This document shows, piece by piece, positions 1 to 64,000 of a DNA stretch of 64,000 nucleotides. The notes beneath the pieces were generated by a model. That model saw only the letters and a list, made by a program, of their open reading frames with translations. It was not told the origin of the DNA and made no database searches. The stretch is from a bacterium (GTDB lineage: Bacteria; Arandabacterota; Arandabacteria; Arandabacterales; Arandabacteraceae): NCBI GenBank assembly GCA_029933125.1, contig JAOZOU010000004.1:1-64000 (forward strand), given 5' to 3'. The first letter of the stretch is position 1. Every line of letters begins with the position of its first letter. Made by a program: the position numbers and the translations under genes.

Positions 1-1869
1 TTGGACTTTGGTACGGTGGAGATTGGTGATCACAAGGATCTTACCTTCACGATAACAAATATAGGTGGTGGCAGGTTGAGGGGTGGAGTGGTAATCGGTT
101 GTGGTGAGTTTAGCCTCATTTTTGGCGGAAGGTACAACCTTGGTCCAGGCGAAAGCCATACAGTCAAGATAAGATACGAACCCTACAATGCAGGTGTCGA
201 CACATGCATAATTGAGACAGGGGCACTTTGCGAAAATGTTCTCTGTATTGGTGAAGGCGAACTCGGTCCTATATGTGAAGTGGACCCGCAGGAGCTTGAC
301 TTCGGTTCGCTGGAGGTAGGCGATCACAAAGATCTTACCTTCACAATAAGAAATGTTGGTGCTGGAACACTAACAGGTACGGTAAGCGAGATGTGTGGTG
401 ACTTCAGCATAATCGCTGGGGGTGGTGCATTTAGCCTCGGACCTGGTGCGAGCCAAGATGTAACGGTGAGATATCAGCCTTCTGACGCCGGCGCTGATAC
501 GTGTAACATCTGGACAGGCACTTCGTGCCATCGAGTGACATGCTTTGGCGAAGGTGAATTTCAGCCGAGCTGTAGAGTTCAGCCACTCGAACTCAACTTT
601 GGTTTAGTTGAAGTAGGACAGCACAAAGATGCTACGTTTACGATAACCAACATAGGTGGAGGCACACTGACTGGAAGTGTTGTCGATACCTGCAGTGAAT
701 TCAGCATAGTGAGTGGTGAAGGCTCATATAGTCTCGGCAGCGGGGAAAGCTTGACCGTCGTGGTTCGCTATGAACCCGTGGACGAAGGGCTTGATGCATG
801 CCACATACTCACAGGCACCTCCTGCGATAATGTTACTGCCATGGGTGTTGGCTATGGCTGTCAAGGCTGCTGCATCGTAATACCAGCGTATCTTGACTTT
901 GGAACCGTACCCCCTGGTGGTTCGGCTGAGAGATCCTTCATAGTAATCAATAATGAGCCTTCCCCGGTGAGCGGAACGATTACCGAGACTTGTGAAGCCT
1001 TTAGCATTGCCTCCGGCTCAGGTTCATTTGTTGTTGTCAATGGTGATACAGTTGTCGTAGTGGTGAGATTTGAGCCCACGTCTCCAGGTGTCTATGACTG
1101 CACTATACAGACTGGAACCAGCTGTATGGACGTCGCTGTACATGGGGTATGCGAATCCAATCAACAGCCAGTCTATGTGGACATCAAGCCCGGTTCGTGT
1201 CCAAATCCACTGCGGTTGAGGAGCAGCCTCTGTATGTTGCCAGCTGCAATCCTTGGCACACAGACCTTTGATGTTTCCTCAATAGTCCCAGGCACGGTTC
1301 GCATGTATCGCGAGGGCGTTGGGGATTCAGTTGCGCCCGTCCGCTGGCGCTATGAAGATGTGGCAACGCCCTTTGAGGGTGAGCTCTGTGACTGTCACGC
1401 TTTGCGTGGTGACGGCTATAGTGATCTTGCTCTCAAATTCTCAATTCCCGACGTGATAGCAGCTTTACACCTCCGGGATGTTGCTGGTGACACGGTAGAG
1501 GTAACAATATCTGCCAGCCTTGTAACTGGTGAAAGAGTCAGTGGCAAAGATTGTATCTGGGTCCTGCCGGAGCGGCATCTGGCTGAGCCAATAAGTTTCG
1601 TGCAGGGCTCGCTTGGTCCGGCTAATTCGAGCAATTCTGTTGACCTGAGCTTTATCACTCAGTCCGCAGGTATTGTCTATCTTGAGATCTATGATATACA
1701 CGGGCGCGTCATAAAGAGCTTGAGCGAACGTGTCACATCGGCTGGTCTGCATAGGCTTACCTGGGATGGAACTGACGAGAATGGAGCTCGAGTACCGGCT
1801 GGTATCTACTTTGCCCGCGCACGCGGGGACAAGGGTTCTGCAACCAAGAAGATTGTAATTGTGAGGTAG
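1..1869 (+). CDS. Secreted Cys-rich Ig-like (ASH/choice-of-anchor-D type) repeat protein with C-terminal FlgD-like sorting module; 5' end cut by window
   Basis: The open frame runs in from the window edge, so the N-terminus and any signal peptide are not visible. About four tandem units of roughly 95 residues can be read (starting near residues 1, 91, 189 and 293), each with an 'LDFG..EVG' opening and an 'F.I..G.G.....G......VRYEP' middle, as in ASH/Hydin-type beta-sandwich repeats. Each complete unit carries four cysteines at equivalent places, suggesting disulfides. From about residue 398 comes a 'VDIKPGSCPNPL' module common in secreted proteins of FCB-type bacteria, then from about residue 535 a FlgD-like C-terminal domain ending 'PAGIYFARA...KKIVIVR', likely an export/anchoring signal. 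A surface structural or adhesive role is inference. Confidence 0.75.
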   Translation: MDFGTVEIGDHKDLTFTITNIGGGRLRGGVVIGCGEFSLIFGGRYNLGPGESHTVKIRYEPYNAGVDTCIIETGALCENVLCIGEGELGPICEVDPQELDFGSLEVGDHKDLTFTIRNVGAGTLTGTVSEMCGDFSIIAGGGAFSLGPGASQDVTVRYQPSDAGADTCNIWTGTSCHRVTCFGEGEFQPSCRVQPLELNFGLVEVGQHKDATFTITNIGGGTLTGSVVDTCSEFSIVSGEGSYSLGSGESLTVVVRYEPVDEGLDACHILTGTSCDNVTAMGVGYGCQGCCIVIPAYLDFGTVPPGGSAERSFIVINNEPSPVSGTITETCEAFSIASGSGSFVVVNGDTVVVVVRFEPTSPGVYDCTIQTGTSCMDVAVHGVCESNQQPVYVDIKPGSCPNPLRLRSSLCMLPAAILGTQTFDVSSIVPGTVRMYREGVGDSVAPVRWRYEDVATPFEGELCDCHALRGDGYSDLALKFSIPDVIAALHLRDVAGDTVEVTISASLVTGERVSGKDCIWVLPERHLAEPISFVQGSLGPANSSNSVDLSFITQSAGIVYLEIYDIHGRVIKSLSERVTSAGLHRLTWDGTDENGARVPAGIYFARARGDKGSATKKIVIVR

Positions 1870-1886
1870 TGATATCTTCAGCGATT

Positions 1887-1919
1887 AAGACCCCCGTATC
1901 GTCCTGATTCGGGGGTCTT
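1887..1919 (+). terminator. Strong hairpin after the secreted repeat protein
   Basis: A 10-bp perfect stem (AAGACCCCCG at 1887-1896 with CGGGGGTCTT at 1910-1919) and 13-nt loop follow the stop at 1869. There is no clear T-run after it, so it may be a weak intrinsic terminator, a bidirectional block or an mRNA 3'-end stabiliser. Confidence 0.55.
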
Positions 1920-2028
1920 GACTGTTCAGTAGCGACAGCGTTCGCTCGTGGCTCCTTGTCCCGATACAATTTGGTTTGAAAACACTCCGACGTTATGGTA
2001 TCTATATGTATTGAAGGGGTGAGTAGTT

Positions 2029-2781
2029 ATGTCAGGCCATTCCAAATGGAGCACAATCAAGCGCAAGAAGGGCAAGGTCGATCAGGAACGTGGTAGGCTC
2101 TTTACCAAGCTTATACGTGAGCTGGTGGTTGCTGCCCGGACCGGAGGTGGTGACCCGGAGGCTAATCCGCGTCTGAGGACTGCCATTGAGAATGCAAGAG
2201 CCAATAACATGCCCCAGGCTAATATTGAGAAAGCGATAAGGCGAGGGACTGGCGAGCTGCCTGGCGTGCACTATGAGGAACAGACACTCGAGGGATACGG
2301 ACCCCAGGGTGTAGCAATCCTCCTCGAAGCTTTGACCGACAACAAAAAACGGACAACTTCCGAAATCAGACATATCCTCAGTAGACACGGTGGTCATCTT
2401 GGTGAGGTTGGGTGCGTTTCGTGGATGTTCGATCTCAAGGGTTCGATTATTGTGGACAAGGATAAGACAACTGAGGATGAAATTATGGCTGCCGCACTAG
2501 AGGCTGGCGCAGAAGATGTTAAGGATGAAGATCTGTATTATGAAGTGATTACCGCACCAGGTGATCTTGAGAAAGTTAAGCAGGCACTCATGGAACGCAA
2601 CATCGAATTCTCAAATGCCCAGCTCACACGAAGCCCTCAAACAACTATTCGCCTCGAGGGCAAGCATGCAGAGCAGGTCCTCAAGCTCATGGATGCACTT
2701 GAGGAGCATGACGATGTCCAGAAGGTCTATGCCAATTTTGATGTACCTGACGAGATCATGGAAAAGCTAGGTAAGGAATAA
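2029..2781 (+). CDS. yebC: YebC/PmpR (TACO1) family protein
   Basis: A 250-residue protein opening '[18 protein letters not shown]', the hallmark of the YebC/TACO1 family; length is as usual. Family members are described as DNA-binding regulators and, more recently, as ribosome-associated factors that help translate difficult motifs. The start is ATG 2029 with a purine-rich AAGGGGTGAG upstream. The stop abuts the ruvC start with no gap, so it heads a yebC-ruvC-ruvA-ruvB operon, an arrangement found in many bacteria. Function in this host is inferred from family. Confidence 0.95.
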
Positions 2782-3297
2782 ATGGTCGTCCTTGGCATCG
2801 ACCCGGGCACTAGACGCACTGGCTATGCAGTGATTGAGACCTTAAGCGGAAGGCTTATACTGCGTGCAAGCGGTGCTCTGGCAGTCCCCTCGAAATTCCC
2901 CTTCCATGAGCGGCTAAAGCTCATTTATCATGGATTGCAGGAGATAGTGACCAAGTTCCATCCTGATGAAATAGCCGTTGAAGACGTATTTGTTAAGAAG
3001 AACGCACGCGTTGCGTTAAAAATGGGACATGTAAGAGGTGTTGCCCTACTTGTTGCAGCCAACTACAATGCTGTGGTTGCTGAATACTCACCTGGTGAGA
3101 TTAAGCAGGCGATTGTGGGAAGCGGTATGGCTTCAAAAGAACAGGTGAAATTCATGGTAACGGCACTTTTGCAGCTTAATGATATGCCTTCAGAGGATGA
3201 AGCTGATGCCCTTGCGGTTGCTCTGTGTCATATCCATAAACGGAAGCTAGACAGGGAGTCACCAATTGATCTCTTACGTAAGAGGAACTCTTGTTGA
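2782..3297 (+). CDS. ruvC: Holliday junction endonuclease RuvC
   Basis: Resolves Holliday junctions together with RuvAB in recombinational repair. The 171-residue product has the RNase H-like fold signature 'GIDPGTRRTGYA' with D7, a second acidic site in 'AVEDVF' (E67), and the C-terminal pair in 'SEDEADALAVALCH' (D139/D142), so the four acidic catalytic positions look intact. ATG 2782 follows the yebC stop directly. Its 3' end overlaps ruvA by 32 nt, which suggests translational coupling. Confidence 0.96.
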   Translation: MVVLGIDPGTRRTGYAVIETLSGRLILRASGALAVPSKFPFHERLKLIYHGLQEIVTKFHPDEIAVEDVFVKKNARVALKMGHVRGVALLVAANYNAVVAEYSPGEIKQAIVGSGMASKEQVKFMVTALLQLNDMPSEDEADALAVALCHIHKRKLDRESPIDLLRKRNSC

Positions 3298-3859
3298 GAA
3301 GACCCCAGCGAGGATAATAGTGGAAAGCGGTGGTGTTGGCTATGAGATACTGGTGCCTCTTTCTAGCTATGATGTAATTGGAGATGTTGGATCTGAGGTT
3401 AAAGTCTATACTCATTTTCACGTGCGCGAGGACAGCCATACACTTTTTGGCTTTGCAACTCCTGAGGAGCGCAAGCTCTTCCAGATGCTAATATCCGTTT
3501 CCGGCATTGGTCCACGATCTGCTCTTACCATCCTCTCAGGTGTCAGCGTTAAGGATTTCTGCGAAGCAATTGCAGGAGAGCAGGTCGATTTCCTTACAGC
3601 AATCTCTGGCGTTGGTAGAAAAACAGCGCAACGTTTGATTGTAGAGCTGAAGAATAGAATTGCTGAGGAGAGAGTAAGAATCGGAGTCGGTGGAAGAAAG
3701 GTAGGCAGGCAGACTCTCATATCTGAGGCTGTTCAAGCATTGGTCTCGCTTGGATTTCCTCGAGCTTCAGCAAGAAGGGCTGTTGAGAAATGTATGAGTG
3801 AGGCAGATGGTGAACTTGATGTAGAGGAGTTGATCAGAGGTGCCCTCAGATACACCTAA
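3266..3859 (+). CDS. ruvA: Holliday junction DNA helicase subunit RuvA
   Basis: Binds four-way junctions as a tetramer and loads RuvB. The 197-residue product begins '[28 protein letters not shown]', the OB-fold opening of RuvA, followed by two helix-hairpin-helix segments ('[12 protein letters not shown]' and '[15 protein letters not shown]') and a C-terminal RuvB-binding domain ('[16 protein letters not shown]'). The start is TTG 3266 inside ruvC; no later start keeps the OB-fold. The 3' end overlaps ruvB by 20 nt. Confidence 0.95.
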
Positions 3860-4898
3860 GAAGAAGCGTCAGAGCTTAGATGGTGTGCCAAGGATTACCA
3901 ATCCCGAGGCTACCGCTGAGGAAAAGGAACTTGATCTGAGCCTGAGGCCCAGGAGTTTCGAGGAATTTATCGGGCATGAGAAGCTCAAGGAGAATCTCAG
4001 GGTTTTCATCGAAGCCGCCAAGATGCGCGGCGAACCTCTCGACCATGTTCTCTTCTATGGACCCCCGGGGCTTGGTAAAACGACTCTTGCCACGATTATC
4101 GCAAATGAAATGGGTGTGCGTATGGTATCAACCTCAGGCCCAGTAATTGAAAGACCTGGGGATCTGGCCGGGATATTGACCAATCTGCCGGAGGGTGGGG
4201 TTCTCTTCATTGATGAAATTCACAGACTCAATCACATAGTTGAGGAATACCTTTATCCTGCAATGGAGGATTTCACTCTCGATATAATGATAGATAAGGG
4301 ACCGAGTGCACGCTCAATAAGACTCAACCTTAACAGATTCACACTTATCGGGGCAACGACACGAGCAGGTATGATAACGGCACCGATGCGTGCTCGCTTT
4401 GGCGTTGTAAGTCGCATAGGGTTTTATAACCCTGAGGAACTCAAGCTCATTGTTGAGCGTTCAGCAAGGATTCTTGGAGTTGAAATCGATGAAGAGGGCG
4501 CCTTTGAAATTGCAAGAAGATCTCGCTGCACACCGCGAATTGCGAATCGCCTACTCAGACGCATAAGGGATTTCGCTCAGGTAAAGGGGCAAGGTAAGAT
4601 AACCAGAGAAATTGCCCAGATAGGACTCGAAGCACTTGAGGTTGACGAACGTGGCCTCGATGAGATGGACAAGCGTATCATAACAACAATAATAGAGAAG
4701 TTCGGCGGTGGTCCGGTTGGCATCAACACACTGGCGACAGCTGTTGGCGAGGAAGCTGAGACAATAGAGGAAGTTTATGAGCCCTATCTTGTGCAAGAGG
4801 GTTTCCTCGAGCGTACGCCGAGGGGAAGAGAGGTAACCGAGCTTGCGACAAAGCATTTTGGCTTGCGCAGCGACAGCGATCAGCCAAAGCTTTTCTAG
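3840..4898 (+). CDS. ruvB: Holliday junction branch migration ATPase RuvB
   Basis: Hexameric AAA+ motor for branch migration. The 352-residue product has '[19 protein letters not shown]' near the N-terminus, Walker A 'GPPGLGKTT' (about residues 74-82), Walker B 'LFIDEIHR' (about 122-129), sensor 1 'IGATTRAG' and the C-terminal winged helix ending '[15 protein letters not shown]'. It starts at GTG 3840, within ruvA. All key motifs are present and the length is normal. Confidence 0.97.
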
Positions 4899-4901
4899 AT
4901 C

Positions 4902-5123
4902 ATGGGTGCAGGATTTCTTGGCAAACTACTCATATTCTTTGGATTAACAATTGTGCTGATAGGCGTCTTGTTAACATTTTCAAGACATATCCCCTACCTT
5001 GGCAGACTACCGGGTGATATATTCTACGAGAAAGGATCGGTTCGAATCTACTTTCCCTTGATGACAAGCATACTCATCAGCATTATCCTCACAATAGTAA
5101 TCAATCTTATCATCCGACGTTGA
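4902..5123 (+). CDS. DUF2905 small membrane protein
   Basis: A 73-residue protein with two hydrophobic helices (about residues 5-27 and 50-70) and the central motif 'RIPYLGRLPGDI'-like sequence 'HIPYLGRLPGDIFYEK' that marks DUF2905. The biochemical function of the family is unknown. It lies 3 nt after ruvB and overlaps the possible early queA start, a neighbourhood (ruvB-DUF2905-queA) seen in many bacteria, so it is probably co-transcribed with the RuvABC and queuosine genes. Confidence 0.88.
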   Translation: MGAGFLGKLLIFFGLTIVLIGVLLTFSRHIPYLGRLPGDIFYEKGSVRIYFPLMTSILISIILTIVINLIIRR

Positions 5124-5134
5124 AACACGATGCT

Positions 5135-7308
<2,174 letters not shown>

Positions 7309-7323
7309 ACTGGAGGTGACCAG

Positions 7324-7671
7324 ATGTGGTTATTGGCAAGTTTAGTTCAATTGGTAATGCCGGTGCTTGGTCAATGTGACCAGCAGACACAGGGACAGCA
7401 AGGTGGTGGGGCGCTCATAGGACTTTGGCCAATCATTTTGATCTTTGTAATCTTCTACTTTCTTCTGATTCGGCCACAACAGAAGAGGCAGAAGGAGCAT
7501 CAGAGGATGCTGGAATCACTTAAGAAAGGTGATCGCGTTGTGACATCAGGTGGCATCTACGGGACTGTTGTTGGCGTCAAGGACAACATCATTGTTCTTA
7601 AGATTGCCGATAATGTGAAGGTCGAGTTTGCTAAGTCTGCAGTATCACACATCCTAACGAGAGAACAATGA
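7324..7671 (+). CDS. yajC: Preprotein translocase accessory subunit YajC
   Basis: Single-pass membrane partner of SecDF. The 115-residue product has an N-terminal hydrophobic stretch, a Q/G-rich linker, a second hydrophobic helix ('LIGLWPIILIFVIFYFLLI') followed by 'RPQQKRQKEHQRML', and the 'GDRVVTSGGIYGTVVGV' motif. ATG 7324 has a GGAGGTGA Shine-Dalgarno. The tgt-yajC order is common across bacteria. The N-terminal extension before the transmembrane helix is longer than in E. coli. secD/secF are not in the window. Confidence 0.93.
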   Translation: MWLLASLVQLVMPVLGQCDQQTQGQQGGGALIGLWPIILIFVIFYFLLIRPQQKRQKEHQRMLESLKKGDRVVTSGGIYGTVVGVKDNIIVLKIADNVKVEFAKSAVSHILTREQ

Positions 7672-8198
7672 GCCAGCCAGAGATTATAAGGCTTTACGGT
7701 GATCCGGTTCTCAGGGTTGTATGCTCACCCGTTGAAGAAGTCGATAGCGAAGTTAGGGAACTCGCCTCCAAGCTCATCGCAACAGTTGACCATGCCCAGG
7801 GCTTGGGCTTAGCTGCGCCCCAGATAGGGGTGGCAAAGCGGGTGATTGTTGTTGTTGGGACCCACGACGAGCAACGGAGACATCATGTTGTTGCGAATCC
7901 TGAGATAGTTTCAGCATGTGGAGAGGATGTCTCGGAGGAAGGATGTCTTAGCATTCCTGGGATCTATGCAGCTGTCAAACGTCCGCAGAGCGTGATTGTG
8001 AAAGGATTCGACATCGACGGTAATGAGATCTCAATTGAGGCAAGCGGACTCATGGCTAGAGCATTTGCCCACGAGATAGACCATCTCGATGGCATCCTCT
8101 TCATTGACAGACTAAGCATGGTCAAGCGTGGATTGCTGAGGAGGAAACTTAAGGAGATAAGCAAGCGAGCCAGGGAAAACTTGAGTCCCAAACGATGA
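7668..8198 (+). CDS. def: Peptide deformylase
   Basis: Removes the formyl group from nascent N-termini. All three motifs are intact: 'GLGLAAPQ' (residues 45-52), 'EGCLSIP' with metal ligand C93, and 'HEIDH' (135-139) carrying two histidine ligands and the catalytic glutamate. The 176-residue length is normal. Start ATG 7668 overlaps the yajC stop by 4 nt and the gene overlaps fmt, so the two enzymes of the formyl cycle are coupled. Confidence 0.96.
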   Translation: MSQPEIIRLYGDPVLRVVCSPVEEVDSEVRELASKLIATVDHAQGLGLAAPQIGVAKRVIVVVGTHDEQRRHHVVANPEIVSACGEDVSEEGCLSIPGIYAAVKRPQSVIVKGFDIDGNEISIEASGLMARAFAHEIDHLDGILFIDRLSMVKRGLLRRKLKEISKRARENLSPKR

Positions 8199-9151
8199 GA
8201 ATTGTTTTCTGCGGTAGTCCTGAATTTGCGGTTCCGAGCCTCAAGGGACTATTGGCGAGTGAGCATGAAATCATTGCTGTCGTTACACAGCCTGATCGTC
8301 CGGCTGGCCGTGGATTGAAACTCAAGCCACCACCTGTTAAACAGGTTGCCATTGAATACGGGATTGAAGTATTCCAGCCTGAAAAATTCAATACAACATC
8401 TTTCCTTGATAGAATCGAGGCACTCGAACCTGATCTCATCGTTGTTGTAGCTTACGGCAAGATATTCCGCAGAAGAAGCCTCAGCATCCCGAGACTGGGG
8501 TGCATCAATCTTCATGCCTCGCTACTTCCAAAATACAGGGGCATTGCGCCCGTGAATTGGGCGATAATAAATGGTGAAACAAGGACAGGCGTGACAACCA
8601 TTTTTATGGATGAAGGGATTGACACGGGTGATATCATTCTCTCAAAGGAAGTGGCGATTGGCGAAGATGAGACAGCGGGGGAGCTCCTTTCAAGGCTGGC
8701 TCAGGTTGGTGCAGAGGTTCTCGTTGAGACATGTAATCTTATTGCAAGAGGCGAGGCTACACGCATCAAGCAGAAGGACGCACTCGCTTCATATGCGCCC
8801 AAGCTCACCAGGGAGATTGGTTTGATAAGGTGGAGTGAGCCGGCTCGCAAAATTCACAATCTCATTCGTGGTGTAACACCCTGGCCAGGTGCAGTCGCGA
8901 GGGTTGGTGAGAGACGTGTGAAAATATTGAGAACCTCAATCTCATCTGATGCATGTGGACTTCCGGGTGAAATAAAGCAGGTGGATGCCTCAATGGGGAT
9001 TCTTGTTTGCTGTGGTAACGGTGGGATCTGGCTAAAAGAGCTTCAGGCACCAGGCAAGAAGCCACTTCATGGCGCTGACTTTGCAAGAGGCTACCGTCTT
9101 GGGATTGGTGATTTCCTGGGAGAGGGATCATTTGAGGATTCTAAAGGGTAA
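8195..9151 (+). CDS. fmt: Methionyl-tRNA formyltransferase
   Basis: Formylates initiator Met-tRNA with 10-formyl-THF. The 318-residue product begins 'MRIVFCGSPEFAVPSLKGLL' and has the catalytic/folate signature 'HASLLPKYRGIAPVNWAI', 'DEGIDTGDI' and a C-terminal tRNA-binding domain ('NLIRGVTPWPGA'). It starts 4 nt inside def. The last 20 nt overlap the best start of the following DUF116 gene. Confidence 0.96.
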   Translation: MRIVFCGSPEFAVPSLKGLLASEHEIIAVVTQPDRPAGRGLKLKPPPVKQVAIEYGIEVFQPEKFNTTSFLDRIEALEPDLIVVVAYGKIFRRRSLSIPRLGCINLHASLLPKYRGIAPVNWAIINGETRTGVTTIFMDEGIDTGDIILSKEVAIGEDETAGELLSRLAQVGAEVLVETCNLIARGEATRIKQKDALASYAPKLTREIGLIRWSEPARKIHNLIRGVTPWPGAVARVGERRVKILRTSISSDACGLPGEIKQVDASMGILVCCGNGGIWLKELQAPGKKPLHGADFARGYRLGIGDFLGEGSFEDSKG

Positions 9152-9980
9152 GAACCTTTTCATATTGCTTTCCTTCCTTGGTGTAGTGTTCCTGGGGATC
9201 GTGCTTCTGGGTTGCTGGTATCTTGTGACTCCACGTCTCATGGAGATAGGGCCGCAATTGCCCGTGATTGCAGGGATTGCTATTTTAGGATTCTACCTTG
9301 GCATCGTAAGTCTTCTTAGCCTTATCGTCCTTAGTGCCTATCTTGAGAAAGATCTCATTTCTGCCAAGAAGGTAACGGTACGCATTCTCTTCCCCCTTGC
9401 AACTGTTATTGGTAGGTTCCTCAGAATACCTCAGGATGAAATCAGAGCGTCATTCATAGAGATGAACAATTCACTTGTTAAGTCCTCAGCGAAGCTCATC
9501 CCTGGAGACAGGTTGCTTCTGCTTCTACCCCATTGCCTTCAGAACTTCAATTGTCCTCACAGAGTCACAGCAGAAGTTCGCAACTGCCGCCACTGCGGTG
9601 GATGTGAGATAGCCGACCTCATCGATATGTGTGATCGCTATGGAATAAGAATGTCAATAGCAACAGGAGGTACGCTTGCAAGAAGGGTCATTGTTGAGAC
9701 AAGACCCAATGCCATAGTGGCTGTGGCTTGTGAACGCGACCTGACAAGTGGAATTCAGGATAGCTATCCAATACCTGTTATAGGTGTGCTCAATGAGCGT
9801 CCATACGGCCCGTGTCGCAACACAAGGGTTGATCTTACGCTTGTTGAAAATGCTATTAGGTTTTTCCTTAAGACCCAATCCCCTGATAGCATCGGAGGCG
9901 GTGTGGCGGCGCGGAGATCTCAACAGAGGGAGAAGCAGTGGCAAGCATCTCAGCACGTGAAATCGCACTCCGGGTCCTGA
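9132..9980 (+). CDS. DUF116 membrane protein
   Basis: The product (282 residues from TTG 9132) has two N-terminal hydrophobic helices and a cytosolic domain with a cysteine set in 'LPHCLQNFNCPH...NCRHCGGCEI', typical of DUF116. The set suggests an Fe-S or zinc site, but function is unknown. I chose TTG 9132 because a GGGAGAGGG Shine-Dalgarno sits just upstream; the longest open frame starts at 9069 but would lie 80 nt inside fmt. DUF116 is often found beside fmt and rsmB, as here; its 3' end overlaps rsmB. Confidence 0.82.
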   Translation: MRILKGKNLFILLSFLGVVFLGIVLLGCWYLVTPRLMEIGPQLPVIAGIAILGFYLGIVSLLSLIVLSAYLEKDLISAKKVTVRILFPLATVIGRFLRIPQDEIRASFIEMNNSLVKSSAKLIPGDRLLLLLPHCLQNFNCPHRVTAEVRNCRHCGGCEIADLIDMCDRYGIRMSIATGGTLARRVIVETRPNAIVAVACERDLTSGIQDSYPIPVIGVLNERPYGPCRNTRVDLTLVENAIRFFLKTQSPDSIGGGVAARRSQQREKQWQASQHVKSHSGS

Positions 9981-11266
9981 TTGACTACCCTGGCAGAGCC
10001 AAACCCGATGAGCTTCTTGAACGATACCTTAAGCAATATCACCTTGAGCGGAGGGAACGTGCACTTGCAACTCATCTTGTCAGCGGCACGATCAAGTGGA
10101 GAAGGAAACTTGATTTTGTCATAAGGAATCTCTCGCGCAAGGGTCGAGTTGTGTCACAAGTTGCTCTCAATGCATTGCGACTTTCCCTCTATCAGCTCAT
10201 GTTTCTTGATAGGGTGCCTGCCTATAGCGCTACCAATGAAGGTGTGGATCTAGCAAAAAAATACGGAGACAGGTTCGAGGCGAACTATGTGAATGCAATT
10301 CTCAGGCGTTTCTTGAGGGAGCGCGAATCCATCGTATTCCCTGATATCGAGAAGGATCCTGTTCGCCACATCTCGACTGTATGGTCGCACCCACCGTGGC
10401 TTGTGCGTAGGTGGCTTAAAAGATATTCAGTCGAGGAGACGATTAGGCTGGCTCGAGCAAACAATCGCATTCCCGACATCGGTTTGAGGGCAAATCTGCT
10501 CCGAACTTCGCTCGATGAGCTAAAGCAGCTCCTGAGTGCTGAAGGAGCAAAGATAGTGAGCGAAGGTTTTGCTGGCTTACCTCATCTCTATGTAAGAGGT
10601 TTAAGCTCAATTGATACGACACACGCATATAGGCACGGTCTCGTTCAGATACAAGATGCAGCTTCAGCACTTGTGGGCAAAGTGGTCTCGCCTGAGCCCG
10701 AGAGCTTGATAATTGACCTTTGTAGTGCACCAGGCGGTAAGGCAACCCATCTCTATGAGCTGGTTCACGGACGGGGAACAATTGTTGCAGCTGATGTTTC
10801 GCTTAAGCGCCTGGCAAAGGTTAGACTCAATGCCCAACGCCTCGGGCACGGTGGGATGCTATTTGCGGTGAGCGATGCACGCCAACCTGCCTTCGGCAAT
10901 TGTGATTTTGTGCTTGTTGATGCTCCATGCACTGGCATTGGTGTATTGGCAAGAAGATGGGACCTGAGATGGGCAAAACGTGAAAATGATATCAAACGCA
11001 TGGCAGCTCTACAGATTGAGATTCTCACAAGTGCAATCGAAGTTGCCCGCAAAGGTGGCATCGTGGTATACAGTACGTGCAGTATTGAGCCTGAAGAGAA
11101 TGAGGGAGTTGTTGAAAGCGTGCTAAAGAAGCGAGATAATGTCCGCTTGAGCGACATAAGTCGTCTTGTGCCTTCGGAAGTCGTCTATAGATATGGAATG
11201 ATGTTGACACTGCCTCATATTCATGGAGTAGATGGAATGTTCGCTGCAAGGCTGGAGCGAGTCTAA
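9938..11266 (+). CDS. rsmB: 16S rRNA (cytosine-967-C5)-methyltransferase RsmB
   Basis: SAM-dependent RNA m5C methyltransferase. The 442-residue product has an N-terminal NusB-like domain ('AREIALRVL', 'VPAYSATNEGVDLAK'), then a Rossmann domain with 'DLCSAPGGKATHL', motif IV 'DAPCTGIG' and motif VI 'YSTCSIEPEEN', whose cysteines are the release and catalytic residues. GTG 9938 has a GAGGGAGAAG upstream and lies within the DUF116 frame. Length is normal for RsmB. Confidence 0.94.
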   Translation: MASISAREIALRVLIDYPGRAKPDELLERYLKQYHLERRERALATHLVSGTIKWRRKLDFVIRNLSRKGRVVSQVALNALRLSLYQLMFLDRVPAYSATNEGVDLAKKYGDRFEANYVNAILRRFLRERESIVFPDIEKDPVRHISTVWSHPPWLVRRWLKRYSVEETIRLARANNRIPDIGLRANLLRTSLDELKQLLSAEGAKIVSEGFAGLPHLYVRGLSSIDTTHAYRHGLVQIQDAASALVGKVVSPEPESLIIDLCSAPGGKATHLYELVHGRGTIVAADVSLKRLAKVRLNAQRLGHGGMLFAVSDARQPAFGNCDFVLVDAPCTGIGVLARRWDLRWAKRENDIKRMAALQIEILTSAIEVARKGGIVVYSTCSIEPEENEGVVESVLKKRDNVRLSDISRLVPSEVVYRYGMMLTLPHIHGVDGMFAARLERV

Positions 11267-11269
11267 AAG

Positions 11270-12001
11270 ATGCGGCGCTTTCTTGCTTACTTTGCTGTAG
11301 CCATAGGCGCGATTGTTGGTATAGCGCTTGTTCTCAATCTTGTGATGAGCATTATTGTTGGTGGACGTCAGGTGGCTGTTCCCGATGTTCGAGGGCTTTC
11401 ACCTCAACGAGCTGCTGAGCTCCTCTCTAAGGCTGGGCTTCGCTATGATATTGCTCATGAGAGTTTCTCAGTGGAATTCCCTGAAAGCATGATATGCGAT
11501 CAAAAGCCTGTCCCAGGACACGTTGTCAAGCAGGGAAGGACGATAGAGCTCACAATGAGCAAGGGGGTTCAATTCCAGGATGTGCCCTTCTGCATTGGAA
11601 GACCTTTTCGTGGCGCAACAATAATGCTAGAAAGAGCTGGTTTTACAATTGGTGCTGTTGCTCGTGTCTCTCAACTGAAGGGTTATCCTGGTGAAGTCAT
11701 AACAACTGAGCCTCCTCCAGGAACAAAGGTACTCAAGGGCAGCCGTATCAATCTCCTTGTGAACGCGGGAATGCCTCAAGCCCGTGTCATCTTGCCAGAC
11801 CTTAGAGGCAAGCCTTACCTACCAACAAAGATGAAGCTTGAGCGTCTCGGACTTCTTGTGAGACAATCGAGTCTTGACAAGAACTTCAATCCTCTGAGAT
11901 CACGCATATTGATGCATGAGCCTGTTGCAGGTTCGATTGTATCGCGCGGTGATACGATCGACCTTGTTATATCCGCTGAGATGGAGTCTCAGAACCTATG
12001 A
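11270..12001 (+). CDS. Membrane-anchored PASTA-domain protein (no kinase)
   Basis: A 243-residue protein with one N-terminal transmembrane helix (about residues 5-30) and three PASTA repeats, each opening with a 'VPDVRGLSPQRAAELL'-like segment and closing with 'P..G..V..G..I.L..S'. PASTA domains usually bind muropeptides or beta-lactams at the tail of Ser/Thr kinases or PBPs; here they stand alone. A cell-wall sensing or scaffold role is inferred. It starts 3 nt after rsmB, and its stop overlaps the rpe ATG (ATGA). Confidence 0.85.
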   Translation: MRRFLAYFAVAIGAIVGIALVLNLVMSIIVGGRQVAVPDVRGLSPQRAAELLSKAGLRYDIAHESFSVEFPESMICDQKPVPGHVVKQGRTIELTMSKGVQFQDVPFCIGRPFRGATIMLERAGFTIGAVARVSQLKGYPGEVITTEPPPGTKVLKGSRINLLVNAGMPQARVILPDLRGKPYLPTKMKLERLGLLVRQSSLDKNFNPLRSRILMHEPVAGSIVSRGDTIDLVISAEMESQNL

Positions 12002-12702
12002 AGCCATTAAGAGTAGCGCCATCACTTCTTTCAGCTGACTTTGCACACCTGCGTGAAGAGATTGAGATGGTTGAAGCAGCTGGGGCTGATCTTCTTCATA
12101 TCGATGTTATGGATGGGCATTTTGTCCCCAACATAACCTTTGGTCCCATGATTGTTTCGGCAATCAGGCGTCTGGCAGATGCAGATCTTGATGTTCACCT
12201 TATGATCTCCGAGCCGGGCAGATACCTGAGCAGATTTATCGAGGCTGGCTCAACCTACGTTACTTTCCATGTTGAGGCCGTCGGTGAGGCTTCCCGCCTC
12301 CTTGAGGAGGGAAGGAGACTCGGGGTGAAGGTTGGTATTGCCATAAATCCTGCAACCAGTCTTGAAGTCGCTGAGCCTGCACTGGAAATTGCTGATCTTG
12401 TTGTCATGATGACGGTGAATCCTGGTTTTGGTGGGCAGGCTTTCATTCGTCAAGTTGTGCCAAAGATAAGAGCGCTTTATGAGAAACGCGAGAGCGAGGG
12501 CTATGTGTTCTTCATAGAGGTGGACGGTGGTGTGAACCCTGAAACCGCAACCATTGCTGCCTGGGCCGGGGCAGACATTCTAGTGGCCGGAGCTGCTATC
12601 TTCAAGAGCTCGGACCCAGCAGCAGCCTTTGAAGCTATAAAGAGGGCTGGGCTTGAGGGTGCTGCCATGCGGAGCGATCCGAAGGCTTTTCCTCTTGCGT
12701 AA
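11998..12702 (+). CDS. rpe: Ribulose-phosphate 3-epimerase
   Basis: Interconverts ribulose-5-P and xylulose-5-P. The 234-residue TIM barrel carries 'SLLSADFAHL', the metal/catalytic 'LHIDVMDGHFVPNITFGP', 'DVHLMI', 'MTVNPGFGGQ' and 'EVDGGVNPET'. It begins in an ATGA overlap with the PASTA gene and ends the operon: a clear terminator follows at 12752. rsmB-PASTA-rpe order recalls the rsmB-prpC-prkC-rsgA-rpe region of Firmicutes with the kinase, phosphatase and GTPase missing. Confidence 0.96.
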   Translation: MKPLRVAPSLLSADFAHLREEIEMVEAAGADLLHIDVMDGHFVPNITFGPMIVSAIRRLADADLDVHLMISEPGRYLSRFIEAGSTYVTFHVEAVGEASRLLEEGRRLGVKVGIAINPATSLEVAEPALEIADLVVMMTVNPGFGGQAFIRQVVPKIRALYEKRESEGYVFFIEVDGGVNPETATIAAWAGADILVAGAAIFKSSDPAAAFEAIKRAGLEGAAMRSDPKAFPLA

Positions 12703-12751
12703 CCCCAGGATGGGTGTTAACATAACTCCTCGAGAGAGAGTCCCTAAGAGC

Positions 12752-12777
12752 CCACCGTGTACGGTGGTTTTGCTTTT
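12752..12777 (+). terminator. Intrinsic terminator after rpe
   Basis: CCACCG (12752-12757), a TGTA loop and CGGTGG (12762-12767) form a perfect 6-bp GC-rich stem followed by TTTTGCTTTT. It separates the fmt-to-rpe operon from the ffh operon. Confidence 0.85.
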
Positions 12778-12797
12778 ATCTATATGTGGAGTCGGAA

Positions 12798-14120
12798 ATG
12801 TTTTCCGAGCTGACACACAAACTTGAAGGTGTACTTAAGCGCCTGCGGGGCCAGGGTAAGATAAGTGAGCAGAACATAGCTGATGCTCTTAAAGAAGTAC
12901 GCCTGGCGCTTCTCGAGGCAGATGTTAACTACAAGGTTGTCAAGCAGTTCACCGAGGCAGTGAAGACTAAGGCCCTCGGCAGGGAGGTTCTGACAAGCAT
13001 CACCCCTGGTCAGCAGTTCGTCAAGATCGTCTTTGACGAGCTTCGCAATCTCATGGGTGAGGGAGCAAGTGAGATATCTTTTGCTTCGGTGCCGCCGACT
13101 GTGATATTGCTTGCAGGTCTGCAGGGTTCAGGCAAAACGACAGTTGCCGCCAAACTCGCACGTCGATTCAAGCAGAAGGGCAAAAAAGGTATTCTCATTG
13201 CTGGCGATGTGTATCGCCCTGCAGCAATAGAGCAACTTAAGACTTTGGCTAAAGCAGTTCCAGTTGAAATCTACTATGAGAAGGAAAATCGCGGAGTCGT
13301 CGAGATAGTCGAACGCGGTCTTGAGATCGCTCGCAAAAGGGTACTGGATTGCGCCATAATTGACACAGCCGGTCGTCTCCACATTGACGACTCAATGATG
13401 GATGAAATTCGCGAGATAAAGCAACGTGTCAATCCGAATGAGACCATTCTTGTAGCAGATGGAATGACTGGTCAGGATGCAGTTAGCGTTGCCAGCAAGT
13501 TCAGCGATAGTCTTGGGATTGACGGTGTGATTCTTACAAAGATGGATGGAGATGAGAGGGGTGGTGCAGCTCTTTCCATCAAGGCTGTTTCAGGGGCTCC
13601 AATTCGCTATATTGGTGTTGGTGAGAAGCTTGATGCTCTCGAGGTTTTCCATCCTGATCGCATGGCATCGCGAATTCTCGGCATGGGCGATGTGCTTACG
13701 CTTGTTGAGAAGGCTGAGGCAGCTATAGATGCTAAAGAGGCTGAGCGACTCCAGAGAAAACTTCTCAAAGAGACCTTTACGCTTGAGGACTTTCTTGTTC
13801 AAATAAAGCAGATAAAGCGCATGGGTCCGCTTGAGGACATAATCGGTATGATACCCGGACTATCCAAGCTCAAAGGTATCGATGTTGACGAAAGAGCTGT
13901 TGTACGTGTAGAAGCTATAATAAACTCGATGACACGGGAGGAAAGGATAAATCCTGATATGATAGATGGAAGCCGGCGGCGTCGTATTGCTGCAGGCAGC
14001 GGTACGAAGGTGCAGGACGTAAACAGATTGCTTAAGGATTTCCAGCAAGTGAGGAAACTCGTAAAGCAGATGAAAAAAGGTAAGCTTGGTGGTATGCTAA
14101 GATCGATGCTTAGCGGTTAA
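12798..14120 (+). CDS. ffh: Signal recognition particle GTPase Ffh
   Basis: Targets ribosome-nascent chain complexes to the membrane. The product has the N domain, the G domain with 'GLQGSGKTT' (about 107-115), 'DTAGRLHID', 'TKMDGDERGG', and the M domain with 'GMIPGLSKLKG', 'MTREER' and a basic 'RRRRIAAGSG' stretch. I prefer ATG 12798 (440 residues) because GGAG at 12788-12791 is correctly spaced for it; GTG 12786 would overlap that Shine-Dalgarno. The 4.5S RNA gene is not recognisable nearby. Confidence 0.96.
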   Translation: MFSELTHKLEGVLKRLRGQGKISEQNIADALKEVRLALLEADVNYKVVKQFTEAVKTKALGREVLTSITPGQQFVKIVFDELRNLMGEGASEISFASVPPTVILLAGLQGSGKTTVAAKLARRFKQKGKKGILIAGDVYRPAAIEQLKTLAKAVPVEIYYEKENRGVVEIVERGLEIARKRVLDCAIIDTAGRLHIDDSMMDEIREIKQRVNPNETILVADGMTGQDAVSVASKFSDSLGIDGVILTKMDGDERGGAALSIKAVSGAPIRYIGVGEKLDALEVFHPDRMASRILGMGDVLTLVEKAEAAIDAKEAERLQRKLLKETFTLEDFLVQIKQIKRMGPLEDIIGMIPGLSKLKGIDVDERAVVRVEAIINSMTREERINPDMIDGSRRRRIAAGSGTKVQDVNRLLKDFQQVRKLVKQMKKGKLGGMLRSMLSG

Positions 14121-14146
14121 TAGCATTTCAGGTTGGAGGTGGATTG

Positions 14147-14479
14147 ATGCCAGTTCGAATTAGGCTCATGAGGATGGGTTCGAAGCGAAAGCCCTTCTAT
14201 CGTTTTGTGGTTGCGGATTCAAGGAATAAGCGTGACGGTGCTTTTCTTGATCAGGTTGGATATTACAATCCAATTGTTAAGCCTTTTGAGATCAAAGTTG
14301 ACGAGGAGAAAGTCTTCGCTTGGCTCTCGAAAGGTGCGCAGATATCAGAAGGAGCACATAGCCTTCTTAAGAAAGCTGGTGTTTTAGCACGATGGGAAGC
14401 CAGACGTAGCCAAAAGGCTGAGACACACGCTAAGCAGGAGGAGGTGGAAACAACTAAAGAAGAATCTCAGGACCAGTAG
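14147..14479 (+). CDS. rpsP: Ribosomal protein bS16
   Basis: Small-subunit protein of 110 residues with the family opening 'PVRIRLMRMGSKRKPFYR' and 'VADSRNKRDGAFLDQVGYYNP'. ATG 14147 has a GGAGGT Shine-Dalgarno ending at 14140. The C-terminal tail (about residues 85-110) is charged and low-complexity, a frequent extension. It opens the classical rpsP-khpA-rimM-trmD-rplS order. Confidence 0.97.
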   Translation: MPVRIRLMRMGSKRKPFYRFVVADSRNKRDGAFLDQVGYYNPIVKPFEIKVDEEKVFAWLSKGAQISEGAHSLLKKAGVLARWEARRSQKAETHAKQEEVETTKEESQDQ

Positions 14480-14567
14480 CAGTGTTTCCCCATGGGGATG
14501 CCGACGCGAAAGGTAGCGAGAAGATGGAGTCAGAGCGCAGCGCTGGAGTTCGAGGGGGGATTTAAGG

Positions 14568-14798
14568 ATGAAAGAGCTGGTTGAATACATTGCAAAAGCT
14601 CTCGTGGACAATCCAGATATGGTACAGGTTAGAGAAGTTGAGGGTGAAAAAACAACCGTTTACGAATTGCGGGTGGGACCCGGCGATTTAGGCAAGGTGA
14701 TAGGTAAGCGCGGTAGAACAGCCCGCTCTATCAGAACTCTACTCAACGCTGCTGCTACGAAGGCTGGGAAACGAGCTGTACTGGAGATTCTCGAGTGA
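14568..14798 (+). CDS. khpA: KH-domain RNA-binding protein KhpA (YlqC)
   Basis: A 76-residue single KH domain with the RNA-binding loop '[18 protein letters not shown]' (GxxG intact). KhpA proteins bind RNA, often as a heterodimer with KhpB/Jag, and affect division and cell-wall genes in some bacteria. ATG 14568 follows a GA-rich GGGGGGAT stretch. The rpsP-khpA-rimM setting is the usual one. Its stop overlaps the rimM GTG (GTGA). Confidence 0.93.
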
Positions 14799-15325
14799 GT
14801 GAGGATCCAGACTTCGTCTTGATAGGTATCATAAGGCGTGCTCATGGGCTAAAGGGGGAGGTGTGTGTCGAACCCATCTCCCAGGCTCCTGGTCGCTTCG
14901 AGACTCTTACCACAGTTCTGCTCGAGAAAGGCTCCGGAATTTCTGAGGTAGAGGTTGAAAGTGTGCGCTGGATGCGCAATCTTGTTCTCGTCAAAATTGC
15001 TGGCATTGATGACAGAGATGCTGCACAAGAGCTTCGTGGAGCACGGCTTGGCGTGAGGCTCTCCGAAGTTTTGCCTCTCCCGGAGGATTCCTACTATGTC
15101 TTTGAAATAGTAGGGTGCAGGGTGCATGGCAGAAATGACAGACTCATAGGTGAAGTCGTTGATGTGCTTGAGATGCCGGCGAACGATGTTTTTGTTGTTG
15201 ATACAGCTAAGGGTGAGGTTCTCATACCTGCGGTAAAGGACATTGTAAAGAGGGTTGACATAGACAACAAAAGGATTTGGATTGAGGAGATCGAAGGACT
15301 GGTGGATGGGGCAGATGAAGTTTAA
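14795..15325 (+). CDS. rimM: Ribosome maturation factor RimM
   Basis: Binds S19 and assists 30S head maturation. The 176-residue product has the N-terminal barrel '[18 protein letters not shown]' and the PRC-barrel half with '[13 protein letters not shown]' and '[21 protein letters not shown]'. It starts at GTG 14795 overlapping the khpA stop and overlaps trmD at the other end. Confidence 0.94.
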
Positions 15326-16058
15326 CATCCTTACACTGTTTCCTGGAATGTTCAGAGGTCCTTTCGAGGAGAGCATCGTGAAGTCTGCCATTGAAAATGG
15401 AATCATAGAGATAAATATTGTTGATATCAGAGATTTCACGAGTGACAGGCATCGTACTACTGATGATTATCCCTTCGGTGGCGGATCAGGTATGATACTC
15501 AAGCCCGAACCTGTTTTCCTTGCAGTTGAATCTGTTCTTGGTGATCGCCCTGCCTCAAGCTTACCAATAATCTTGCTTTCGCCGCAGGGAAGGGTTTTTA
15601 ATCAGCAGATAGCCAAGGAGCTTAGCAGGCAACAGGAAATTATCCTGATCTGTGGTCATTACAAGGGTGTGGATGAAAGGATAAGACTCCATTTGGCAAA
15701 TGATGAGATATCGCTTGGTGACTTTGTGATCTCAGGTGGGGAGCTGGCTGCCATGGTAATTGTGGACGCTGTCACACGTCTCGTGCCAGGGGCACTGGGA
15801 GATTTCTCTTCAGCCGAAACAGATTCCTTCTATGAGGGGCTGCTCGAGTGTGGGCATTACACGCGTCCAAGGAATTTTCGTGGCTATGAAGTGCCTGAAG
15901 TACTGGTCAGTGGGAATCATGAAGCCATACGTATCTGGCGAAGAAGGGACTCTTTGAGAAAGACCCTGCTTAAGAGGCCAGATCTGCTCGAGAGAGTCAA
16001 CTTGAGTGACGAGGACAGCCAGTTGCTTGATGAGATAAGGGCGGAAATCTCTAACTAA
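15315..16058 (+). CDS. trmD: tRNA (guanine-37-N1)-methyltransferase TrmD
   Basis: Methylates G37 next to the anticodon. The product begins '[13 protein letters not shown]' and has '[16 protein letters not shown]', '[11 protein letters not shown]', the SAM-knot segment '[12 protein letters not shown]' and '[17 protein letters not shown]'. I chose ATG 15315 (247 residues) from the family N-terminus; ATG 15306 would add three residues. It overlaps rimM by 11 nt. Confidence 0.95.
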
Positions 16059-16075
16059 AGACTGGAGGATTGGCG

Positions 16076-16414
16076 ATGGATGTGATTGATGCCATGGAGA
16101 AAGAGTACGAGAAGAATAGGTTTCCTGACTTTAAGCCCGGTGATACCATTAGAGTGCACGTCAGAGTGATCGAGGGGCAGAAGGAGCGAATCCAGGTTTT
16201 CGAAGGCACGGTGATTCAGATAAGAGGCAAGGGCACAGGCAAGACTTTCACCGTGCGCAAGATTACAGGTGGCTTGGGAGTTGAGCGCATTTTCCCCTAT
16301 CACACGCCTTCGATTGCCAAGATCGAGGTTGTAAGAAGAGGTAAGACCAGACGTGCGAAGCTCTTCTATCTCAGGGAGCGCAAAGGCAAAGCTGCGCAGG
16401 TTAAGTCGTTGTGA
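16076..16414 (+). CDS. rplS: Ribosomal protein bL19
   Basis: Large-subunit protein of 112 residues with '[29 protein letters not shown]' and '[35 protein letters not shown]'. ATG 16076 is set by GGAGG at 16064-16068; a TTG at 16070 is too close to it. It closes the trmD cluster. Confidence 0.97.
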
Positions 16415-17036
16415 GTCGGGACGGGAGCGGGTTATTGACATTGAGGGGCACCTGCGCCAGGCTGGCTATCATACCATAGCTGGGGTGGATGAGGCTGGCA
16501 GAGGTCCTCTTGCTGGTCCTGTTGTTGCCGCTGCTGTTATTCTTGGAAACCATGTGCCTGGTGGCATAAAGGATTCCAAGAAACTCACTGCTCATCAACG
16601 CTCGACTCTTGCCCAGGCGATAGGTTCTAGCGCCGTTGACATTGGTGTAGGCATTGTTGCACCCGCAGTGATTGACCGCCTCAACGTTCTTGAGGCTACA
16701 CGTCTTGCGATGAAGCAGGCACTTGAATCACTGAGTGTTGCTTTCGATTGCGCTATCATCGATGGTGATGTGCTTCCCGATGTTGACGTACCTGCTGTTG
16801 GGGTAGTGAGAGGTGATTCGCTATGCCCTTCCGTAGCAGCTGCTTCAATCGTTGCCAAGGTTGTTCGTGACCGATGGATGGTGTCAATGGATGTGGTCTA
16901 TCCCCACTACAACTTCAAATCCAACAAGGGCTATGGTACGAAGGGGCATATGGAAGCTCTCAGAAGGTTCGGACCATCACGCATTCACCGCTATTCTTTT
17001 GAGCCTGTCCTACGATTTCTCGAGGGAAGATCTTGA
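16353..17036 (+). CDS. rnhB: Ribonuclease HII
   Basis: Cleaves RNA in RNA-DNA hybrids and at misincorporated ribonucleotides. Motifs: '[23 protein letters not shown]' region with the catalytic DE pair, 'IKDSKKL', 'IIDGD' and '[15 protein letters not shown]'. The start is uncertain: GTG 16353 is the only canonical in-frame start and overlaps rplS by 62 nt, yet homology begins only near residue 29. ATT 16434, preceded by a GGGAGCGGG, would give a more normal length of 200 residues. Confidence 0.92.
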
Positions 17037-17401
17037 AAAACACAAGAGCGCAAGGAAGTGATTTTGAAGACATTGCTTGTGATTATCTTCGGAGCAAGGG
17101 CTATGAGATCATTGGAAGGAATGTCACTATCCTGCGCAAAGAGCTCGACATCGTTGCTCTCGATGGTGATACAGTTGTGTTTGTCGAAGTCAAAGGTAGG
17201 AAATCGCTTGACTACGGTTTACCTGCTGAGGCTATTGATGAGAGAAAGAGGATGAAAATCATCAGGGCGGCAACCGCATATCTTGAGCAGGCCAGGATGT
17301 GGGGTAGACCTGCAAGATTCGACGTTATAGGTATCCTGGCTGATGCCGAGGGTCACATGGCTATAGACCATATAACCGACGCCTTTAGCATTACATCGTG
17401 A
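17033..17401 (+). CDS. YraN/UPF0102 family putative endonuclease
   Basis: A 122-residue protein with the nuclease-like core 'LRSKGYEIIGRNV', 'KELDIVALDGDTVVFVEVKGRK' (D-x(n)-ExK) and a 'K..R..AA..YLE' helix. The family is structurally related to Holliday junction resolvases; the role is not settled. It starts at TTG 17033, overlapping the rnhB stop by 4 nt; rplS-rnhB-yraN is a widely conserved order. Confidence 0.9.
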   Translation: MKNTRAQGSDFEDIACDYLRSKGYEIIGRNVTILRKELDIVALDGDTVVFVEVKGRKSLDYGLPAEAIDERKRMKIIRAATAYLEQARMWGRPARFDVIGILADAEGHMAIDHITDAFSITS

Positions 17402-17411
17402 GGATGCTACA

Positions 17412-17567
17412 ATGAGGTGGTACTGGTGGGTTCTTACGATTATTCTTGCGCTCAATGCTTTTGTAATTGTCGCAGTAGCTATCTTCATTATCTATGATCG
17501 CTACAGGGCTCGCAAAGCACTTCGAAGTCAGAAACCGGATAGGCAGCATCATAGGAGGGCGGAATGA
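17412..17567 (+). CDS. 51-residue single-pass membrane protein, coupled to the next TPR lipoprotein
   Basis: Reading from ATG 17412 gives an open frame with an aromatic start (MRWYWW), one hydrophobic helix of about 25 residues and a basic tail rich in Arg and His, ending at TGA 17567. The next gene's ATG overlaps this stop (ATGA), and a GGAGGG for that gene lies inside the frame, so the two are probably translationally coupled. I recognise no family. Codon use and overlap support a real gene. Confidence 0.6.
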   Translation: MRWYWWVLTIILALNAFVIVAVAIFIIYDRYRARKALRSQKPDRQHHRRAE

Positions 17568-18388
17568 GAGCTGGAGTAGTTTTGCTCTGTTTGGGGCTTT
17601 TAATTTTTGGGTGTGGCAAGGACGCTGACTACTATATGAAACGAGGCAATGAGTACTTGAGTGCAGGTCAGATGGCTGAAGCCGTTAATGAGTTCGAGAA
17701 GGCTGTTGAAGTTGAGCCGAACAATTATGAAGCTCTCAATACGCTTGGAGCTGTGCTTTCGTCTATGGGTCAGTATGACCGTGCAATCGAGCTCTTTCGA
17801 AGGGCTGTGGCTGTTAATGATACGCTTGTAGAGGCGCACTACAACCTTGGGAAGGCGCTCTCAATAAAGAAGAAGTACAAGGAGGCTCTCAATGAATTTA
17901 AGAGAGTGGTCTGGCTGGATTCAACCTATGCCCTGGCTTATCTTGCTGCTGGTGAGGCACTGATGCAAATTGGTATGAAGGATGAGGCAATCGATTCTTT
18001 CAAAAGAGCAATAAGGCACGATCCGAGTCTCATAAGAGCTCGTATAAGTCTCGCGTCTGCTTATGTTGCCACCGATGAGTACGATAAGGCGATTGATGAG
18101 CTCCTGAAGGCACGCGAGATTGAGCCTCGCAACGATGAGCTTCTCTCTTTAGCCGGTAGAGCTGCACTGCTAAAACGAGACTATGATGAAGCTGTCAAGT
18201 TCTTTACCGAGCTTACGCAGGTTGATGATCGGAACCCAGTCTATCGAAACGATCTTGCTATAGCCCTCATGCTTGCTGGCAGGAAGGATGAAGCTGTAGA
18301 GGAATGGGAGAAAGTCCTTGAGCTCAATCCTGATCCGTCCCTTGAAGAGGTCGTGAAGAAGAACCTCGAGCGAGCTAAGGCTGAGTAG
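17564..18388 (+). CDS. TPR-repeat lipoprotein
   Basis: A 274-residue protein with a lipoprotein signal (lipobox 'LIFGC', Cys at about residue 17) followed by about seven tetratricopeptide repeats showing the 'A...Y..A...F..A....P' pattern from residue 23 to the end. TPRs mediate protein contacts; as a lipoprotein it likely faces the periplasm at the inner or outer membrane. GGAGGG precedes ATG 17564. It is the last gene of the run and converges with the ABC permease 7 nt away. Specific role unknown. Confidence 0.85.
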   Translation: MRAGVVLLCLGLLIFGCGKDADYYMKRGNEYLSAGQMAEAVNEFEKAVEVEPNNYEALNTLGAVLSSMGQYDRAIELFRRAVAVNDTLVEAHYNLGKALSIKKKYKEALNEFKRVVWLDSTYALAYLAAGEALMQIGMKDEAIDSFKRAIRHDPSLIRARISLASAYVATDEYDKAIDELLKAREIEPRNDELLSLAGRAALLKRDYDEAVKFFTELTQVDDRNPVYRNDLAIALMLAGRKDEAVEEWEKVLELNPDPSLEEVVKKNLERAKAE

Positions 18389-18395
18389 CCTAAGG

Positions 18396-20045
18396 CTAAG
18401 ACTTTGTCCATTCCATATTCCTGAGTTTCTTTGTCGAAAGCAGCAGGAAGAAAAGGAGCAGTGCAACTGCTCCTAGAGTCACAAGGGCGATCAAGCTCCA
18501 ACCGGGTACTGCAAGCGATCCCTTGATGCGGGCTACAGTTGAGGCCGTTAAGCTCATCGAGCCAAAGAAGCTAGCAAGGATAACTGTGAGTATCACGCGT
18601 CCTCGTGCACGCAGCATCCTCTTGGGAATCTCCCACTCCCAGTTGCCGTAGGATATACCCAGGAAAACACCAATACTCGCGCCCGCCGCGCCGAGAGCAA
18701 ACCCGGCAATCAGGAACTTGGGTATCTGTGACCTTTCAGTGAGGCCCGTGAATCCGAAGGCAAAAGATACAATGATCACAATTGGCATGAAGAGAAATAG
18801 AGTCGCCACGAGTTTGGAGAGTATCTTTCTTAAGGGCGAGACGGGTGCAGCGACAATAAACCAGAAACACTTCCCATCAATGACAGTCGCATGTGAGGCC
18901 ACATTGAGTGATCCGATAAATGCTAGTGCTATTACAGATTCGAGAGCAAGAAGGGGTGAGCTGGCAATGCGGCCACCTGGCACTCCTGAGAGAAATGGGA
19001 TTAGCATCACAACTACTACAATGCTTATGAGAGGTGCTAGTTGCTGGGGATCGCGGAGATACATTCGCAGTGTTATTTTCGTGACCGATCTTTCGAAGCT
19101 GGGGAGGAATCTGAGAAGGCGATCCACAAACCATCCGCGCCCAGCAATTCGGCGTTTGCCTCCAACAGAGCGAGTCCGAGCCCAGCCTGTTAGATAGATT
19201 CTTTTAGCCAACAGTACTGAGAACAGTAGGAGGATGCTCGAGATAGCAAGAAGTGTGAGCAACCAGTGAAGGGTCTCAAAAATCGAACCTCTCGCAAGGT
19301 TGCTTAAGGCGCTTGCAGCAAGCTGACTCGGCAGCATCCTCATTAGGGGATGACTTACATACTTTTCCATAAGCGCCGGAATACTCATGGCACTTTGCAT
19401 CTGGTGAGAAGCAAGTATGCTTCGCCTCAGAAATTGCATAGCGAGCCAGAATCCGATACCCATAAGCGTGCCAACAAAGGCTAGAATTTCTCTTACCCTG
19501 CGTGGAGAGACATATCTTGACACCACAAGTCCAACAACTATTCCGATTGAAACAGGTATGCTAAGAAAAATATATGCAATAGGCAGGAGCAAAATGTAGT
19601 AGGCTACGGGTGCACTAATCGCAAGTCCAAAAGCAACCATTAGAGGTATTCCAAAGATAACCATTATTAGTGATGATGAAATAAGAGCATCAAGATATTT
19701 TATGGAGAAAACCTTTGTGCTTGATATTGGTGCGCTCATAAGCAGATCAAGGTCACTTGAGAGGAAAAATATGTTCATCGTGGTCGCCATATCGAAAACG
19801 AAAGCAAGGATGAGGAGGGCATGAAATGCCATTGCTAGAAGCATCGAGGAAAGCAGGAAGCCATCAGGTGAGGTTTGGTTCAGTGCCTTGAAGAGAACGA
19901 ACATTCCCACTGTGACGCCACCACCCCCACCACCCATGATTGCGACAAGGGTAAGAACTCGCGTCAGCCGCCTGCGCCCAGCCCCGCGCGTAAGGTTAGC
20001 CAGCGAAATCTTTAGCCTGTAGAGGAGCAGCTTTGTAAGTGACAT
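18396..20045 (-). CDS. ABC-2 type exporter permease
   Basis: A 549-residue membrane protein with about 12 hydrophobic helices in two halves, separated by a soluble segment near residues 280-330. It lies 7 nt downstream of an ABC ATPase on the same strand, forming a two-gene exporter. The layout resembles large 'putative ABC exporter' permeases fused from two ABC-2 halves. The substrate cannot be read from sequence. Confidence 0.82.
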   Translation of the reverse strand: MSLTKLLLYRLKISLANLTRGAGRRRLTRVLTLVAIMGGGGGGVTVGMFVLFKALNQTSPDGFLLSSMLLAMAFHALLILAFVFDMATTMNIFFLSSDLDLLMSAPISSTKVFSIKYLDALISSSLIMVIFGIPLMVAFGLAISAPVAYYILLLPIAYIFLSIPVSIGIVVGLVVSRYVSPRRVREILAFVGTLMGIGFWLAMQFLRRSILASHQMQSAMSIPALMEKYVSHPLMRMLPSQLAASALSNLARGSIFETLHWLLTLLAISSILLLFSVLLAKRIYLTGWARTRSVGGKRRIAGRGWFVDRLLRFLPSFERSVTKITLRMYLRDPQQLAPLISIVVVVMLIPFLSGVPGGRIASSPLLALESVIALAFIGSLNVASHATVIDGKCFWFIVAAPVSPLRKILSKLVATLFLFMPIVIIVSFAFGFTGLTERSQIPKFLIAGFALGAAGASIGVFLGISYGNWEWEIPKRMLRARGRVILTVILASFFGSMSLTASTVARIKGSLAVPGWSLIALVTLGAVALLLFFLLLSTKKLRNMEWTKS

Positions 20046-20052
20046 TTTCTGA

Positions 20053-20811
20053 TCAAGAGCTGAGGAACTTTATAATCTCGAGATGGTCTGGTCCGCCCGT
20101 TAGTTCAAGGAAAATATCCTCAAGACTTACAAGACCCTGCTTCGACTTCGACTTGAGTTCCTCGACGGTTCCAATTGCTATCAGCTTACCCTTGTCAATA
20201 ATTCCAATGCGATCGCATACCCTTTCTGCGATCTCAAGGATGTGGGTTGACATAAAGACTGTCTTGTCTCTCTCGCAGAGAGCACGCAGAACATCTTTAA
20301 CAACTTTTGCACTTTTGGGATCAAGACCGACCGTCGGTTCATCGAGGACTACCACCTCAGGATCATGAACAAGAGCTGCCATGATCATTGTCTTCTGCTT
20401 CATGCCGTGCGAATAGGTTTCAATCAGATTGTCGGCATTCTCTTTCATGTCAAGAAGATCGAGGAGATCGCTAATCCTCCTGTCAATCAGTCCGGAATCA
20501 ACACCGTAGAGCTCGCCAACGAAGCGCACAAATTCCCTGCCCGTGAGCTTCTTATAAAGAACGGGTGTATCGGGGATTAGTCCAATTTTCGCCTTCGCAC
20601 CTATGGGGTCTTTGGTGACATCCTTGCCACAGACCTCAATCGTACCTGAGGTGGGAAGCAGGAGACCGCAAATCATTTTGATTGTTGTGGTTTTGCCAGC
20701 TCCGTTGGGACCAAGAAAGCCGAAGAGCTCACCTGAAGGGACGTCAAGGGTGAGTCTGTCCACTGCCGTTAAGTCGTCATATCGCTTGGTCACATCTTTT
20801 AAACGAAGCAT
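20053..20811 (-). CDS. ABC transporter ATP-binding protein (ABC-2 exporter type)
   Basis: A 252-residue nucleotide-binding subunit with Walker A 'GPNGAGKTT', Q-loop region 'GLIPDTPVLYKKLT', signature 'YSHGMKQK' (divergent LSGGQ, usual in drug/Nod-type exporters), Walker B 'VVVLDEPTVGLDP' and the H-loop 'STH'. ATG 20811 follows AAGGAGA. A promoter and palindrome sit just upstream (20833-20873). It powers the adjacent permease. Confidence 0.93.
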   Translation of the reverse strand: MLRLKDVTKRYDDLTAVDRLTLDVPSGELFGFLGPNGAGKTTTIKMICGLLLPTSGTIEVCGKDVTKDPIGAKAKIGLIPDTPVLYKKLTGREFVRFVGELYGVDSGLIDRRISDLLDLLDMKENADNLIETYSHGMKQKTMIMAALVHDPEVVVLDEPTVGLDPKSAKVVKDVLRALCERDKTVFMSTHILEIAERVCDRIGIIDKGKLIAIGTVEELKSKSKQGLVSLEDIFLELTGGPDHLEIIKFLSS

Positions 20812-20832
20812 TGCTGTCTCCTTTGCAGTACC

Positions 20833-20861
20833 AGTCTATCTGAGAGATATGCTTAGGTCAA
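20833..20861 (-). promoter_or_regulatory. Sigma-70-type promoter for the ABC exporter operon
   Basis: On the - strand TTGACC (20861-20856) and TAGACT (20838-20833) are 17 bp apart, 22 nt upstream of ATG 20811. The -35 box lies inside the palindrome at 20852-20873. Confidence 0.55.
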
Positions 20862-20873
20862 GCTTGGCCTAAG
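20852..20873. promoter_or_regulatory. 22-bp near-perfect palindrome, candidate operator
   Basis: CTTAGG (20852) and CCTAAG (ending 20873) flank a central TCAAGCTTGG; the whole 22 bp is dyad-symmetric except one base pair. It covers the -35 of the ABC promoter and lies in the divergent gap between that operon and DUF2914, which suggests a repressor-binding site. No regulator gene is adjacent. Confidence 0.45.
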
Positions 20874-20922
20874 ATGTGAGGGGCTTGGAGCGGAATCGCC
20901 AGGTGGTGCCTAATGACTGGCA

Positions 20923-20951
20923 TTGACTTTTCTTGTGCGGCGTCTTAAAGT
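20923..20951 (+). promoter_or_regulatory. Sigma-70-type promoter for the DUF2914 gene
   Basis: TTGACT at 20923 and TAAAGT at 20946 with a 17-bp spacer, 31 nt before the DUF2914 ATG. It also shows that a longer open frame starting at the TTG 20923 is not coding there. Confidence 0.55.
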
Positions 20952-20982
20952 GTTCGCAGGTGCTTTGCAAGGAGGCAGGAAG

Positions 20983-21423
20983 ATGAAGACTTTGCTGCTG
21001 CTTCTTGCTGTTTGCGTGCTTGGTGCTTGGGTTTGCACACCGCGTTCGGCTCAAGCTCAGGCACCCGAAAGTTTGGCAGAAGGTGATAGTGTGAATTCGG
21101 GGACTATTAGAGCGGAGAATATGGTCATTTGCGCTGCAATAAGGGATAGGACCCCTGTTGGAGTTGCTGATACGCTCCCCAGTGATATCTCAACTGTCTA
21201 CTGTTTTACGCGCATCGTAGGTGCAACCGATACCACCTCTGTTCGACATGTGTGGTATTATGGCGATCGTAGGATGGCGATTGTAAGGCTCCCGGTAAGG
21301 TCAAGTAGCTGGCGAACATGGAGCTCCAAAAAGGTTCTACCTCAATGGAAAGGCAACTGGAGGGTTGAGATTCTCACTCCTGACAGCTCAGTTGTTGCCA
21401 CTAAGCGTTTCTTCCTCAAGTAA
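20983..21423 (+). CDS. Exported DUF2914-domain protein
   Basis: A 146-residue protein with a Sec signal (hydrophobic 'LLLLLAVCVLGAWV', likely cut after 'SAQAQA'), then a compact domain with 'VWYYGDRRMAIVRLPVRSSSWRTWSSK' and 'GNWRVEILTPDSSVVATKRFFL', the DUF2914 pattern. ATG 20983 has a GGAGG Shine-Dalgarno. DUF2914 is a small beta-rich domain of unknown function found in periplasmic or membrane proteins of many diderms. Confidence 0.82.
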   Translation: MKTLLLLLAVCVLGAWVCTPRSAQAQAPESLAEGDSVNSGTIRAENMVICAAIRDRTPVGVADTLPSDISTVYCFTRIVGATDTTSVRHVWYYGDRRMAIVRLPVRSSSWRTWSSKKVLPQWKGNWRVEILTPDSSVVATKRFFLK

Positions 21424-21443
21424 TTCTCAAACGGAGGGTAGGT

Positions 21444-24032
21444 ATGAGATTGAGAACGGTCGTTAAGGGATGCTTTCTACTTCTTCTTGTGGCGAACGCG
21501 TGGGCTCTTGATGTCACCCAGCGAACCCTCGATAATGGCTTGCACATATATGTGGCCGAGAATCACTCTAGTCCGGTTTTCACGATGCGAGTCTATGTGA
21601 GGGCTGGGAGCATCTATGAGCAGGAATATCTCGGGTATGGCATCTCCCACTACCTTGAACACTTGGTCTCAGGAGGAACAACCTATAAGCGTACCGAAGA
21701 GGAAAGCAACAGGATACTTAGAGCAATCGGTGGTGCGCACAATGCTTACACCACAAGCGGACACACCTGCTACTTCATCTCCACTTCAATTGAGTATGCG
21801 GACAGTGTAATCGATTTGCTCTCAGATTGGGTTCTCAATTGCGCTTTTGACTCAAGTGAGGTTGCACGTGAGAAAGGTGTCATCACACGTGAGATCTCGA
21901 TGGGCATGGATGAGCCTTACAGAAGACTTGGCAAGCTTTACAATGCAGCAATGTTTGAGGTCCATCCCGAGCATTATCCTACCATTGGCTATCTTGAACT
22001 CTTCCAGAAACTCAAACGTGACGATGTCTTGAAATATTACAAACGCATGTACGTGCCTTCCAACATGTATGTTGTTGCAGTCGGCGATTTTGATGCTCAC
22101 GAGATGCTTGAGAGGATAGCAGCTGCTTTTGAGGGCTACGAATACAAGGCTCCACCACGTATCTTCTTACCTTCGGATCCCAAACAGATGGGCATGCGCT
22201 ATGTGGAAGACGAAATGGAAGTTGGCCTCACCTATATGACTATGGGCTGGCGAACAGTGATGATCGGCAATGACGATGTCTATCCCCTGCATGTTATGGC
22301 AACCCTACTTGGTAGAGGACGCAGCTCGAGGCTCTATCGCAAGGTTAAGGAAGAATTGGGGCTTGTCTACAACATCAGTGCGTCGTCATACAATCCTGAA
22401 TACGATGCTGCGGATTTCACGGTTCATGCGACCTGTGACTGTGCGAAGGTGCCAGAGGTGGAGAATGCCATAAAGCAGGTCGTTTATGAATTGAAGCGGG
22501 GACGTATTGGGAGGTCAGAGCTTGAAAAGGCGAAAAACAAGATCTTGAGTGATCTTGCTTTCGGCATGCAATCGATTGAAGATCAGGCATCAACCATCGG
22601 TCTGGACGTCATAAAGACTGGAAACCCTGATTATACCGATTTCTATACCGAGCATATAAAAGGCGTGACTGCCGATGATATCAGACGCGTTGCAAATAGA
22701 TACTTCTATGATGATGCCTTGACTGTGGCTGTTCTCAAACCTGCTGGCTCTGGCTCTCACGAGAAGACTCAAGCTAAGCAGCAAGCAATGGTGGGTGATG
22801 TCTCCAAGATTGTTCTTCCCAATGGGATAAGGCTTCTTATCAAGGAAGACCACAGCGTGCCTATCGTCCATATCAAGGCGAGGTTTCTTGGTGGGAGCTA
22901 TTTAGAGGATGAGAATACGAACGGGGCCTTCTACCTTGCCTCACAAATGCTAAGGCGTGGGACGAGAAGGCGTAGCTCTGAAGAAATATCTCGTGAAGTC
23001 GATAGGCTTGGTGCCCATCTTTCAAGCTTTGCCACGAATGACTATTTCGGTTGCGACCTCGATCTTCTAAGTGAAAACTTCGGTGAAGGGCTCGATCTTT
23101 TCGCAGATCTTATCATGAATTCGACATATCCTGAGGGTGAGTTTGAAAAGGAGAGGGAACTTGGCCTTGCATCGATAAAGCGCAGGAAGGATAACTGGCA
23201 GAACTATGCTGAGGTCCAGCTTCGTAAGCTCATCTATGGAGATCATCCGTATGCACTTGATCCCATGGGCGAAGAGGCGTCTGTGTCGAATCTTACACGT
23301 GACTATGTCTTCGACATCTATCGCAACTACTGCACACCCTCAAACATGGTGCTTGCTATATTCGGGGATATTGACGCAAGTGATGTCATAGCTCTTGTTG
23401 AAAGGACCTTGGGGCGTTTCAAAAGGAAGGGTGTTGTGGTTGCCCCTGTTCCGCAATGGAGCGGACTGGCGAACGATATCGAGAAGGTTGAATATCAGGA
23501 TAAGGAGCAGGCTGTAATCACTCTTGCCTTTCCTGGTATGGACATAGGCAGTAAGGACTGGTATGCGATGCGCGTTCTCGATGCGGTCATATCGGGTATT
23601 GGCTATCCGGGTGGATGGTTGCATGAGACTTTGCGAGGTCAACAACTCGTCTACTTCGTTCACGCATGGAATGTTGCTAATCGCGGGCGAGGCTACTTTA
23701 CAGTGCTTGCTGCGACTTCACCCGCTACGGCTGATAGTGCACTCAAGATAATCCGAAGCAAAATTGCAAAGATCAGATCTGAGTATGTGAGTGAGGACGA
23801 ACTGGGGACTGCCAAAAGAATCTGCAACATCATGGAGGATCTTTATTACAATCAAACATCAGACGCTCAAGCCAATCTTGCGGCAATGTATGAGTTGTTT
23901 GGTCTGGGATATGACTACCGCTCGAAGCTTAAGCATGAGATAGAGGCTGTAACCAAAGATGACCTTCTTAGGGTTGCACAGAAATATTTTACACATTCAG
24001 CAACACTTATAATAAAACCCAAAGGAGAATAG
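21444..24032 (+). CDS. Secreted two-domain M16 (pitrilysin-family) zinc peptidase
   Basis: An 862-residue fusion of an active and an inactive M16 half. After a signal peptide (about 1-21), the N-terminal half has the inverted zinc motif HxxEH (H69, E72, H73 in 'SHYLEH') and the third ligand E150 in 'VITREISMG'. The second half (from about 455) keeps the fold ('LPNGIRLLIKEDHSVPIVHI') but has lost the HxxEH motif, as usual for the partner domain. It starts 20 nt after DUF2914 with GGAGGG upstream. Likely degrades peptides in the periplasm. Confidence 0.92.
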   Translation: MRLRTVVKGCFLLLLVANAWALDVTQRTLDNGLHIYVAENHSSPVFTMRVYVRAGSIYEQEYLGYGISHYLEHLVSGGTTYKRTEEESNRILRAIGGAHNAYTTSGHTCYFISTSIEYADSVIDLLSDWVLNCAFDSSEVAREKGVITREISMGMDEPYRRLGKLYNAAMFEVHPEHYPTIGYLELFQKLKRDDVLKYYKRMYVPSNMYVVAVGDFDAHEMLERIAAAFEGYEYKAPPRIFLPSDPKQMGMRYVEDEMEVGLTYMTMGWRTVMIGNDDVYPLHVMATLLGRGRSSRLYRKVKEELGLVYNISASSYNPEYDAADFTVHATCDCAKVPEVENAIKQVVYELKRGRIGRSELEKAKNKILSDLAFGMQSIEDQASTIGLDVIKTGNPDYTDFYTEHIKGVTADDIRRVANRYFYDDALTVAVLKPAGSGSHEKTQAKQQAMVGDVSKIVLPNGIRLLIKEDHSVPIVHIKARFLGGSYLEDENTNGAFYLASQMLRRGTRRRSSEEISREVDRLGAHLSSFATNDYFGCDLDLLSENFGEGLDLFADLIMNSTYPEGEFEKERELGLASIKRRKDNWQNYAEVQLRKLIYGDHPYALDPMGEEASVSNLTRDYVFDIYRNYCTPSNMVLAIFGDIDASDVIALVERTLGRFKRKGVVVAPVPQWSGLANDIEKVEYQDKEQAVITLAFPGMDIGSKDWYAMRVLDAVISGIGYPGGWLHETLRGQQLVYFVHAWNVANRGRGYFTVLAATSPATADSALKIIRSKIAKIRSEYVSEDELGTAKRICNIMEDLYYNQTSDAQANLAAMYELFGLGYDYRSKLKHEIEAVTKDDLLRVAQKYFTHSATLIIKPKGE

Positions 24033-24033
24033 C

Positions 24034-24762
24034 ATGGAAAGACGCATTCTCTATTTGAATCATCTTGAGCTTGAGGCACTTGTACCGCAGAAGATTTCAA
24101 CAGTTCTTGTACCTGTTGGTACCGTGGAGGCTCACGGAATAATCCCTCTTGGCACAGATGTTATTATACCTGAGGCAATTGTCGATAGGATTGCTGAACG
24201 CATAGAGGCGCTTGTTGCGCCAACTGTTGCTTACGGAATAACGAGGGGGCTCTTTGGATACCCGGGCACACTCCATATCCGTGCAGGGACCTTCAAAGCG
24301 TATATGCGTGATGTTCTTGAATCGCTTGCTCGCATAGGTTTCAAACATCTGATCGTCATCAACGGTCACGGTGGCCAGACTGACGAGCTGAAGAGTGTTC
24401 TCTTTGAGGTGAGCAGGGACAGGAATGTTAAGACTTTGCTCATTGATTGGTGGTATGATATGGATGAATTGAGGAAGCGCACACTTGCAAGGGAGAGTGG
24501 GCATGCTGCAGCTGATGAAACAGCTGCCGTGATGGCGATCGATCCAGATCTTGTGAAGAAGGATCTCTATGACGATGAGATGATGGTGAGGTATTCGAAG
24601 CAGTTTGCCGCATATCCATTTCCTGGGACAATCATAACCTATTCCGAAGGTGACGCTTCTCTCAATCTCGACAAAAACGCTTGCGAGGCTTTCTTCAACG
24701 CTGTCATCGACCAAGTAACCCACCTCATCACCCGCACCCTCACCCTCTGGGGTCGGAGCTAA
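24034..24762 (+). CDS. Creatininase-family amidohydrolase whose stop codon lies in a repeat
   Basis: A 242-residue metal-dependent amidohydrolase fold: 'VPVGTVEAHGIIPLGTD' (E, H and D ligands), 'GYPGTLHI', 'VINGHGGQ' and 'ESGHAAADETAAVM'. Relatives include creatininase, mycofactocin-maturation MftE and FAPy deformylase, so the substrate is open. The last codons (LWGRS and TAA) fall in the first copy of the 24749 repeat, meaning the original C-terminus was replaced when the repeat arrived. It starts 1 nt after the M16 gene, so it is co-transcribed. Confidence 0.88.
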   Translation: MERRILYLNHLELEALVPQKISTVLVPVGTVEAHGIIPLGTDVIIPEAIVDRIAERIEALVAPTVAYGITRGLFGYPGTLHIRAGTFKAYMRDVLESLARIGFKHLIVINGHGGQTDELKSVLFEVSRDRNVKTLLIDWWYDMDELRKRTLARESGHAAADETAAVMAIDPDLVKKDLYDDEMMVRYSKQFAAYPFPGTIITYSEGDASLNLDKNACEAFFNAVIDQVTHLITRTLTLWGRS

Positions 24763-24800
24763 AAATCTGCATCCTGGGGGTCGGAGCTAAAAATCTGCAT
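24749..24800 (+). repeat. Left repeat: two direct copies of a GGGTCGGAGCTAAAAATCTGCAT unit
   Basis: Two copies about 28 bp apart (GGGGTCGGAGC at 24749 and 24777). The unit GGGGTCGGAGCTAAAAA is the exact inverse of the unit repeated four times at 25061-25190, so the 24.8-25.06 kb segment is bounded by inverted repeats. Repeats of this style are known around REP-type or RAYT-type mobile elements, but no transposase is present here. Confidence 0.85.
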
Positions 24801-24811
24801 TTGAGAGCAAT

Positions 24812-24827
24812 TGGCACAAAATTTGCT
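24812..24827 (+). promoter_or_regulatory. Sigma-54-type -24/-12 promoter
   Basis: TGGCAC, five bases, TTGCT: an exact match to the sigma-54 consensus, with GG at 24813 and GC at 24825 (12-bp offset, as required). It is inside the inverted-repeat element and points at the hairpin-rich 24838-25065 segment. No rpoN or enhancer-binding protein gene is in the window. Confidence 0.5.
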
Positions 24828-24837
24828 TAAGCACTTT

Positions 24838-25065
24838 CGGTGAGGACGATGCGTCCGAAGCAACTTCATCAGGGAGTGCCAAAGACGCTGATTTTTCAGC
24901 GATTACACGGATCTCGTTCGAAGGATCTTCTGCTGGTTGTTGCGATAGGTACTCAGCGGAATCCACGCTTCACGCTCGTGCAGCTGGAACACTGTGGTCG
25001 AGCTCGTCGCACCCCTTCAGATTGTCCATTTTAGTGGATCTCATAGCACTGAAGTGCGGTTTTTT
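24838..25065 (+). ncRNA. Candidate structured RNA from the sigma-54-type promoter
   Basis: From the predicted start near 24838 the strand can form a GGACG-ATG-CGTCC hairpin (24844-24856), a CGCTGA-TTTT-TCAGCG hairpin (24886-24901), and a final GCAC-TGAA-GTGC hairpin followed by GGTTTTTT (25046-25065), which resembles an intrinsic terminator. A 61-codon frame from ATG 24849 also exists (basic, no known family), but its start codon sits in the loop of the first hairpin. I favour a non-coding RNA; a small protein is the alternative. Confidence 0.35.
25046..25065 (+). terminator. Possible terminator at the end of the repeat-bounded element
   Basis: Short GCAC/GTGC stem (25046-25057) with a TGAA loop, then GG and six T residues. 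The stem is only 4-5 bp, so it is a weak candidate, but its T-run is also the start of the right repeat. Confidence 0.35.
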
Positions 25066-25190
25066 AGCTCCGACCCCGAAATGGGGTGATTTGAAGATTT
25101 TTAGCTCCGACCCCGAAATGGGGTGATTTGAAGATTTTTAGCTCCGACCCCAAAGTGGGCGATTTGGAGATTTTTAGCTCCGACACCGGA
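25061..25190 (+). repeat. Right repeat array: four units of 37 bp, TTTTTAGCTCCGACCCC type
   Basis: Units begin at 25061, 25098, 25135 and 25171 (periods 37, 37, 36). Each has TTTTTAGCTCCGACCCC, then a CCCC-n5-GGGG hairpin and GATTTGRAGA; the last copy has decayed. They are the inverse of the two copies at 24749-24800. The array ends about 90 bp before the yifB ATG. Confidence 0.88.
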
Positions 25191-25279
25191 ATGAGGGGGG
25201 TTGATTGGGGGGAGGTTTGGTGTTAGAATGGCAATGCTCGCCTGTGACCTCCCATGTCAAGCAGTGGGGAGGTGACTTT

Positions 25280-26785
25280 ATGCTCGCCAAGGTTGTGACC
25301 TCTGCAGTCATTGGCATAGATGGCTTGCCTGTCGAAGTGGAGGTTGATGTCTCAAACGGCCTCCCGACTTTTACGATTGTGGGTCTCCCAAGCACAGAGG
25401 TTAAAGAGAGCCGCGATCGTGTTCGATCTGCCCTGAGGAATAGCGGTTATGAGTTCCCCACCAAGCGTATAGTTGTCAATCTCGCCCCAGCGAATATTAG
25501 AAAGGAGGGCGCAAGTTTCGATCTGCCGATTGCTGTTGGACTGGCGGCTGCAAGCGGGCAGATCCCATCAGATACAACCTTAAAGTACTTGCTTCTCGGC
25601 GAACTTTCCCTCGATGGAGATCTAAAAGCCATAAGGGGAGCACTCTCGATGGTTTCAGTTGTTGAACGAGGCAACCTTGATGGCACCCTCCTACCCGTAG
25701 AGAATGCAAAAGAGGCAGCGATAAGTAGTAAGTATCCAGTTTATGGAGTTAGGTCACTTGCCGAGGTACTTGCCATCCTCTCAGGAAACCTCAAGCCCCG
25801 ACAGGTGAATGTGACCCTTGAAGAGATTGCCTTGAGGTCAACTGCGGTTGACTTCGCTGAGGTTCGTGGCCAGGAGCATGCCAAAAGAGCTGTCGAGGTT
25901 GCAGCTGCAGGTGGCCACAACATCCTAATGACAGGACCACCTGGAAGTGGCAAAACTATGATCGCACGACGCATTCCAACAATCTTACCTCCAATGTCAG
26001 TGGAAGAAGCTATTGAAACTACCAAGATCTATTCAGTCACGGGACTTCTCAAGGCAGATGGGCTGATGCTTGAGCGGCCGTTTAGAAGTCCGCACCATAC
26101 GGTGAGTGATGTCGCCCTCATCGGCGGGGGAAGAATTCCTCATCCTGGAGAGGTGAGTTTAGCGAATCACGGAGTTCTGTTTCTTGATGAATTCACGGAA
26201 TTCAGGCAGAGTGCTCTTGAAGCCCTGAGACAGCCACTCGAGGATAGAGTTGTGACGATAAGTCGCTCCCATTCCAGCCTCACTTTTCCGGCAAACTTCA
26301 CGCTCGTTGCCGCCATGAATCCCTGCCCATGTGGCAATTACACCGATCCTGTGAAAGAGTGTAGATGCAGCCCACGTGAGATTGAGCGCTATCGACGGAA
26401 GATATCTGAACCAATTCTCGATCGCATTGATATCCACATCGATGTTCCGCCTGTCCGCTACAATGAGCTTTCTGGATCACTATCAGGTGAGGATTCAGAA
26501 GCCATCAGGGAGCGGGTCGTAAGAGCGAGGATCATTCAGAAACAACGTTTCAACAAAACACCCGATGTTTTCACGAATGCCCAGATGTCGCCATCGCTGA
26601 TTCGCAAGTTTTGTCGCCTTGACAGGGATGCCTCTGAACTCTTGCGAGCTGCATGCAAGCGCCTTGCCTTAAGCGCACGCTCCTATGCCAAAACATTGAA
26701 AGTTGCGCGCACAATTGCCGACCTCGAGGGTTCCTGTGAGATAAGGGCTCATCACATCGCCGAAGCCATCCAATACCGCCACTAA
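25280..26785 (+). CDS. YifB-family Mg-chelatase-like AAA+ ATPase (ComM-type)
   Basis: A 501-residue protein with an N-terminal Lon-protease-like domain ('MLAKVVTSAVIGIDG', 'TIVGLPSTEVKESRDRVRSA'), then AAA+ with Walker A 'GPPGSGKTM' , Walker B 'VLFLDEFTEF', 'RSPHHTVSDVALIGGG' and the cysteine segment 'NPCPCGNYTDPVKECRC'. ComM in Vibrio/Haemophilus is a branch-migration helicase that helps integrate incoming DNA. ATG 25280 is set by GGGGAGGTGA at 25266-25275; the open frame starts earlier but without support. Confidence 0.94.
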   Translation: MLAKVVTSAVIGIDGLPVEVEVDVSNGLPTFTIVGLPSTEVKESRDRVRSALRNSGYEFPTKRIVVNLAPANIRKEGASFDLPIAVGLAAASGQIPSDTTLKYLLLGELSLDGDLKAIRGALSMVSVVERGNLDGTLLPVENAKEAAISSKYPVYGVRSLAEVLAILSGNLKPRQVNVTLEEIALRSTAVDFAEVRGQEHAKRAVEVAAAGGHNILMTGPPGSGKTMIARRIPTILPPMSVEEAIETTKIYSVTGLLKADGLMLERPFRSPHHTVSDVALIGGGRIPHPGEVSLANHGVLFLDEFTEFRQSALEALRQPLEDRVVTISRSHSSLTFPANFTLVAAMNPCPCGNYTDPVKECRCSPREIERYRRKISEPILDRIDIHIDVPPVRYNELSGSLSGEDSEAIRERVVRARIIQKQRFNKTPDVFTNAQMSPSLIRKFCRLDRDASELLRAACKRLALSARSYAKTLKVARTIADLEGSCEIRAHHIAEAIQYRH

Positions 26786-26935
26786 CTCAAAAGACTGCTC
26801 GTGGCTGCGAAGTAATCCAGCAGGACCAGATTAGCGATGACCACGCAGCTTCCATACCTACTACCATCGCTTGATCTGTTGACACAAGAGCACGTGCCCC
26901 TCTCAACACGGCCCTCATGAGCCGGCGAGTCCGAG

Positions 26936-27144
26936 TAACGACCTGAGGAAAAAGGGATTGCGACTTGACGATAGCGTCATCGGGAACAAGCTCGGGATTC
27001 TGTCCGACTAACGACCTGAAGAAAAGGGGATTGGGGCAGGCAGGGATGCCTGCTCTGCTGGGCGGAGATTCCGATTTGGGGACTCGAGTTTCGATAGTGA
27101 CCTGAAGAAAAAGGGATTGGAGCTGAGGCAGAGGTCTCTGCTCC
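26936..27144 (+). repeat. Three copies of a conserved 25-bp core, each followed by a different hairpin
   Basis: Cores at 26936-26960, 27009-27033 and 27095-27119 share GACCTGARGAAAA and GGGATTG. Right after each comes an inverted repeat of unrelated sequence: TGACG-ATAG-CGTCA (26966-26979), GCAGGCA-GGGA-TGCCTGC (27036-27053) and a GCAGA/TCTGC stem (27128-27141). Structure is kept while sequence changes, which suggests selection for an RNA or cruciform hairpin. The rest of the 412-nt gap after yifB (26786-26935) shows no gene. Confidence 0.7.
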
Positions 27145-27197
27145 TACAACGTGAGGAGTTCCGCCTTTAGCACTGGGAGGTTACAGCCGCGACGACC

Positions 27198-27428
27198 GTG
27201 TGTCCGCAGTGTATTGATTGCAGGCATTTCGATAGGGAGAAGTTAGTGCGGAAGGCATTTCCGCAGGGGATACCAGAGGCTATTTTGAGCAATGAGTTGC
27301 CGCACGATCCGCCCTATCCGGGAGACAACGGCATACGCTTTGAGCCAGTTCCAGGCGTTAAGCGGGGTAACCCCATAATCGATCAGCTTCGAAGGGCATA
27401 CGAAGAAAACAGTGAGAAGAGTATGTAA
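27198..27428 (+). CDS. Small conserved hypothetical Cys protein (GIP..I / PYPGDNGIRFEP family)
   Basis: A 76-residue protein with 'CPQCIDCRHFD' at the N-terminus and the conserved-looking stretch 'FPQGIPEAILSNELPHDPPY' followed by PGDNGIRFEP. I recall a widespread uncharacterised family with this pattern (usually C..CRHF...C.AFP.GIP), here with one cysteine replaced (KAFP). GTG 27198 is the only start; a GGGAGG at 27175-27180 is rather far upstream. It lies directly after the third hairpin repeat. No function is known to me. Confidence 0.65.
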   Translation: MCPQCIDCRHFDREKLVRKAFPQGIPEAILSNELPHDPPYPGDNGIRFEPVPGVKRGNPIIDQLRRAYEENSEKSM

Positions 27429-27457
27429 TCCCCACAATCCACGCATCCACTTACAAA

Positions 27458-27703
27458 CTACAGGTCGTCGAAGTCAAGGGCACCGAGGTCGTCACCGAAG
27501 AAGATGTCACCCAGTCCCATAGCCATGATATCGTAGTAGTCGAGATCACCAATTATTGTATCTTCCTCAGCAGACTTCTGGCATTTGGGATGAACCCATC
27601 TATCGCCAACGCGGACAGCACATTGGGGACAAAGTGATGAGAAACAGACGGTGCAGAAAAGAGTCTTCTCGACGCCGTGAATGGGGCAGCGATTCTGTCC
27701 CAT
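27458..27703 (-). CDS. Small B-box-like zinc-finger protein with acidic tail
   Basis: An 81-residue protein with 'CPIHGVEKTLFCTVCFSSLCPQCAV...WVHPKC', a spacing of Cys/His pairs typical of a B-box/treble zinc finger, followed by an Asp-rich tail ('GDLDYYDIMAMGLGDIFFGDDL'). ATG 27703 has GAGGTGAGG upstream. Bacterial B-box-like domains are usually protein-interaction modules; no partner is evident. It converges with the Cys protein at 27198. Confidence 0.7.
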   Translation of the reverse strand: MGQNRCPIHGVEKTLFCTVCFSSLCPQCAVRVGDRWVHPKCQKSAEEDTIIGDLDYYDIMAMGLGDIFFGDDLGALDFDDL

Positions 27704-27918
27704 AATGCCTCACCTCCCCAATCTCAGCGCGAAATTCAGATAGCCGACAACCACCCGCGCTCTAATCTAGTTTCGTCTATTCTCGTGTTGAAGGCAAATG
27801 TTTTTGTCTTGCCTGGGTAGGCACATCTTCCACTCACAAGTTTTGGCACTCCATCACCCTTCTTGTCTCTAGAAGCAGCCTATGCCGTCTTAATGAGAGT
27901 GGTCTTCGAAATAAGTGC

Positions 27919-27947
27919 TTGACATACCGGGCCCCGGCTTATTAAGT
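27919..27947 (+). promoter_or_regulatory. Promoter for the ArsR-type regulator
   Basis: Perfect TTGACA at 27919 with a weak -10 (TTAAGT, 17-bp spacer). The spacer contains the palindrome CCGGGCCCCGG (27927-27937). Confidence 0.45.
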
Positions 27948-27962
27948 ATTTAAGCAGATACT
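27945..27962. promoter_or_regulatory. Candidate ArsR operator
   Basis: AGTAT-n8-ATACT dyad between the -10 region and ATG 27975, in the place where ArsR/SmtB proteins usually autoregulate. Arms are short, so this is tentative. Confidence 0.3.
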
Positions 27963-27974
27963 AATAGAGGTCCC

Positions 27975-28337
27975 ATGGAGATCGATAAAGCCATACTTGA
28001 TGACACTGAGAGGCAGGCGGCGCTCTACGCCGCCTTGAGCGATCCAACACGCCTGAGACTTGTCTGGCTTCTAAGCCATCAACCATCAAAGGCGGCGCTT
28101 TGTGTCAATGCACTTGCAAAGATTCTTGGGGTTTCCCAATCGGCCATCTCCCAGCATCTGCGTGTACTTAAGAGTGTTGGATTGGTACGGGGCGAGCGGC
28201 GCGGCTTCCGCATCCACTATTTCATAAACTCAGCAGGATTGGCTGACTTGAAGAGGCTGAATCGAAGCCTCTTTGGGAAGTGTTGGCCTGGGCGGAGATG
28301 CAGGCGAGCATCAAAGAAGGCCAAGGCTAAAAGATAG
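27975..28337 (+). CDS. ArsR/SmtB-family winged-helix regulator
   Basis: A 120-residue protein with 'ALYAALSDPTRLRLVWLL', recognition helix 'LGVSQSAISQHLRVLKSVGLV' and wing 'RGERRGFRIHYFIN'. A cysteine in 'ALCVNAL' sits where the alpha-3 metal site of ArsR/SmtB lies, and the tail 'KCWPGRRC' adds two more, so metal or metalloid sensing is plausible but the ELCVCDL motif is not intact. It precedes a His/Cys-rich small protein by 173 nt, the probable target gene. Confidence 0.85.
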   Translation: MEIDKAILDDTERQAALYAALSDPTRLRLVWLLSHQPSKAALCVNALAKILGVSQSAISQHLRVLKSVGLVRGERRGFRIHYFINSAGLADLKRLNRSLFGKCWPGRRCRRASKKAKAKR

Positions 28338-28395
28338 AAAAGGCAGGCGGAGCAAGCAAGAAAGACAGATGGCAATTCCACTCCACAGGGCCTTC

Positions 28396-28415
28396 CTAGA
28401 GGCGGGATCCTCTAG
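28396..28415. other. Perfect 7-bp hairpin between arsR-type gene and the His/Cys-rich gene
   Basis: CTAGAGG-CGGGAT-CCTCTAG. No T-run follows, so it may be an RNA-processing or protein-binding element rather than a terminator. Confidence 0.4.
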
Positions 28416-28510
28416 ATGGCTGAGATGAATTTGGATGAGAAAGATGATGGGCTTCGAAGGAGAGGACGGACTGGAACGGAGGAGAGACACTAAGAAAGGA
28501 GGGAAAAGTT

Positions 28511-28723
28511 ATGTGTTGTGATGAAACATCTTTTCGCCATGGGGCAGGCATGCACAGATCTGGACACGCGCATGGTGGTTGCTGTTGCCATCCAGGTCTT
28601 GGCGAGCGTCGATTCTGGACGAAAGAGGAGATAATCAAAGAGCTCGAGGGCTATCTTGAGCAACTCAGGGCGGAGGCCCGGGGCGTTGAAGAAGAGATAG
28701 CACGTCTTAAGTCCCAAACATAG
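28511..28723 (+). CDS. Small His/Cys-rich protein with C-terminal coiled coil (DUF5320-like)
   Basis: 70 residues: the first 27 hold five Cys (2, 3, 24, 25, 26) and five His (10, 15, 19, 21, 27), a likely metal-binding head; residues about 36-68 are a charged amphipathic helix ('TKEEIIKELEGYLEQLRAEA'), a likely coiled coil. The plan matches DUF5320-type proteins. ATG 28511 has GGAGGG upstream. Its place after an ArsR-type regulator suggests a metal-responsive pair; the metal and role are unknown. Confidence 0.72.
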   Translation: MCCDETSFRHGAGMHRSGHAHGGCCCHPGLGERRFWTKEEIIKELEGYLEQLRAEARGVEEEIARLKSQT

Positions 28724-28905
28724 GTGTCGGGCTGGACCGATGAATCTGGGTCTAGCGGCTACTCCCGCATGGTAAGACGTTGAGAGCAAGCTTCCTAGGG
28801 CAATTTCTATGGCAGGCTCCAGGTGCAATCTTTAGAAGAAGCGCCGCAGAACTATTTCTTCATAAAGAAAGCTCGCAAGCACAGTCTTAAGAACGATATT
28901 TCAAG

Positions 28906-28931
28906 AATCCTCTCTTGAGGATTGGTTCTTT
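28906..28931. terminator. Hairpin in the convergent gap
   Basis: AATCCTC-TCTT-GAGGATT (28906-28923) followed by GGTTCTTT. It probably ends the arsR-side transcript; its reverse is less T-rich. Confidence 0.5.
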
Positions 28932-28978
28932 AGCACAATGCTAGCAACACGTTTGCAACAATCTCCCTCTGACAAGCC

Positions 28979-30532
28979 CTACCGCGTCACTACAATGGTG
29001 CCAGCTGGTTCATTGTCTCCTGCTCGCACCCTGCAATAGTAGATGCCCGGCGAAACCCTTCTACCGAGTTCATCTTCGAGGTTCCAGCGGAAAATCGTTT
29101 CCTCGCCTACTTCCCTTCCAGTAAGTCTTTGTACAAGTCTTCCTTCGACATTGTAAATCATAGCTTCAACCGCTTCGTGAGGCTTTGCACTCCAAAGCCC
29201 TGGAGACTTTGCGCTCCCCGAGCCCGCAGACTTCCCCCACGCTGCGCACCCCTCTTCCAATCTTGCCTGGTTTCTCACAACAACAGCTTGGGTGCTTGTC
29301 GGATTTGGCATGATGATAAGACGTGACAGCTGGGGTGATATGCGTTCAACACCTGCCCAGGGAATCTGAACAAATTCGAGATCGAAGGGAGGAAGACCAA
29401 CATCTATTTTTGTGATAATGGTGTCCGTACTTGCATCATATATCCTCATTCCCGGTTGAGTGAGGTTGCGATCACAAAGGTAGATTTCACCCTGGCGATT
29501 GGCTTCTATTGATGCAAGAGATGAACCTGTCCCCGATGTTTGGACATAAAGTGTATCAATCACGTTGCCTGCCGCTGGATCAAAACTGACAAGTCTTGCA
29601 TAGTTGTCTGGCCAGGGAAGGGTGTCGAGAAGGACTGCATAACCTTTGCCCTGAGGTGTAAGGAGGGCGTCTGAGATGTCGCCACCGAGATCAGCTTCTG
29701 AGACAAGAGTCACTGAGGTGAGCTGACAGGGATCTATCGAAGCTACACCACCAAGGAGATCTCCCCATGCTCCGAGACAGCCGACAATGAGCTTCCCGCT
29801 GCAAGGTTCATAGCGCAGCTCAGAATACGGATTGGGAAGGTCAAGAACTATGGGCTGGATGCCTGGTAAGCCTGGATCGCAATCCACAAGTGTATCTGCC
29901 TGGATATCTATGACTGCAACCTTACCGGGTCCATTTGGAAGCCACGTCGAGTGATCGATGCAATTTAAGGTTACAAAGAGACGATCACTCACTATTTCCA
30001 TGCGATCCATCTCCGGGATGCCGTCACTGTCGGCGAAGACGGAGAGATCTATGACGCCGAGGGAGTCACCGCTATGAGGATTCACAATCAAGAGCGTTTT
30101 CCATTCGAAGCGGCTCACATAGGCTTTTGTAGAACTGGCAAGGCGAATGTCGTGAGGATTTGAACCGTTGCCGACAGAATACTGAGCAATTGTAGTGAAA
30201 TCTGCCTGGGGATCGATGACCTGAATGTTATCAGCAAGGTAGCGATTTATTACGAAGACCATGCCTTCGCCTGGATCATAATGAACGACTGGATCAGTGC
30301 TTACTGTACCAATGTTGATATGGGTTGTGCGCGGTGGAACAACCTCGATTGTGGAATAATAGGCTGCAGAATAGAAGTCAGTCGTAACCACAAATGCATA
30401 TTCGGTTTGTGCTTGAGCAATAGATACCAGACTTAAGGTGCTTAAGGCGAAACACACAAGACCCATGGAGAATGGGAAACTTGAATTGAGCAACCTTCTA
30501 AGCCTCATATTTCTCGTTGTACTATCTTTCAT
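28979..30532 (-). CDS. Secreted YncE-like beta-propeller with C-terminal sorting module; candidate BtuG-like B12-binding partner
   Basis: 517 residues. A signal peptide (about 1-42, ending 'SIAQAQ') is followed by WD40/YVTN-like repeats ('VIDIQADTLVDC', 'VVHYDPGEGMVFVINRY', 'VIDTLYVQTSGTGSSLASIEAN'), i.e. a YncE-type propeller, and by a FlgD-like tail ('IYNVEGRLVQRL', 'SPGIYYCRVRA') interrupted by a Gly/Ser/Ala/Lys-rich insert near residue 430. It is downstream of the BtuB-type receptor on the same strand behind a cobalamin riboswitch. Bacteroides BtuG is also a surface propeller paired with BtuB, so a B12-capturing role is inferred. ATG 30532 has GGAGG. Confidence 0.75.
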   Translation of the reverse strand: MKDSTTRNMRLRRLLNSSFPFSMGLVCFALSTLSLVSIAQAQTEYAFVVTTDFYSAAYYSTIEVVPPRTTHINIGTVSTDPVVHYDPGEGMVFVINRYLADNIQVIDPQADFTTIAQYSVGNGSNPHDIRLASSTKAYVSRFEWKTLLIVNPHSGDSLGVIDLSVFADSDGIPEMDRMEIVSDRLFVTLNCIDHSTWLPNGPGKVAVIDIQADTLVDCDPGLPGIQPIVLDLPNPYSELRYEPCSGKLIVGCLGAWGDLLGGVASIDPCQLTSVTLVSEADLGGDISDALLTPQGKGYAVLLDTLPWPDNYARLVSFDPAAGNVIDTLYVQTSGTGSSLASIEANRQGEIYLCDRNLTQPGMRIYDASTDTIITKIDVGLPPFDLEFVQIPWAGVERISPQLSRLIIMPNPTSTQAVVVRNQARLEEGCAAWGKSAGSGSAKSPGLWSAKPHEAVEAMIYNVEGRLVQRLTGREVGEETIFRWNLEDELGRRVSPGIYYCRVRAGDNEPAGTIVVTR

Positions 30533-30634
30533 GCTTTCCTCCTTCGCTCTTTCCGCGTCCTGTGTTTTCCTTCATCATGTTTTCCTCGTTGCACGGATTT
30601 CCTACATGGACAGAGCTTGGGCTTCGAGGCTCCA

Positions 30635-30665
30635 AGCGATTGCCCAGCCCGGAGCGATTGCCCAG
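30635..30665 (+). repeat. Short direct repeat in the 30533-30854 gap
   Basis: AGCGATTGCCCAG occurs at 30635-30647 and 30653-30665. The 322-nt gap between the propeller gene and the receptor gene also holds a TGCCAT...ATGGCA-type inverted repeat near 30727-30745; I see no gene and no second cobalamin riboswitch there. Confidence 0.6.
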
Positions 30666-30854
30666 CTGTAAGCCCCGTGAAGACCCAGCCCCTTCCGAGT
30701 TCCAAGCCTTTTCGGTTCTTATGCCATTTTTGTATGGCAAACTCCGGTGCTTTCCCATCGCCACTTCCTCAAAGAGCGGGCAACACATGTTGAAAACACC
30801 CGGAGTCACACCCAAAGTCCATCGCTACCTTCCCGATCTCTTGCTCTTCACGCA

Positions 30855-32894
30855 TCACCGTAGTTTGAAATCACAAGTGAATGTGAAGGATCTTCCAGGA
30901 AGTGGATAACCTATTACGTCCTCATATTGTCTGTCCGTTAGATTCACTACATCCACTGAGAATTTCGTCCTCCGGCCAAGTTTCAAGCTCACACCTGCAT
31001 TGTGAACCTTGCGTTCGGGCACAAGCGCACCCTTGTTGTTGGGCGCGCGGTCGTTGGCAGCATTCCAGTAATTGCCCGATATGTGGTCATATTCGTAATA
31101 AAGGCCAAGGTGGGAGCCATGCCAGGCAATCTTTCCAGAAGCCTCAATGTCAGGTCGATTTGGAAGCTTCTTGCCATGCATGTAACTTATCGGGCCTGTA
31201 TTTACAGCATTGAGGTGCGTAAGATTAAGGTTAAAGGAAAAACCATGCCAGCCTGCCATCGAAAGAGCAACTTCAAGACCTTCTATGTCTGCACTATTTA
31301 TATTCGTGGCTTGCGATGTTTGGGCGAAGGGAACGAATACATACATTATGAGATCGGAGACATCAGACCAGAAATAGGAGGCCTCAAGTCTTACATTGGA
31401 AAGCCCGAAGCCTCGTTCCCAGATGATGCCAAGATCCCGATTGAAGCCCTGCTCAGGAACAAGTGAAGGATTAGGGAGTGTGAAACCTCGATATCCGAAG
31501 AGCTCCATGAGGCTAGGTGTACGATAGTATCTTCCAAGATTCGCCTTCAGCGTCATGCCATCGAAAGGGGATACTGCAATCCCTAGGGATGGAGCAAAAA
31601 GGATGTGAGTAATTGTGGTATCGACAAGGCTACGGTTGTAGGTCACCATGTCACGCCTCACACTCTCAAAGGGCTGGGTTCGATCACTATATCTTTCAAG
31701 CCTTGCAGATGGGACAATGTGGAGGGGACGTGAGACAATCTCATCCTCAATGGTGACAATAAAGCTTGTCCGTGACTGCCTTTCACCTTTCACAGTCACA
31801 AGGAATTTTTCAGTCGGCTGAAAGCTTTCACAACTTACCTCGAGCATGCCCTTCATGATCTGGTGAAAGCGTAGAAGTGGGAGATGCCAGCGCAGATTGA
31901 CTCCATAGGAGATGGTGTGCGTAGTTTCGTCCGGCTTAACCCCTGGCCCTTTGGGACGGAGATCGAGAAATGTATCATTCTGGTACAGGTAGAAAGCTCC
32001 AGCCTGGAATGGAATATAAGAGTCGGCCTGGTGCCAACCAAGATGGGCAAGGTTGTAGGTGCGCCTCATGCGCCGACTTCTTGACTGGAAGGCGCTATAT
32101 CCTGGAAGACCTTGTTCACGATGATAGAACTGATTGGAGATGACAAGCCTTCCCCTGGCAGTCCTGTGCATCAGCTTAATGAGAGATTCGTATTCAGTGA
32201 GGTCGTTGTTGATGCGCCGCGCTATCTCATCATCATCGGGGTTGTAAGGTGTTCCGTTGTCATCAAGGAACTCAAAGTCGCCCTTTGTCGAGAGAACTCT
32301 TGCTGTTGCGAGGGCATCCCATTTGCCAACGTGAGAATACGATGCCTCGAGGCGCCTTGTTGAAAAGGATCCGTAGGATACTGACAAGGAAGCATGGTCA
32401 TCTCTGGGTGAACGAGTTACGAGATTTATCACCCCACCGATTGAACTTCCCGAAAGATCATAGGGTCCAAAGCCTCGATAGATCTCAATACGCTCAAGTG
32501 AGCCAACCGGCAGGTTAGCAAGATCGATAATTCCTGACTGTGCCTGGCTTAAAGGGATCCCATCTATGAAGATACGTACCTGTTTGGCTGAAGCTCCCCT
32601 TATTGAGGCTGTACTATAGGCGCCATAGCCTCCGGTTGATTTCACATGGCATCCAACTGTGCTCGAGAGATAGTCGGCTGCGCTTGAGATCCTTCTGCTC
32701 CCATCATCCATTGGTATGATGCTGATGAAGCCAGGACGGCTCTTGAGCTCTTCAAGTGTGCTCGGCCTCTCTGCCTCGACAATGATTTCAGGGACTTCAA
32801 AGATGCTGTCTCGCAATGCTATTGAAAGAGGAGAAGCACTCAAACGTAGGGAAACTAGAACTGTAGCAAGAGCTATTAAGAGTGTCCGCTTCAC
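30855..32894 (-). CDS. btuB: TonB-dependent outer-membrane cobalamin receptor (BtuB type)
   Basis: A 679-residue receptor: signal peptide, TonB-box-like 'PEIIVEAE', plug domain ('TASIRGASAKQVRIFIDGIPLSQAQSG', 'IEIYRGFGPYDLSGSSIGGVINLVTR') and a 22-strand-type barrel ending 'YEDVIGYPLPGRSFTFTCDFKLR', close to the BtuB C-terminus. The cobalamin riboswitch just upstream supports the substrate. GTG 32894 with GAGGG is preferred; a start at 32942 would lie in the riboswitch terminator. The final residue is Arg rather than the usual Phe. Confidence 0.88.
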   Translation of the reverse strand: MKRTLLIALATVLVSLRLSASPLSIALRDSIFEVPEIIVEAERPSTLEELKSRPGFISIIPMDDGSRRISSAADYLSSTVGCHVKSTGGYGAYSTASIRGASAKQVRIFIDGIPLSQAQSGIIDLANLPVGSLERIEIYRGFGPYDLSGSSIGGVINLVTRSPRDDHASLSVSYGSFSTRRLEASYSHVGKWDALATARVLSTKGDFEFLDDNGTPYNPDDDEIARRINNDLTEYESLIKLMHRTARGRLVISNQFYHREQGLPGYSAFQSRSRRMRRTYNLAHLGWHQADSYIPFQAGAFYLYQNDTFLDLRPKGPGVKPDETTHTISYGVNLRWHLPLLRFHQIMKGMLEVSCESFQPTEKFLVTVKGERQSRTSFIVTIEDEIVSRPLHIVPSARLERYSDRTQPFESVRRDMVTYNRSLVDTTITHILFAPSLGIAVSPFDGMTLKANLGRYYRTPSLMELFGYRGFTLPNPSLVPEQGFNRDLGIIWERGFGLSNVRLEASYFWSDVSDLIMYVFVPFAQTSQATNINSADIEGLEVALSMAGWHGFSFNLNLTHLNAVNTGPISYMHGKKLPNRPDIEASGKIAWHGSHLGLYYEYDHISGNYWNAANDRAPNNKGALVPERKVHNAGVSLKLGRRTKFSVDVVNLTDRQYEDVIGYPLPGRSFTFTCDFKLR

Positions 32895-32940
32895 CAAAGA
32901 ACCCTCGCTTAGTGTACGGTTTCCCATGCAGGTTCGGGGC

Positions 32941-32977
32941 AAACAAAATCCCGATCCTCGCCTCCAAAGAGATCGGG
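32941..32977 (-). terminator. Riboswitch terminator hairpin with overlapping antiterminator
   Basis: On the - strand CCCGATC and GATCGGG (32977-32971 with 32956-32950) form a stem followed by ATTTTGTTT. An alternative stem, CAAAGAGAT with ATCTCTTTG (32965-32973 and 32984-32992, extended by GGG/CCC), uses the same bases, so the two exclude each other. This is a typical B12-riboswitch expression platform acting on transcription. Confidence 0.7.
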
Positions 32978-33014
32978 TTGCCCATCTCTTTGTCCTCGAA
33001 GAGTTGCATGGGCG

Positions 33015-33185
33015 TCTCCCGGCAGGTCTCCTGACTTATGGCTCAAGCGCCCTGGTTCACCTTCCAGGCGAGGCAGCCCGTGGTCTGCCGAACCAGTGCT
33101 CGCCAATCACAGTGGCGGGACCGTGGAGGAATCACACCTCACTTCCCTTTTGAGTCCTTGCGGACACCAAGAGACTACTATTCAG
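33015..33185 (-). promoter_or_regulatory. Cobalamin riboswitch
   Basis: Read on the - strand it shows the conserved pieces in order: GGTGTCCGC, AAAAGGGAA, GGTGTGATTCCTCC, ACGGTCCCGCCACTGTGA (the B12 box) and GAGCCATAAGTCAGGAGACC at the 3' end. It lies about 120 nt upstream of the BtuB-type gene and should reduce its expression when adenosyl- or methylcobalamin is plentiful. Confidence 0.93.
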
Positions 33186-33197
33186 TTTTGCAACCGA

Positions 33198-33227
33198 AGG
33201 TTAGCATGGGTAAGGCTCCCGAGTCAA
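33198..33227 (-). promoter_or_regulatory. Likely promoter of the riboswitch-btuB transcript
   Basis: TTGACT (33227-33222) and TG-n-TAACCT (-10 at 33203-33198) with an 18-bp spacer, placing the start near 33190, just before the riboswitch aptamer. Confidence 0.45.
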
Positions 33228-33344
33228 GGATTTTTTGAAAGTGGAGGGTCGCTAACCGAGAACCTGAGCCGAAAAAACTCGACCAGTGATCATTCCAGCC
33301 AGATTTTCTTGAGCAAGCGGCGATCTCCTGGGCTCCCTACGACT

Positions 33345-33863
33345 TCACGCCGGAGGGAAGTGTTCAAACAATTTTCTTATGGCTTCAGTAAGCTTGCGCT
33401 CAAGATCCCCCGGTGAGTAGACAGCACCGACGGCGGTGCCTCGCCAGACGAGCTCCTTAAGACGGGCATCGACGATGTCAATTATCAGTGTTCCTTCCTT
33501 GTATCTGGTCACCTCAACGCGATGACCAACCCAGCGCCCATGTGGACCGTAGCGGTAGCCGTAGTGCTCGACTTCAACCCTGTTCTTGGCACCGACATGA
33601 TAGATGATGAGCAGATCTGCCTTGGGCTTGGGAACGCGCCTGAAGCCTTTAGCCATCAGCTGGTTCTCGACCGCTTCCTTGATACGAACATCAAGAAGGT
33701 GGGCGTCAATGCGTCTGCCAGGCGGGAGCTTCGGCTTGGTCTCAATCCAGGCAAAAGTCGAATACCTGCCAAAGTCAGTCTGGCTATCGTAATCGACGCT
33801 TGTACTGAGACCTGAGCAACCTGCGATAGCCAAAACGGTAAGCAACACTAAAGTGTATCTCAC
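33345..33863 (-). CDS. DUF4136 lipoprotein
   Basis: A 172-residue lipoprotein (lipobox 'AIAGC') with 'VDYDSQTDFGRYSTFAW' and 'ADLLIIYHVGAKNRVEVEHYGY...GTLIIDIVDARLKELVWRGTA', the DUF4136 pattern. Function of the domain is unknown. GTG 33863 has an AAGGAGGAC upstream and puts the hydrophobic core at the right place; the open frame extends further but without a Shine-Dalgarno. The 107 nt to the riboswitch promoter holds nothing I recognise. Confidence 0.85.
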   Translation of the reverse strand: MRYTLVLLTVLAIAGCSGLSTSVDYDSQTDFGRYSTFAWIETKPKLPPGRRIDAHLLDVRIKEAVENQLMAKGFRRVPKPKADLLIIYHVGAKNRVEVEHYGYRYGPHGRWVGHRVEVTRYKEGTLIIDIVDARLKELVWRGTAVGAVYSPGDLERKLTEAIRKLFEHFPPA

Positions 33864-34019
33864 TACAGTCCTCCTTCTAAAGCGATTCCCTTCATGCGAT
33901 TTCAGTCTCTCAGTCGGTGGCATTATCATCCCACATTTGTATCATGGCAGACAAGCCTAAATCACACGATGCAGGTTGAGAGCCTCTGTCAGTCCGATGC
34001 TCACGATTTCGAACCTTCC

Positions 34020-34048
34020 TTGACGCTACTTGCGGGGCTTGGTAGAGT
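34020..34048 (+). promoter_or_regulatory. Promoter for the C45 acyltransferase gene
   Basis: TTGACG at 34020, 17-bp spacer, TAGAGT at 34043; ATG follows at 34076. Confidence 0.5.
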
Positions 34049-34075
34049 GAGCCTGGAACCAGAAGGGGGTGCGAG

Positions 34076-35581
34076 ATGAGAGCTACATGCTTGTCAAGAG
34101 TACCAAGGCTTATGGTCGCTCTGACTATCGTTGCAGTGGTGTTTTTCTCCATGACATGCGCCGAGCGACCTGCCCGCCTGCTCGGTGAACGGATATCGCA
34201 TGGTAAAGGCTATCGCCTCGATGAGGAGGGAATCACTGTTGTTCACCTGCGCGGAAGCCAGGATGAGATGCGCGAGCAATATGAGGCGCTTCTTGCGGAC
34301 GAGATCGCTGCGTTCACTGAAGCGGCTGCGAAGCATCGCGTGCTGCAAAGGTTTGTTGGTGGTTGCACCAATATCGCTGCCTTTGGCTCGGCTTCCGATG
34401 ACGGCAGGGTCTGGCACGGACGCAATTTCGACTTTCCTGGCAACGGAGTGATGGATCGCTACCGGGCGGTTTTCATCATCGAGCCGGAGGGGGCGATTCC
34501 CTTTGTAAGTGTTGGCTGGTGCGGTCAATACCCTGAAGATGTTCACACTGCAATGAATGCTGAGGGACTCTCCCTCGGCTACATGCATGCTGAAGCTCCT
34601 GGTGAGACGATCATGGATGCACCTTTTCTGTGGAAGATATATCGGCGCATCATGGAGCAGGCTTCGACAATTGACGAAGCCATCGCCATCCTTGAGCGTG
34701 AACCACGAAAGGGGTCAGCAAATCTACTGCTGGCTGATGATGAGCCACCTTATGCCGTTGTTGTGGAGATGACATCTGAGAAACTGGCTGTGCGAAAGCC
34801 ACAACGAGATGTCATCTATGCAACAAACCATTTTGTGAGTGAGGAGCTCTTCTACGCTGAGAACAAGGATCCCGATACCTTTGCTCGATATGAGCGCCTG
34901 GGCGAGCTGAGCAGGACGCTCCACGGGAAGTTCAATCTGGATCGAATGGTTTCCGTACAGCGTGACCGCTACGATGTCCATCTTGGGAGGGAGGCACTTG
35001 GAGGTGACATAATTGGAACTCCTGCCAACATGCTGAGCGTGGTCTTTTGTCCAGACGATCTTACCTTCTGGGTTGCTGAGGGGAATGCGCCGGCGGCTTA
35101 CAATAGATTCATAGGCTTCAGCCTCGCGGATGAACTTGAGGGCAAGCAGGCTGAATGCAGGGTTCGACACGTTCCCCAGGATGCCATTGTCGGTACTGGG
35201 GCATGGGAAGAAGTCGAAGCATTTCAGGCTGGTTGGATTGCATATCTTGAGGGGAAAGACTCGGTCGCGGTGGAGCATCTTGAGAAGGCTATGACAATAA
35301 AGCCCTGTGCAGGCTATGGCTATCATCTTGGACTTGCTCTTGCGAGTCTCAACCGACTTGACGATGCGATTGAAGCTTTTGAAGCCGGACTGGCATGTGA
35401 TTCTCTGAGCTCGTTCTGCGTGCCCATCTACTTCAGGCTGGGAAGGATTTATGAGACAAGGGGTGAGACCGAGAAGATGCGAGCTACTTATCAACGCATC
35501 CTCGCGCTCGACCGGGGCGAAGGCTACATTGAGGACTATGCAAGGCGTGCACTCGAGGCACTGTCCTCATCGAAGCGATGA
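34076..35581 (+). CDS. C45-family (acyl-CoA:6-APA acyltransferase-like) Ntn hydrolase lipoprotein with TPR tail
   Basis: 501 residues. A lipoprotein signal (lipobox 'FSMTC') is followed by an Ntn-hydrolase domain in which 'GGCTNIAAFG' (Cys at about 97) fits the autoproteolytic nucleophile of peptidase family C45, with 'GRVWHGRNFDFPG' and 'NAEGLSLGY' downstream. From about residue 385 there are tetratricopeptide repeats ('GYGYHLGLALASLNRLDDAIEAFEAGL'). Such enzymes cleave or transfer amide-linked acyl groups; the natural substrate is unknown. The lipid anchor plus TPR suggests a periplasmic complex. Confidence 0.82.
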   Translation: MRATCLSRVPRLMVALTIVAVVFFSMTCAERPARLLGERISHGKGYRLDEEGITVVHLRGSQDEMREQYEALLADEIAAFTEAAAKHRVLQRFVGGCTNIAAFGSASDDGRVWHGRNFDFPGNGVMDRYRAVFIIEPEGAIPFVSVGWCGQYPEDVHTAMNAEGLSLGYMHAEAPGETIMDAPFLWKIYRRIMEQASTIDEAIAILEREPRKGSANLLLADDEPPYAVVVEMTSEKLAVRKPQRDVIYATNHFVSEELFYAENKDPDTFARYERLGELSRTLHGKFNLDRMVSVQRDRYDVHLGREALGGDIIGTPANMLSVVFCPDDLTFWVAEGNAPAAYNRFIGFSLADELEGKQAECRVRHVPQDAIVGTGAWEEVEAFQAGWIAYLEGKDSVAVEHLEKAMTIKPCAGYGYHLGLALASLNRLDDAIEAFEAGLACDSLSSFCVPIYFRLGRIYETRGETEKMRATYQRILALDRGEGYIEDYARRALEALSSSKR

Positions 35582-35624
35582 CACCGCCGGAAGCTGGTCT
35601 CTTTCAAGAAGCAACTCACACGCT

Positions 35625-35963
35625 TCAGAGCAGCCTGGTCGATTCAGTTGGTCTCGGCACCTTAATGACGAGGAAGCGCAAAGCCTCCTGACCTCGATTC
35701 GACCAGCGATGGGGTATGCGGGCGGGGCTATCGATTAAGGTATCTGGTCCCACCTCTTGCTGTTCGTCACCGATTTCAATCACGCCATGTCCCTCGAGTA
35801 CATAGAAGATGACGTCAACGGGGGTGATGTGTTTCTTGAGGCTCTCACCAGGCTTAAGTGTTATGTACACAACCTGGGCATGTTCACTGTCGTAAATTTT
35901 CCTTGCATCCACTCCATGCGGATTGGGTGCGACCTGAGAATCCTGCCACTTGACTATCTTCAT
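35625..35963 (-). CDS. Small cupin-domain protein
   Basis: A 112-residue single cupin: 'VVYITLKPGESLKKHITPVDVIFYVLEGHGVIEIGDEQQEV' with cupin-1 G-x5-H-x3-4-E-like positions, then 'DSPARIPHRWSNRGQEALRFLVIK' for cupin-2. The first motif has fewer histidines than classical metal cupins. ATG 35963 follows GGGAGAAGG; an upstream start at 36074 runs through the promoter. Substrate unknown. Confidence 0.8.
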   Translation of the reverse strand: MKIVKWQDSQVAPNPHGVDARKIYDSEHAQVVYITLKPGESLKKHITPVDVIFYVLEGHGVIEIGDEQQEVGPDTLIDSPARIPHRWSNRGQEALRFLVIKVPRPTESTRLL

Positions 35964-36055
35964 ACCGCCTTCTCCCTTTGATCCAACAATGCGACCAGAC
36001 TTCCACTTTCCCAGCAAAGCCACCCTCAGGGTGGATCCTTCGGTGTCTTTCGGGG

Positions 36056-36084
36056 ATTGTGGCACACAATCCATTTTGTGTCAA
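36056..36084 (-). promoter_or_regulatory. Promoter for the cupin gene
   Basis: On the - strand TTGACA (36084-36079), 17-bp spacer, CACAAT (36061-36056). A GATTGTG-GCA-CACAATC dyad (36055-36071) overlaps the -10. Confidence 0.55.
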
Positions 36085-36094
36085 TTGGCGCACC

Positions 36095-36123
36095 TTGAAT
36101 TTCTCAGCACATGAGCCTACAAT
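36095..36123 (+). promoter_or_regulatory. Divergent promoter for the 36163 gene
   Basis: TTGAAT at 36095, 17-bp spacer, TACAAT at 36118, 40 nt upstream of ATG 36163. Confidence 0.6.
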
Positions 36124-36162
36124 GCTCGCTGAAAGCTCGGGAAGCGATTGACCGGAGGAGGA

Positions 36163-36699
36163 ATGGAAACGCTTGAAGAGCTAGCCAGGCTGCTTCGGGA
36201 GAGGAACCACATCGATATCGAAATCTCCAGGCTTATTGGACATCCTGCCACCACCGGGAGCATCGGGGAGTACATTGCCTCGAGAATCTTCAGGATAAGA
36301 CTTACCTCCTCAGCGGTCGAGAAGGCTCTTGATGGTTACTTCACTGAAGGGATGCTTGAGGGTAAGACTGTCAACATCAAGTTCTACACCAGAAGAGTGA
36401 ATTTACTGGACATCGGTGACGAGGTTTTGCCGGACTACTACCTCGTGCTGACCGGACCGAAGTCGGCACCTGCGTCATCGCGCGGAACCACGCGGCCATT
36501 AGTGATTTCGAATGTCTATCTCTTTGACTCGAACAGGCTTGTCGAGCGGCTTAAGAGCCGAGGCGTGACTATCGGGATAGCGACGAGTGTTGCGGCAGCC
36601 TTTTGGGAGGAGGCGGAGATATATCGCGAGCAGCGCAACATGAGTCTCGTGCTTTCGGATGAACAGAGACGATTACTCAAGCTGTTTGATAAGCTCTGA
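36163..36699 (+). CDS. Conserved hypothetical protein (resembles DUF6998-type)
   Basis: A 178-residue soluble protein: 'LEELARLLRERNHIDIEISRLIGHPATTGSIGEYIASRIFRI', then 'AVEKALDGYF', 'KTVNIKFYTRR', and 'VISNVYLFD'. I recall a family with this 'RN.ID.EI..LIG.PA..G..GEYIA' opening and a 'VNIKWY' core that could be a nuclease-like fold, but cannot confirm it. ATG 36163 is set by GGAGGAGG. No functional link to the cupin or MATE neighbours is visible. Confidence 0.7.
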   Translation: METLEELARLLRERNHIDIEISRLIGHPATTGSIGEYIASRIFRIRLTSSAVEKALDGYFTEGMLEGKTVNIKFYTRRVNLLDIGDEVLPDYYLVLTGPKSAPASSRGTTRPLVISNVYLFDSNRLVERLKSRGVTIGIATSVAAAFWEEAEIYREQRNMSLVLSDEQRRLLKLFDKL

Positions 36700-36749
36700 A
36701 AGCGGAGAGGTCGCTTGCAGAAGCGTGGCTTAACAGGGGCAGGGAAACA

Positions 36750-38132
36750 TTGACGAAGGGTAGCTCCCAGAGATGTGGTAAAGGAGAAGCCCGGATTTCG
36801 GCCAGGTTGACCGAGGGGGCGATTGGCTCAACTCTCCTGAGACTCAGCCTGCCGATGATCGGCGGGCTCCTGGGTATCGTGGCTTTCAATCTTGTTGATA
36901 CTTTCTTTGTGGGTCGGCTTGGTCCGTTGCGACTCGCGGCAATGGGTTTTACCTTCCCGGTTGTTCTCGTCGTCAACAGTGTAGCGCTCGGGCTGGGTAC
37001 AGGAGCGGCAGCTGTTATCTCGAGGGCTATAGGTGAAGGGGATCAAGCCAGGGTCAAGAGGCTCACAACTGATAGCCTCACCCTTTCAGCAACAATCGTG
37101 GTCTCAATCGTTGCGATCGGTCTGCTCACCATCGAGCCGCTCTTCAGAGGTCTTGGTGCAACATCCGATACGCTCACTTTTGTCAGAAGCTACATGCGCA
37201 TCTGGTATGTCGGCGCTGCCTTTGTAGTTATTCCCATGGTAGGTAACAATGCTATTCGGGCTACGGGTGACACCAAGACACCGAGCCTCATCATGCTGAT
37301 GAGCATTGCGATAAACACTGCACTCGATCCGCTACTCATCTTCGGTATTGGACCTTTTCCGCGACTCGAGATTGCAGGCGCTGCTCTTGCGACTGTGCTT
37401 GCGAGGGGGACATCTCTTGTGGTGGCTCTGTGGGTTCTGGCACGGCGCTATCGCATGCTGGCTCCGCTCAAGAGCTCAGTGCGTGCACTTCTCAGCGATT
37501 GGGGAGCAATCCTCCATGTCGGCATTCCAACCACAGCGTCAAGAGTCATAATTCCGTTGGCAATGGGAGCTGCGACGAGAATTGTATCAGCCTACGGTCC
37601 TACAGCGGTTGCGGCTTTTGGGGTCGGAACGAGAGTTGAGGCATTTGCTTTGATCGTCGTCATGGCACTTGCTGCAGTGCTCGCACCATTTGTTGGTCAG
37701 AATTGGGGAGCAGGCAAGGGAAGTCGCGTCTCAACCGGCATAGGTTTTACCAAGCGCATCTCACTTGCCTGGGGTGCCATCGTATTTGTAATTCTGAGTC
37801 TCTTAGCACGCCCACTTGCTTCTGTTTTCAATGACAATGTTTCCGTAGTAGAGACTGCAACATCCTATTTGAGGATTGTTCCAATTGGTTATGGCTTCTA
37901 TGGAATTGTTATACTTGTTGCTGCGGCCCTTAACATATTGAGAAAACCCATGCTTGCGGCTGGCCTATCAATAGGACACATGTTCCTGCTTTACGTTCCA
38001 CTTGCACTGCTTGGATCTCACCTTTTCGGCATTCAAGGTCTTTTCGGGGGAATAGCTTTAGCCTCCATCATTGCTGGCATAGCGGCACATTTCATAAGCC
38101 AGCCCATCGTGGAATATGTCCTCGAACAATAG
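36750..38132 (+). CDS. MATE-family multidrug/Na+ or H+ antiporter
   Basis: A 460-residue, 12-helix membrane protein with MATE signatures: 'LPMIGGLLGIVAFNLVDTFFVGRLGPLRLAAMGFTFPV', 'GTGAAAVISRAIGEGD', 'NAIRATGDTKTPSLIM' and, in the second half, 'APFVGQNWGAGKGSRV'. It exports cationic drugs or metabolites by cation antiport. The start may be the TTG at 36750; hydrophobic helix 1 begins near residue 30. Confidence 0.93.
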   Translation: MTKGSSQRCGKGEARISARLTEGAIGSTLLRLSLPMIGGLLGIVAFNLVDTFFVGRLGPLRLAAMGFTFPVVLVVNSVALGLGTGAAAVISRAIGEGDQARVKRLTTDSLTLSATIVVSIVAIGLLTIEPLFRGLGATSDTLTFVRSYMRIWYVGAAFVVIPMVGNNAIRATGDTKTPSLIMLMSIAINTALDPLLIFGIGPFPRLEIAGAALATVLARGTSLVVALWVLARRYRMLAPLKSSVRALLSDWGAILHVGIPTTASRVIIPLAMGAATRIVSAYGPTAVAAFGVGTRVEAFALIVVMALAAVLAPFVGQNWGAGKGSRVSTGIGFTKRISLAWGAIVFVILSLLARPLASVFNDNVSVVETATSYLRIVPIGYGFYGIVILVAAALNILRKPMLAAGLSIGHMFLLYVPLALLGSHLFGIQGLFGGIALASIIAGIAAHFISQPIVEYVLEQ

Positions 38133-38212
38133 GTCATCGAGGATTCCAGCTTAAGCTTTCATCAAGCCTCAGCCGATAGATATCTCTGGCTAGTATCTGT
38201 GAGGAGGTATCG

Positions 38213-38698
38213 ATGAGACGCACAAGGTCATCAAGCCAGGTATTTTACCCACTTTCAGCTACCATCAAGGGCTACGAAGGTTATTCCAATCGAGTACGAG
38301 CATCGCGAACGAATAGCGCCTTCATTGATGAAGTGAGTGAGAAGATTGAAGAAATTCATGCTCTCGAGCAGCGTCTCCAGAGACTCTGCCAGGAGACAGG
38401 GAATCATGATGCCTGGTCACTGCTTAAGCGAATTGACGATAAGATCGAGAAGCTCGGTGAGGAAGTGCACAGCAGCCGAAGCCTCGGTGCAACCAGTGAA
38501 AAGTTAAGTGCTTCCGAGGACATCCTCGCAATTGATGAAGCAATAGTTGAAAAGATAGGAAGCATAGGTCAAGCCCTCGCCCTTATAGATCTGGAAAGTG
38601 GAATGGGACTTGAGCAAGATGACCTCGAAGGTGTTCTCGAATTGCTTGATGATGTGAGTGACCTTATCAAGCGTCGTAAGATGCTCATTTCAACTTAA
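38213..38698 (+). CDS. Hypothetical helical protein
   Basis: 161 residues, no signal peptide, mostly charged helices ('DEVSEKIEEIHALEQRLQRL', 'SLLKRIDDKIEKLGEEVHSS'), probably coiled coil. I recognise no family. ATG 38213 has a GAGGAGG Shine-Dalgarno, and codon use looks like that of its neighbours, so it is likely real. It converges with the acyl-CoA dehydrogenase 15 nt away. Confidence 0.65.
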   Translation: MRRTRSSSQVFYPLSATIKGYEGYSNRVRASRTNSAFIDEVSEKIEEIHALEQRLQRLCQETGNHDAWSLLKRIDDKIEKLGEEVHSSRSLGATSEKLSASEDILAIDEAIVEKIGSIGQALALIDLESGMGLEQDDLEGVLELLDDVSDLIKRRKMLIST

Positions 38699-38713
38699 AC
38701 GCAGTCAGGCATC

Positions 38714-39868
38714 TTACTTACTCGCAGCTTCTTTTATGAGTGCAAGAGCAATCTCGTTGCGCTGAATCTGATTCGTTCCCTCATATATCTGAGTAATCTT
38801 GGCATCGCGCATCATCTTCTCAACGGGATAGTCGCTCAGACATCCTCGGGGACCAAAAAGCCGAACAACAGTTGATGTGACCTTCATTGCAACATCAGAT
38901 GCATAAAGTTTTGTCATTGCCGATTCCTTCGTTGTGCGTGAACCTGTTGCATCAATCATGCGGGAGGTCGCATAGAGCAAGGCTCTGGCTGCTTCAACTT
39001 CAGTAGCAAGGTCTGCCAGGATGTGCTGAACTAATTGGCTTGATGCAAGTGTTTCACCATTGGCTGATGTTGTTGTGAGATATGCAAGCGCCTCATCAAG
39101 GGCACCTGCTGCTATTCCGAGAGCCTGAGCAGCAACGCCGGGACGAGTTGCATCAAATGTCTTGAGGGCAAGAATAAGCCCCATACCTTCACGGCTCAAA
39201 AGATTTGTCTTAGGGATGCGGCAGTCGTTGAATATGAGCTCACGAGTTGATGATGCCCTGATACCCATTTTGTTTTCCTTCTTACCAAATTCAAATCCAG
39301 GTGTACCTTTCTCAACAACAAAAGCTGAAATCCCTCTTGCACCTTTACGTTTATCAGTGACTGCCATCACTGAGTAGATATCTGCCTCGCCACCATTTGT
39401 AATGAAGCACTTTGTCCCGTTGAGAACGTAAGAATCTCCATCCTCGTCTGCACTTGTCTGGATTGCTGTCGCATCGCTTCCAGCCTCAGCCTCCGTGAGG
39501 GCGAAGGCCGCAAGCTTCTCACCTCTTGCAAGTGGCGGTAGCCACCTGGCTTTCTGCTCATCATTCCCACCAAGAAGTATGGGATAGGCACCGAGAGCGG
39601 TTCCTGCAAGGCAGAGTGCAATGCCCGCATCAACCTTTGAAAGTTCCTCAACTACGAGCACAAGCTCAAAAACACCCATGCCTCTGCCACCATACTCTTT
39701 GGGGATGTAAACACCAAAGAGGCCAGCGTCGCCAAGTATCTTGACAATATCCCATGGGAATATCTCTTCCGCATCGTAGCGTTGTCTTACTGGTTTTATG
39801 TGCTCGTGAGCAATTGAACGCGATGTTTCAACAATTTGCTTCTGCTCCTGGGTTAATCCGTAGTCCAA
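38714..39868 (-). CDS. Acyl-CoA dehydrogenase
   Basis: A 384-residue FAD enzyme of the short/medium-chain class: 'FALTEAEAGSDATAIQTSA', 'YVLNGTKCFITNGGEAD', 'MGIRASSTRELIFNDCRIP' and 'IYEGTNQIQRNEIA' with the catalytic-base Glu in YEGT. It oxidises acyl-CoA to enoyl-CoA and passes electrons to ETF. TTG 39868 has AAGGAGGTG. No etfAB or thiolase genes are near, so it may act with genes elsewhere. Confidence 0.93.
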   Translation of the reverse strand: MDYGLTQEQKQIVETSRSIAHEHIKPVRQRYDAEEIFPWDIVKILGDAGLFGVYIPKEYGGRGMGVFELVLVVEELSKVDAGIALCLAGTALGAYPILLGGNDEQKARWLPPLARGEKLAAFALTEAEAGSDATAIQTSADEDGDSYVLNGTKCFITNGGEADIYSVMAVTDKRKGARGISAFVVEKGTPGFEFGKKENKMGIRASSTRELIFNDCRIPKTNLLSREGMGLILALKTFDATRPGVAAQALGIAAGALDEALAYLTTTSANGETLASSQLVQHILADLATEVEAARALLYATSRMIDATGSRTTKESAMTKLYASDVAMKVTSTVVRLFGPRGCLSDYPVEKMMRDAKITQIYEGTNQIQRNEIALALIKEAASK

Positions 39869-39902
39869 AGAAGCACCTCCTTATCTTCACAGAGCGGATA
39901 GA

Positions 39903-39931
39903 ATAGTATCGGAGTGACCATTGCGAGTCAA
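39903..39931 (-). promoter_or_regulatory. Promoter for the acyl-CoA dehydrogenase gene
   Basis: TTGACT (39931-39926), 17-bp spacer, TACTAT (39908-39903) on the - strand, about 35 nt upstream of the start. Confidence 0.55.
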
Positions 39932-40001
39932 GTATGAGCCTTTGGTCTTAAGGCTGGCTTGATATCGAAGTGACGAAATGACGCGGCTCGTGGGCTCGGT
40001 G

Positions 40002-40031
40002 TTGACGCACAGGTTGGGCAATTGCTACAGT
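40002..40031 (+). promoter_or_regulatory. Promoter for the GAF-domain gene
   Basis: TTGACG at 40002, 18-bp spacer, TACAGT at 40026. The start of transcription would be near 40038, which rules out a GTG at 40030 as translation start. Confidence 0.4.
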
Positions 40032-40047
40032 GGGTGGGGTGAGGGCT

Positions 40048-40956
40048 ATGGAACTGCCAGGTGACATCGGCTTGGGACTGGTGAATGTTGCCAAGCAGGT
40101 GCTTGAGGTAAGGTATGAGCGCAAAGCCTTTTCGCTCATCCTGAGATGGCTCACTCAAACCTTCAAGTGCCATGCTTCAGCTGCTTTCATCTACAAGCGG
40201 TCTGAGGGTCGTCTTTACAAAGCATGTGGTGTGGGTGAATACGATTGGGGTGGGGGAGCTCTCCTTGAGTTCTTCTACAATCGTAGGCCTCAGCTTCCAA
40301 GTGAAGTTGTCATGGCTCCTTTGCGCAGAGGAAGGCAGGTTATTGGAGTCACAGCACTTGCTGGATATGATGGCTTCCCCCGGGGTGTTGGCAAGGCTGC
40401 TACGGAGGCACTGAGTTTCCTTGGCAGAATGCTTGGTCTCAAGTGGGAGGAGCGAGTTGCTTTGGCCTTCTTCCGCAGTGTCGAGGCAATGATGAGAGGG
40501 CGGAGTGCAAAGGACATTTGTTATCTTGTGATGCACGAGCTTCGGCGTTTCATTGATTATGATCATGGTTCAAGTCTCATAGTGAGAGAAAATTCTCATA
40601 CAGGCAGGATAGTTACCCGTCAGGTTGCCTGGCAAAGTGGTAAGAGCGATATCGTAGGTAAGGCTATAGAAATTGACTGGGAAGATCTTGGAACTGGAAG
40701 GATCGCCTGCTTTGAGGATTGCCGTGGGCAACTCTTTGAGGATGCACGTGAGAAGAGCTCACCACCGGTAAGATCATGCCTTTTGGCGCCCCTTTTGCGA
40801 TGGATTCACGGTAAACCTCATGCGATTGGCTTGTTCAGCATTGCAAGCAAGCAGGCAAACTTTTTTCTGGACAACGATCGTAAGGTTCTTGAAAAATTCA
40901 TACCAGTCCTAACTCTGTGTGCTCTGAAGCTCAAGGGGGAAGAAACCCATGAATAG
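40048..40956 (+). CDS. GAF-domain-like sensor protein without visible output domain
   Basis: 302 residues; two GAF-like halves can be suspected (about 15-130 and 140-295: 'RWLTQTFKCHASAAFIYKR', 'VVMAPLRRGRQVIGVTALAG'; 'HELRRFIDYDHGSSLIVREN', 'CLLAPLLRW...AIGLFSIASKQANFF'). No kinase, cyclase or DNA-binding domain follows. GAF domains bind small ligands or mediate dimers. ATG 40048 follows GGGGTGAGGG. The 3' end overlaps a 35-codon membrane gene, linking it to the symporter. Confidence 0.65.
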   Translation: MELPGDIGLGLVNVAKQVLEVRYERKAFSLILRWLTQTFKCHASAAFIYKRSEGRLYKACGVGEYDWGGGALLEFFYNRRPQLPSEVVMAPLRRGRQVIGVTALAGYDGFPRGVGKAATEALSFLGRMLGLKWEERVALAFFRSVEAMMRGRSAKDICYLVMHELRRFIDYDHGSSLIVRENSHTGRIVTRQVAWQSGKSDIVGKAIEIDWEDLGTGRIACFEDCRGQLFEDAREKSSPPVRSCLLAPLLRWIHGKPHAIGLFSIASKQANFFLDNDRKVLEKFIPVLTLCALKLKGEETHE

Positions 40957-41056
40957 TGTCGTTCCGCTTCCAACTTTGCTTGCCTTTGGTCTTCCACCAA
41001 TAGGTTTCATAGTTGCAATTATTGTCATCTACCTGCGGACATCTGAGGAGGAGTAG
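40949..41056 (+). CDS. 35-residue symporter-associated small membrane protein
   Basis: ATG 40949 opens a frame with one hydrophobic helix ('LLAFGLPPIGFIVAIIVIYL') and an acidic end (RTSEEE), stopping at 41056, one base before the symporter ATG. The symporter's GAGGAGG Shine-Dalgarno is the end of this frame. Very short membrane proteins directly upstream of sodium:solute symporters are a known theme ('symporter small accessory protein'); this one fits by size and place. Confidence 0.65.
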   Translation: MNSVVPLPTLLAFGLPPIGFIVAIIVIYLRTSEEE

Positions 41057-41057
41057 T

Positions 41058-42530
41058 ATGAATCTTACGCTATCAGTTGCTTTCATCGCCTATCTTGTAG
41101 CTCTCGTTGTTGTTGGTCTAATTGCCTACAGGCGCACAAGAACCTTCGATGATTTCTATCTCGCAGGCAGGAAGCTTAATCCCTGGGTGACCGCACTCAG
41201 TGCTGAGGCTAGCAGTGAAAGCGGATGGCTCCTTCTGGGGTTGCCTGGACAGGCATTTGCTCAAGGCATCGGAGCCTTCTGGGTTGCTCTTGGTTGCATT
41301 TGTGGGACTTTCTTTAACTGGACTGCGCTCGCTAAGAGACTGCGTAAGATAACTGGATTCTTTAAAGCGATTACAATTCCTGACTATCTTGAAAGCCGTT
41401 TCTCAGATTCAACTCATGCGCTTCGCATTATTTCGGCTCTCTTGATTGCAGTTTTTATGACTGCCTATGTTGCTGCTCAATTCGTAGCATCAGGAAAAGC
41501 CCTAAGCGTCACATTCGGCATTGACTACCATCTTGCTGTTGTCATTGGAAGTGCTGTCATCCTTTTCTATACCATGATGGGTGGCTTTTTTGCGGTTGCC
41601 TGGACTGACGCCCTTCAGGCAATGATGATGATCTTCGGGCTTGTTGTTATCCCGAGCGTTGGGTTTGCAAAACTGGGTGGGCTTGGGGGCTTATGGAAAA
41701 GCCTTGCTTCCATTACTGATCCTGGGAAAGGTTTCTTGAGTCTGCGTGTTGGCAAGGAAGGGATTGCACTTGCCACTTTCCTAATTGGTATGATTGGAAT
41801 TGGACTTGGCTATCCAGGTCAACCCCATGTGCTTGTAAGATTCATGGCAATAAAGAAGCCGGGCCTGATGAGGAAAGGTGCCTTGATTGGTGTTATCTGG
41901 GCTGTCATTGCTCTCTATGGTGCTGTCTTCATTGGTCTTGTCGCCAGAGCGGTGCTCACCACAGATCCTGGTGATCCTGAGCGCGTTATGCCTCTTCTTG
42001 CCATCCAGCTCCTACCAGCATGGCTTGCGGGGATTATGATAGCAGCTGCAATGGCAGCTATGATGTCAACTGCAGACAGCCAGCTCCTTGTAGCATCTTC
42101 AACGTTTGTTCAGGATTTCTTTCACAAGGCTTTTGGGCGTGAGCCAAATCCTAGAACTCTTGTTCTCTTGAGTCGCATAGTTACTCTCATTGTAGGGGCA
42201 ACTGCACTTGTGGTTGCGCTAAGACAGGATCCCGAGAATCCAGTTGGAGTTGTCTTCTGGCTTGTACTCTATGCCTGGGGAGGGCTGGCATCGAGCTTTG
42301 GTCCGCTGCTTGTGCTTTCACTTTACTGGAAGCGGGTGACACGTGCAGGTGCAATCGCAGGCATGATAGCTGGTTCAGCAACTGTGGTCGTCTGGAAGAA
42401 TATTTCGGTTCTTTCCAACTTCCTCTATGAGCTAGTTCCAGGCTTTGTTGTGAGCCTCCTTGTTGTGGTTCTGGTAAGTCTTTTCACTAAGCCGCCTGCT
42501 GAGGCAGAGCTTGTCGAAGCGATGGACTGA
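41058..42530 (+). CDS. Sodium:solute symporter (SSS family, PutP-like)
   Basis: A 490-residue, about 13-helix LeuT-fold transporter: 'YRRTRTFDDFYLAGRKLNPWVTALSAEASSESGWLLLGLPG', 'TIPDYLESRF', 'GGFFAVAWTDALQAMMMIFG', 'GYPGQPHVLVRFMAIK' and 'AAMAAMMSTADSQLLVASS'. These match the proline permease branch, so Na+-driven proline or similar substrate uptake is likely. ATG 41058 is used because GAGGAGG lies just before it; the open frame extends upstream into the small gene. Confidence 0.92.
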   Translation: MNLTLSVAFIAYLVALVVVGLIAYRRTRTFDDFYLAGRKLNPWVTALSAEASSESGWLLLGLPGQAFAQGIGAFWVALGCICGTFFNWTALAKRLRKITGFFKAITIPDYLESRFSDSTHALRIISALLIAVFMTAYVAAQFVASGKALSVTFGIDYHLAVVIGSAVILFYTMMGGFFAVAWTDALQAMMMIFGLVVIPSVGFAKLGGLGGLWKSLASITDPGKGFLSLRVGKEGIALATFLIGMIGIGLGYPGQPHVLVRFMAIKKPGLMRKGALIGVIWAVIALYGAVFIGLVARAVLTTDPGDPERVMPLLAIQLLPAWLAGIMIAAAMAAMMSTADSQLLVASSTFVQDFFHKAFGREPNPRTLVLLSRIVTLIVGATALVVALRQDPENPVGVVFWLVLYAWGGLASSFGPLLVLSLYWKRVTRAGAIAGMIAGSATVVVWKNISVLSNFLYELVPGFVVSLLVVVLVSLFTKPPAEAELVEAMD

Positions 42531-42542
42531 GAGGTAGCTTGC

Positions 42543-42852
42543 ATGGGTATGATCGTTTGCATTTTTCACTTCCTTCTATCCACGGTTCTGTTGCGAGTGG
42601 CTAAGAGCAATTGTTAGGGAAGCCAAGAAGGAGAGCGAGGCCCCACGGCATAGACTGCTTGAAGCCTATAAAGAATTTGGTGAACCCTAGGGCATGAAAA
42701 TGGAAGACGTCCTCGGAGCCTATGGTGAGCCTGATGAGATTGTTCACTTGGAGAGACAGGTCAAGGCGATCTGGTACACTAAAATAGATACGTGGATCAT
42801 CAATTTTAGAGATGGGCATTGCGTGAATTTTTGGGTAATCCCATCATGTTGA
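42543..42852 (+). pseudogene. Decayed secreted-protein gene (frameshift and in-frame stop)
   Basis: ATG 42543, with GAGAGG upstream, starts a signal-peptide-like stretch ('MGMIVCIFHFLLSTVLL'). Near 42610 coding character moves to another frame ('AIVREAKKESEAPRHRLLEA'), which stops at TAG 42688 within 'YKEFGEP', then resumes in the same frame to TGA 42852 ('LGAYGEPDEIVHLERQVKAI', 'IDTWIINF'). The GEP motifs recall BamE/SmpA-like small lipoproteins, but that is a guess. A 52-codon frame from ATG 42694 is the only intact remainder. Confidence 0.5.
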
Positions 42853-42896
42853 AAAGCCTGTGAGTGGCTTGATTAGTGCAGTTGTCTGGCTATCGG

Positions 42897-42925
42897 TTGA
42901 CGCTATGGGATAGTTATGATAGAAT
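42897..42925 (+). promoter_or_regulatory. Promoter for the ferredoxin-AOR operon
   Basis: TTGACG at 42897, 17-bp spacer, TAGAAT at 42920. The -10 overlaps the longest open frame's ATG (42916), so translation must begin later. Confidence 0.6.
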
Positions 42926-42954
42926 CCGCTCGTGATTTAGCCAGGAGGGGCCGT

Positions 42955-43338
42955 GTGAAGATTGGAAAGGAAGAGTCAAGGTGCACAGGCTGCCGAACAT
43001 GCCAGCTTGTCTGTGCACTTCATCATTTTGGTGAGAACAATCCCAAGAAAGCTGCTATCGGGATAAAGGGGGAATTCCCTTCACCTGGCAGATACAGGAT
43101 AAGTCTCTGCACTCAGTGTGAGAAATGTATTGATGCTTGCCCCGAGGGTGCCATAGCTAAGGCCGACGGGATTATAAGAATCGATCCTGAGAAGTGTACT
43201 TATTGTCTCGTTTGTGTTGATTCATGTCCATTCGGGGCGATTTTCACTCATCGCGACTTCAAGGTACCCTTCATCTGCGATGTCTGTGGCGAATGTGTTG
43301 AAATCTGTCCAACTAAGGCACTCTTTTGGAAGACATGA
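42955..43338 (+). CDS. Polyferredoxin with four [4Fe-4S] motifs, AOR electron partner
   Basis: 127 residues with four CxxCxxCxxxC motifs: 'CTGCRTCQLVC', 'CTQCEKCIDAC', 'CTYCLVCVDSC' and 'CDVCGECVEIC'. Sixteen cysteines imply four clusters, like the HycB/AorX-type electron-transfer subunits. GTG 42955 is preceded by AGGAGGGG; the earlier ATG 42916 lies inside the promoter. The AOR gene follows after 14 nt, so the two form an oxidoreductase and its electron acceptor. Confidence 0.9.
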   Translation: MKIGKEESRCTGCRTCQLVCALHHFGENNPKKAAIGIKGEFPSPGRYRISLCTQCEKCIDACPEGAIAKADGIIRIDPEKCTYCLVCVDSCPFGAIFTHRDFKVPFICDVCGECVEICPTKALFWKT

Positions 43339-43352
43339 TGGAGGCGTGAAAA

Positions 43353-45185
43353 GTGATACCAGGCTATGGAAGCAAGGTCTTAAGGATCAATCTGAGCGAG
43401 AACAAGGTTACAACTGAACATACTCCTGAAGATCTCATCAAGAATTACCTTGGGGCACGAGGTTTCATTATTCATACACTTTACAAAGAACTTAAGCAGG
43501 GGATTGATCCCCTCGGTCCAGATGCAAAATTCATAATGGCTACAGGCCCTCTTAGCGGGATGTTTTTGCCATCTTCAGGCAAGTTTCAATCGGGTGGTAA
43601 GTCTCCGCTTACAGGTGGGTATGGTGAAGCCAACTGTGGTGGACACATGCCAGCTGAGCTCAAGATGGCAGGCTATGACATGATCATTATCGAGGGGCAA
43701 AGCTCCAAGCCATGCTATATCGTTGTTGACGACGATGATGTTAGGCTTGAGGATGCAGGTGCCCTGTGGACAAAGGGCTCGCTTACAACTGAGAAGCTTC
43801 TCAAGGAGCAACTTGGTGAGGATTTCCAGATTGCAACAATTGGGCCGGCAGGCGAAAAGCTTGTCAAGATAGCATGCATCAGCCATGACTTTGGGAGGCA
43901 GGCAGGCAGAACTGGGCTTGGAGCAATTCTTGGTTCAAAAAAGGTCAAGGCGATTTGTGTGCGAGGCTCAAAGTCTATACCTGTTCACGATGTCAATGGC
44001 CTCATTAAGGTTGCTCGAAGAATGTATGAAAAGTGCTTCACCAATCCTGCCTTTGAGCTCTGGCAGAACTATGGTACAGGATCGGTCACTGTTTGGGCAA
44101 ACCGCATCGGAGCTTTTCCCACCCGTAACTTTCGGTCTGGCTACTTTGAGCTTTTTACAAATCTAAGCGGTGTGAATATGCGCAAGCAGGTTGTCGTCAT
44201 CAACAAGGCTTGCTTTGCATGTGCCATGTGCTGTGGCAAGTATTCGCATACCCAAAAGGGCGATTATGATGCCTATGTTGAAGGACCTGAATATGAGACA
44301 ACTGCAATGATTGGTGGCAATTGCGCTCTTGGTGATATCAGAGATGTTGCGTATGCCAACTACCTTTGTGATGAATACGGCATAGATACCATATCCGGCG
44401 GCAGTATCATCGCCTTTGCAATTGAGTGCTTCGAACGTGGCATCATCACCGAGAAGGATACCGGTGGCATTAAACTCAAATTTGGTGATCCCCAAAGTGT
44501 CTTTGCCTTGATAAGAAAGATTGCACTCAAAGAGGATATTGGCAATCTCCTTGCAGAGGGTAGCAAGAAGGCTGCTCAGGAGCTCAACAGGGGTGCCATG
44601 AAATTTGCAATGCAGGTGAAGGGACTTGAGCAAAGCGGCTATGAATCGCGCAGAGCACCTGCAATGCTACTTTCATACATGACATCGGATATCGGTGCCC
44701 ACCATCGTCCATCATGGGCTGTGACACATGATCTTGCTACGGGGCGTGATACACCTGTGGGTAAGGCTGCCAAGGTGATCGAGCTTCAGCACACCCGCCC
44801 GCTTTTTGATACGCTTGGTGTCTGCAGGCTTCCCTGGATTGAGATGGGAGTGCCTGTAAGCGACTATGCAGAAGCCTTCAGGATGATCACGGGAATTGAC
44901 TACACTGAGGATGACCTCTATCACATCTCAGAGCGCATCTGGAATCTCACACGAATGTTCTGGGTAAGGGAAGTGCCAGGCTTCGGAAGAGAATATGATT
45001 TGCCTCCGGCAAGGGTCTGGGAGGATAGGATTCCCGATGGTCCAACCAAAGGGGGCATCTTTGAGCGAGAAAAGGTGGAAGCCATGCTTGACGAATACTA
45101 TGAATTGCGTGGCTGGACAAAGGATGGCATACCAACCGAGGAGAAGCTCAGGGAACTTGGACTTGGCTGGGTGCTCGAGGGTTAG
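43353..45185 (+). CDS. aor: Tungsten-containing aldehyde ferredoxin oxidoreductase
   Basis: A 610-residue AOR-family enzyme oxidising aldehydes to acids with ferredoxin. N-terminal part: 'SGKFQSGGKSPLTGGYGEANCGGHMPAELKMAGYD'-type tungstopterin-binding segments and 'GRQAGRTGLGAILGSKKVKAI'; cluster ligands in 'CFACAMCC' (CxxCxxxC) and a later Cys in 'DTLGVCRLPW'. GTG 43353 follows GGAGG. The exact aldehyde is unknown; the dedicated ferredoxin upstream suggests a low-potential chain. Confidence 0.93.
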   Translation: MIPGYGSKVLRINLSENKVTTEHTPEDLIKNYLGARGFIIHTLYKELKQGIDPLGPDAKFIMATGPLSGMFLPSSGKFQSGGKSPLTGGYGEANCGGHMPAELKMAGYDMIIIEGQSSKPCYIVVDDDDVRLEDAGALWTKGSLTTEKLLKEQLGEDFQIATIGPAGEKLVKIACISHDFGRQAGRTGLGAILGSKKVKAICVRGSKSIPVHDVNGLIKVARRMYEKCFTNPAFELWQNYGTGSVTVWANRIGAFPTRNFRSGYFELFTNLSGVNMRKQVVVINKACFACAMCCGKYSHTQKGDYDAYVEGPEYETTAMIGGNCALGDIRDVAYANYLCDEYGIDTISGGSIIAFAIECFERGIITEKDTGGIKLKFGDPQSVFALIRKIALKEDIGNLLAEGSKKAAQELNRGAMKFAMQVKGLEQSGYESRRAPAMLLSYMTSDIGAHHRPSWAVTHDLATGRDTPVGKAAKVIELQHTRPLFDTLGVCRLPWIEMGVPVSDYAEAFRMITGIDYTEDDLYHISERIWNLTRMFWVREVPGFGREYDLPPARVWEDRIPDGPTKGGIFEREKVEAMLDEYYELRGWTKDGIPTEEKLRELGLGWVLEG

Positions 45186-45216
45186 GTCCAGGCGCTCCTG
45201 TTAGCTCCCGCCTTCG

Positions 45217-46485
45217 ATGAGAAAAGAGGCTCGCTTCACATTTGTTGTTGATAGCTTCAACCGTACAGCCTTTGCCAATCTCATTGCCTCCCTCGAGGGC
45301 TTTTGCGATAGCAAGCTCCTGAGACCTATTCACTCTGAAGAGCTGAGCTCTGTTGACCTCAGAGATTCATCCCAATTTGTCGAAATCGTTGCTTTCTCAG
45401 CAATGACAACCAATTTCGACAAATGCGCTGCTCTCATGCAGAGCCTCAGAGAGCGAGTCAAGGGTGAGGTCTTAACAATTTGTGGTGGCTCTCATGCAAC
45501 AGGCAGACCTATGGAAGTCCTCGAAAGCGGCTTTGATTATTGCTGCGTCGGCGAAGGCGAAGAAGTTCTAAAGGGAATAGTCTCGGACATTCGCTCCAGT
45601 GGCAGAATAGGTGAGATCCCAGGACTCCTCCGCCTCGAAGATGGAAAGCTTAAGGGTAGCTGCGAATCCCCGAGGGTAGAGATTGATTCCCATCCTGCCT
45701 TGCCGCTCCGCCAGAGTTTTCCAACATACATAGAGGCTGGAAGAGGCTGTCGGTGGCATTGTGCCTATTGCCAGACCCCTCGTATCCACGGTCACATTGA
45801 GCGCTTCAGAAAGAGCACATCGATCGAGAGGGTGGTTGCAGAGTACAAAGACCGCGGTATGAAGGATTTTCGGCTTCTCCTTCCAAATTCCTTGGGCTAC
45901 CTTTCAAGCCAGCCAAAGCTTCCTAATTGTGATGCGCTTGAAGATTTGCTTGCAAGAGTAGATAAGGCTTCGGGTGGAGCGCCTATCTACCTTGGCTCGT
46001 TTCCATCTGAAATCAGACCTGACTACGTTACACCCCAAGCGATAGCCATTCTCAAACGCTACGTTGCTAACAAGAGACTTGTGATTGGCGGGCAAGCTGC
46101 AAGTGAGCGACTCCTTAGGAAAGTTGGACGTGAACACACAGTTGAGGATATTCGCAAAGCCAGTGAAATAGTCAGTGATTCAGGTTTCCAAGCCTCAGTT
46201 GACCTCATCTTTGGATTGCCAGATGAGCAATACCAGGACAGGGAGGCAGCTTTTGAATTTATGGATGAGCTGGGTCGCAAAGGGGTCGTCTTCAACATGC
46301 ATTTCTTTATGCCACTTCCAGGCACACCACTTGCTCATGCAACTCCATCCTTCCTTGGATCTGATGAGAGACGCAGGCTTGACCGTTTTGCCTCAAGAGG
46401 TATAGTGAGAGGGAGCTGGAGACGCCAGGAGGAGATGGCGAGAAGATGGGTCTTAAGCCGAGAAGAGCAAAGCCGATGCCAGTGA
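45217..46485 (+). CDS. B12-binding-type radical SAM protein (MJ_1487-like)
   Basis: A 422-residue protein with an N-terminal cobalamin-binding-like Rossmann region ('GGSHATGRPMEVLESGFDYCCVGEGEEV') and a radical SAM core with CxxxCxxC in 'GRGCRWHCAYCQTP', followed by 'DLIFGLPDEQYQDR' and 'HFFMPLPGTP'. The pattern matches what I recall as the 'B12-binding domain/radical SAM, MJ_1487' group, of unknown reaction. Its 3' end overlaps the DUF4416 gene by 40 nt. Confidence 0.83.
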   Translation: MRKEARFTFVVDSFNRTAFANLIASLEGFCDSKLLRPIHSEELSSVDLRDSSQFVEIVAFSAMTTNFDKCAALMQSLRERVKGEVLTICGGSHATGRPMEVLESGFDYCCVGEGEEVLKGIVSDIRSSGRIGEIPGLLRLEDGKLKGSCESPRVEIDSHPALPLRQSFPTYIEAGRGCRWHCAYCQTPRIHGHIERFRKSTSIERVVAEYKDRGMKDFRLLLPNSLGYLSSQPKLPNCDALEDLLARVDKASGGAPIYLGSFPSEIRPDYVTPQAIAILKRYVANKRLVIGGQAASERLLRKVGREHTVEDIRKASEIVSDSGFQASVDLIFGLPDEQYQDREAAFEFMDELGRKGVVFNMHFFMPLPGTPLAHATPSFLGSDERRRLDRFASRGIVRGSWRRQEEMARRWVLSREEQSRCQ

Positions 46486-46985
46486 AGCTATTCTGTGGCG
46501 TTATTGCTCAGAAGGCAGCTCTCGAGGAAGCTATCACCAAACTCGAGGGTTGCTTTGGCAGGAAGGAGCTCGAGAGTGCATGTGTTGGCTTTGATTCAAC
46601 TGACTACTATGAAGATGAGATGGGCAGGGAGCTTGTGAGGAAGTGGCTTTGCTTCGAGGGTTTGCGAGAAAGGGGTTTCTTGGCGCTTGCCAAGCACATA
46701 ACGCTTGGGATAGAAACCGAGCTTTCCTTTGATGAGCGGCGCCGAGCAAATCTTGATCCTGGTTACCTTGATAATGCTCAGGTTGTCCTGGCTACTTCAA
46801 AGAATTATGCTCATCGCATCTATATCGGTATGGGCTATTATGCTGAGGTGACGCTCATATTTAAGCATGGCACTTTTGAGCCACTCGAATGGACCTATCC
46901 TGACTATCGAAGCAGCATCGCGCTTGATTTTTTCGCGCGTGCAAGGAACATCTATCACAGGGAGGTTCGAGCGCTTGAAGCCTGA
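46446..46985 (+). CDS. DUF4416 protein
   Basis: A 179-residue protein with 'PVKLFCGVIAQKAALEEAITKLE', 'FDSTDYYEDEMG', 'NLDPGYLDNAQVVLATSKNYAHRIYIG' and 'GTFEPLEWTYPDYRS', the DUF4416 consensus. Function unknown; the family is common in anaerobes and often beside radical SAM genes. ATG 46446 has a GGAGGAG 11 nt upstream; ATG 46476 would fit the family N-terminus equally well. Confidence 0.88.
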   Translation: MGLKPRRAKPMPVKLFCGVIAQKAALEEAITKLEGCFGRKELESACVGFDSTDYYEDEMGRELVRKWLCFEGLRERGFLALAKHITLGIETELSFDERRRANLDPGYLDNAQVVLATSKNYAHRIYIGMGYYAEVTLIFKHGTFEPLEWTYPDYRSSIALDFFARARNIYHREVRALEA

Positions 46986-47859
46986 AAGAGATGCGCCTCT
47001 TGTTGTTGCTGCAGCAGTTGGTGTCGTCTCTTTCGCTGCCATTCTTATAAGACTATGCACGGTGCCCACACCTGTAATCGCAGCATACAGGCTGGGGTTT
47101 GCAACTCTTGTACTCTTGCCAATCTATCTCTGGAGGGGAAGATCAGGGAGGGTGACTTGGCATCTGCTTGGCTTTTGCATTCTTGCTGGTTTCTTTCTCT
47201 CACTTCACTTTCTTTCATGGATTGAATCCCTGAAGTTTACAAGCATTGCAAGCTCGGTTGTTCTCGTAACAACAAGCCCTGTGTTTGCAGCTGTATTCGC
47301 CTGGCTTGCACTCGGGGAAAGAGTTGGGCGACGCACGGTCGTGGCTATTGGGCTATGTCTGTTAGGAAGCTTTGTCATCGCAAGGGGGGGACTTGCTCTT
47401 GGGCGTGAAGTCCTCAAGGGCAACCTCCTTGCTCTGGCTGGGGCAGCAGCTTTTGGCGCCTACTTCGTTACAGGAAGGAAGGTAAGAAGATCACTTGATT
47501 TTCTGGAGTATGTGTTTCTTGCCTATTCTTCCTCAGCTCTTATGCTCATCGCTTGGGCTCTTCTTCGGGGACAAGCCTTGAGTGGTTTTGAGAAATCCAA
47601 CTACCTTTGGTTTACTCTGCTTGCACTTGGACCTCAGGTCTTTGGCCATTCTGCACTCAACTGGTCTCTGAGATATCTTGCCGCTCCCAAGGTTGCCATA
47701 TCCATTCTCGGTGAGCCCATTGGTTCCTCACTTCTTGCCTGGGTTTTCTTCACCGAGGTTCCGCATTACACGCTCTTCATTGGCGCTGCTCTTATCCTCT
47801 ACGGCGTCTATCTCGCCCTCACCGAGCCACGTAGTGTTGAAGTAAGCGCTGGTGTGTGA
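46975..47859 (+). CDS. EamA/DMT-family transporter
   Basis: A 294-residue, ten-helix drug/metabolite transporter with two EamA repeats ('FAAILIRLCTVPTPVIAAYRLGFATLVLLPIYLWR' region and 'LAGAAAFGAYFVTGRKVR', 'ALNWSLRYLAAPKVAISILGEPIGSSLLAW'). I set the start at TTG 46975 because GGAGG (46961-46965) is well spaced; the open frame runs 108 nt further into DUF4416. Substrate unknown. Confidence 0.88.
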   Translation: MKPERDAPLVVAAAVGVVSFAAILIRLCTVPTPVIAAYRLGFATLVLLPIYLWRGRSGRVTWHLLGFCILAGFFLSLHFLSWIESLKFTSIASSVVLVTTSPVFAAVFAWLALGERVGRRTVVAIGLCLLGSFVIARGGLALGREVLKGNLLALAGAAAFGAYFVTGRKVRRSLDFLEYVFLAYSSSALMLIAWALLRGQALSGFEKSNYLWFTLLALGPQVFGHSALNWSLRYLAAPKVAISILGEPIGSSLLAWVFFTEVPHYTLFIGAALILYGVYLALTEPRSVEVSAGV

Positions 47860-47865
47860 TATAAT
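47837..47865 (+). promoter_or_regulatory. Promoter with perfect -10
   Basis: TTGAAG at 47837, 17-bp spacer, TATAAT at 47860, over the end of the EamA gene and 30 nt before the next ATG. Confidence 0.7.
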
Positions 47866-47895
47866 GGCGATGGTCACATTCTGCGGAGGTGTCCC

Positions 47896-49302
47896 ATGAA
47901 GCGAGTCCTTTTGTTTGCGTTTTGCCTTTGTATCCCCTCTTTGGCTTTGGCTACACCGTATATCTCGCCTGAGGAGGCTCAAAAGATCCAGGAGGCAGAC
48001 CATCATGCCGTCTTTGCCCCTGGCAGTTTCACCGCGATGGCAAGTTACGACCCCTTAACACGTTTTGGAATGTGTGCTGACTTCATAACGACACTTCAGG
48101 TGAGCGATACCACATCCGGTTCATATGGAGGTATGCGGGAGGGGGAGCATCTTCTCGGCATCATCCAGACTGATAACACGAGCGAGTCCATATGGATCTG
48201 GAGTCACTATTTTGCTCTCACAGGCTCTGATATCTATCATGACAACATTGATGCTGCATGGCATTACTGCATGAACTATCCTGCATACAATGAGGAAGGT
48301 GAGTCAGATCTCATCACAGGATATTACAGAGTCTATAACTGTGCCTGGGCTTTGAGGGCCGAGATGGAATATCAGCAGGTCTATGGCGATACTCAATACA
48401 GTGGCTATGCTGACTCATGTGCATCCTACCTCTGCCACAATCCGCTTATGCTCCACTTCCCGACAGGTTTCTACCGCAAGGTCAATGGGCTTGTGATGGG
48501 TTGGGCAGTTGGCAATCTCTATGAATATGGTGAGTTTGTTGACAATGCCACCTACCGAGCCAAGGCTATCGATATGGCTGACTCTCTTAAGGCTTGGGTT
48601 GAACAAAATCCTAACAAGCTCCACTGGGATCAGTGGGCAATGAATGGTGGATCGGTAATGTGGGGTTTGGTCCACTCCTACTTCAAAGAATACCCTGCAG
48701 AGCTTGAGACCTGGGTGGAAACCTATGCGCCTTATCTTGATACTGAGATAGATTCCTCCGATTACCAGAATGCATGGCGTGCATGGGCTGCACTCGGTCA
48801 GTCAACTGCAAGTGAAGTGCTTGGGAGCAGTCTTTATGCTGCCTATTTCAAGCACCTTGCTGACACGCTCGTAGCCAATGATGGTGACAGTGATGGGGGT
48901 ATACCTGTTAAGGATGCCGATCCTGACAACTATGATCAGTCATGGGTGACCAACTATCTTGGTCTCATGTGCATGGACAGATTGCTTGTAACAGCTGGCA
49001 TTGGGGATGTTGCCTCTGAGCAGGATCTTAACGTTCGGATAATAAAAAATCCAAGTCGAGGGCTTCCTCGAATCAGCTTCACACTCAACGAACCTTCGCC
49101 TGTCAGGTTCGCCTTCTACGACATCCGAGGTAGGAGGCTGGTTGGGAGCGATCTCGGCTGGCTGGGCGCAGGGGAGCAGCAGATTGACCTAAGCGATTTC
49201 ATATCAAAGTACAGAATTGCACCAGGAATGTACTTCTATGAGCTCCACTCCGGCAGAAGGCTTGCAAAGGGAAAGGTCGTTGTGTTAATGTTCGCACGGT
49301 AG
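47896..49302 (+). CDS. Secreted alpha-helical (six-hairpin-like) protein with C-terminal sorting module
   Basis: 468 residues. Signal peptide (1-19, 'LALA'), then a long domain rich in W/Y/D repeats ('SIWIWSHYFALTG', 'NCAWALRAEMEYQQVYGD', 'LHWDQWAMNGGSVMWGLVHSY', 'QNAWRAWAALGQ') that looks like an alpha/alpha-toroid glycosidase or lyase scaffold, and from about 380 a FlgD-like tail ('FAFYDIRGRRLVGSDLGWLG', 'APGMYFYELHSG'). I cannot name a catalytic residue or substrate. GGAGGTG precedes ATG 47896; it has its own promoter. Confidence 0.7.
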   Translation: MKRVLLFAFCLCIPSLALATPYISPEEAQKIQEADHHAVFAPGSFTAMASYDPLTRFGMCADFITTLQVSDTTSGSYGGMREGEHLLGIIQTDNTSESIWIWSHYFALTGSDIYHDNIDAAWHYCMNYPAYNEEGESDLITGYYRVYNCAWALRAEMEYQQVYGDTQYSGYADSCASYLCHNPLMLHFPTGFYRKVNGLVMGWAVGNLYEYGEFVDNATYRAKAIDMADSLKAWVEQNPNKLHWDQWAMNGGSVMWGLVHSYFKEYPAELETWVETYAPYLDTEIDSSDYQNAWRAWAALGQSTASEVLGSSLYAAYFKHLADTLVANDGDSDGGIPVKDADPDNYDQSWVTNYLGLMCMDRLLVTAGIGDVASEQDLNVRIIKNPSRGLPRISFTLNEPSPVRFAFYDIRGRRLVGSDLGWLGAGEQQIDLSDFISKYRIAPGMYFYELHSGRRLAKGKVVVLMFAR

Positions 49303-49370
49303 CCGGACAGAATGAGCGTGATGGTAGCTTTTTGGATCCGGCCTAGGGGCCTTCGAGTGGGGCTGGAAAG

Positions 49371-50783
49371 TTGAAAAGATACACTTATCGCCGCACAAAG
49401 ATAGTTTGTACGCTCGGTCCCGCAACGTCATCACTTAAAACCTTGCGATTCATGCTATCTGCAGGAATGGATGTTGCACGGCTCAATTTTTCGCATGGCG
49501 ACCATGCTACCCATGCCGAGATGATCGACCGCCTTCACAGAGCCTGCTCAGAGAAGGGTCGTCCGATACCCATAATGCAGGATCTTCAAGGTCCTCGCTT
49601 TCGGGTTGGGAAACTTCCAGGAGGCTATCTCGATCTCAAGCGAGGCATGGAGGTAACGGTTGGCGCAAGTTCGAAGAATTGCACCATCCCCATAGTGCCT
49701 CGCTATTCATTTAAAGGTGTACGCATTGGGCATCGTGTCATTCTTGGAGATCTTGGAATAAGCCTTAAGGTTTTACGCATAACTGATGGCAGACTCCTCT
49801 GTCGTGTCATAAAGGGTGGGACACTGCATTCGGGCAAGGGAGTAGGATTTCCCCAGTCCAAGGCTGGACTGCCAACCCTCACCGAGAAGGACAAGCGGGA
49901 TGTGGCATTCGGGATAGAAAATAATGTGGATTTCATTGCACTTTCCTTCGTTAGGAGCGCATCTGACATAGTCAGACTCAGGAAACTCATTGGTAAGCAT
50001 GACATAGGTATCGTTGCCAAGATTGAAACACGAGAGGCTGTTGAGGCGATTGACGACATAATTGACGAAGCTGATGCCATTCTCGTTGCAAGAGGGGATC
50101 TCGCCTCCGAAGTATCTATAAGCCGCCTGCCAATAGTGCAGAAGATCATAATTGAGAAGTGCAATGACAGAGGTAAGCCTGTAATCACGGCAACCCAAAT
50201 GCTTGAATCGATGATCACAAATGCCCAGCCAACGCGTGCTGAGGCAAGCGATGTTGCAAACGCAGTCCTCGATGGTTCAGACGCTCTCATGCTCAGCGGT
50301 GAGACAGCGATAGGGGACTATCCTGTCGAGGCTGTGCGGACAATGGCTTCCATAATAGATCGTACCGAAAGGGCCCATCTCGATGAATGGATAAGGCGCA
50401 GACGGTCTGTTCAACCCGAGGCAAAAGTCGATGAGACAATTGCCTTCCTTGCAGCGGATGCTGCTGAAAGATTGGGTGCGGCAGCAATAATAACCTCAAC
50501 GCGAAGCGGTAGCACAGCAAGGAGAGTTGCCAAGTTTAGACCAACTGTTCCAATCTTTGCTGTTACCCCTAACGATCGCACGCGCATGAAGCTTGGCCTT
50601 TCCTATGGAGTTATATGTGAAAGGATTGATGAGGCCAAAAACACTGACGAGATGATCACCAAAGCAATTGACGCTGCTCGGAAGCGAGGGATCGTATCAA
50701 AGGGTGATCTTGTTGTCATAACTGCTGGCATACCGCCATGGGTGACTGGGACAACAAACCTGCTCAAACTCGAGGTAATTTGA
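49371..50783 (+). CDS. pyk: Pyruvate kinase
   Basis: A 470-residue glycolytic enzyme: 'TKIVCTLGPATSSLKTL', 'GMDVARLNFSHGDHATH', 'MQDLQGPRFRVG', 'ARGDLASEV', 'ITATQMLESMI' and 'TRAEASDVANAVLDGSDALMLSGETAIG', plus the C-terminal regulatory domain ('STRSGSTARRVAKFRP'). TTG 49371 follows GGAAAG. A GCCGGA/TCCGGC inverted repeat (49302-49342) spans most of the short leader. Confidence 0.95.
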   Translation: MKRYTYRRTKIVCTLGPATSSLKTLRFMLSAGMDVARLNFSHGDHATHAEMIDRLHRACSEKGRPIPIMQDLQGPRFRVGKLPGGYLDLKRGMEVTVGASSKNCTIPIVPRYSFKGVRIGHRVILGDLGISLKVLRITDGRLLCRVIKGGTLHSGKGVGFPQSKAGLPTLTEKDKRDVAFGIENNVDFIALSFVRSASDIVRLRKLIGKHDIGIVAKIETREAVEAIDDIIDEADAILVARGDLASEVSISRLPIVQKIIIEKCNDRGKPVITATQMLESMITNAQPTRAEASDVANAVLDGSDALMLSGETAIGDYPVEAVRTMASIIDRTERAHLDEWIRRRRSVQPEAKVDETIAFLAADAAERLGAAAIITSTRSGSTARRVAKFRPTVPIFAVTPNDRTRMKLGLSYGVICERIDEAKNTDEMITKAIDAARKRGIVSKGDLVVITAGIPPWVTGTTNLLKLEVI

Positions 50784-50784
50784 G

Positions 50785-51306
50785 ATGGAGCAGTCTGCAG
50801 CTTTACTGGTGATCGATATGCTCAATGATTTTGTCTTGCCAGGTGCTCCGCTTGAAGTACCCAAGGCAAGGGAAATCATTCCTGCTATTCGCAAACGAAT
50901 CGATGATGCTCATAAGGCTGGTATACCTGTCATTTATGTATGTGATGCCCATGGCCGAGATGATCCCGAATTCAAGATATGGCCACCTCATGCTGTAAAG
51001 GGTTCTGAAGGAGCGAGGATAATCGATGATCTGGCGCCGGGTGCATCTGATCTCATTTTGGAGAAAACAACATATTCAGCATTCTTTGGTACCGATCTTG
51101 AGAGAATCCTTCGGGAACGTGGTATCACAAAGCTCATCCTCGTTGGAATCCTGACCAACATATGTGTCTTCTTTACCGCTGCCGATGCGGTCATGCGTGG
51201 TTTCGAGGTTGAAGTTCCTCGGGATAGTGTTGCGAGCACATCGGATGAGGAGCATCGCTTTGCTCTTGCGCAGATGGAGAAGGTTCTAAGGGTAAGCATC
51301 ACATGA
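50785..51306 (+). CDS. pncA: Isochorismatase-fold hydrolase, probable nicotinamidase
   Basis: A 173-residue cysteine hydrolase with the triad of this fold: Asp in 'LVIDMLNDFV', Lys in 'LEKTTYSAFFGT' and Cys in 'LVGILTNICVFFTAADA'. The next gene, overlapping by 4 nt, is a nicotinate phosphoribosyltransferase, so deamination of nicotinamide to nicotinate is the natural reading. It starts one base after pyk. The usual metal-site motif is only partly clear, so the symbol rests largely on context. Confidence 0.82.
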   Translation: MEQSAALLVIDMLNDFVLPGAPLEVPKAREIIPAIRKRIDDAHKAGIPVIYVCDAHGRDDPEFKIWPPHAVKGSEGARIIDDLAPGASDLILEKTTYSAFFGTDLERILRERGITKLILVGILTNICVFFTAADAVMRGFEVEVPRDSVASTSDEEHRFALAQMEKVLRVSIT

Positions 51307-52472
51307 AAAGGCGCTTCCATACTGCCACAGACGAGGAGATAAGATCTGGCAGGACAACAGACGTCTACTTTGAGCGGGCCACCCGCATTCTCAGGGCAAC
51401 AGGGGCTTCGAAGCGTGTCAAAGCCGAGTTCAGCCTCAAAAACCTCCCCCATGGCTACACTTGGGGCATTTTTGCAGGGCTCGATGAAGCTTTAGGTCTT
51501 CTTGAAGGGCTGCCAGTAAATGTTAAGGCTCTGGACGAAGGCACAGTCATAAGGGCCTACGAACCCGTTATGACAATTGAAGGTAACTACATCGACTTCG
51601 GCGTGCTCGAGACTGCTCTCCTGGGCTTTATCTGTCAGGCATCAGGGATAGCCACGAAAGCAGCCAGACTCAGGATTGCTGCTGGTGACAAACTCCTTAT
51701 AAGTTTCGGGGCTCGCCGCATGCACCCAGCAATAGCACCCATGATTGAGCGTAGTGCCTATCTGGGTGGATGTGATGGTGTTGCCACATTGAAGGCAGCC
51801 CACATCATTGGAATAGATCCATCGGGTACGATCCCCCATGCCCTGATTCTTGTGATGGGTGGAATTGAGGAAGCTCTCGAAGCCTTCGATGCTGTGATTG
51901 AAAAGAAGGTAAAGCGCATTGCCCTTGTTGACACATTTGGCGATGAGAAATTTGAGGCGCTTGCTGCTTGTGAAGCCCTTGGCTCAAAGCTCTTTGCCGT
52001 AAGACTTGACACTCCTAAGTCACGAAGAGGCTCAATGCGTGACATAGTTCGAGAGGTTAGATGGGAGCTTGATCTTCGAGGGTATGCAGGCATCAAGATT
52101 ATGGTGAGTGGCGGTCTCGATGAGCATGAAATTCTCGAACTCAGAGACATAGTTGATGGCTTCGGTGTTGGCACATCGCTCAGCAATGCGCGTGTTCTCG
52201 ATTTTGCTATGGATATTGTTGAGATCGAGGGCACACCGATCGCTAAGAGAGGCAAGATGAGTGGAGAGAAAACCCTACTCCGATGCAATCGATGCCACAG
52301 GGATCTTGTTGTACCTTCAAGAGGGAGGCTTGCCCGCAAGTGTAGATGTGGTGGTATGTTCCGAAATCTCACTCGCTCCTACATCAAGCAGGGAAGACTT
52401 GCGCAAAAGCCGAAATCGATTAAATCAATAAGAAAGAGTGTGCTCAGAGATCTTGAGCATCTCGATCTGTGA
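51303..52472 (+). CDS. pncB: Nicotinate phosphoribosyltransferase (archaeal/zinc-ribbon type)
   Basis: A 389-residue type II phosphoribosyltransferase: 'HTATDEEIRSGRTTDVYFERA', 'ETALLGFICQASGIATKAARLR', 'FGARRMHPAIAPMIERSAYLGGCDGV', 'VRLDTPKSRRG', 'KIMVSGGLDE' and 'VDGFGVGTSL'. A C-terminal zinc-ribbon-like tail has 'CNRCH' and 'CRCGG'. It makes nicotinate mononucleotide for NAD salvage. ATGA overlap with the nicotinamidase-like gene. Confidence 0.92.
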   Translation: MKRRFHTATDEEIRSGRTTDVYFERATRILRATGASKRVKAEFSLKNLPHGYTWGIFAGLDEALGLLEGLPVNVKALDEGTVIRAYEPVMTIEGNYIDFGVLETALLGFICQASGIATKAARLRIAAGDKLLISFGARRMHPAIAPMIERSAYLGGCDGVATLKAAHIIGIDPSGTIPHALILVMGGIEEALEAFDAVIEKKVKRIALVDTFGDEKFEALAACEALGSKLFAVRLDTPKSRRGSMRDIVREVRWELDLRGYAGIKIMVSGGLDEHEILELRDIVDGFGVGTSLSNARVLDFAMDIVEIEGTPIAKRGKMSGEKTLLRCNRCHRDLVVPSRGRLARKCRCGGMFRNLTRSYIKQGRLAQKPKSIKSIRKSVLRDLEHLDL

Positions 52473-52498
52473 TTGATGATACTCAAGCGGAGATGCAT

Positions 52499-53512
52499 AT
52501 GCCCAGTTTGAGGCAGGATATTGCTACAAGAACGTGGAGTATAATTGCTACCGAACGTGGTCAGCGTCCGCATGATTTTAAAAAAACCGGTGTGCGCCCG
52601 AGGGTCGAGTCTTATGATGCAAAGTGTCCTTTTTGTCCGGGCAACGAATCTCTGACACCCGATCCGGTTTTTGTCGTTCCTGATCGAGGTGATCCCGAGA
52701 GGTGGGCTGTGCGAGTAGTTCCAAATAAGTTTCCTGCACTTGTTGTGCCTGAGGCTGGAATTGAGCGCAGACGAAAACGCAAGGGACTCTATCTCGAGAT
52801 GTGTGGATGCGGGACTCATGAGGTTGTCATTGAAGTTCCCGATCACTCCAAGACAATTGCAACAATGACTGATGAAGAGGTGGAGCTCATAGTCCGCACA
52901 TATCGGGATCGCTTTCTCGAACTTGACAAGGCTGATTGGAACCAGCTCATCATCATCTTCAGAAATCAGGGAGAAGGTGCTGGAACTTCGCTGGTGCATC
53001 CCCATTCGCAGATAATTGGCACCCCCATAGTTCCTGATGAAATAAGGCGAAGGCTTGAGGAAGCGCAGCGCTACTTCGATGATAATGGCACATGCGTTTA
53101 CTGTGACATTCTTGATTACGAGCTTAAAGAGAAGGAGCGCCTGGTCTGCGCCAATGATGGCTTTGCCGTTATTTGTCCTTTCGCTTCAACGGTTCCTTAT
53201 GAAATGTGGATCCTGCCACGCAATCACGCTTCCTCTTTCGGTGAGCTCGACGATGATGGAATAGGTGATCTTGCAGGAATTCTGCGTGAGTCGCTTTTAA
53301 GGCTCTATCATCTCCTCGACAATCCCGACTACAATTACATTCTGAGATCTGCACCCCACTATAGTGCGGGGGAGCCACATTTCCATTGGTATGTTCAGGT
53401 TTTACCAAGGTTGACGAAACGAGCAGGTTTTGAAATCGGTTCGGGGATGAACATCAATGTCGTCGTGCCTGAGAATGCTGCTGCTGAGCTCAGGAAGGTG
53501 CAGATGGTGTGA
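52499..53512 (+). CDS. galT: Galactose-1-phosphate uridylyltransferase family protein
   Basis: A 337-residue HIT-superfamily transferase: 'LRQDIATRTWSIIATERGQRPHDF', zinc-site 'CPFCPGNE', active-site 'HPHSQIIGTP', a second zinc pair 'CVYC', and the C-terminal 'HYSAGEPHFHWYVQVLP'. Relatives include GalT and ADP-glucose/hexose phosphorylases, and no galK or galE is near, so substrate is uncertain. ATG 52499 is set by GCGGAG upstream; in-frame GTG 52469 overlaps pncB. Confidence 0.88.
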   Translation: MPSLRQDIATRTWSIIATERGQRPHDFKKTGVRPRVESYDAKCPFCPGNESLTPDPVFVVPDRGDPERWAVRVVPNKFPALVVPEAGIERRRKRKGLYLEMCGCGTHEVVIEVPDHSKTIATMTDEEVELIVRTYRDRFLELDKADWNQLIIIFRNQGEGAGTSLVHPHSQIIGTPIVPDEIRRRLEEAQRYFDDNGTCVYCDILDYELKEKERLVCANDGFAVICPFASTVPYEMWILPRNHASSFGELDDDGIGDLAGILRESLLRLYHLLDNPDYNYILRSAPHYSAGEPHFHWYVQVLPRLTKRAGFEIGSGMNINVVVPENAAAELRKVQMV

Positions 53513-54177
53513 TCTTAAGCAATTGGGAAAAAAAGCGTAACCAGATGGTGGATTTGCAGATACAGGCACGAGGTGTTGATGATCCACTTGTGCTTGCTGC
53601 TATGCGCAAGGTGCCAAGGCACCTCTTTGTACCTCCAGACTATGAAGATTCGGCATATGCGGATCGTCCCCTTCCAATCGGCTATGGTCAGACCATAAGC
53701 CAGCCGTACATGGTTGCTGTGATGACCCAAGCGTTGAAACTACAGGGTGATGAAAGGGTTCTAGAGGTTGGGACAGGCTCAGGATATCAGGCAGCCGTTC
53801 TTGCTGAGATAGTAGATCATGTGGTTTCCATTGAACGCATACCTGAGCTTGCTGAGCGTGCCCTGAAGACGCTTCGGAGTCTGGGTTACATGAATGTTGA
53901 GGTTGTAATTGGCGACGGCTCAAAGGGTTATCCAGCAAGAGCTCCGTATGATGGTATAATTGTCACCGCTGGTGCACCTGAGATACCTCAGGTGTTAGTT
54001 GATCAACTTGCCGATGGGGGCAGGCTTGTCATCCCGGTTGGAGACAGCTTCCAGCAAACTTTGACAAGGGTGACAAAGAAAGGTGAGAAGGTCGATATAG
54101 AGCGCCTCGAAGGATGCATTTTTGTCCCGCTTGTTGGTCAATACGGTTGGAAAGAGAATCGACCTGAGAGCATTTAG
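53509..54177 (+). CDS. pcm: Protein-L-isoaspartate O-methyltransferase
   Basis: A 222-residue repair methyltransferase: 'MVDLQIQARGVDDPLVLAAM', 'VPRHLFVP', 'GYGQTISQPYMVAVMTQAL', SAM-binding 'VLEVGTGSGYQAAVLAEI' and 'PYDGIIVTAGAPEIP'. It repairs isoaspartyl residues in aged proteins. GTG 53509 overlaps the galT stop by 4 nt. Confidence 0.95.
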   Translation: MILSNWEKKRNQMVDLQIQARGVDDPLVLAAMRKVPRHLFVPPDYEDSAYADRPLPIGYGQTISQPYMVAVMTQALKLQGDERVLEVGTGSGYQAAVLAEIVDHVVSIERIPELAERALKTLRSLGYMNVEVVIGDGSKGYPARAPYDGIIVTAGAPEIPQVLVDQLADGGRLVIPVGDSFQQTLTRVTKKGEKVDIERLEGCIFVPLVGQYGWKENRPESI

Positions 54178-54186
54178 GGGGTATCT

Positions 54187-55299
54187 ATGGTAAACCGCAA
54201 GAACATAATGCGATTGCTGCAATTCAGAACTGACAAACACATGGTCATAAGTTTCTATATGGGGATTGGCGTTTACAAGTCCAAACGCAAGGCATATGAG
54301 ATTGAGGCGAAAGACATTATCAAGTCGGCGATGGCAGAAGCCGGCATCGGCGGGGATGTAAAAGAGGAAGTTGAGGCAGATGCCAAACGCATTCTCGATT
54401 TCCTGAGAATGGACTTCATGGGTAGGGCAAGGGGACTTGCCATCTTTGCCTGTGAACCTGAAAACCTCTGGCAGGTCTATCGCTTGCCTGTTACCGTGCC
54501 TGATAGATGTGTCATAGATCACGTTCCCTTCGTTATGCCGATGCTCAAGATAGTCGACGAAGGAAGGCGCTTCTGCGTCGTCGTAACGGATAAGGAGAAG
54601 GCACGTATCTTCACGCTTTATTTAGGTGAGATGACAGAGCGGACTGATCTTTTTGATGTTGTGCCTGGCTGGCACAAGCAAGGTGGCTGGTCTCAGGCAC
54701 GCTACCAAAGACATATTGAAGATCATGTAAACAGACATCTTAAGCATGTTGCTGATTCACTTTTTGATTTTTACAAGCGGGAAGGCTTCGGACATCTTAT
54801 CATTGGGGGGCCTCAGGAGATAAGGACGCGCCTCTATAGGATCCTGCATTCCTATCTTCAAAGGATATTCCGAGGCTTCATCTCTGTGGAGGTGACCTCC
54901 TCGGCTGATGAAATAGCTGAAGCAGCTTCTAAGATCGTTGAAGAGACTGAAAGCAGTCAGTCCAGGCTACTCACACAGCGAATCCTCGAGCCCAAGGGCC
55001 AGCACATTACAGTCAAGGGACTTAAAGAAACGATTGGTGCGCTCGAGGAAGCGAGGGTTCATACACTTGTCTTGGTTGAACATGAGCTCATCCCTGGATC
55101 AATGTGCACAAAGTGTGAGAAGATTGACGTGCCGGGAACCAAAGTTTGCAGCTTGTGCGGAAGTGAGATGCAGGCTGTCGACGATGTATCTGAATATCTT
55201 GCCAGGCTCGCGGTTGGGCAGGATGCGGAGGTGAGTTACGTAAGCAATGGTTTTGGACTTGAGCGTGTTGGTGGTGTTGGTGCAATCTTGAGATGGTAG
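54187..55299 (+). CDS. Bacterial archaeo-eukaryotic release-factor-like protein (BaeRF10/VLRF1-like)
   Basis: A 370-residue protein resembling eRF1/Vms1-type factors: an N-terminal sensor-like part, a central domain with 'GGWSQARYQRHIEDHVNRHL' (the Gln-containing loop where eRF1 has GGQ), an eL30e-like C-terminal half ('LIIGGPQEIRTRLY', 'HTLVLVEHEL'), and a zinc-ribbon 'CTKC...CSLCG'. Such proteins are proposed to release stalled nascent chains from ribosomes. It lies 9 nt after pcm; the pairing of protein repair with ribosome rescue is suggestive only. Confidence 0.68.
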   Translation: MVNRKNIMRLLQFRTDKHMVISFYMGIGVYKSKRKAYEIEAKDIIKSAMAEAGIGGDVKEEVEADAKRILDFLRMDFMGRARGLAIFACEPENLWQVYRLPVTVPDRCVIDHVPFVMPMLKIVDEGRRFCVVVTDKEKARIFTLYLGEMTERTDLFDVVPGWHKQGGWSQARYQRHIEDHVNRHLKHVADSLFDFYKREGFGHLIIGGPQEIRTRLYRILHSYLQRIFRGFISVEVTSSADEIAEAASKIVEETESSQSRLLTQRILEPKGQHITVKGLKETIGALEEARVHTLVLVEHELIPGSMCTKCEKIDVPGTKVCSLCGSEMQAVDDVSEYLARLAVGQDAEVSYVSNGFGLERVGGVGAILRW

Positions 55300-55376
55300 C
55301 AAAGCGCCAGCTTCTTACTTTTTGCGATGACGGGCTTTAGGGCCTGTAGCTTGCGACTTTGATTGACTGAGGTGCT

Positions 55377-56069
55377 ATGATGCCACTTATCAAGATGATA
55401 GGGATTACTAAAGATTATGAGATGGGAGAGGCTGTCGTTCATGCCCTGAGAGGAATAGACCTTGAAGTCGAACCCGGTGAATTCCTTGCAATCGTTGGGC
55501 CTTCAGGTTCTGGCAAATCCACCCTCATGAATCTTATTGGTTGCCTTGATAGGCCAACCTCGGGGGAGTATTATCTCGATGGTCGCAAGGTGAGCGACCT
55601 CGGTGATGATGATCTTGCTCGTATACGCAACAAGCGTATCGGCTTTGTTTTTCAGACCTTCAATCTCTTGCCTCGCACAAATTGTCTGCACAACGTTGAG
55701 CTTCCTCTTCTCTATGCCAACGTTGGCAGAAAGGAGCGTGAAAGGAAAGCCCTTGAGATTCTCGAAAGGGTTGGACTTAGTGACCGTGTCTATCACAATC
55801 CCAATGAACTTTCCGGTGGTGAGCGTCAGCGAGTTGCAATTGCTCGTGCGCTCGTCAATGATCCTGCAATTGTGCTTGCAGATGAGCCGACTGGCAATCT
55901 TGACAGCAAGACGGGATCGGAGATAATGTCAATCTTCACCGACCTTAATAAAGAAGGCAAAACTATTGTGCTTGTCACCCACGAACGCTATATTGCTGAC
56001 TATTCCAAAAGGATCGTCTTCCTTCGGGATGGCACGATCGTGAGTGAGGATAGTGGTATCCTGCGCTGA
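55377..56069 (+). CDS. ABC transporter ATP-binding protein (LolD/MacB type)
   Basis: A 230-residue ATPase with Walker A 'GPSGSGKST', signature 'LSGGERQRVAIARAL', Walker B 'VLADEPTGNLDSKTG' and H-loop 'VTHE', matching the LolD/MacB/FtsE branch. No FtsX/MacB-type permease is adjacent, so its partner must be elsewhere. ATG 55377 has GAGGTG upstream; a second ATG follows directly. The gene converges with lysC. Confidence 0.92.
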   Translation: MMPLIKMIGITKDYEMGEAVVHALRGIDLEVEPGEFLAIVGPSGSGKSTLMNLIGCLDRPTSGEYYLDGRKVSDLGDDDLARIRNKRIGFVFQTFNLLPRTNCLHNVELPLLYANVGRKERERKALEILERVGLSDRVYHNPNELSGGERQRVAIARALVNDPAIVLADEPTGNLDSKTGSEIMSIFTDLNKEGKTIVLVTHERYIADYSKRIVFLRDGTIVSEDSGILR

Positions 56070-56079
56070 GGCATCCTCT

Positions 56080-57288
56080 CTATGAGGGACTATCGAGACC
56101 AAGATCGCTGTGGAGGTTCCTTATTGCATTTACCACCCTATCACGTTTGGTGAGAACCGTAAGTGATATACCCGAAGTTGATATTGCAAGCGGTTTAAGG
56201 CCGCTTCGCGAAAGGCTGGCAAGTACTTCTTTTGCGATTCGGGGTCTGGCACACAACCCGTTGCCCACAACAGAGATCGTCGCGACTTCGGTATCTACCC
56301 TGAGATTGGATATCCCTAGGGAATCCATCTCGCTTGCTACTTCATCAAAATGTTCTTCCGGTAGCACAATCAGGACCCTGCCCTCCTCGCTTGAGACAAT
56401 TATGAGTTTTGCTGGAATACCTAAAGCCTCCAACTTTCCCAGAATCTCCTCACTCGCCCTCATAGGATCATCAAGGCCTCTGGCTTCTATACTTGCAACA
56501 TTTAGGTCCTGAGTTATCCCCCTTATCTCAGCACGTTCGATATTTTCCTTTGCAGTTACCACTGTTCCAGGCTCCTTGCTAAAGGATGATTGGACATGGA
56601 CGTCAACCTTAAAACGCCTTGCAATATCAACGCTGCGCCAATGGAGAACGCCGGCACCGCAGAATGCAAGCTCAAGCATCTCATCGTAGGAGATTGCCTC
56701 GAGCTTTTTGGCTTTCGGAACAAGCCTTGGATCAGCTGTATATACGCCACCAACATCGGTGAATATCTCGCATCTGGCAGCATTGAATGCAGCAGCCAGG
56801 GCAACACAGGTCGTATCCGAACCGCCCCTTCCAAGGGTTGTAACCTCTTTGTTAGGGCTTACCCCCTGAAAACCTGCAACTATAACAATTTTACCCTTGT
56901 TCAATTCATCTTGCACCCTAAAAGCTCGTACATCAATGATCCTGGCACGCGTATGCGCTGTATCGGTTACGATGCCACTCTGCGAGCCTGTAAACGATAT
57001 TGCCTCATAGCCTAATTCACTTATCGCCATGGACAGAAGCGACATGGAAATACGCTCGCCTGCAGTGAGTAGCATGTCGAGTTCACGTCTAGGAGGATTT
57101 GGTGATACAACCTTAGCAAGCTGGAATAGACGATCGGTGGTGTCTCCCATGGCTGAGACAACCACTATGACATCGCTGCCCTTGCGCTTCTCTCGAACAA
57201 CTCTTGATGCGACTTGCTTTATGCGTTCAGGTGTTGCGAGTGAGGAACCACCAAATTTCTGGATGACAAGATTTTTTGCTACCCTCAC
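56080..57288 (-). CDS. lysC: Aspartate kinase
   Basis: A 402-residue enzyme: '[16 protein letters not shown]', '[12 protein letters not shown]', '[16 protein letters not shown]', '[19 protein letters not shown]', '[15 protein letters not shown]' and two C-terminal ACT domains ('[11 protein letters not shown]', '[16 protein letters not shown]'), which usually bind lysine or threonine for feedback control. It starts the aspartate-family amino-acid pathway. GTG 57288 has a GAGG upstream. It is the only gene of that pathway here. Confidence 0.94.
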
Positions 57289-57300
57289 AATTATCCTCGC

Positions 57301-57330
57301 TTTACTAGTTTGACGGCATTATGTTAAAAT
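57301..57330 (+). promoter_or_regulatory. Extended -10 promoter for the 57388 lipoprotein
   Basis: TTTACT at 57301, 18-bp spacer, TG-T-TAAAAT (-10 at 57325). Confidence 0.45.
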
Positions 57331-57387
57331 GCTTGGCGTTTTCATGGCAAGGGTAATGTATTTGATGTCTCCACAGGGGGTTGCTCA

Positions 57388-58017
57388 ATGAGATCTAAGC
57401 CAGTTCTTTTTCTTGCTGTTGTTGTCTTGATGGTTGGTTGTGGAATATGGGGTGTGAAAAGGGCTCCGGTCGAAAACCTGCCCGAAGATGCTGATCCAGA
57501 AGTCAAGATCGACATGCTCGAAAATATGAAGACAGACTACCCCGATGATCCCAATCTCTATTTCACACTTGCCAATCTGTACTATGACCAGCTAATGGTG
57601 GATGAGGCTCGAACCAACTACGAGAAGGCTCTCGCTGTTGATCCCAAGTTCAACAAAGCGAGAGTCAATCTTGCTATGTTGCTGCTTGAGTCAGATGAGG
57701 TTGATTCAGCAAAGACCCTCCTTGAGCAAGCAATCAAGATGGATGATAAGGATGCCAAGGCTTATACAAATCTTGGGCTTCTCTATTATGCTCAGAAGGA
57801 TATTGACAAGGCTGTCCACTACTTCGACCAAGCAGTCGAGGTTGATTCCACATGTGCTGAAGCTCATTACAATCTCGGGATGGCTTTTGCCGAGTCAGGG
57901 CTTCTCCTTGAAGCAATAAGAGAGTGGCGCAAGGTTGTTGAGCTTGCACCTGACAGTGACATAGCTGAGCAAGCCAAGATGTCTCTGGAGAGAACGGAGA
58001 AGCTTCTCAAGCGATAG
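57388..58017 (+). CDS. TPR-repeat lipoprotein
   Basis: 209 residues: lipobox 'LMVGC' (Cys about 18), then about five TPRs ('NLYFTLANLYYDQLMVDEARTNYEKALAVDPKFNKARV' region onward). A scaffold role in the periplasm is likely. A second, larger TPR lipoprotein follows behind its own promoter; the two may act together. Confidence 0.85.
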   Translation: MRSKPVLFLAVVVLMVGCGIWGVKRAPVENLPEDADPEVKIDMLENMKTDYPDDPNLYFTLANLYYDQLMVDEARTNYEKALAVDPKFNKARVNLAMLLLESDEVDSAKTLLEQAIKMDDKDAKAYTNLGLLYYAQKDIDKAVHYFDQAVEVDSTCAEAHYNLGMAFAESGLLLEAIREWRKVVELAPDSDIAEQAKMSLERTEKLLKR

Positions 58018-58073
58018 GGTGGTAGGGAGACGACGCTAGGCATTCTGCCGGTATGGGAGTAACTCCAAATGGA

Positions 58074-58102
58074 TTGACAGGCTTAGGTTGATTTGTTAAT
58101 GT
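58074..58102 (+). promoter_or_regulatory. Promoter for the 58158 TPR lipoprotein
   Basis: Perfect TTGACA at 58074, 17-bp spacer, TAATGT at 58097. Confidence 0.65.
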
Positions 58103-58157
58103 GTCTCGGCACAAAATCGGACGCTGTCAATATGCAGTTGCGAAAGGAGTGGAATCC

Positions 58158-59297
58158 ATGAGAGTTCGCACGGTGTTGGCTGGCTTTTTCGTTATGCTGG
58201 TCGCTCTTAGCGGTTGTGTGAGCCAACAGGCATCTCAACAGCCCGTGGCAACTCCTAAGAAGGAGGAGCCTCAGATTAGTGAAGTCGACAAGCATTATTA
58301 TCTTGGTGCTGAATACTTGCGTAATGAGATGTACGGAGATGCGACTCGTGAATTCAAGAAGGTACTTGAGTTAGATCCTAACTATCAGAAAGCTTATGCG
58401 AACCTGGGCTTCATCTACCTCCAGCAGGGACGACTTGACGAATCCATCCAGATGTATAAGAAATCAGTGGAGCTCGCTCCCAACGATGCTGAAGCGCATG
58501 CTGCATTGGGTTGGGCTTACATGGCTGATGGCAAGTTTGGCAAAGCTCTCGATGAGTACCAGACAGCAATCAGGCTTGAGCCGGATAAGCCTGACTTCTT
58601 TCTCAATCTTGGGGCAGCCTATGATAAGCAGGGAAGATTGGCAGAGGCTATTGAGGCAGATCGTAAAGCCGTTGAGCTCGACCCCAACAATCTCAAGAAT
58701 GTTTTGACTCTTGCTAACATACTTTATGAGAACAATCTCTATGTAGATGCGATCAGTGTATATTCCCACGCTCTGAGGCTTGATCCTGAGCAGTTTAGCG
58801 TAATCAAAACCCTCGGTTTCCTAAATCTTAAAGTGGAGAACTTTGCAGCAGCTGTGGACTTCTACGAGCGAGCAGTTGCCAAGAGGCCTGATGATGCCCA
58901 GATACGCTACTGGCTTGCTGCTGCCTATGATAAGCTGGGCAAGACTGACAAGGCGATTGAGCATATGCAAAAGGCATTGGATCTTGATCCCCAGAACAAG
59001 GATCTCTACTGGCTTCTCGGGGATCTTTATAACAAAGCCAAGCGTTACAGCGAGGCGATAGCTATTGCCAAAAAAGGACTCGAAATCGATCCTCTCAATG
59101 CTGGATCCTATTGCGTATGGGGTAAGGCACTTGAGAAGATGGAACGTTACGAGGAAGCAATTGACCGCTTCCAGAAAGCTGTCAATTGCCATGATCCCAA
59201 CTGGACCCCCTATGCCAAGAAGGAAATAGAGCGCCAGCAGAAGCTCATCGAGATTCGCGAGCTAAAGAAACAGCAGCAGGAGCTCGAAGGAGAATAG
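58158..59297 (+). CDS. TPR-repeat lipoprotein with basic/Gln-rich tail
   Basis: 379 residues: lipobox 'LVALSGC' (Cys about 20), a short P/Q/E-rich linker, about nine TPRs ('AYANLGFIYLQQGRLDESIQMYKKSVELAPNDAEAH' pattern, near-consensus W/L/G/Y/A/F/A/P spacing) and a charged helix rich in Lys, Gln and Glu at the end. ATG 58158 has AAAGGAG upstream; the open frame begins further up, across the promoter. Likely a large protein-interaction solenoid at the membrane. Confidence 0.87.
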   Translation: MRVRTVLAGFFVMLVALSGCVSQQASQQPVATPKKEEPQISEVDKHYYLGAEYLRNEMYGDATREFKKVLELDPNYQKAYANLGFIYLQQGRLDESIQMYKKSVELAPNDAEAHAALGWAYMADGKFGKALDEYQTAIRLEPDKPDFFLNLGAAYDKQGRLAEAIEADRKAVELDPNNLKNVLTLANILYENNLYVDAISVYSHALRLDPEQFSVIKTLGFLNLKVENFAAAVDFYERAVAKRPDDAQIRYWLAAAYDKLGKTDKAIEHMQKALDLDPQNKDLYWLLGDLYNKAKRYSEAIAIAKKGLEIDPLNAGSYCVWGKALEKMERYEEAIDRFQKAVNCHDPNWTPYAKKEIERQQKLIEIRELKKQQQELEGE

Positions 59298-59346
59298 GGG
59301 ACTCAAAAGACGTACCCCACAACCTCTTCAGTAACCTGGTTTGGTC

Positions 59347-59375
59347 TTGACACCAAATTAAGCCGTTGTTATACA
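59347..59375 (+). promoter_or_regulatory. tRNA operon promoter
   Basis: TTGACA at 59347, 17-bp spacer, TATACA at 59370; the first tRNA begins 18 nt later. Confidence 0.75.
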
Positions 59376-59393
59376 ATTATCAGAGGAAGTAGC

Positions 59394-59479
59394 GGAGGGA
59401 TGGCCGAGCGGTCTAAGGCGGCGGTCTTGAAAACCGTTGACCGAAAGGTCCGTGGGTTCGAATCCTACTCCCTCCGCCA
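59394..59479 (+). tRNA. tRNA-Ser(UGA), CCA encoded
   Basis: Acceptor GGAGGGA pairs with TCCCTCC; the anticodon arm GCGGT-CTTGAAA-ACCGT gives anticodon TGA; a variable arm (ACCGAAAGGT) and the T-loop GTTCGAATC are present. The CCA end is encoded at 59477-59479. Confidence 0.95.
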
Positions 59480-59497
59480 ACTGGTGTTTTACCGCAC

Positions 59498-59591
<94 letters not shown>

Positions 59592-59623
59592 GTCATGTGG
59601 CTTGAGCACAACGGGGAGAGCAA

Positions 59624-59653
59624 GCAATTGAACTCAATATTGAGTTTGATTGC
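59624..59653 (+). other. 30-nt palindrome between tRNA-Ser(GCU) and tRNA-Arg
   Basis: GCAATTGAACTCAAT is followed directly by ATTGAGTTTGATTGC; as RNA it pairs over all 15 positions if two G-U wobbles are allowed. No T-run follows. It may guide tRNA processing, block read-through, or bind a protein. Confidence 0.6.
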
Positions 59654-59700
59654 AAGCGTACATGCATAGAGATCACTATCGAGGATATGGAATTGGAGGT

Positions 59701-59774
59701 GCGCCTGTAGCTCAATTGGATAGAGCGCGTGGCTACGGACCACGAGGTTGCGGGTTCGAGTCCTGCCGGGCGCG
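59701..59774 (+). tRNA. tRNA-Arg(ACG), CCA not encoded
   Basis: Acceptor GCGCCTG pairs with CGGGCGC (one G-T); D-arm AGCTCAATTGGATAGAGC; anticodon arm CGTGG-CTACGGA-CCACG, anticodon ACG; T-loop GTTCGAGTC. After the discriminator G comes CTTTTCTTTT, so CCA must be added, unlike the two tRNA-Ser genes. Confidence 0.95.
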
Positions 59775-59805
59775 CTTTTCTTTTGTTTCCTTAGGGGGTG
59801 CCAGG

Positions 59806-60681
59806 ATGAGATTGGTAGGTGTGGGACTTGTTGTTTTGCTCCTGGTCGCAGTGATGGTGGCACAAGGCCCTGCGCGAACGCTCGTTGTTCCGAAACAGAT
59901 CAGTCAAGTGAGCGAAGCTGTAAGAGAGGCTTACTATGGTGATACGGTGCTTGTCTATCCAGGTAGATATAGAGTTCAGGAAACCTTGCGAAGTGGAGTG
60001 AAACTCCTCTCAGCAAAGGGACCTGACTCAACCATCCTGTGGAACAGAAGATGGCACATACTCAAGCTCGTCGATTGTGATCTGGAGACTGTGGTCTCAG
60101 GTTTCACCTTTGCAGGAAGAGGAAGCAATGTGTGCCTTGCCTGTACTACAGGTGCACCTTCAATTATCAACAATGTCATAAAGGACTCGTGGGATGGGAT
60201 AAGCCTTTATAAGTGCAATGCTTACGTGAAGGGCAATCGTATTACTGGATGCAATAGAGGAATAGACATGGATCATAGTGATCCAGAGATTGTCGAGAAC
60301 GAGTTCTACAAGAATGGCGATGCTCTATCCATCGTGAGCTCCTCTCCTGTAATTGCTCGATGCACCTTTGATGGCAATAGCAGAGCTATTCTTATCCTCG
60401 GTCATTCATATCCATCAATTGGGGGCTCGCTTAATACAGCAAATGACATTCTGAAGAATGGCTACACCATATACAATGCTGGGCTTAAGATTGAAGGTAC
60501 CGAATACACTGATAAGCCGGAAGTGGCTGTAGCTACCTACAATTACTGGGGAAGTGACTGCCCAGATGAGAAGCGTATGCGAGGTGAGGTCGTCATAAAA
60601 CCGTGGACAAATGCAGCACATGATACCCTCTTCGAGGAGTGTCCTGAAAAGGTTGAGGAGACCGAACCCAAGCAGGAGTAG
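59806..60681 (+). CDS. Secreted right-handed beta-helix protein
   Basis: 291 residues from ATG 59806 (CAGG upstream, just after the tRNA). A signal peptide ('LVVLLLVAVMVAQG') precedes pectate-lyase-like/DUF1565 repeats: 'QISQVSEAVREAYYGDTVLVYPGRY', 'NNVIKDSWDGISLYKC', 'NRITGCNRGIDMDHSDPEIVENEF', 'SSPVIARCTFDGN'. These coils bind or cleave polysaccharides in other proteins; no catalytic set is evident. The open frame extends upstream only by translating the tRNA-Arg gene. Confidence 0.83.
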   Translation: MRLVGVGLVVLLLVAVMVAQGPARTLVVPKQISQVSEAVREAYYGDTVLVYPGRYRVQETLRSGVKLLSAKGPDSTILWNRRWHILKLVDCDLETVVSGFTFAGRGSNVCLACTTGAPSIINNVIKDSWDGISLYKCNAYVKGNRITGCNRGIDMDHSDPEIVENEFYKNGDALSIVSSSPVIARCTFDGNSRAILILGHSYPSIGGSLNTANDILKNGYTIYNAGLKIEGTEYTDKPEVAVATYNYWGSDCPDEKRMRGEVVIKPWTNAAHDTLFEECPEKVEETEPKQE

Positions 60682-60736
60682 ATCTCGCCCTCTGCTTGAG
60701 CAGTCTAAGCCCCCTGAGCCGTCGAGGGAGCCCGTA

Positions 60737-62782
60737 GTGGCAGTAGCTCCAGCATGGAAACGCCGCCTTTTCCTGATAGTATTTGCCATCGCTCTCACCG
60801 TTCGAATTGCCTACATAGTCGATCTGAGAAATTCTCCATACTATGAACACCCAATTCTTGATGCCTACTGGTATGATTCCCGCGCTCAGGAAGTTCTGGC
60901 TGGGGATAGCCTTGCAAGCCAGGGAGCCTTCAGAGTCCCCCTGTACATTTACTTCCTCACTGGCTGTTATTCTCTCTTTGGGCATGAATATGGCGGCGTT
61001 CTTAGCATTCAGGCAATACTTGGATCGCTAGCCTGTGGCATTGTCTTGCTTCTGGGCTTGCGGATTTTTGGACTTGCTGGTGGCTTGATCGCTGGATTGG
61101 GATTGGCTCTTTACCGTATGGCTATCTTCTCCGATGGTGAGCTCCTTCCAACGACACTTTTCATTGTACTTGTTCTTCTGGGAGCTTACTATGTTGTGGA
61201 GCTCCTTAGAACTGATAGATACAGCAAGGCCCTGGTGGGTGGCTTGTGGCTCGGGCTCGCCTTTCTTACTCGGCCTGATGTACTTCCATTCGTTGTTGCA
61301 GTTGTGGTTCTTATCTTCATCACCTTTAGTCTTAAGAAAGCCTTCGGTGCTACCGTTTTAGTCATCATACCCATAGTTGTGGCGATGTTACTTCTTGGCT
61401 TCCGCAACAGGACGATATCTGGGGAATTCTATGTCTTCTCACCTCAGGGAGCGGTAAATCTCTATGCTGGCAATTCCCTGGCTTCGGATGGCAAAACACC
61501 TCAGGCCCCAGCCACTCGAACTCCCTACACTATAACGGCTGATCCAGGTCAGGATGCTATGCTTCTGGCATCCAAGGTTGCAGCAAGCGAAGACATGGGG
61601 CGTGAGCTTTCCGACCGTGAACTTGGACGCTATTATCTCGAACGCACCCTGCGCGAGATCCAAAGCAAGCCTGTAAGGTGGATAGGGCTTCTTCTGCGTA
61701 AAGTATATTACTTTCTAAATTCTTACGAACGAAGCGACATCAAGCCCTTATGGCGTTTTGGCCGAAGGCATTCGAAAGTTTTTGCAATGCCGCTTCTCTC
61801 ATATGCGATCCTGATGCCCCTTGGTTTGCTCGGCGCAGGTCTTGTAGTGGCCAGGCGCATAAAGCTCGCCTACATAGCACTTGCCGGCTTGCTTGCCTTT
61901 GGGTTTAACTCAGTTGTCTTCTTTGTCTCCTGGAGGAATCGTCTTCCTGCTGTAGCATTTCTCTGGATACTGGCTGGCTATGCAGTGACCCATGTCGTTT
62001 CGCAGGTTCATGCCGGAAGATGGTCCAGAGTTCTATCCTGTGGGGTAATCATTTTCCTGCTTGCTCTTGTCTCAAAATCTCATTTCTTTGGTGTCACGGA
62101 CGAGCCATTTGCAACCCAATATATGGTAAATGAGGCAGCCGTCTATGCCATGAGTGGCAAGTATGATGAAGCAATCGCCATCTACGAAGAAGCGATAGGT
62201 GCTGACCCTGCAAATCCGAGTCCCTACTATTTACTTGGTAAAGTCTATGCCAAACTTGGCAAGATTGATGAATGCAGGAAGATGATGGCAGCGGCTACGC
62301 GACTCAATCGTGCATATCTTCCTTATGCCCATCTCACAATTGGTGTGGCTTTGACCAAGAATGGCGACCTTGGAGGCGCTGCTGAGGAATTCACTCAAGC
62401 CCTTGCTGCTGATCCAAATCTTGGGCTTGCTGCTTACAATCTTGGACTTTGTCTTCTCAATGCCGGTAGGTTCGAGGAGGCCAGAACTGCCCTCATGCGT
62501 GCTGAGACCCTTTGCGCCGATGATGCTCAGACGATGAGTGCCATCGCAATTGCCTGGATCAAGCTGGGAGAGGCCGAGCGTGCTGAGGGTATAGTGAGGA
62601 AGATCCTAAGAAGTCATCCAAAGGATGTTGATGTTCTCTATGCCCTGGGACTAGCCCTCGAGGCTCAGGGTAAGAACGATGAGGCTCTTGGTTATTTCAA
62701 AATGGCACTCAGGTATCGTCCAGATCGCGAGGCGATAAGGACAAAAGTGCGCCAACTTGAGAGCCTGAATTCACTGAGATGA
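60737..62782 (+). CDS. GT39/PMT-family glycosyltransferase-like membrane protein with C-terminal TPRs
   Basis: About 681 residues from GTG 60737, preceded by GAGGGAG; ATG 60611 would add 42 Arg/Pro-rich residues overlapping the beta-helix gene. The N-terminal half has about eleven hydrophobic helices with 'HPILDAYWYDSRAQEVLAGD' (acidic site of the GT-C class) and 'GLAFLTRPDVLPF'; from about residue 470 there are six TPRs ('AVYAMSGKYDEAIAIYEEAIGADPANPSPYYLLGKVY'). It probably transfers lipid-linked sugars in the periplasm. Its stop overlaps the next ATG. Confidence 0.85.
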   Translation: MAVAPAWKRRLFLIVFAIALTVRIAYIVDLRNSPYYEHPILDAYWYDSRAQEVLAGDSLASQGAFRVPLYIYFLTGCYSLFGHEYGGVLSIQAILGSLACGIVLLLGLRIFGLAGGLIAGLGLALYRMAIFSDGELLPTTLFIVLVLLGAYYVVELLRTDRYSKALVGGLWLGLAFLTRPDVLPFVVAVVVLIFITFSLKKAFGATVLVIIPIVVAMLLLGFRNRTISGEFYVFSPQGAVNLYAGNSLASDGKTPQAPATRTPYTITADPGQDAMLLASKVAASEDMGRELSDRELGRYYLERTLREIQSKPVRWIGLLLRKVYYFLNSYERSDIKPLWRFGRRHSKVFAMPLLSYAILMPLGLLGAGLVVARRIKLAYIALAGLLAFGFNSVVFFVSWRNRLPAVAFLWILAGYAVTHVVSQVHAGRWSRVLSCGVIIFLLALVSKSHFFGVTDEPFATQYMVNEAAVYAMSGKYDEAIAIYEEAIGADPANPSPYYLLGKVYAKLGKIDECRKMMAAATRLNRAYLPYAHLTIGVALTKNGDLGGAAEEFTQALAADPNLGLAAYNLGLCLLNAGRFEEARTALMRAETLCADDAQTMSAIAIAWIKLGEAERAEGIVRKILRSHPKDVDVLYALGLALEAQGKNDEALGYFKMALRYRPDREAIRTKVRQLESLNSLR

Positions 62783-64000
62783 AATCTCAAAGGCCACACC
62801 ACCTTTTCTTTGTGCTAATCTCACTTCTCTGGGCAAGCGTAGCATTTGCAATGCCACCACGACCTGATCTCCTTGAAGAATTCAAAGACAAGCCGCGTTC
62901 TGAACTTCCGCTTGAGCTTACCCGGCTCGGTGCAAGAGGGTTTCCCCCAAAACCCAGGCTCATGCTTCCTGATACCGTGATGTGTCTCGTCATTCTAATC
63001 GATTTCGAGGATGGTCACGCTGATACACTCGCTCACTCCGTCGAGCACTTCGATGAGCTTCTCTTCAGCTGCGAGAACGGGCGAAGCATGAGAAGCTATT
63101 ATCTCTCAAACTCCTATGGAAAGCTCGACATAGTCGGTGATGTGAAAGGCTGGTTCCGCTTGCCCCAGCCTTTAGCCTTCTATGCTGACGAAAGGCGAGG
63201 CATGGGCTACTACCCTCATAACGCCCAGAAGATGGTCGAGGATGCTGTAGTCGCGGCTGATCCTTACGTGGATTTCTCACTCTACGATAATGATGGACCT
63301 GATGGGATACCGTCGAGTGGTGATGATGATGGCTATGTTGATTTTCTCCTTGTCGTTCATGGAGGCTCAGGCTATGAGTGGACATTGAATCCTTCCGACA
63401 TTCATTCTCATGCAGGAACTATCCGGCCACTGGAGGCTGACGGTGTAAAGGTGAGAACCTATGCCACTGAGCCTGAGGATGGAAACATTGGCACGTTTGC
63501 GCATGAATTTGGTCACCTTCTTGGCTTGCCAGATCTTTATGATCCAACCCTGAGCACCTTCGGACTTGGTATGTGGTCACTTATGGCTTATGGATCATGG
63601 GGTGGAGGTGATGGCTCGCGCCCGGTCGGGCTTGATGCCTGGAGCAAGGTAAGGCTGGGCTTCGTAGAGCCTGTTGTCATTGATACCAACTTCACAGCCT
63701 ATGAACTTCCCAATGTTGAGGATAGTGCCGTTGTGCTTAAGCTCTGGAATGGGGGAGAGGAAGGTGCTCAGTACTTCTTAGTGGAAAACCGCCGTGCAGT
63801 TGGCTGTGATTCGTATCTTGGGCGATTCGGTGAGGGCTTGCTCATCTATCATGTTGATGAAAGATACGATGGTAATTCTTCACCAACAGGACATCTTGTG
63901 AGTCTTGAACAGGCTGATGGAAGATTTGATCTTGAACGCAGAAGGGTCTTCGGATTTGGATCCGATAGTGGTGACCCCTATCCGGGTTCGACTGGGAATC
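62779..64000 (+). CDS. Secreted M6-family metalloprotease (immune-inhibitor-A-like), 3' end cut by window
   Basis: ATG 62779 overlaps the GT39-TPR stop (ATGA) and opens a frame that runs off the window. The product has a signal peptide ('LFFVLISLLWASVAFA'), a pro-region with 'VMCLVILIDFEDGHAD' and 'SMRSYYLSNSYGKLDI', and the zinc motif 'FAHEFGHLLGLPDLYDP' (HExxHxxGLPD), then 'GMWSLMAYGSW' with the Met-turn, as in M6 peptidases. The first 407 codons are visible. An FCB-type sorting domain may follow downstream. Confidence 0.92.
   Translation, partial: MKSQRPHHLFFVLISLLWASVAFAMPPRPDLLEEFKDKPRSELPLELTRLGARGFPPKPRLMLPDTVMCLVILIDFEDGHADTLAHSVEHFDELLFSCENGRSMRSYYLSNSYGKLDIVGDVKGWFRLPQPLAFYADERRGMGYYPHNAQKMVEDAVVAADPYVDFSLYDNDGPDGIPSSGDDDGYVDFLLVVHGGSGYEWTLNPSDIHSHAGTIRPLEADGVKVRTYATEPEDGNIGTFAHEFGHLLGLPDLYDPTLSTFGLGMWSLMAYGSWGGGDGSRPVGLDAWSKVRLGFVEPVVIDTNFTAYELPNVEDSAVVLKLWNGGEEGAQYFLVENRRAVGCDSYLGRFGEGLLIYHVDERYDGNSSPTGHLVSLEQADGRFDLERRRVFGFGSDSGDPYPGSTGN

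Follow-up and report, generated by a model that had tools for sequence, protein, structure and literature searches.

Between a creatininase-family-like gene and a YifB/ComM-like gene, the window (the whole stretch of 64,000 nucleotides analysed here, from the genome G000) carries a cluster of short inverted repeats that enclose about 260 bp of DNA. The question raised by this locus is what kind of unit the cluster represents, since an earlier note had read it as a mobile or amplified element carrying its own regulated small RNA. Judged from its sequence, the element is best explained as a REPIN/TIR pair that belongs to a RAYT system and has degenerated and expanded in tandem. Its parts, and the genes on either side, are as follows.

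24034–24762, plus strand: upstream creatininase-family-like gene, named by sequence reading, with neighbours conserved in the genomes G001, G004 and G002
24749–24765, plus strand: REP/TIR copy 1 (outer left), which gives the upstream creatininase-like gene its TAA stop codon
24777–24793, plus strand: REP/TIR copy 2 (inner left); the TCTGCA after it is the repeat's conserved inner end
24801–25060, plus strand: core, single-copy and without homologues; its ORF and hairpins lack support as functional features
24812–24827, plus strand: predicted sigma-54-type promoter, TGGCAC-N5-TTGCT, exactly 35 bp past the start of REP copy 2
25061–25077, minus strand: inverse REP/TIR copy 3, whose T-run makes up the bulk of an apparent terminator tail
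25098–25114, minus strand: inverse REP/TIR copy 4, part of a tandem array with a 37-bp period whose junctions carry CCCC/GGGG hairpins
25135–25151, minus strand: inverse REP/TIR copy 5
25171–25187, minus strand: inverse REP/TIR copy 6, with one mismatch (GGTGTCGGAGC)
25205–26785, plus strand: downstream YifB/ComM-like gene (Mg-chelatase-like ATPase), named by sequence reading, its true start probably ATG 25280

The two forward and four inverse copies of GGGGTCGGAGCTAAAAA described earlier were confirmed at 24749 and 24777 and at 25061, 25098, 25135 and 25171, the inverse copies on the right forming a tandem array with a period of 36–37 bp. The promoter-like site also stood: TGGCACAAAATTTGCT at 24812–24827 matches the sigma-54 consensus at 11 of 11 letters, with a predicted start near 24838, and is one of only two such perfect matches in the 64-kb window. 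Elsewhere in the window there is a cobalamin riboswitch (33004–33186, minus strand; 108.5 bits, well over the Rfam cut-off) and a cluster of three tRNA genes (59394–59774, plus strand).

The repeat belongs to a large family. With up to two mismatches allowed, there are 115 copies of the pattern GGGGTCGGAGC[T/C]AAAAA in G000 and 81 in its congener G001; the pattern is confined to these two among the 58 genomes searched, and gives no match when reversed. Copies are arranged as singles, as inverted pairs 30 to about 1100 bp apart, or as tandem arrays of 36–37 bp, in which hairpins pair the CCCC-rich junction with GGGG. The repeat type varies by genome, being GGAGCT..TCTGCA versus GGAGCC..TGTGCA in the two congeners, and related genera carry their own type in large numbers (GGGGTCAGAGCTC in G004 and G006, GGGGTCAGGTACC in G002 and G005).

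Two further sequences adjoining repeats were also noted. A 206-bp sequence beside single repeats on contig C42 of G000 is 95% identical between L083 (412) and L084 (2444), and partly similar at L084 (382). At L106 and L135, the 346 bp adjoining an orthologous repeat share 90% identity across the two species, although identity of the yifB-like protein is only 77%. Rfam searches gave no match to either sequence.

The absence of a transposase, as claimed previously, holds locally, but a cognate enzyme is encoded elsewhere in the genome. G000 carries one full-length RAYT gene (291 aa; C42:57.1–58.2 kb), located between three forward and two inverse copies of the repeat. The sole full-length RAYT of G001, 59% identical to that of G000, likewise lies between forward and inverse repeats. 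Both proteins score over the NCBIfam cut-off for NF047646 (REP-associated tyrosine transposase), PF01797 is also over its cut-off, and the HxH motif is conserved. The RAYT C-terminus is HTH-like in all proteins, with HTH_23 detected in five of six at E-values of 5e-5 to 7e-3, all under Pfam's own cut-off. The genes neighbouring the RAYT seem alike in G000, G001, G004 and G005, as judged by reading the flanks, which is as expected of a vertically inherited, domesticated gene. The several full autonomous copies of an IS200/IS605 element were not found; there is one full-length RAYT per congener, and its neighbourhood is the same in several genera. From its association with the repeats, the full-length RAYT of G000 is likely to be the enzyme that copies them into the 3′ ends of genes. 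A short contig of G000 (L021, C148:1–1016) carries two Y1 transposase domains (83–439 and 539–886) in a 338-aa open frame; this may be either a protein with two domains in tandem or a quirk of the assembly.

The sigma-54-like site of the window recurs in the repeat family, and its presence there is not due to chance. The innermost repeat of each examined cluster was scored, a site being defined by at least 9 of the 11 consensus letters. In 17 of 64 innermost copies in G000 and 12 of 44 in G001, or about one quarter of inner repeat ends, a site lies 18 nt past the 17-nt repeat and so exactly 35 bp from its start, where 0.055 and 0.037 would be expected by chance at that offset (p ~1e-37 and 3e-27). 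None of the other offsets on that strand has a count above three. A strict repeat-promoter pattern found 9 matches in G000 and 10 in G001, 18 of the 19 with a distance of exactly 35 bp to the start of the repeat and the other with 36 bp, while the reversed control found none in either genome. Across 382 other genomes, the strict pairing gave 8 matches versus 4 in the control, which is chance level.

The sites show the pattern of sigma-54 promoters, TGGCAY-N5-TTGCW, with GG and GC 10 bp apart. An alignment logo displays the repeat, a low-information spacer, TGGCAYg, four further low-information positions and TTGCtaa; neither the G after TGGCAY nor the A after TTGCT was part of site selection. 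Across six pairs of orthologous repeats, agreement is 56 of 60 positions for the ten key promoter letters and 89 of 246 for the spacer, N5 and downstream letters together, although the pairs were selected for a G000 copy scoring at least 9, which biases the comparison toward the key bases. A further orthologous pair (L109/L120) is discordant, the G000 copy having lost its site or never had one. The rpoN gene, which the earlier note had marked as a check on its promoter, is present in the genome (C152:253878–254348, E 4e-63). No enhancer-binding site or activator was identified.

Among the repeat pairs of G000 and G001 that have no sigma-54 site (L085, L086, L095, L109, L121, L125, L128 and L131), the inner hexamers are often equal on both sides and differ between pairs (AATGCA, CGTGCA and AGTGCA among others), a pattern that suggests several repeat subtypes.

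A site of the same type stands before the RAYT gene itself. It was found as CGGCATgattcTTGCT in G000 (10/11), TGGCACgaattTTGCT in G001 (11/11), TGGTATgagttATGCA in G004 (only 9/11), TGGTACgtctcTTGCA in G005 (10/11) and TGGCACgaaggTTGCA in G006 (11/11). In all five genomes, which represent four genera, the RAYT start codon lies 16–17 nt past the C of the -12 element, so that the predicted RAYT leader is just 4–5 nt long. Outside the window's genus the dispersed repeats are different: in G004, no site was seen in 38 inner flanks save the RAYT's own and one weak 9/11 match, and small samples from G002, G005 and G006 (about 6–7 dispersed repeats each in the latter two) contained none besides that of the RAYT itself.

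Sigma-54 control of RAYTs in general was considered and rejected, since relatives in Pseudomonadota and other groups have no sigma-54-type site in the corresponding place. At seven of these other-lineage loci (L145, L149, L153, L174, L197, L206 and L210), a -35-like TTGACA or TTGAAT begins 10 nt into GGGTCAGGTC, and a -10-like hexamer follows after a 16–17 nt spacer, a short way ahead of where the match begins; some, but not all, of these score better than shuffled sequences. In such relatives the repeat may also serve as one half of the promoter of the gene, with a sigma-70-like -35 element inside it.

The fixed distance between site and repeat could also mean that the TGGCAY-N5-TTGCT block serves the repeat end in recognition or structure, for example as a subterminal transposase site, and only resembles a sigma-54 promoter. 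Its occurrence on both arms of the short pairs L103, L116, L120 and L133, which makes them near-palindromic units, would fit such a role. Against this, the 3′ end of the RAYT locus and most repeats are without the block, and the dispersed repeats examined in G004, G005 and G006 lack it, yet it is kept before the RAYT gene. In these three genomes the distance of the block to the start codon is constant and its distance to the repeat is variable. In addition, the letters that are conserved agree with the sigma-54 consensus, as does the preference for G after TGGCAY. A block with only a recognition or structural role is for these reasons an unlikely explanation.

Comparison of the creatininase-like/yifB-like gene gap across genomes places the window element in context. 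The same gap holds a 103-bp palindromic repeat pair in G001, with room just for two facing sigma-54 sites, a 46-bp GGGGTCAGGTACC pair in G002 and degenerate GGGGTC repeats in G004. Four genomes of three genera (G000, G001, G002 and G004) thus have REPINs or degenerate REP-like repeats, unlike between lineages, in one and the same gene gap, which is either a recurrent or a long-kept repeat site. Since the repeats in this gap differ across lineages, the window element is the site's local version: in G000 the left-hand repeat end bears the promoter, the repeats have expanded in tandem on either side, and single-copy DNA fills the middle.

The site in the window faces the yifB-like gene, which lies about 370 bp further downstream, and some other sites have a co-directional gene within 300 bp. 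The repeats might on this ground be thought to deliver sigma-54 promoters to host genes, as mobile promoters under host selection. However, the next genes are about evenly co-directional and antisense, which makes a general service as host promoters unlikely; four inverse repeats intervene in the window, and the sites face each other in some of the short palindromic pairs. This explanation is accordingly quite improbable.

The open frame of the core enclosed by the repeats exists mechanically, with 61 codons from ATG 24849 (64 from GTG 24840, 24840–25034), but no homologue of the core DNA was found, and the frame was rejected as a gene because its start is off the RAYT-type spacing of 16–17 nt and no relative of the core was found. 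Short inverted repeats are present where hairpins had been described, but folding of the core barely beats that of shuffled sequences (z -1.34; 19 of 200 shuffles as good). The proposed terminator, a stem plus six Ts, did not hold up: a terminator scan found no terminator-like site, with 0.7 expected, and five of the six Ts of the supposed tail belong to the inverse repeat TTTTTAGCTCCGACCCC.

Several other identities for the core were considered. It has no relatives in its own genome beyond the single copy, in the congener genome or in a plasmid collection, and was therefore rejected as a repeated or plasmid-borne unit. A known RNA family was rejected, as Rfam gave just a chance P11 match far below the cut-off, and a decayed RAYT gene was rejected for want of a meaningful match to RAYT protein or DNA.

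The suggestion of a mobile or amplified unit is thus correct for the arms, which are amplified (115 copies), and for the sigma-54-type promoter, which recurs with the repeat, but not for the 260-bp core, which is single-copy. What has been amplified is the repeat with its promoter rather than the core, and it was most likely mobilised by a RAYT encoded elsewhere. That the unit is instead a mobile gene for a regulated small RNA, carried as the core between the inverted repeats, agrees with the promoter, the inverted repeats within the core, the T-run and the presence of rpoN, but is highly improbable for a single-copy core that has no homologue, terminator-like site, Rfam family or fold beyond that z-score, and most of which is missing from the congener element at the same place.

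As a repeat-and-promoter unit mobilised by a RAYT, the element can be compared with known systems. TIRtrons, or TIRYTs, are GGGGWSAS inverted repeats around Y1 transposases, the repeats occurring as singles, dimers and clusters (De Nocera et al. 2013, PMC3733652), and TIRYTs largely belong to TnpA-Y1 subclass 2.1, with a C-terminal HTH (Bac_DnaA_C, HTH_23 or HTH_28) (PMC6006769). The present system shares with them a Y1 transposase of about 280–290 aa and inverted GGGGTC repeats near the ends, the C-terminal region of the transposase looks HTH-like, though weakly, and its repeats are likewise found elsewhere in the genome as singles, dimers and clusters. The exact motif GGGGTCAG surrounds the RAYT of G004, G005 and G006 and is dispersed in G002. 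In contrast, the motif of the window's genus is GGGGTCGG, one letter off GGGGWSAS, and the repeats of this genus reach about 80–115 copies and include a sigma-54-type promoter, a feature not found in the accounts of TIR repeats consulted. The TIRYT/TIRtron type is the best fit for the RAYT system, but as the HTH is weak and the repeat of the window's genus departs from the motif by one letter, membership is no more than probable.

Features of REPINs and their RAYTs (PMC3116915, PMC8049555) are also evident, namely a transposase gene present in one copy, whose chromosomal neighbourhood is shared by several genera, short pairs of inverted repeats at the 3′ ends of genes, many such pairs per one cognate transposase gene, and a repeat type specific to each transposase. 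The repeat is not a GTAG REP, however: these have a palindrome preceded by a GTAG/GGAG tetranucleotide, whereas the repeat has no GTAG-tagged palindrome, and a promoter lies inside the unit. An idea put forward by Bertels and Rainey, with REPINs as promoters and RAYTs as regulators, is cited as speculation in PMC8049555. Mobile promoters, as presented there from Matus-Garcia et al. 2012, are similar in being short dispersed sequences that include a promoter; here, the sequence is tied to a transposase family and to sigma-54, and downstream genes are not consistently co-directional. No description of sigma-54 promoters in the repeats of REP transposases was found in the open-access literature, which is not proof of their absence.

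It is quite probable that the repeat was mobilised carrying the predicted sigma-54 promoter of the RAYT gene. Transcription of this gene in the lineage would be driven by a sigma-54 (-24/-12) promoter placed 16–17 nt ahead of its start codon, and in the simplest history this promoter would be an old property of the gene. Only in the window's genus would the promoter have been captured into the repeat end, in the order repeat, 18 nt, promoter. With the promoter part of the repeat end, copying of the 5′ end of the RAYT locus would have scattered inward-pointing sigma-54 promoters along with the repeats. The window copy would then have kept the promoter, with unrelated single-copy DNA in place of the RAYT gene.

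These results touch on what activates domesticated RAYT/TIRYT transposases and on the reasons for the persistence of their repeats. A more tentative and rather doubtful extension is that the repeat-plus-sigma-54 units form a genome-wide co-regulated set, transcribed together once the activator of the RAYT is on, and that this transcription lets the RAYT act, either by opening the repeats as single strands or through short RNAs. If so, amplification of the repeats would be coupled to a sigma-54 signal. The conserved predicted sigma-54 promoter before the RAYT gene in four genera suggests that expression of the transposase is probably kept tightly off until a signal arrives. Capture of this promoter by the repeats of one genus would provide a concrete instance in which a domesticated transposase has spread a regulated promoter.
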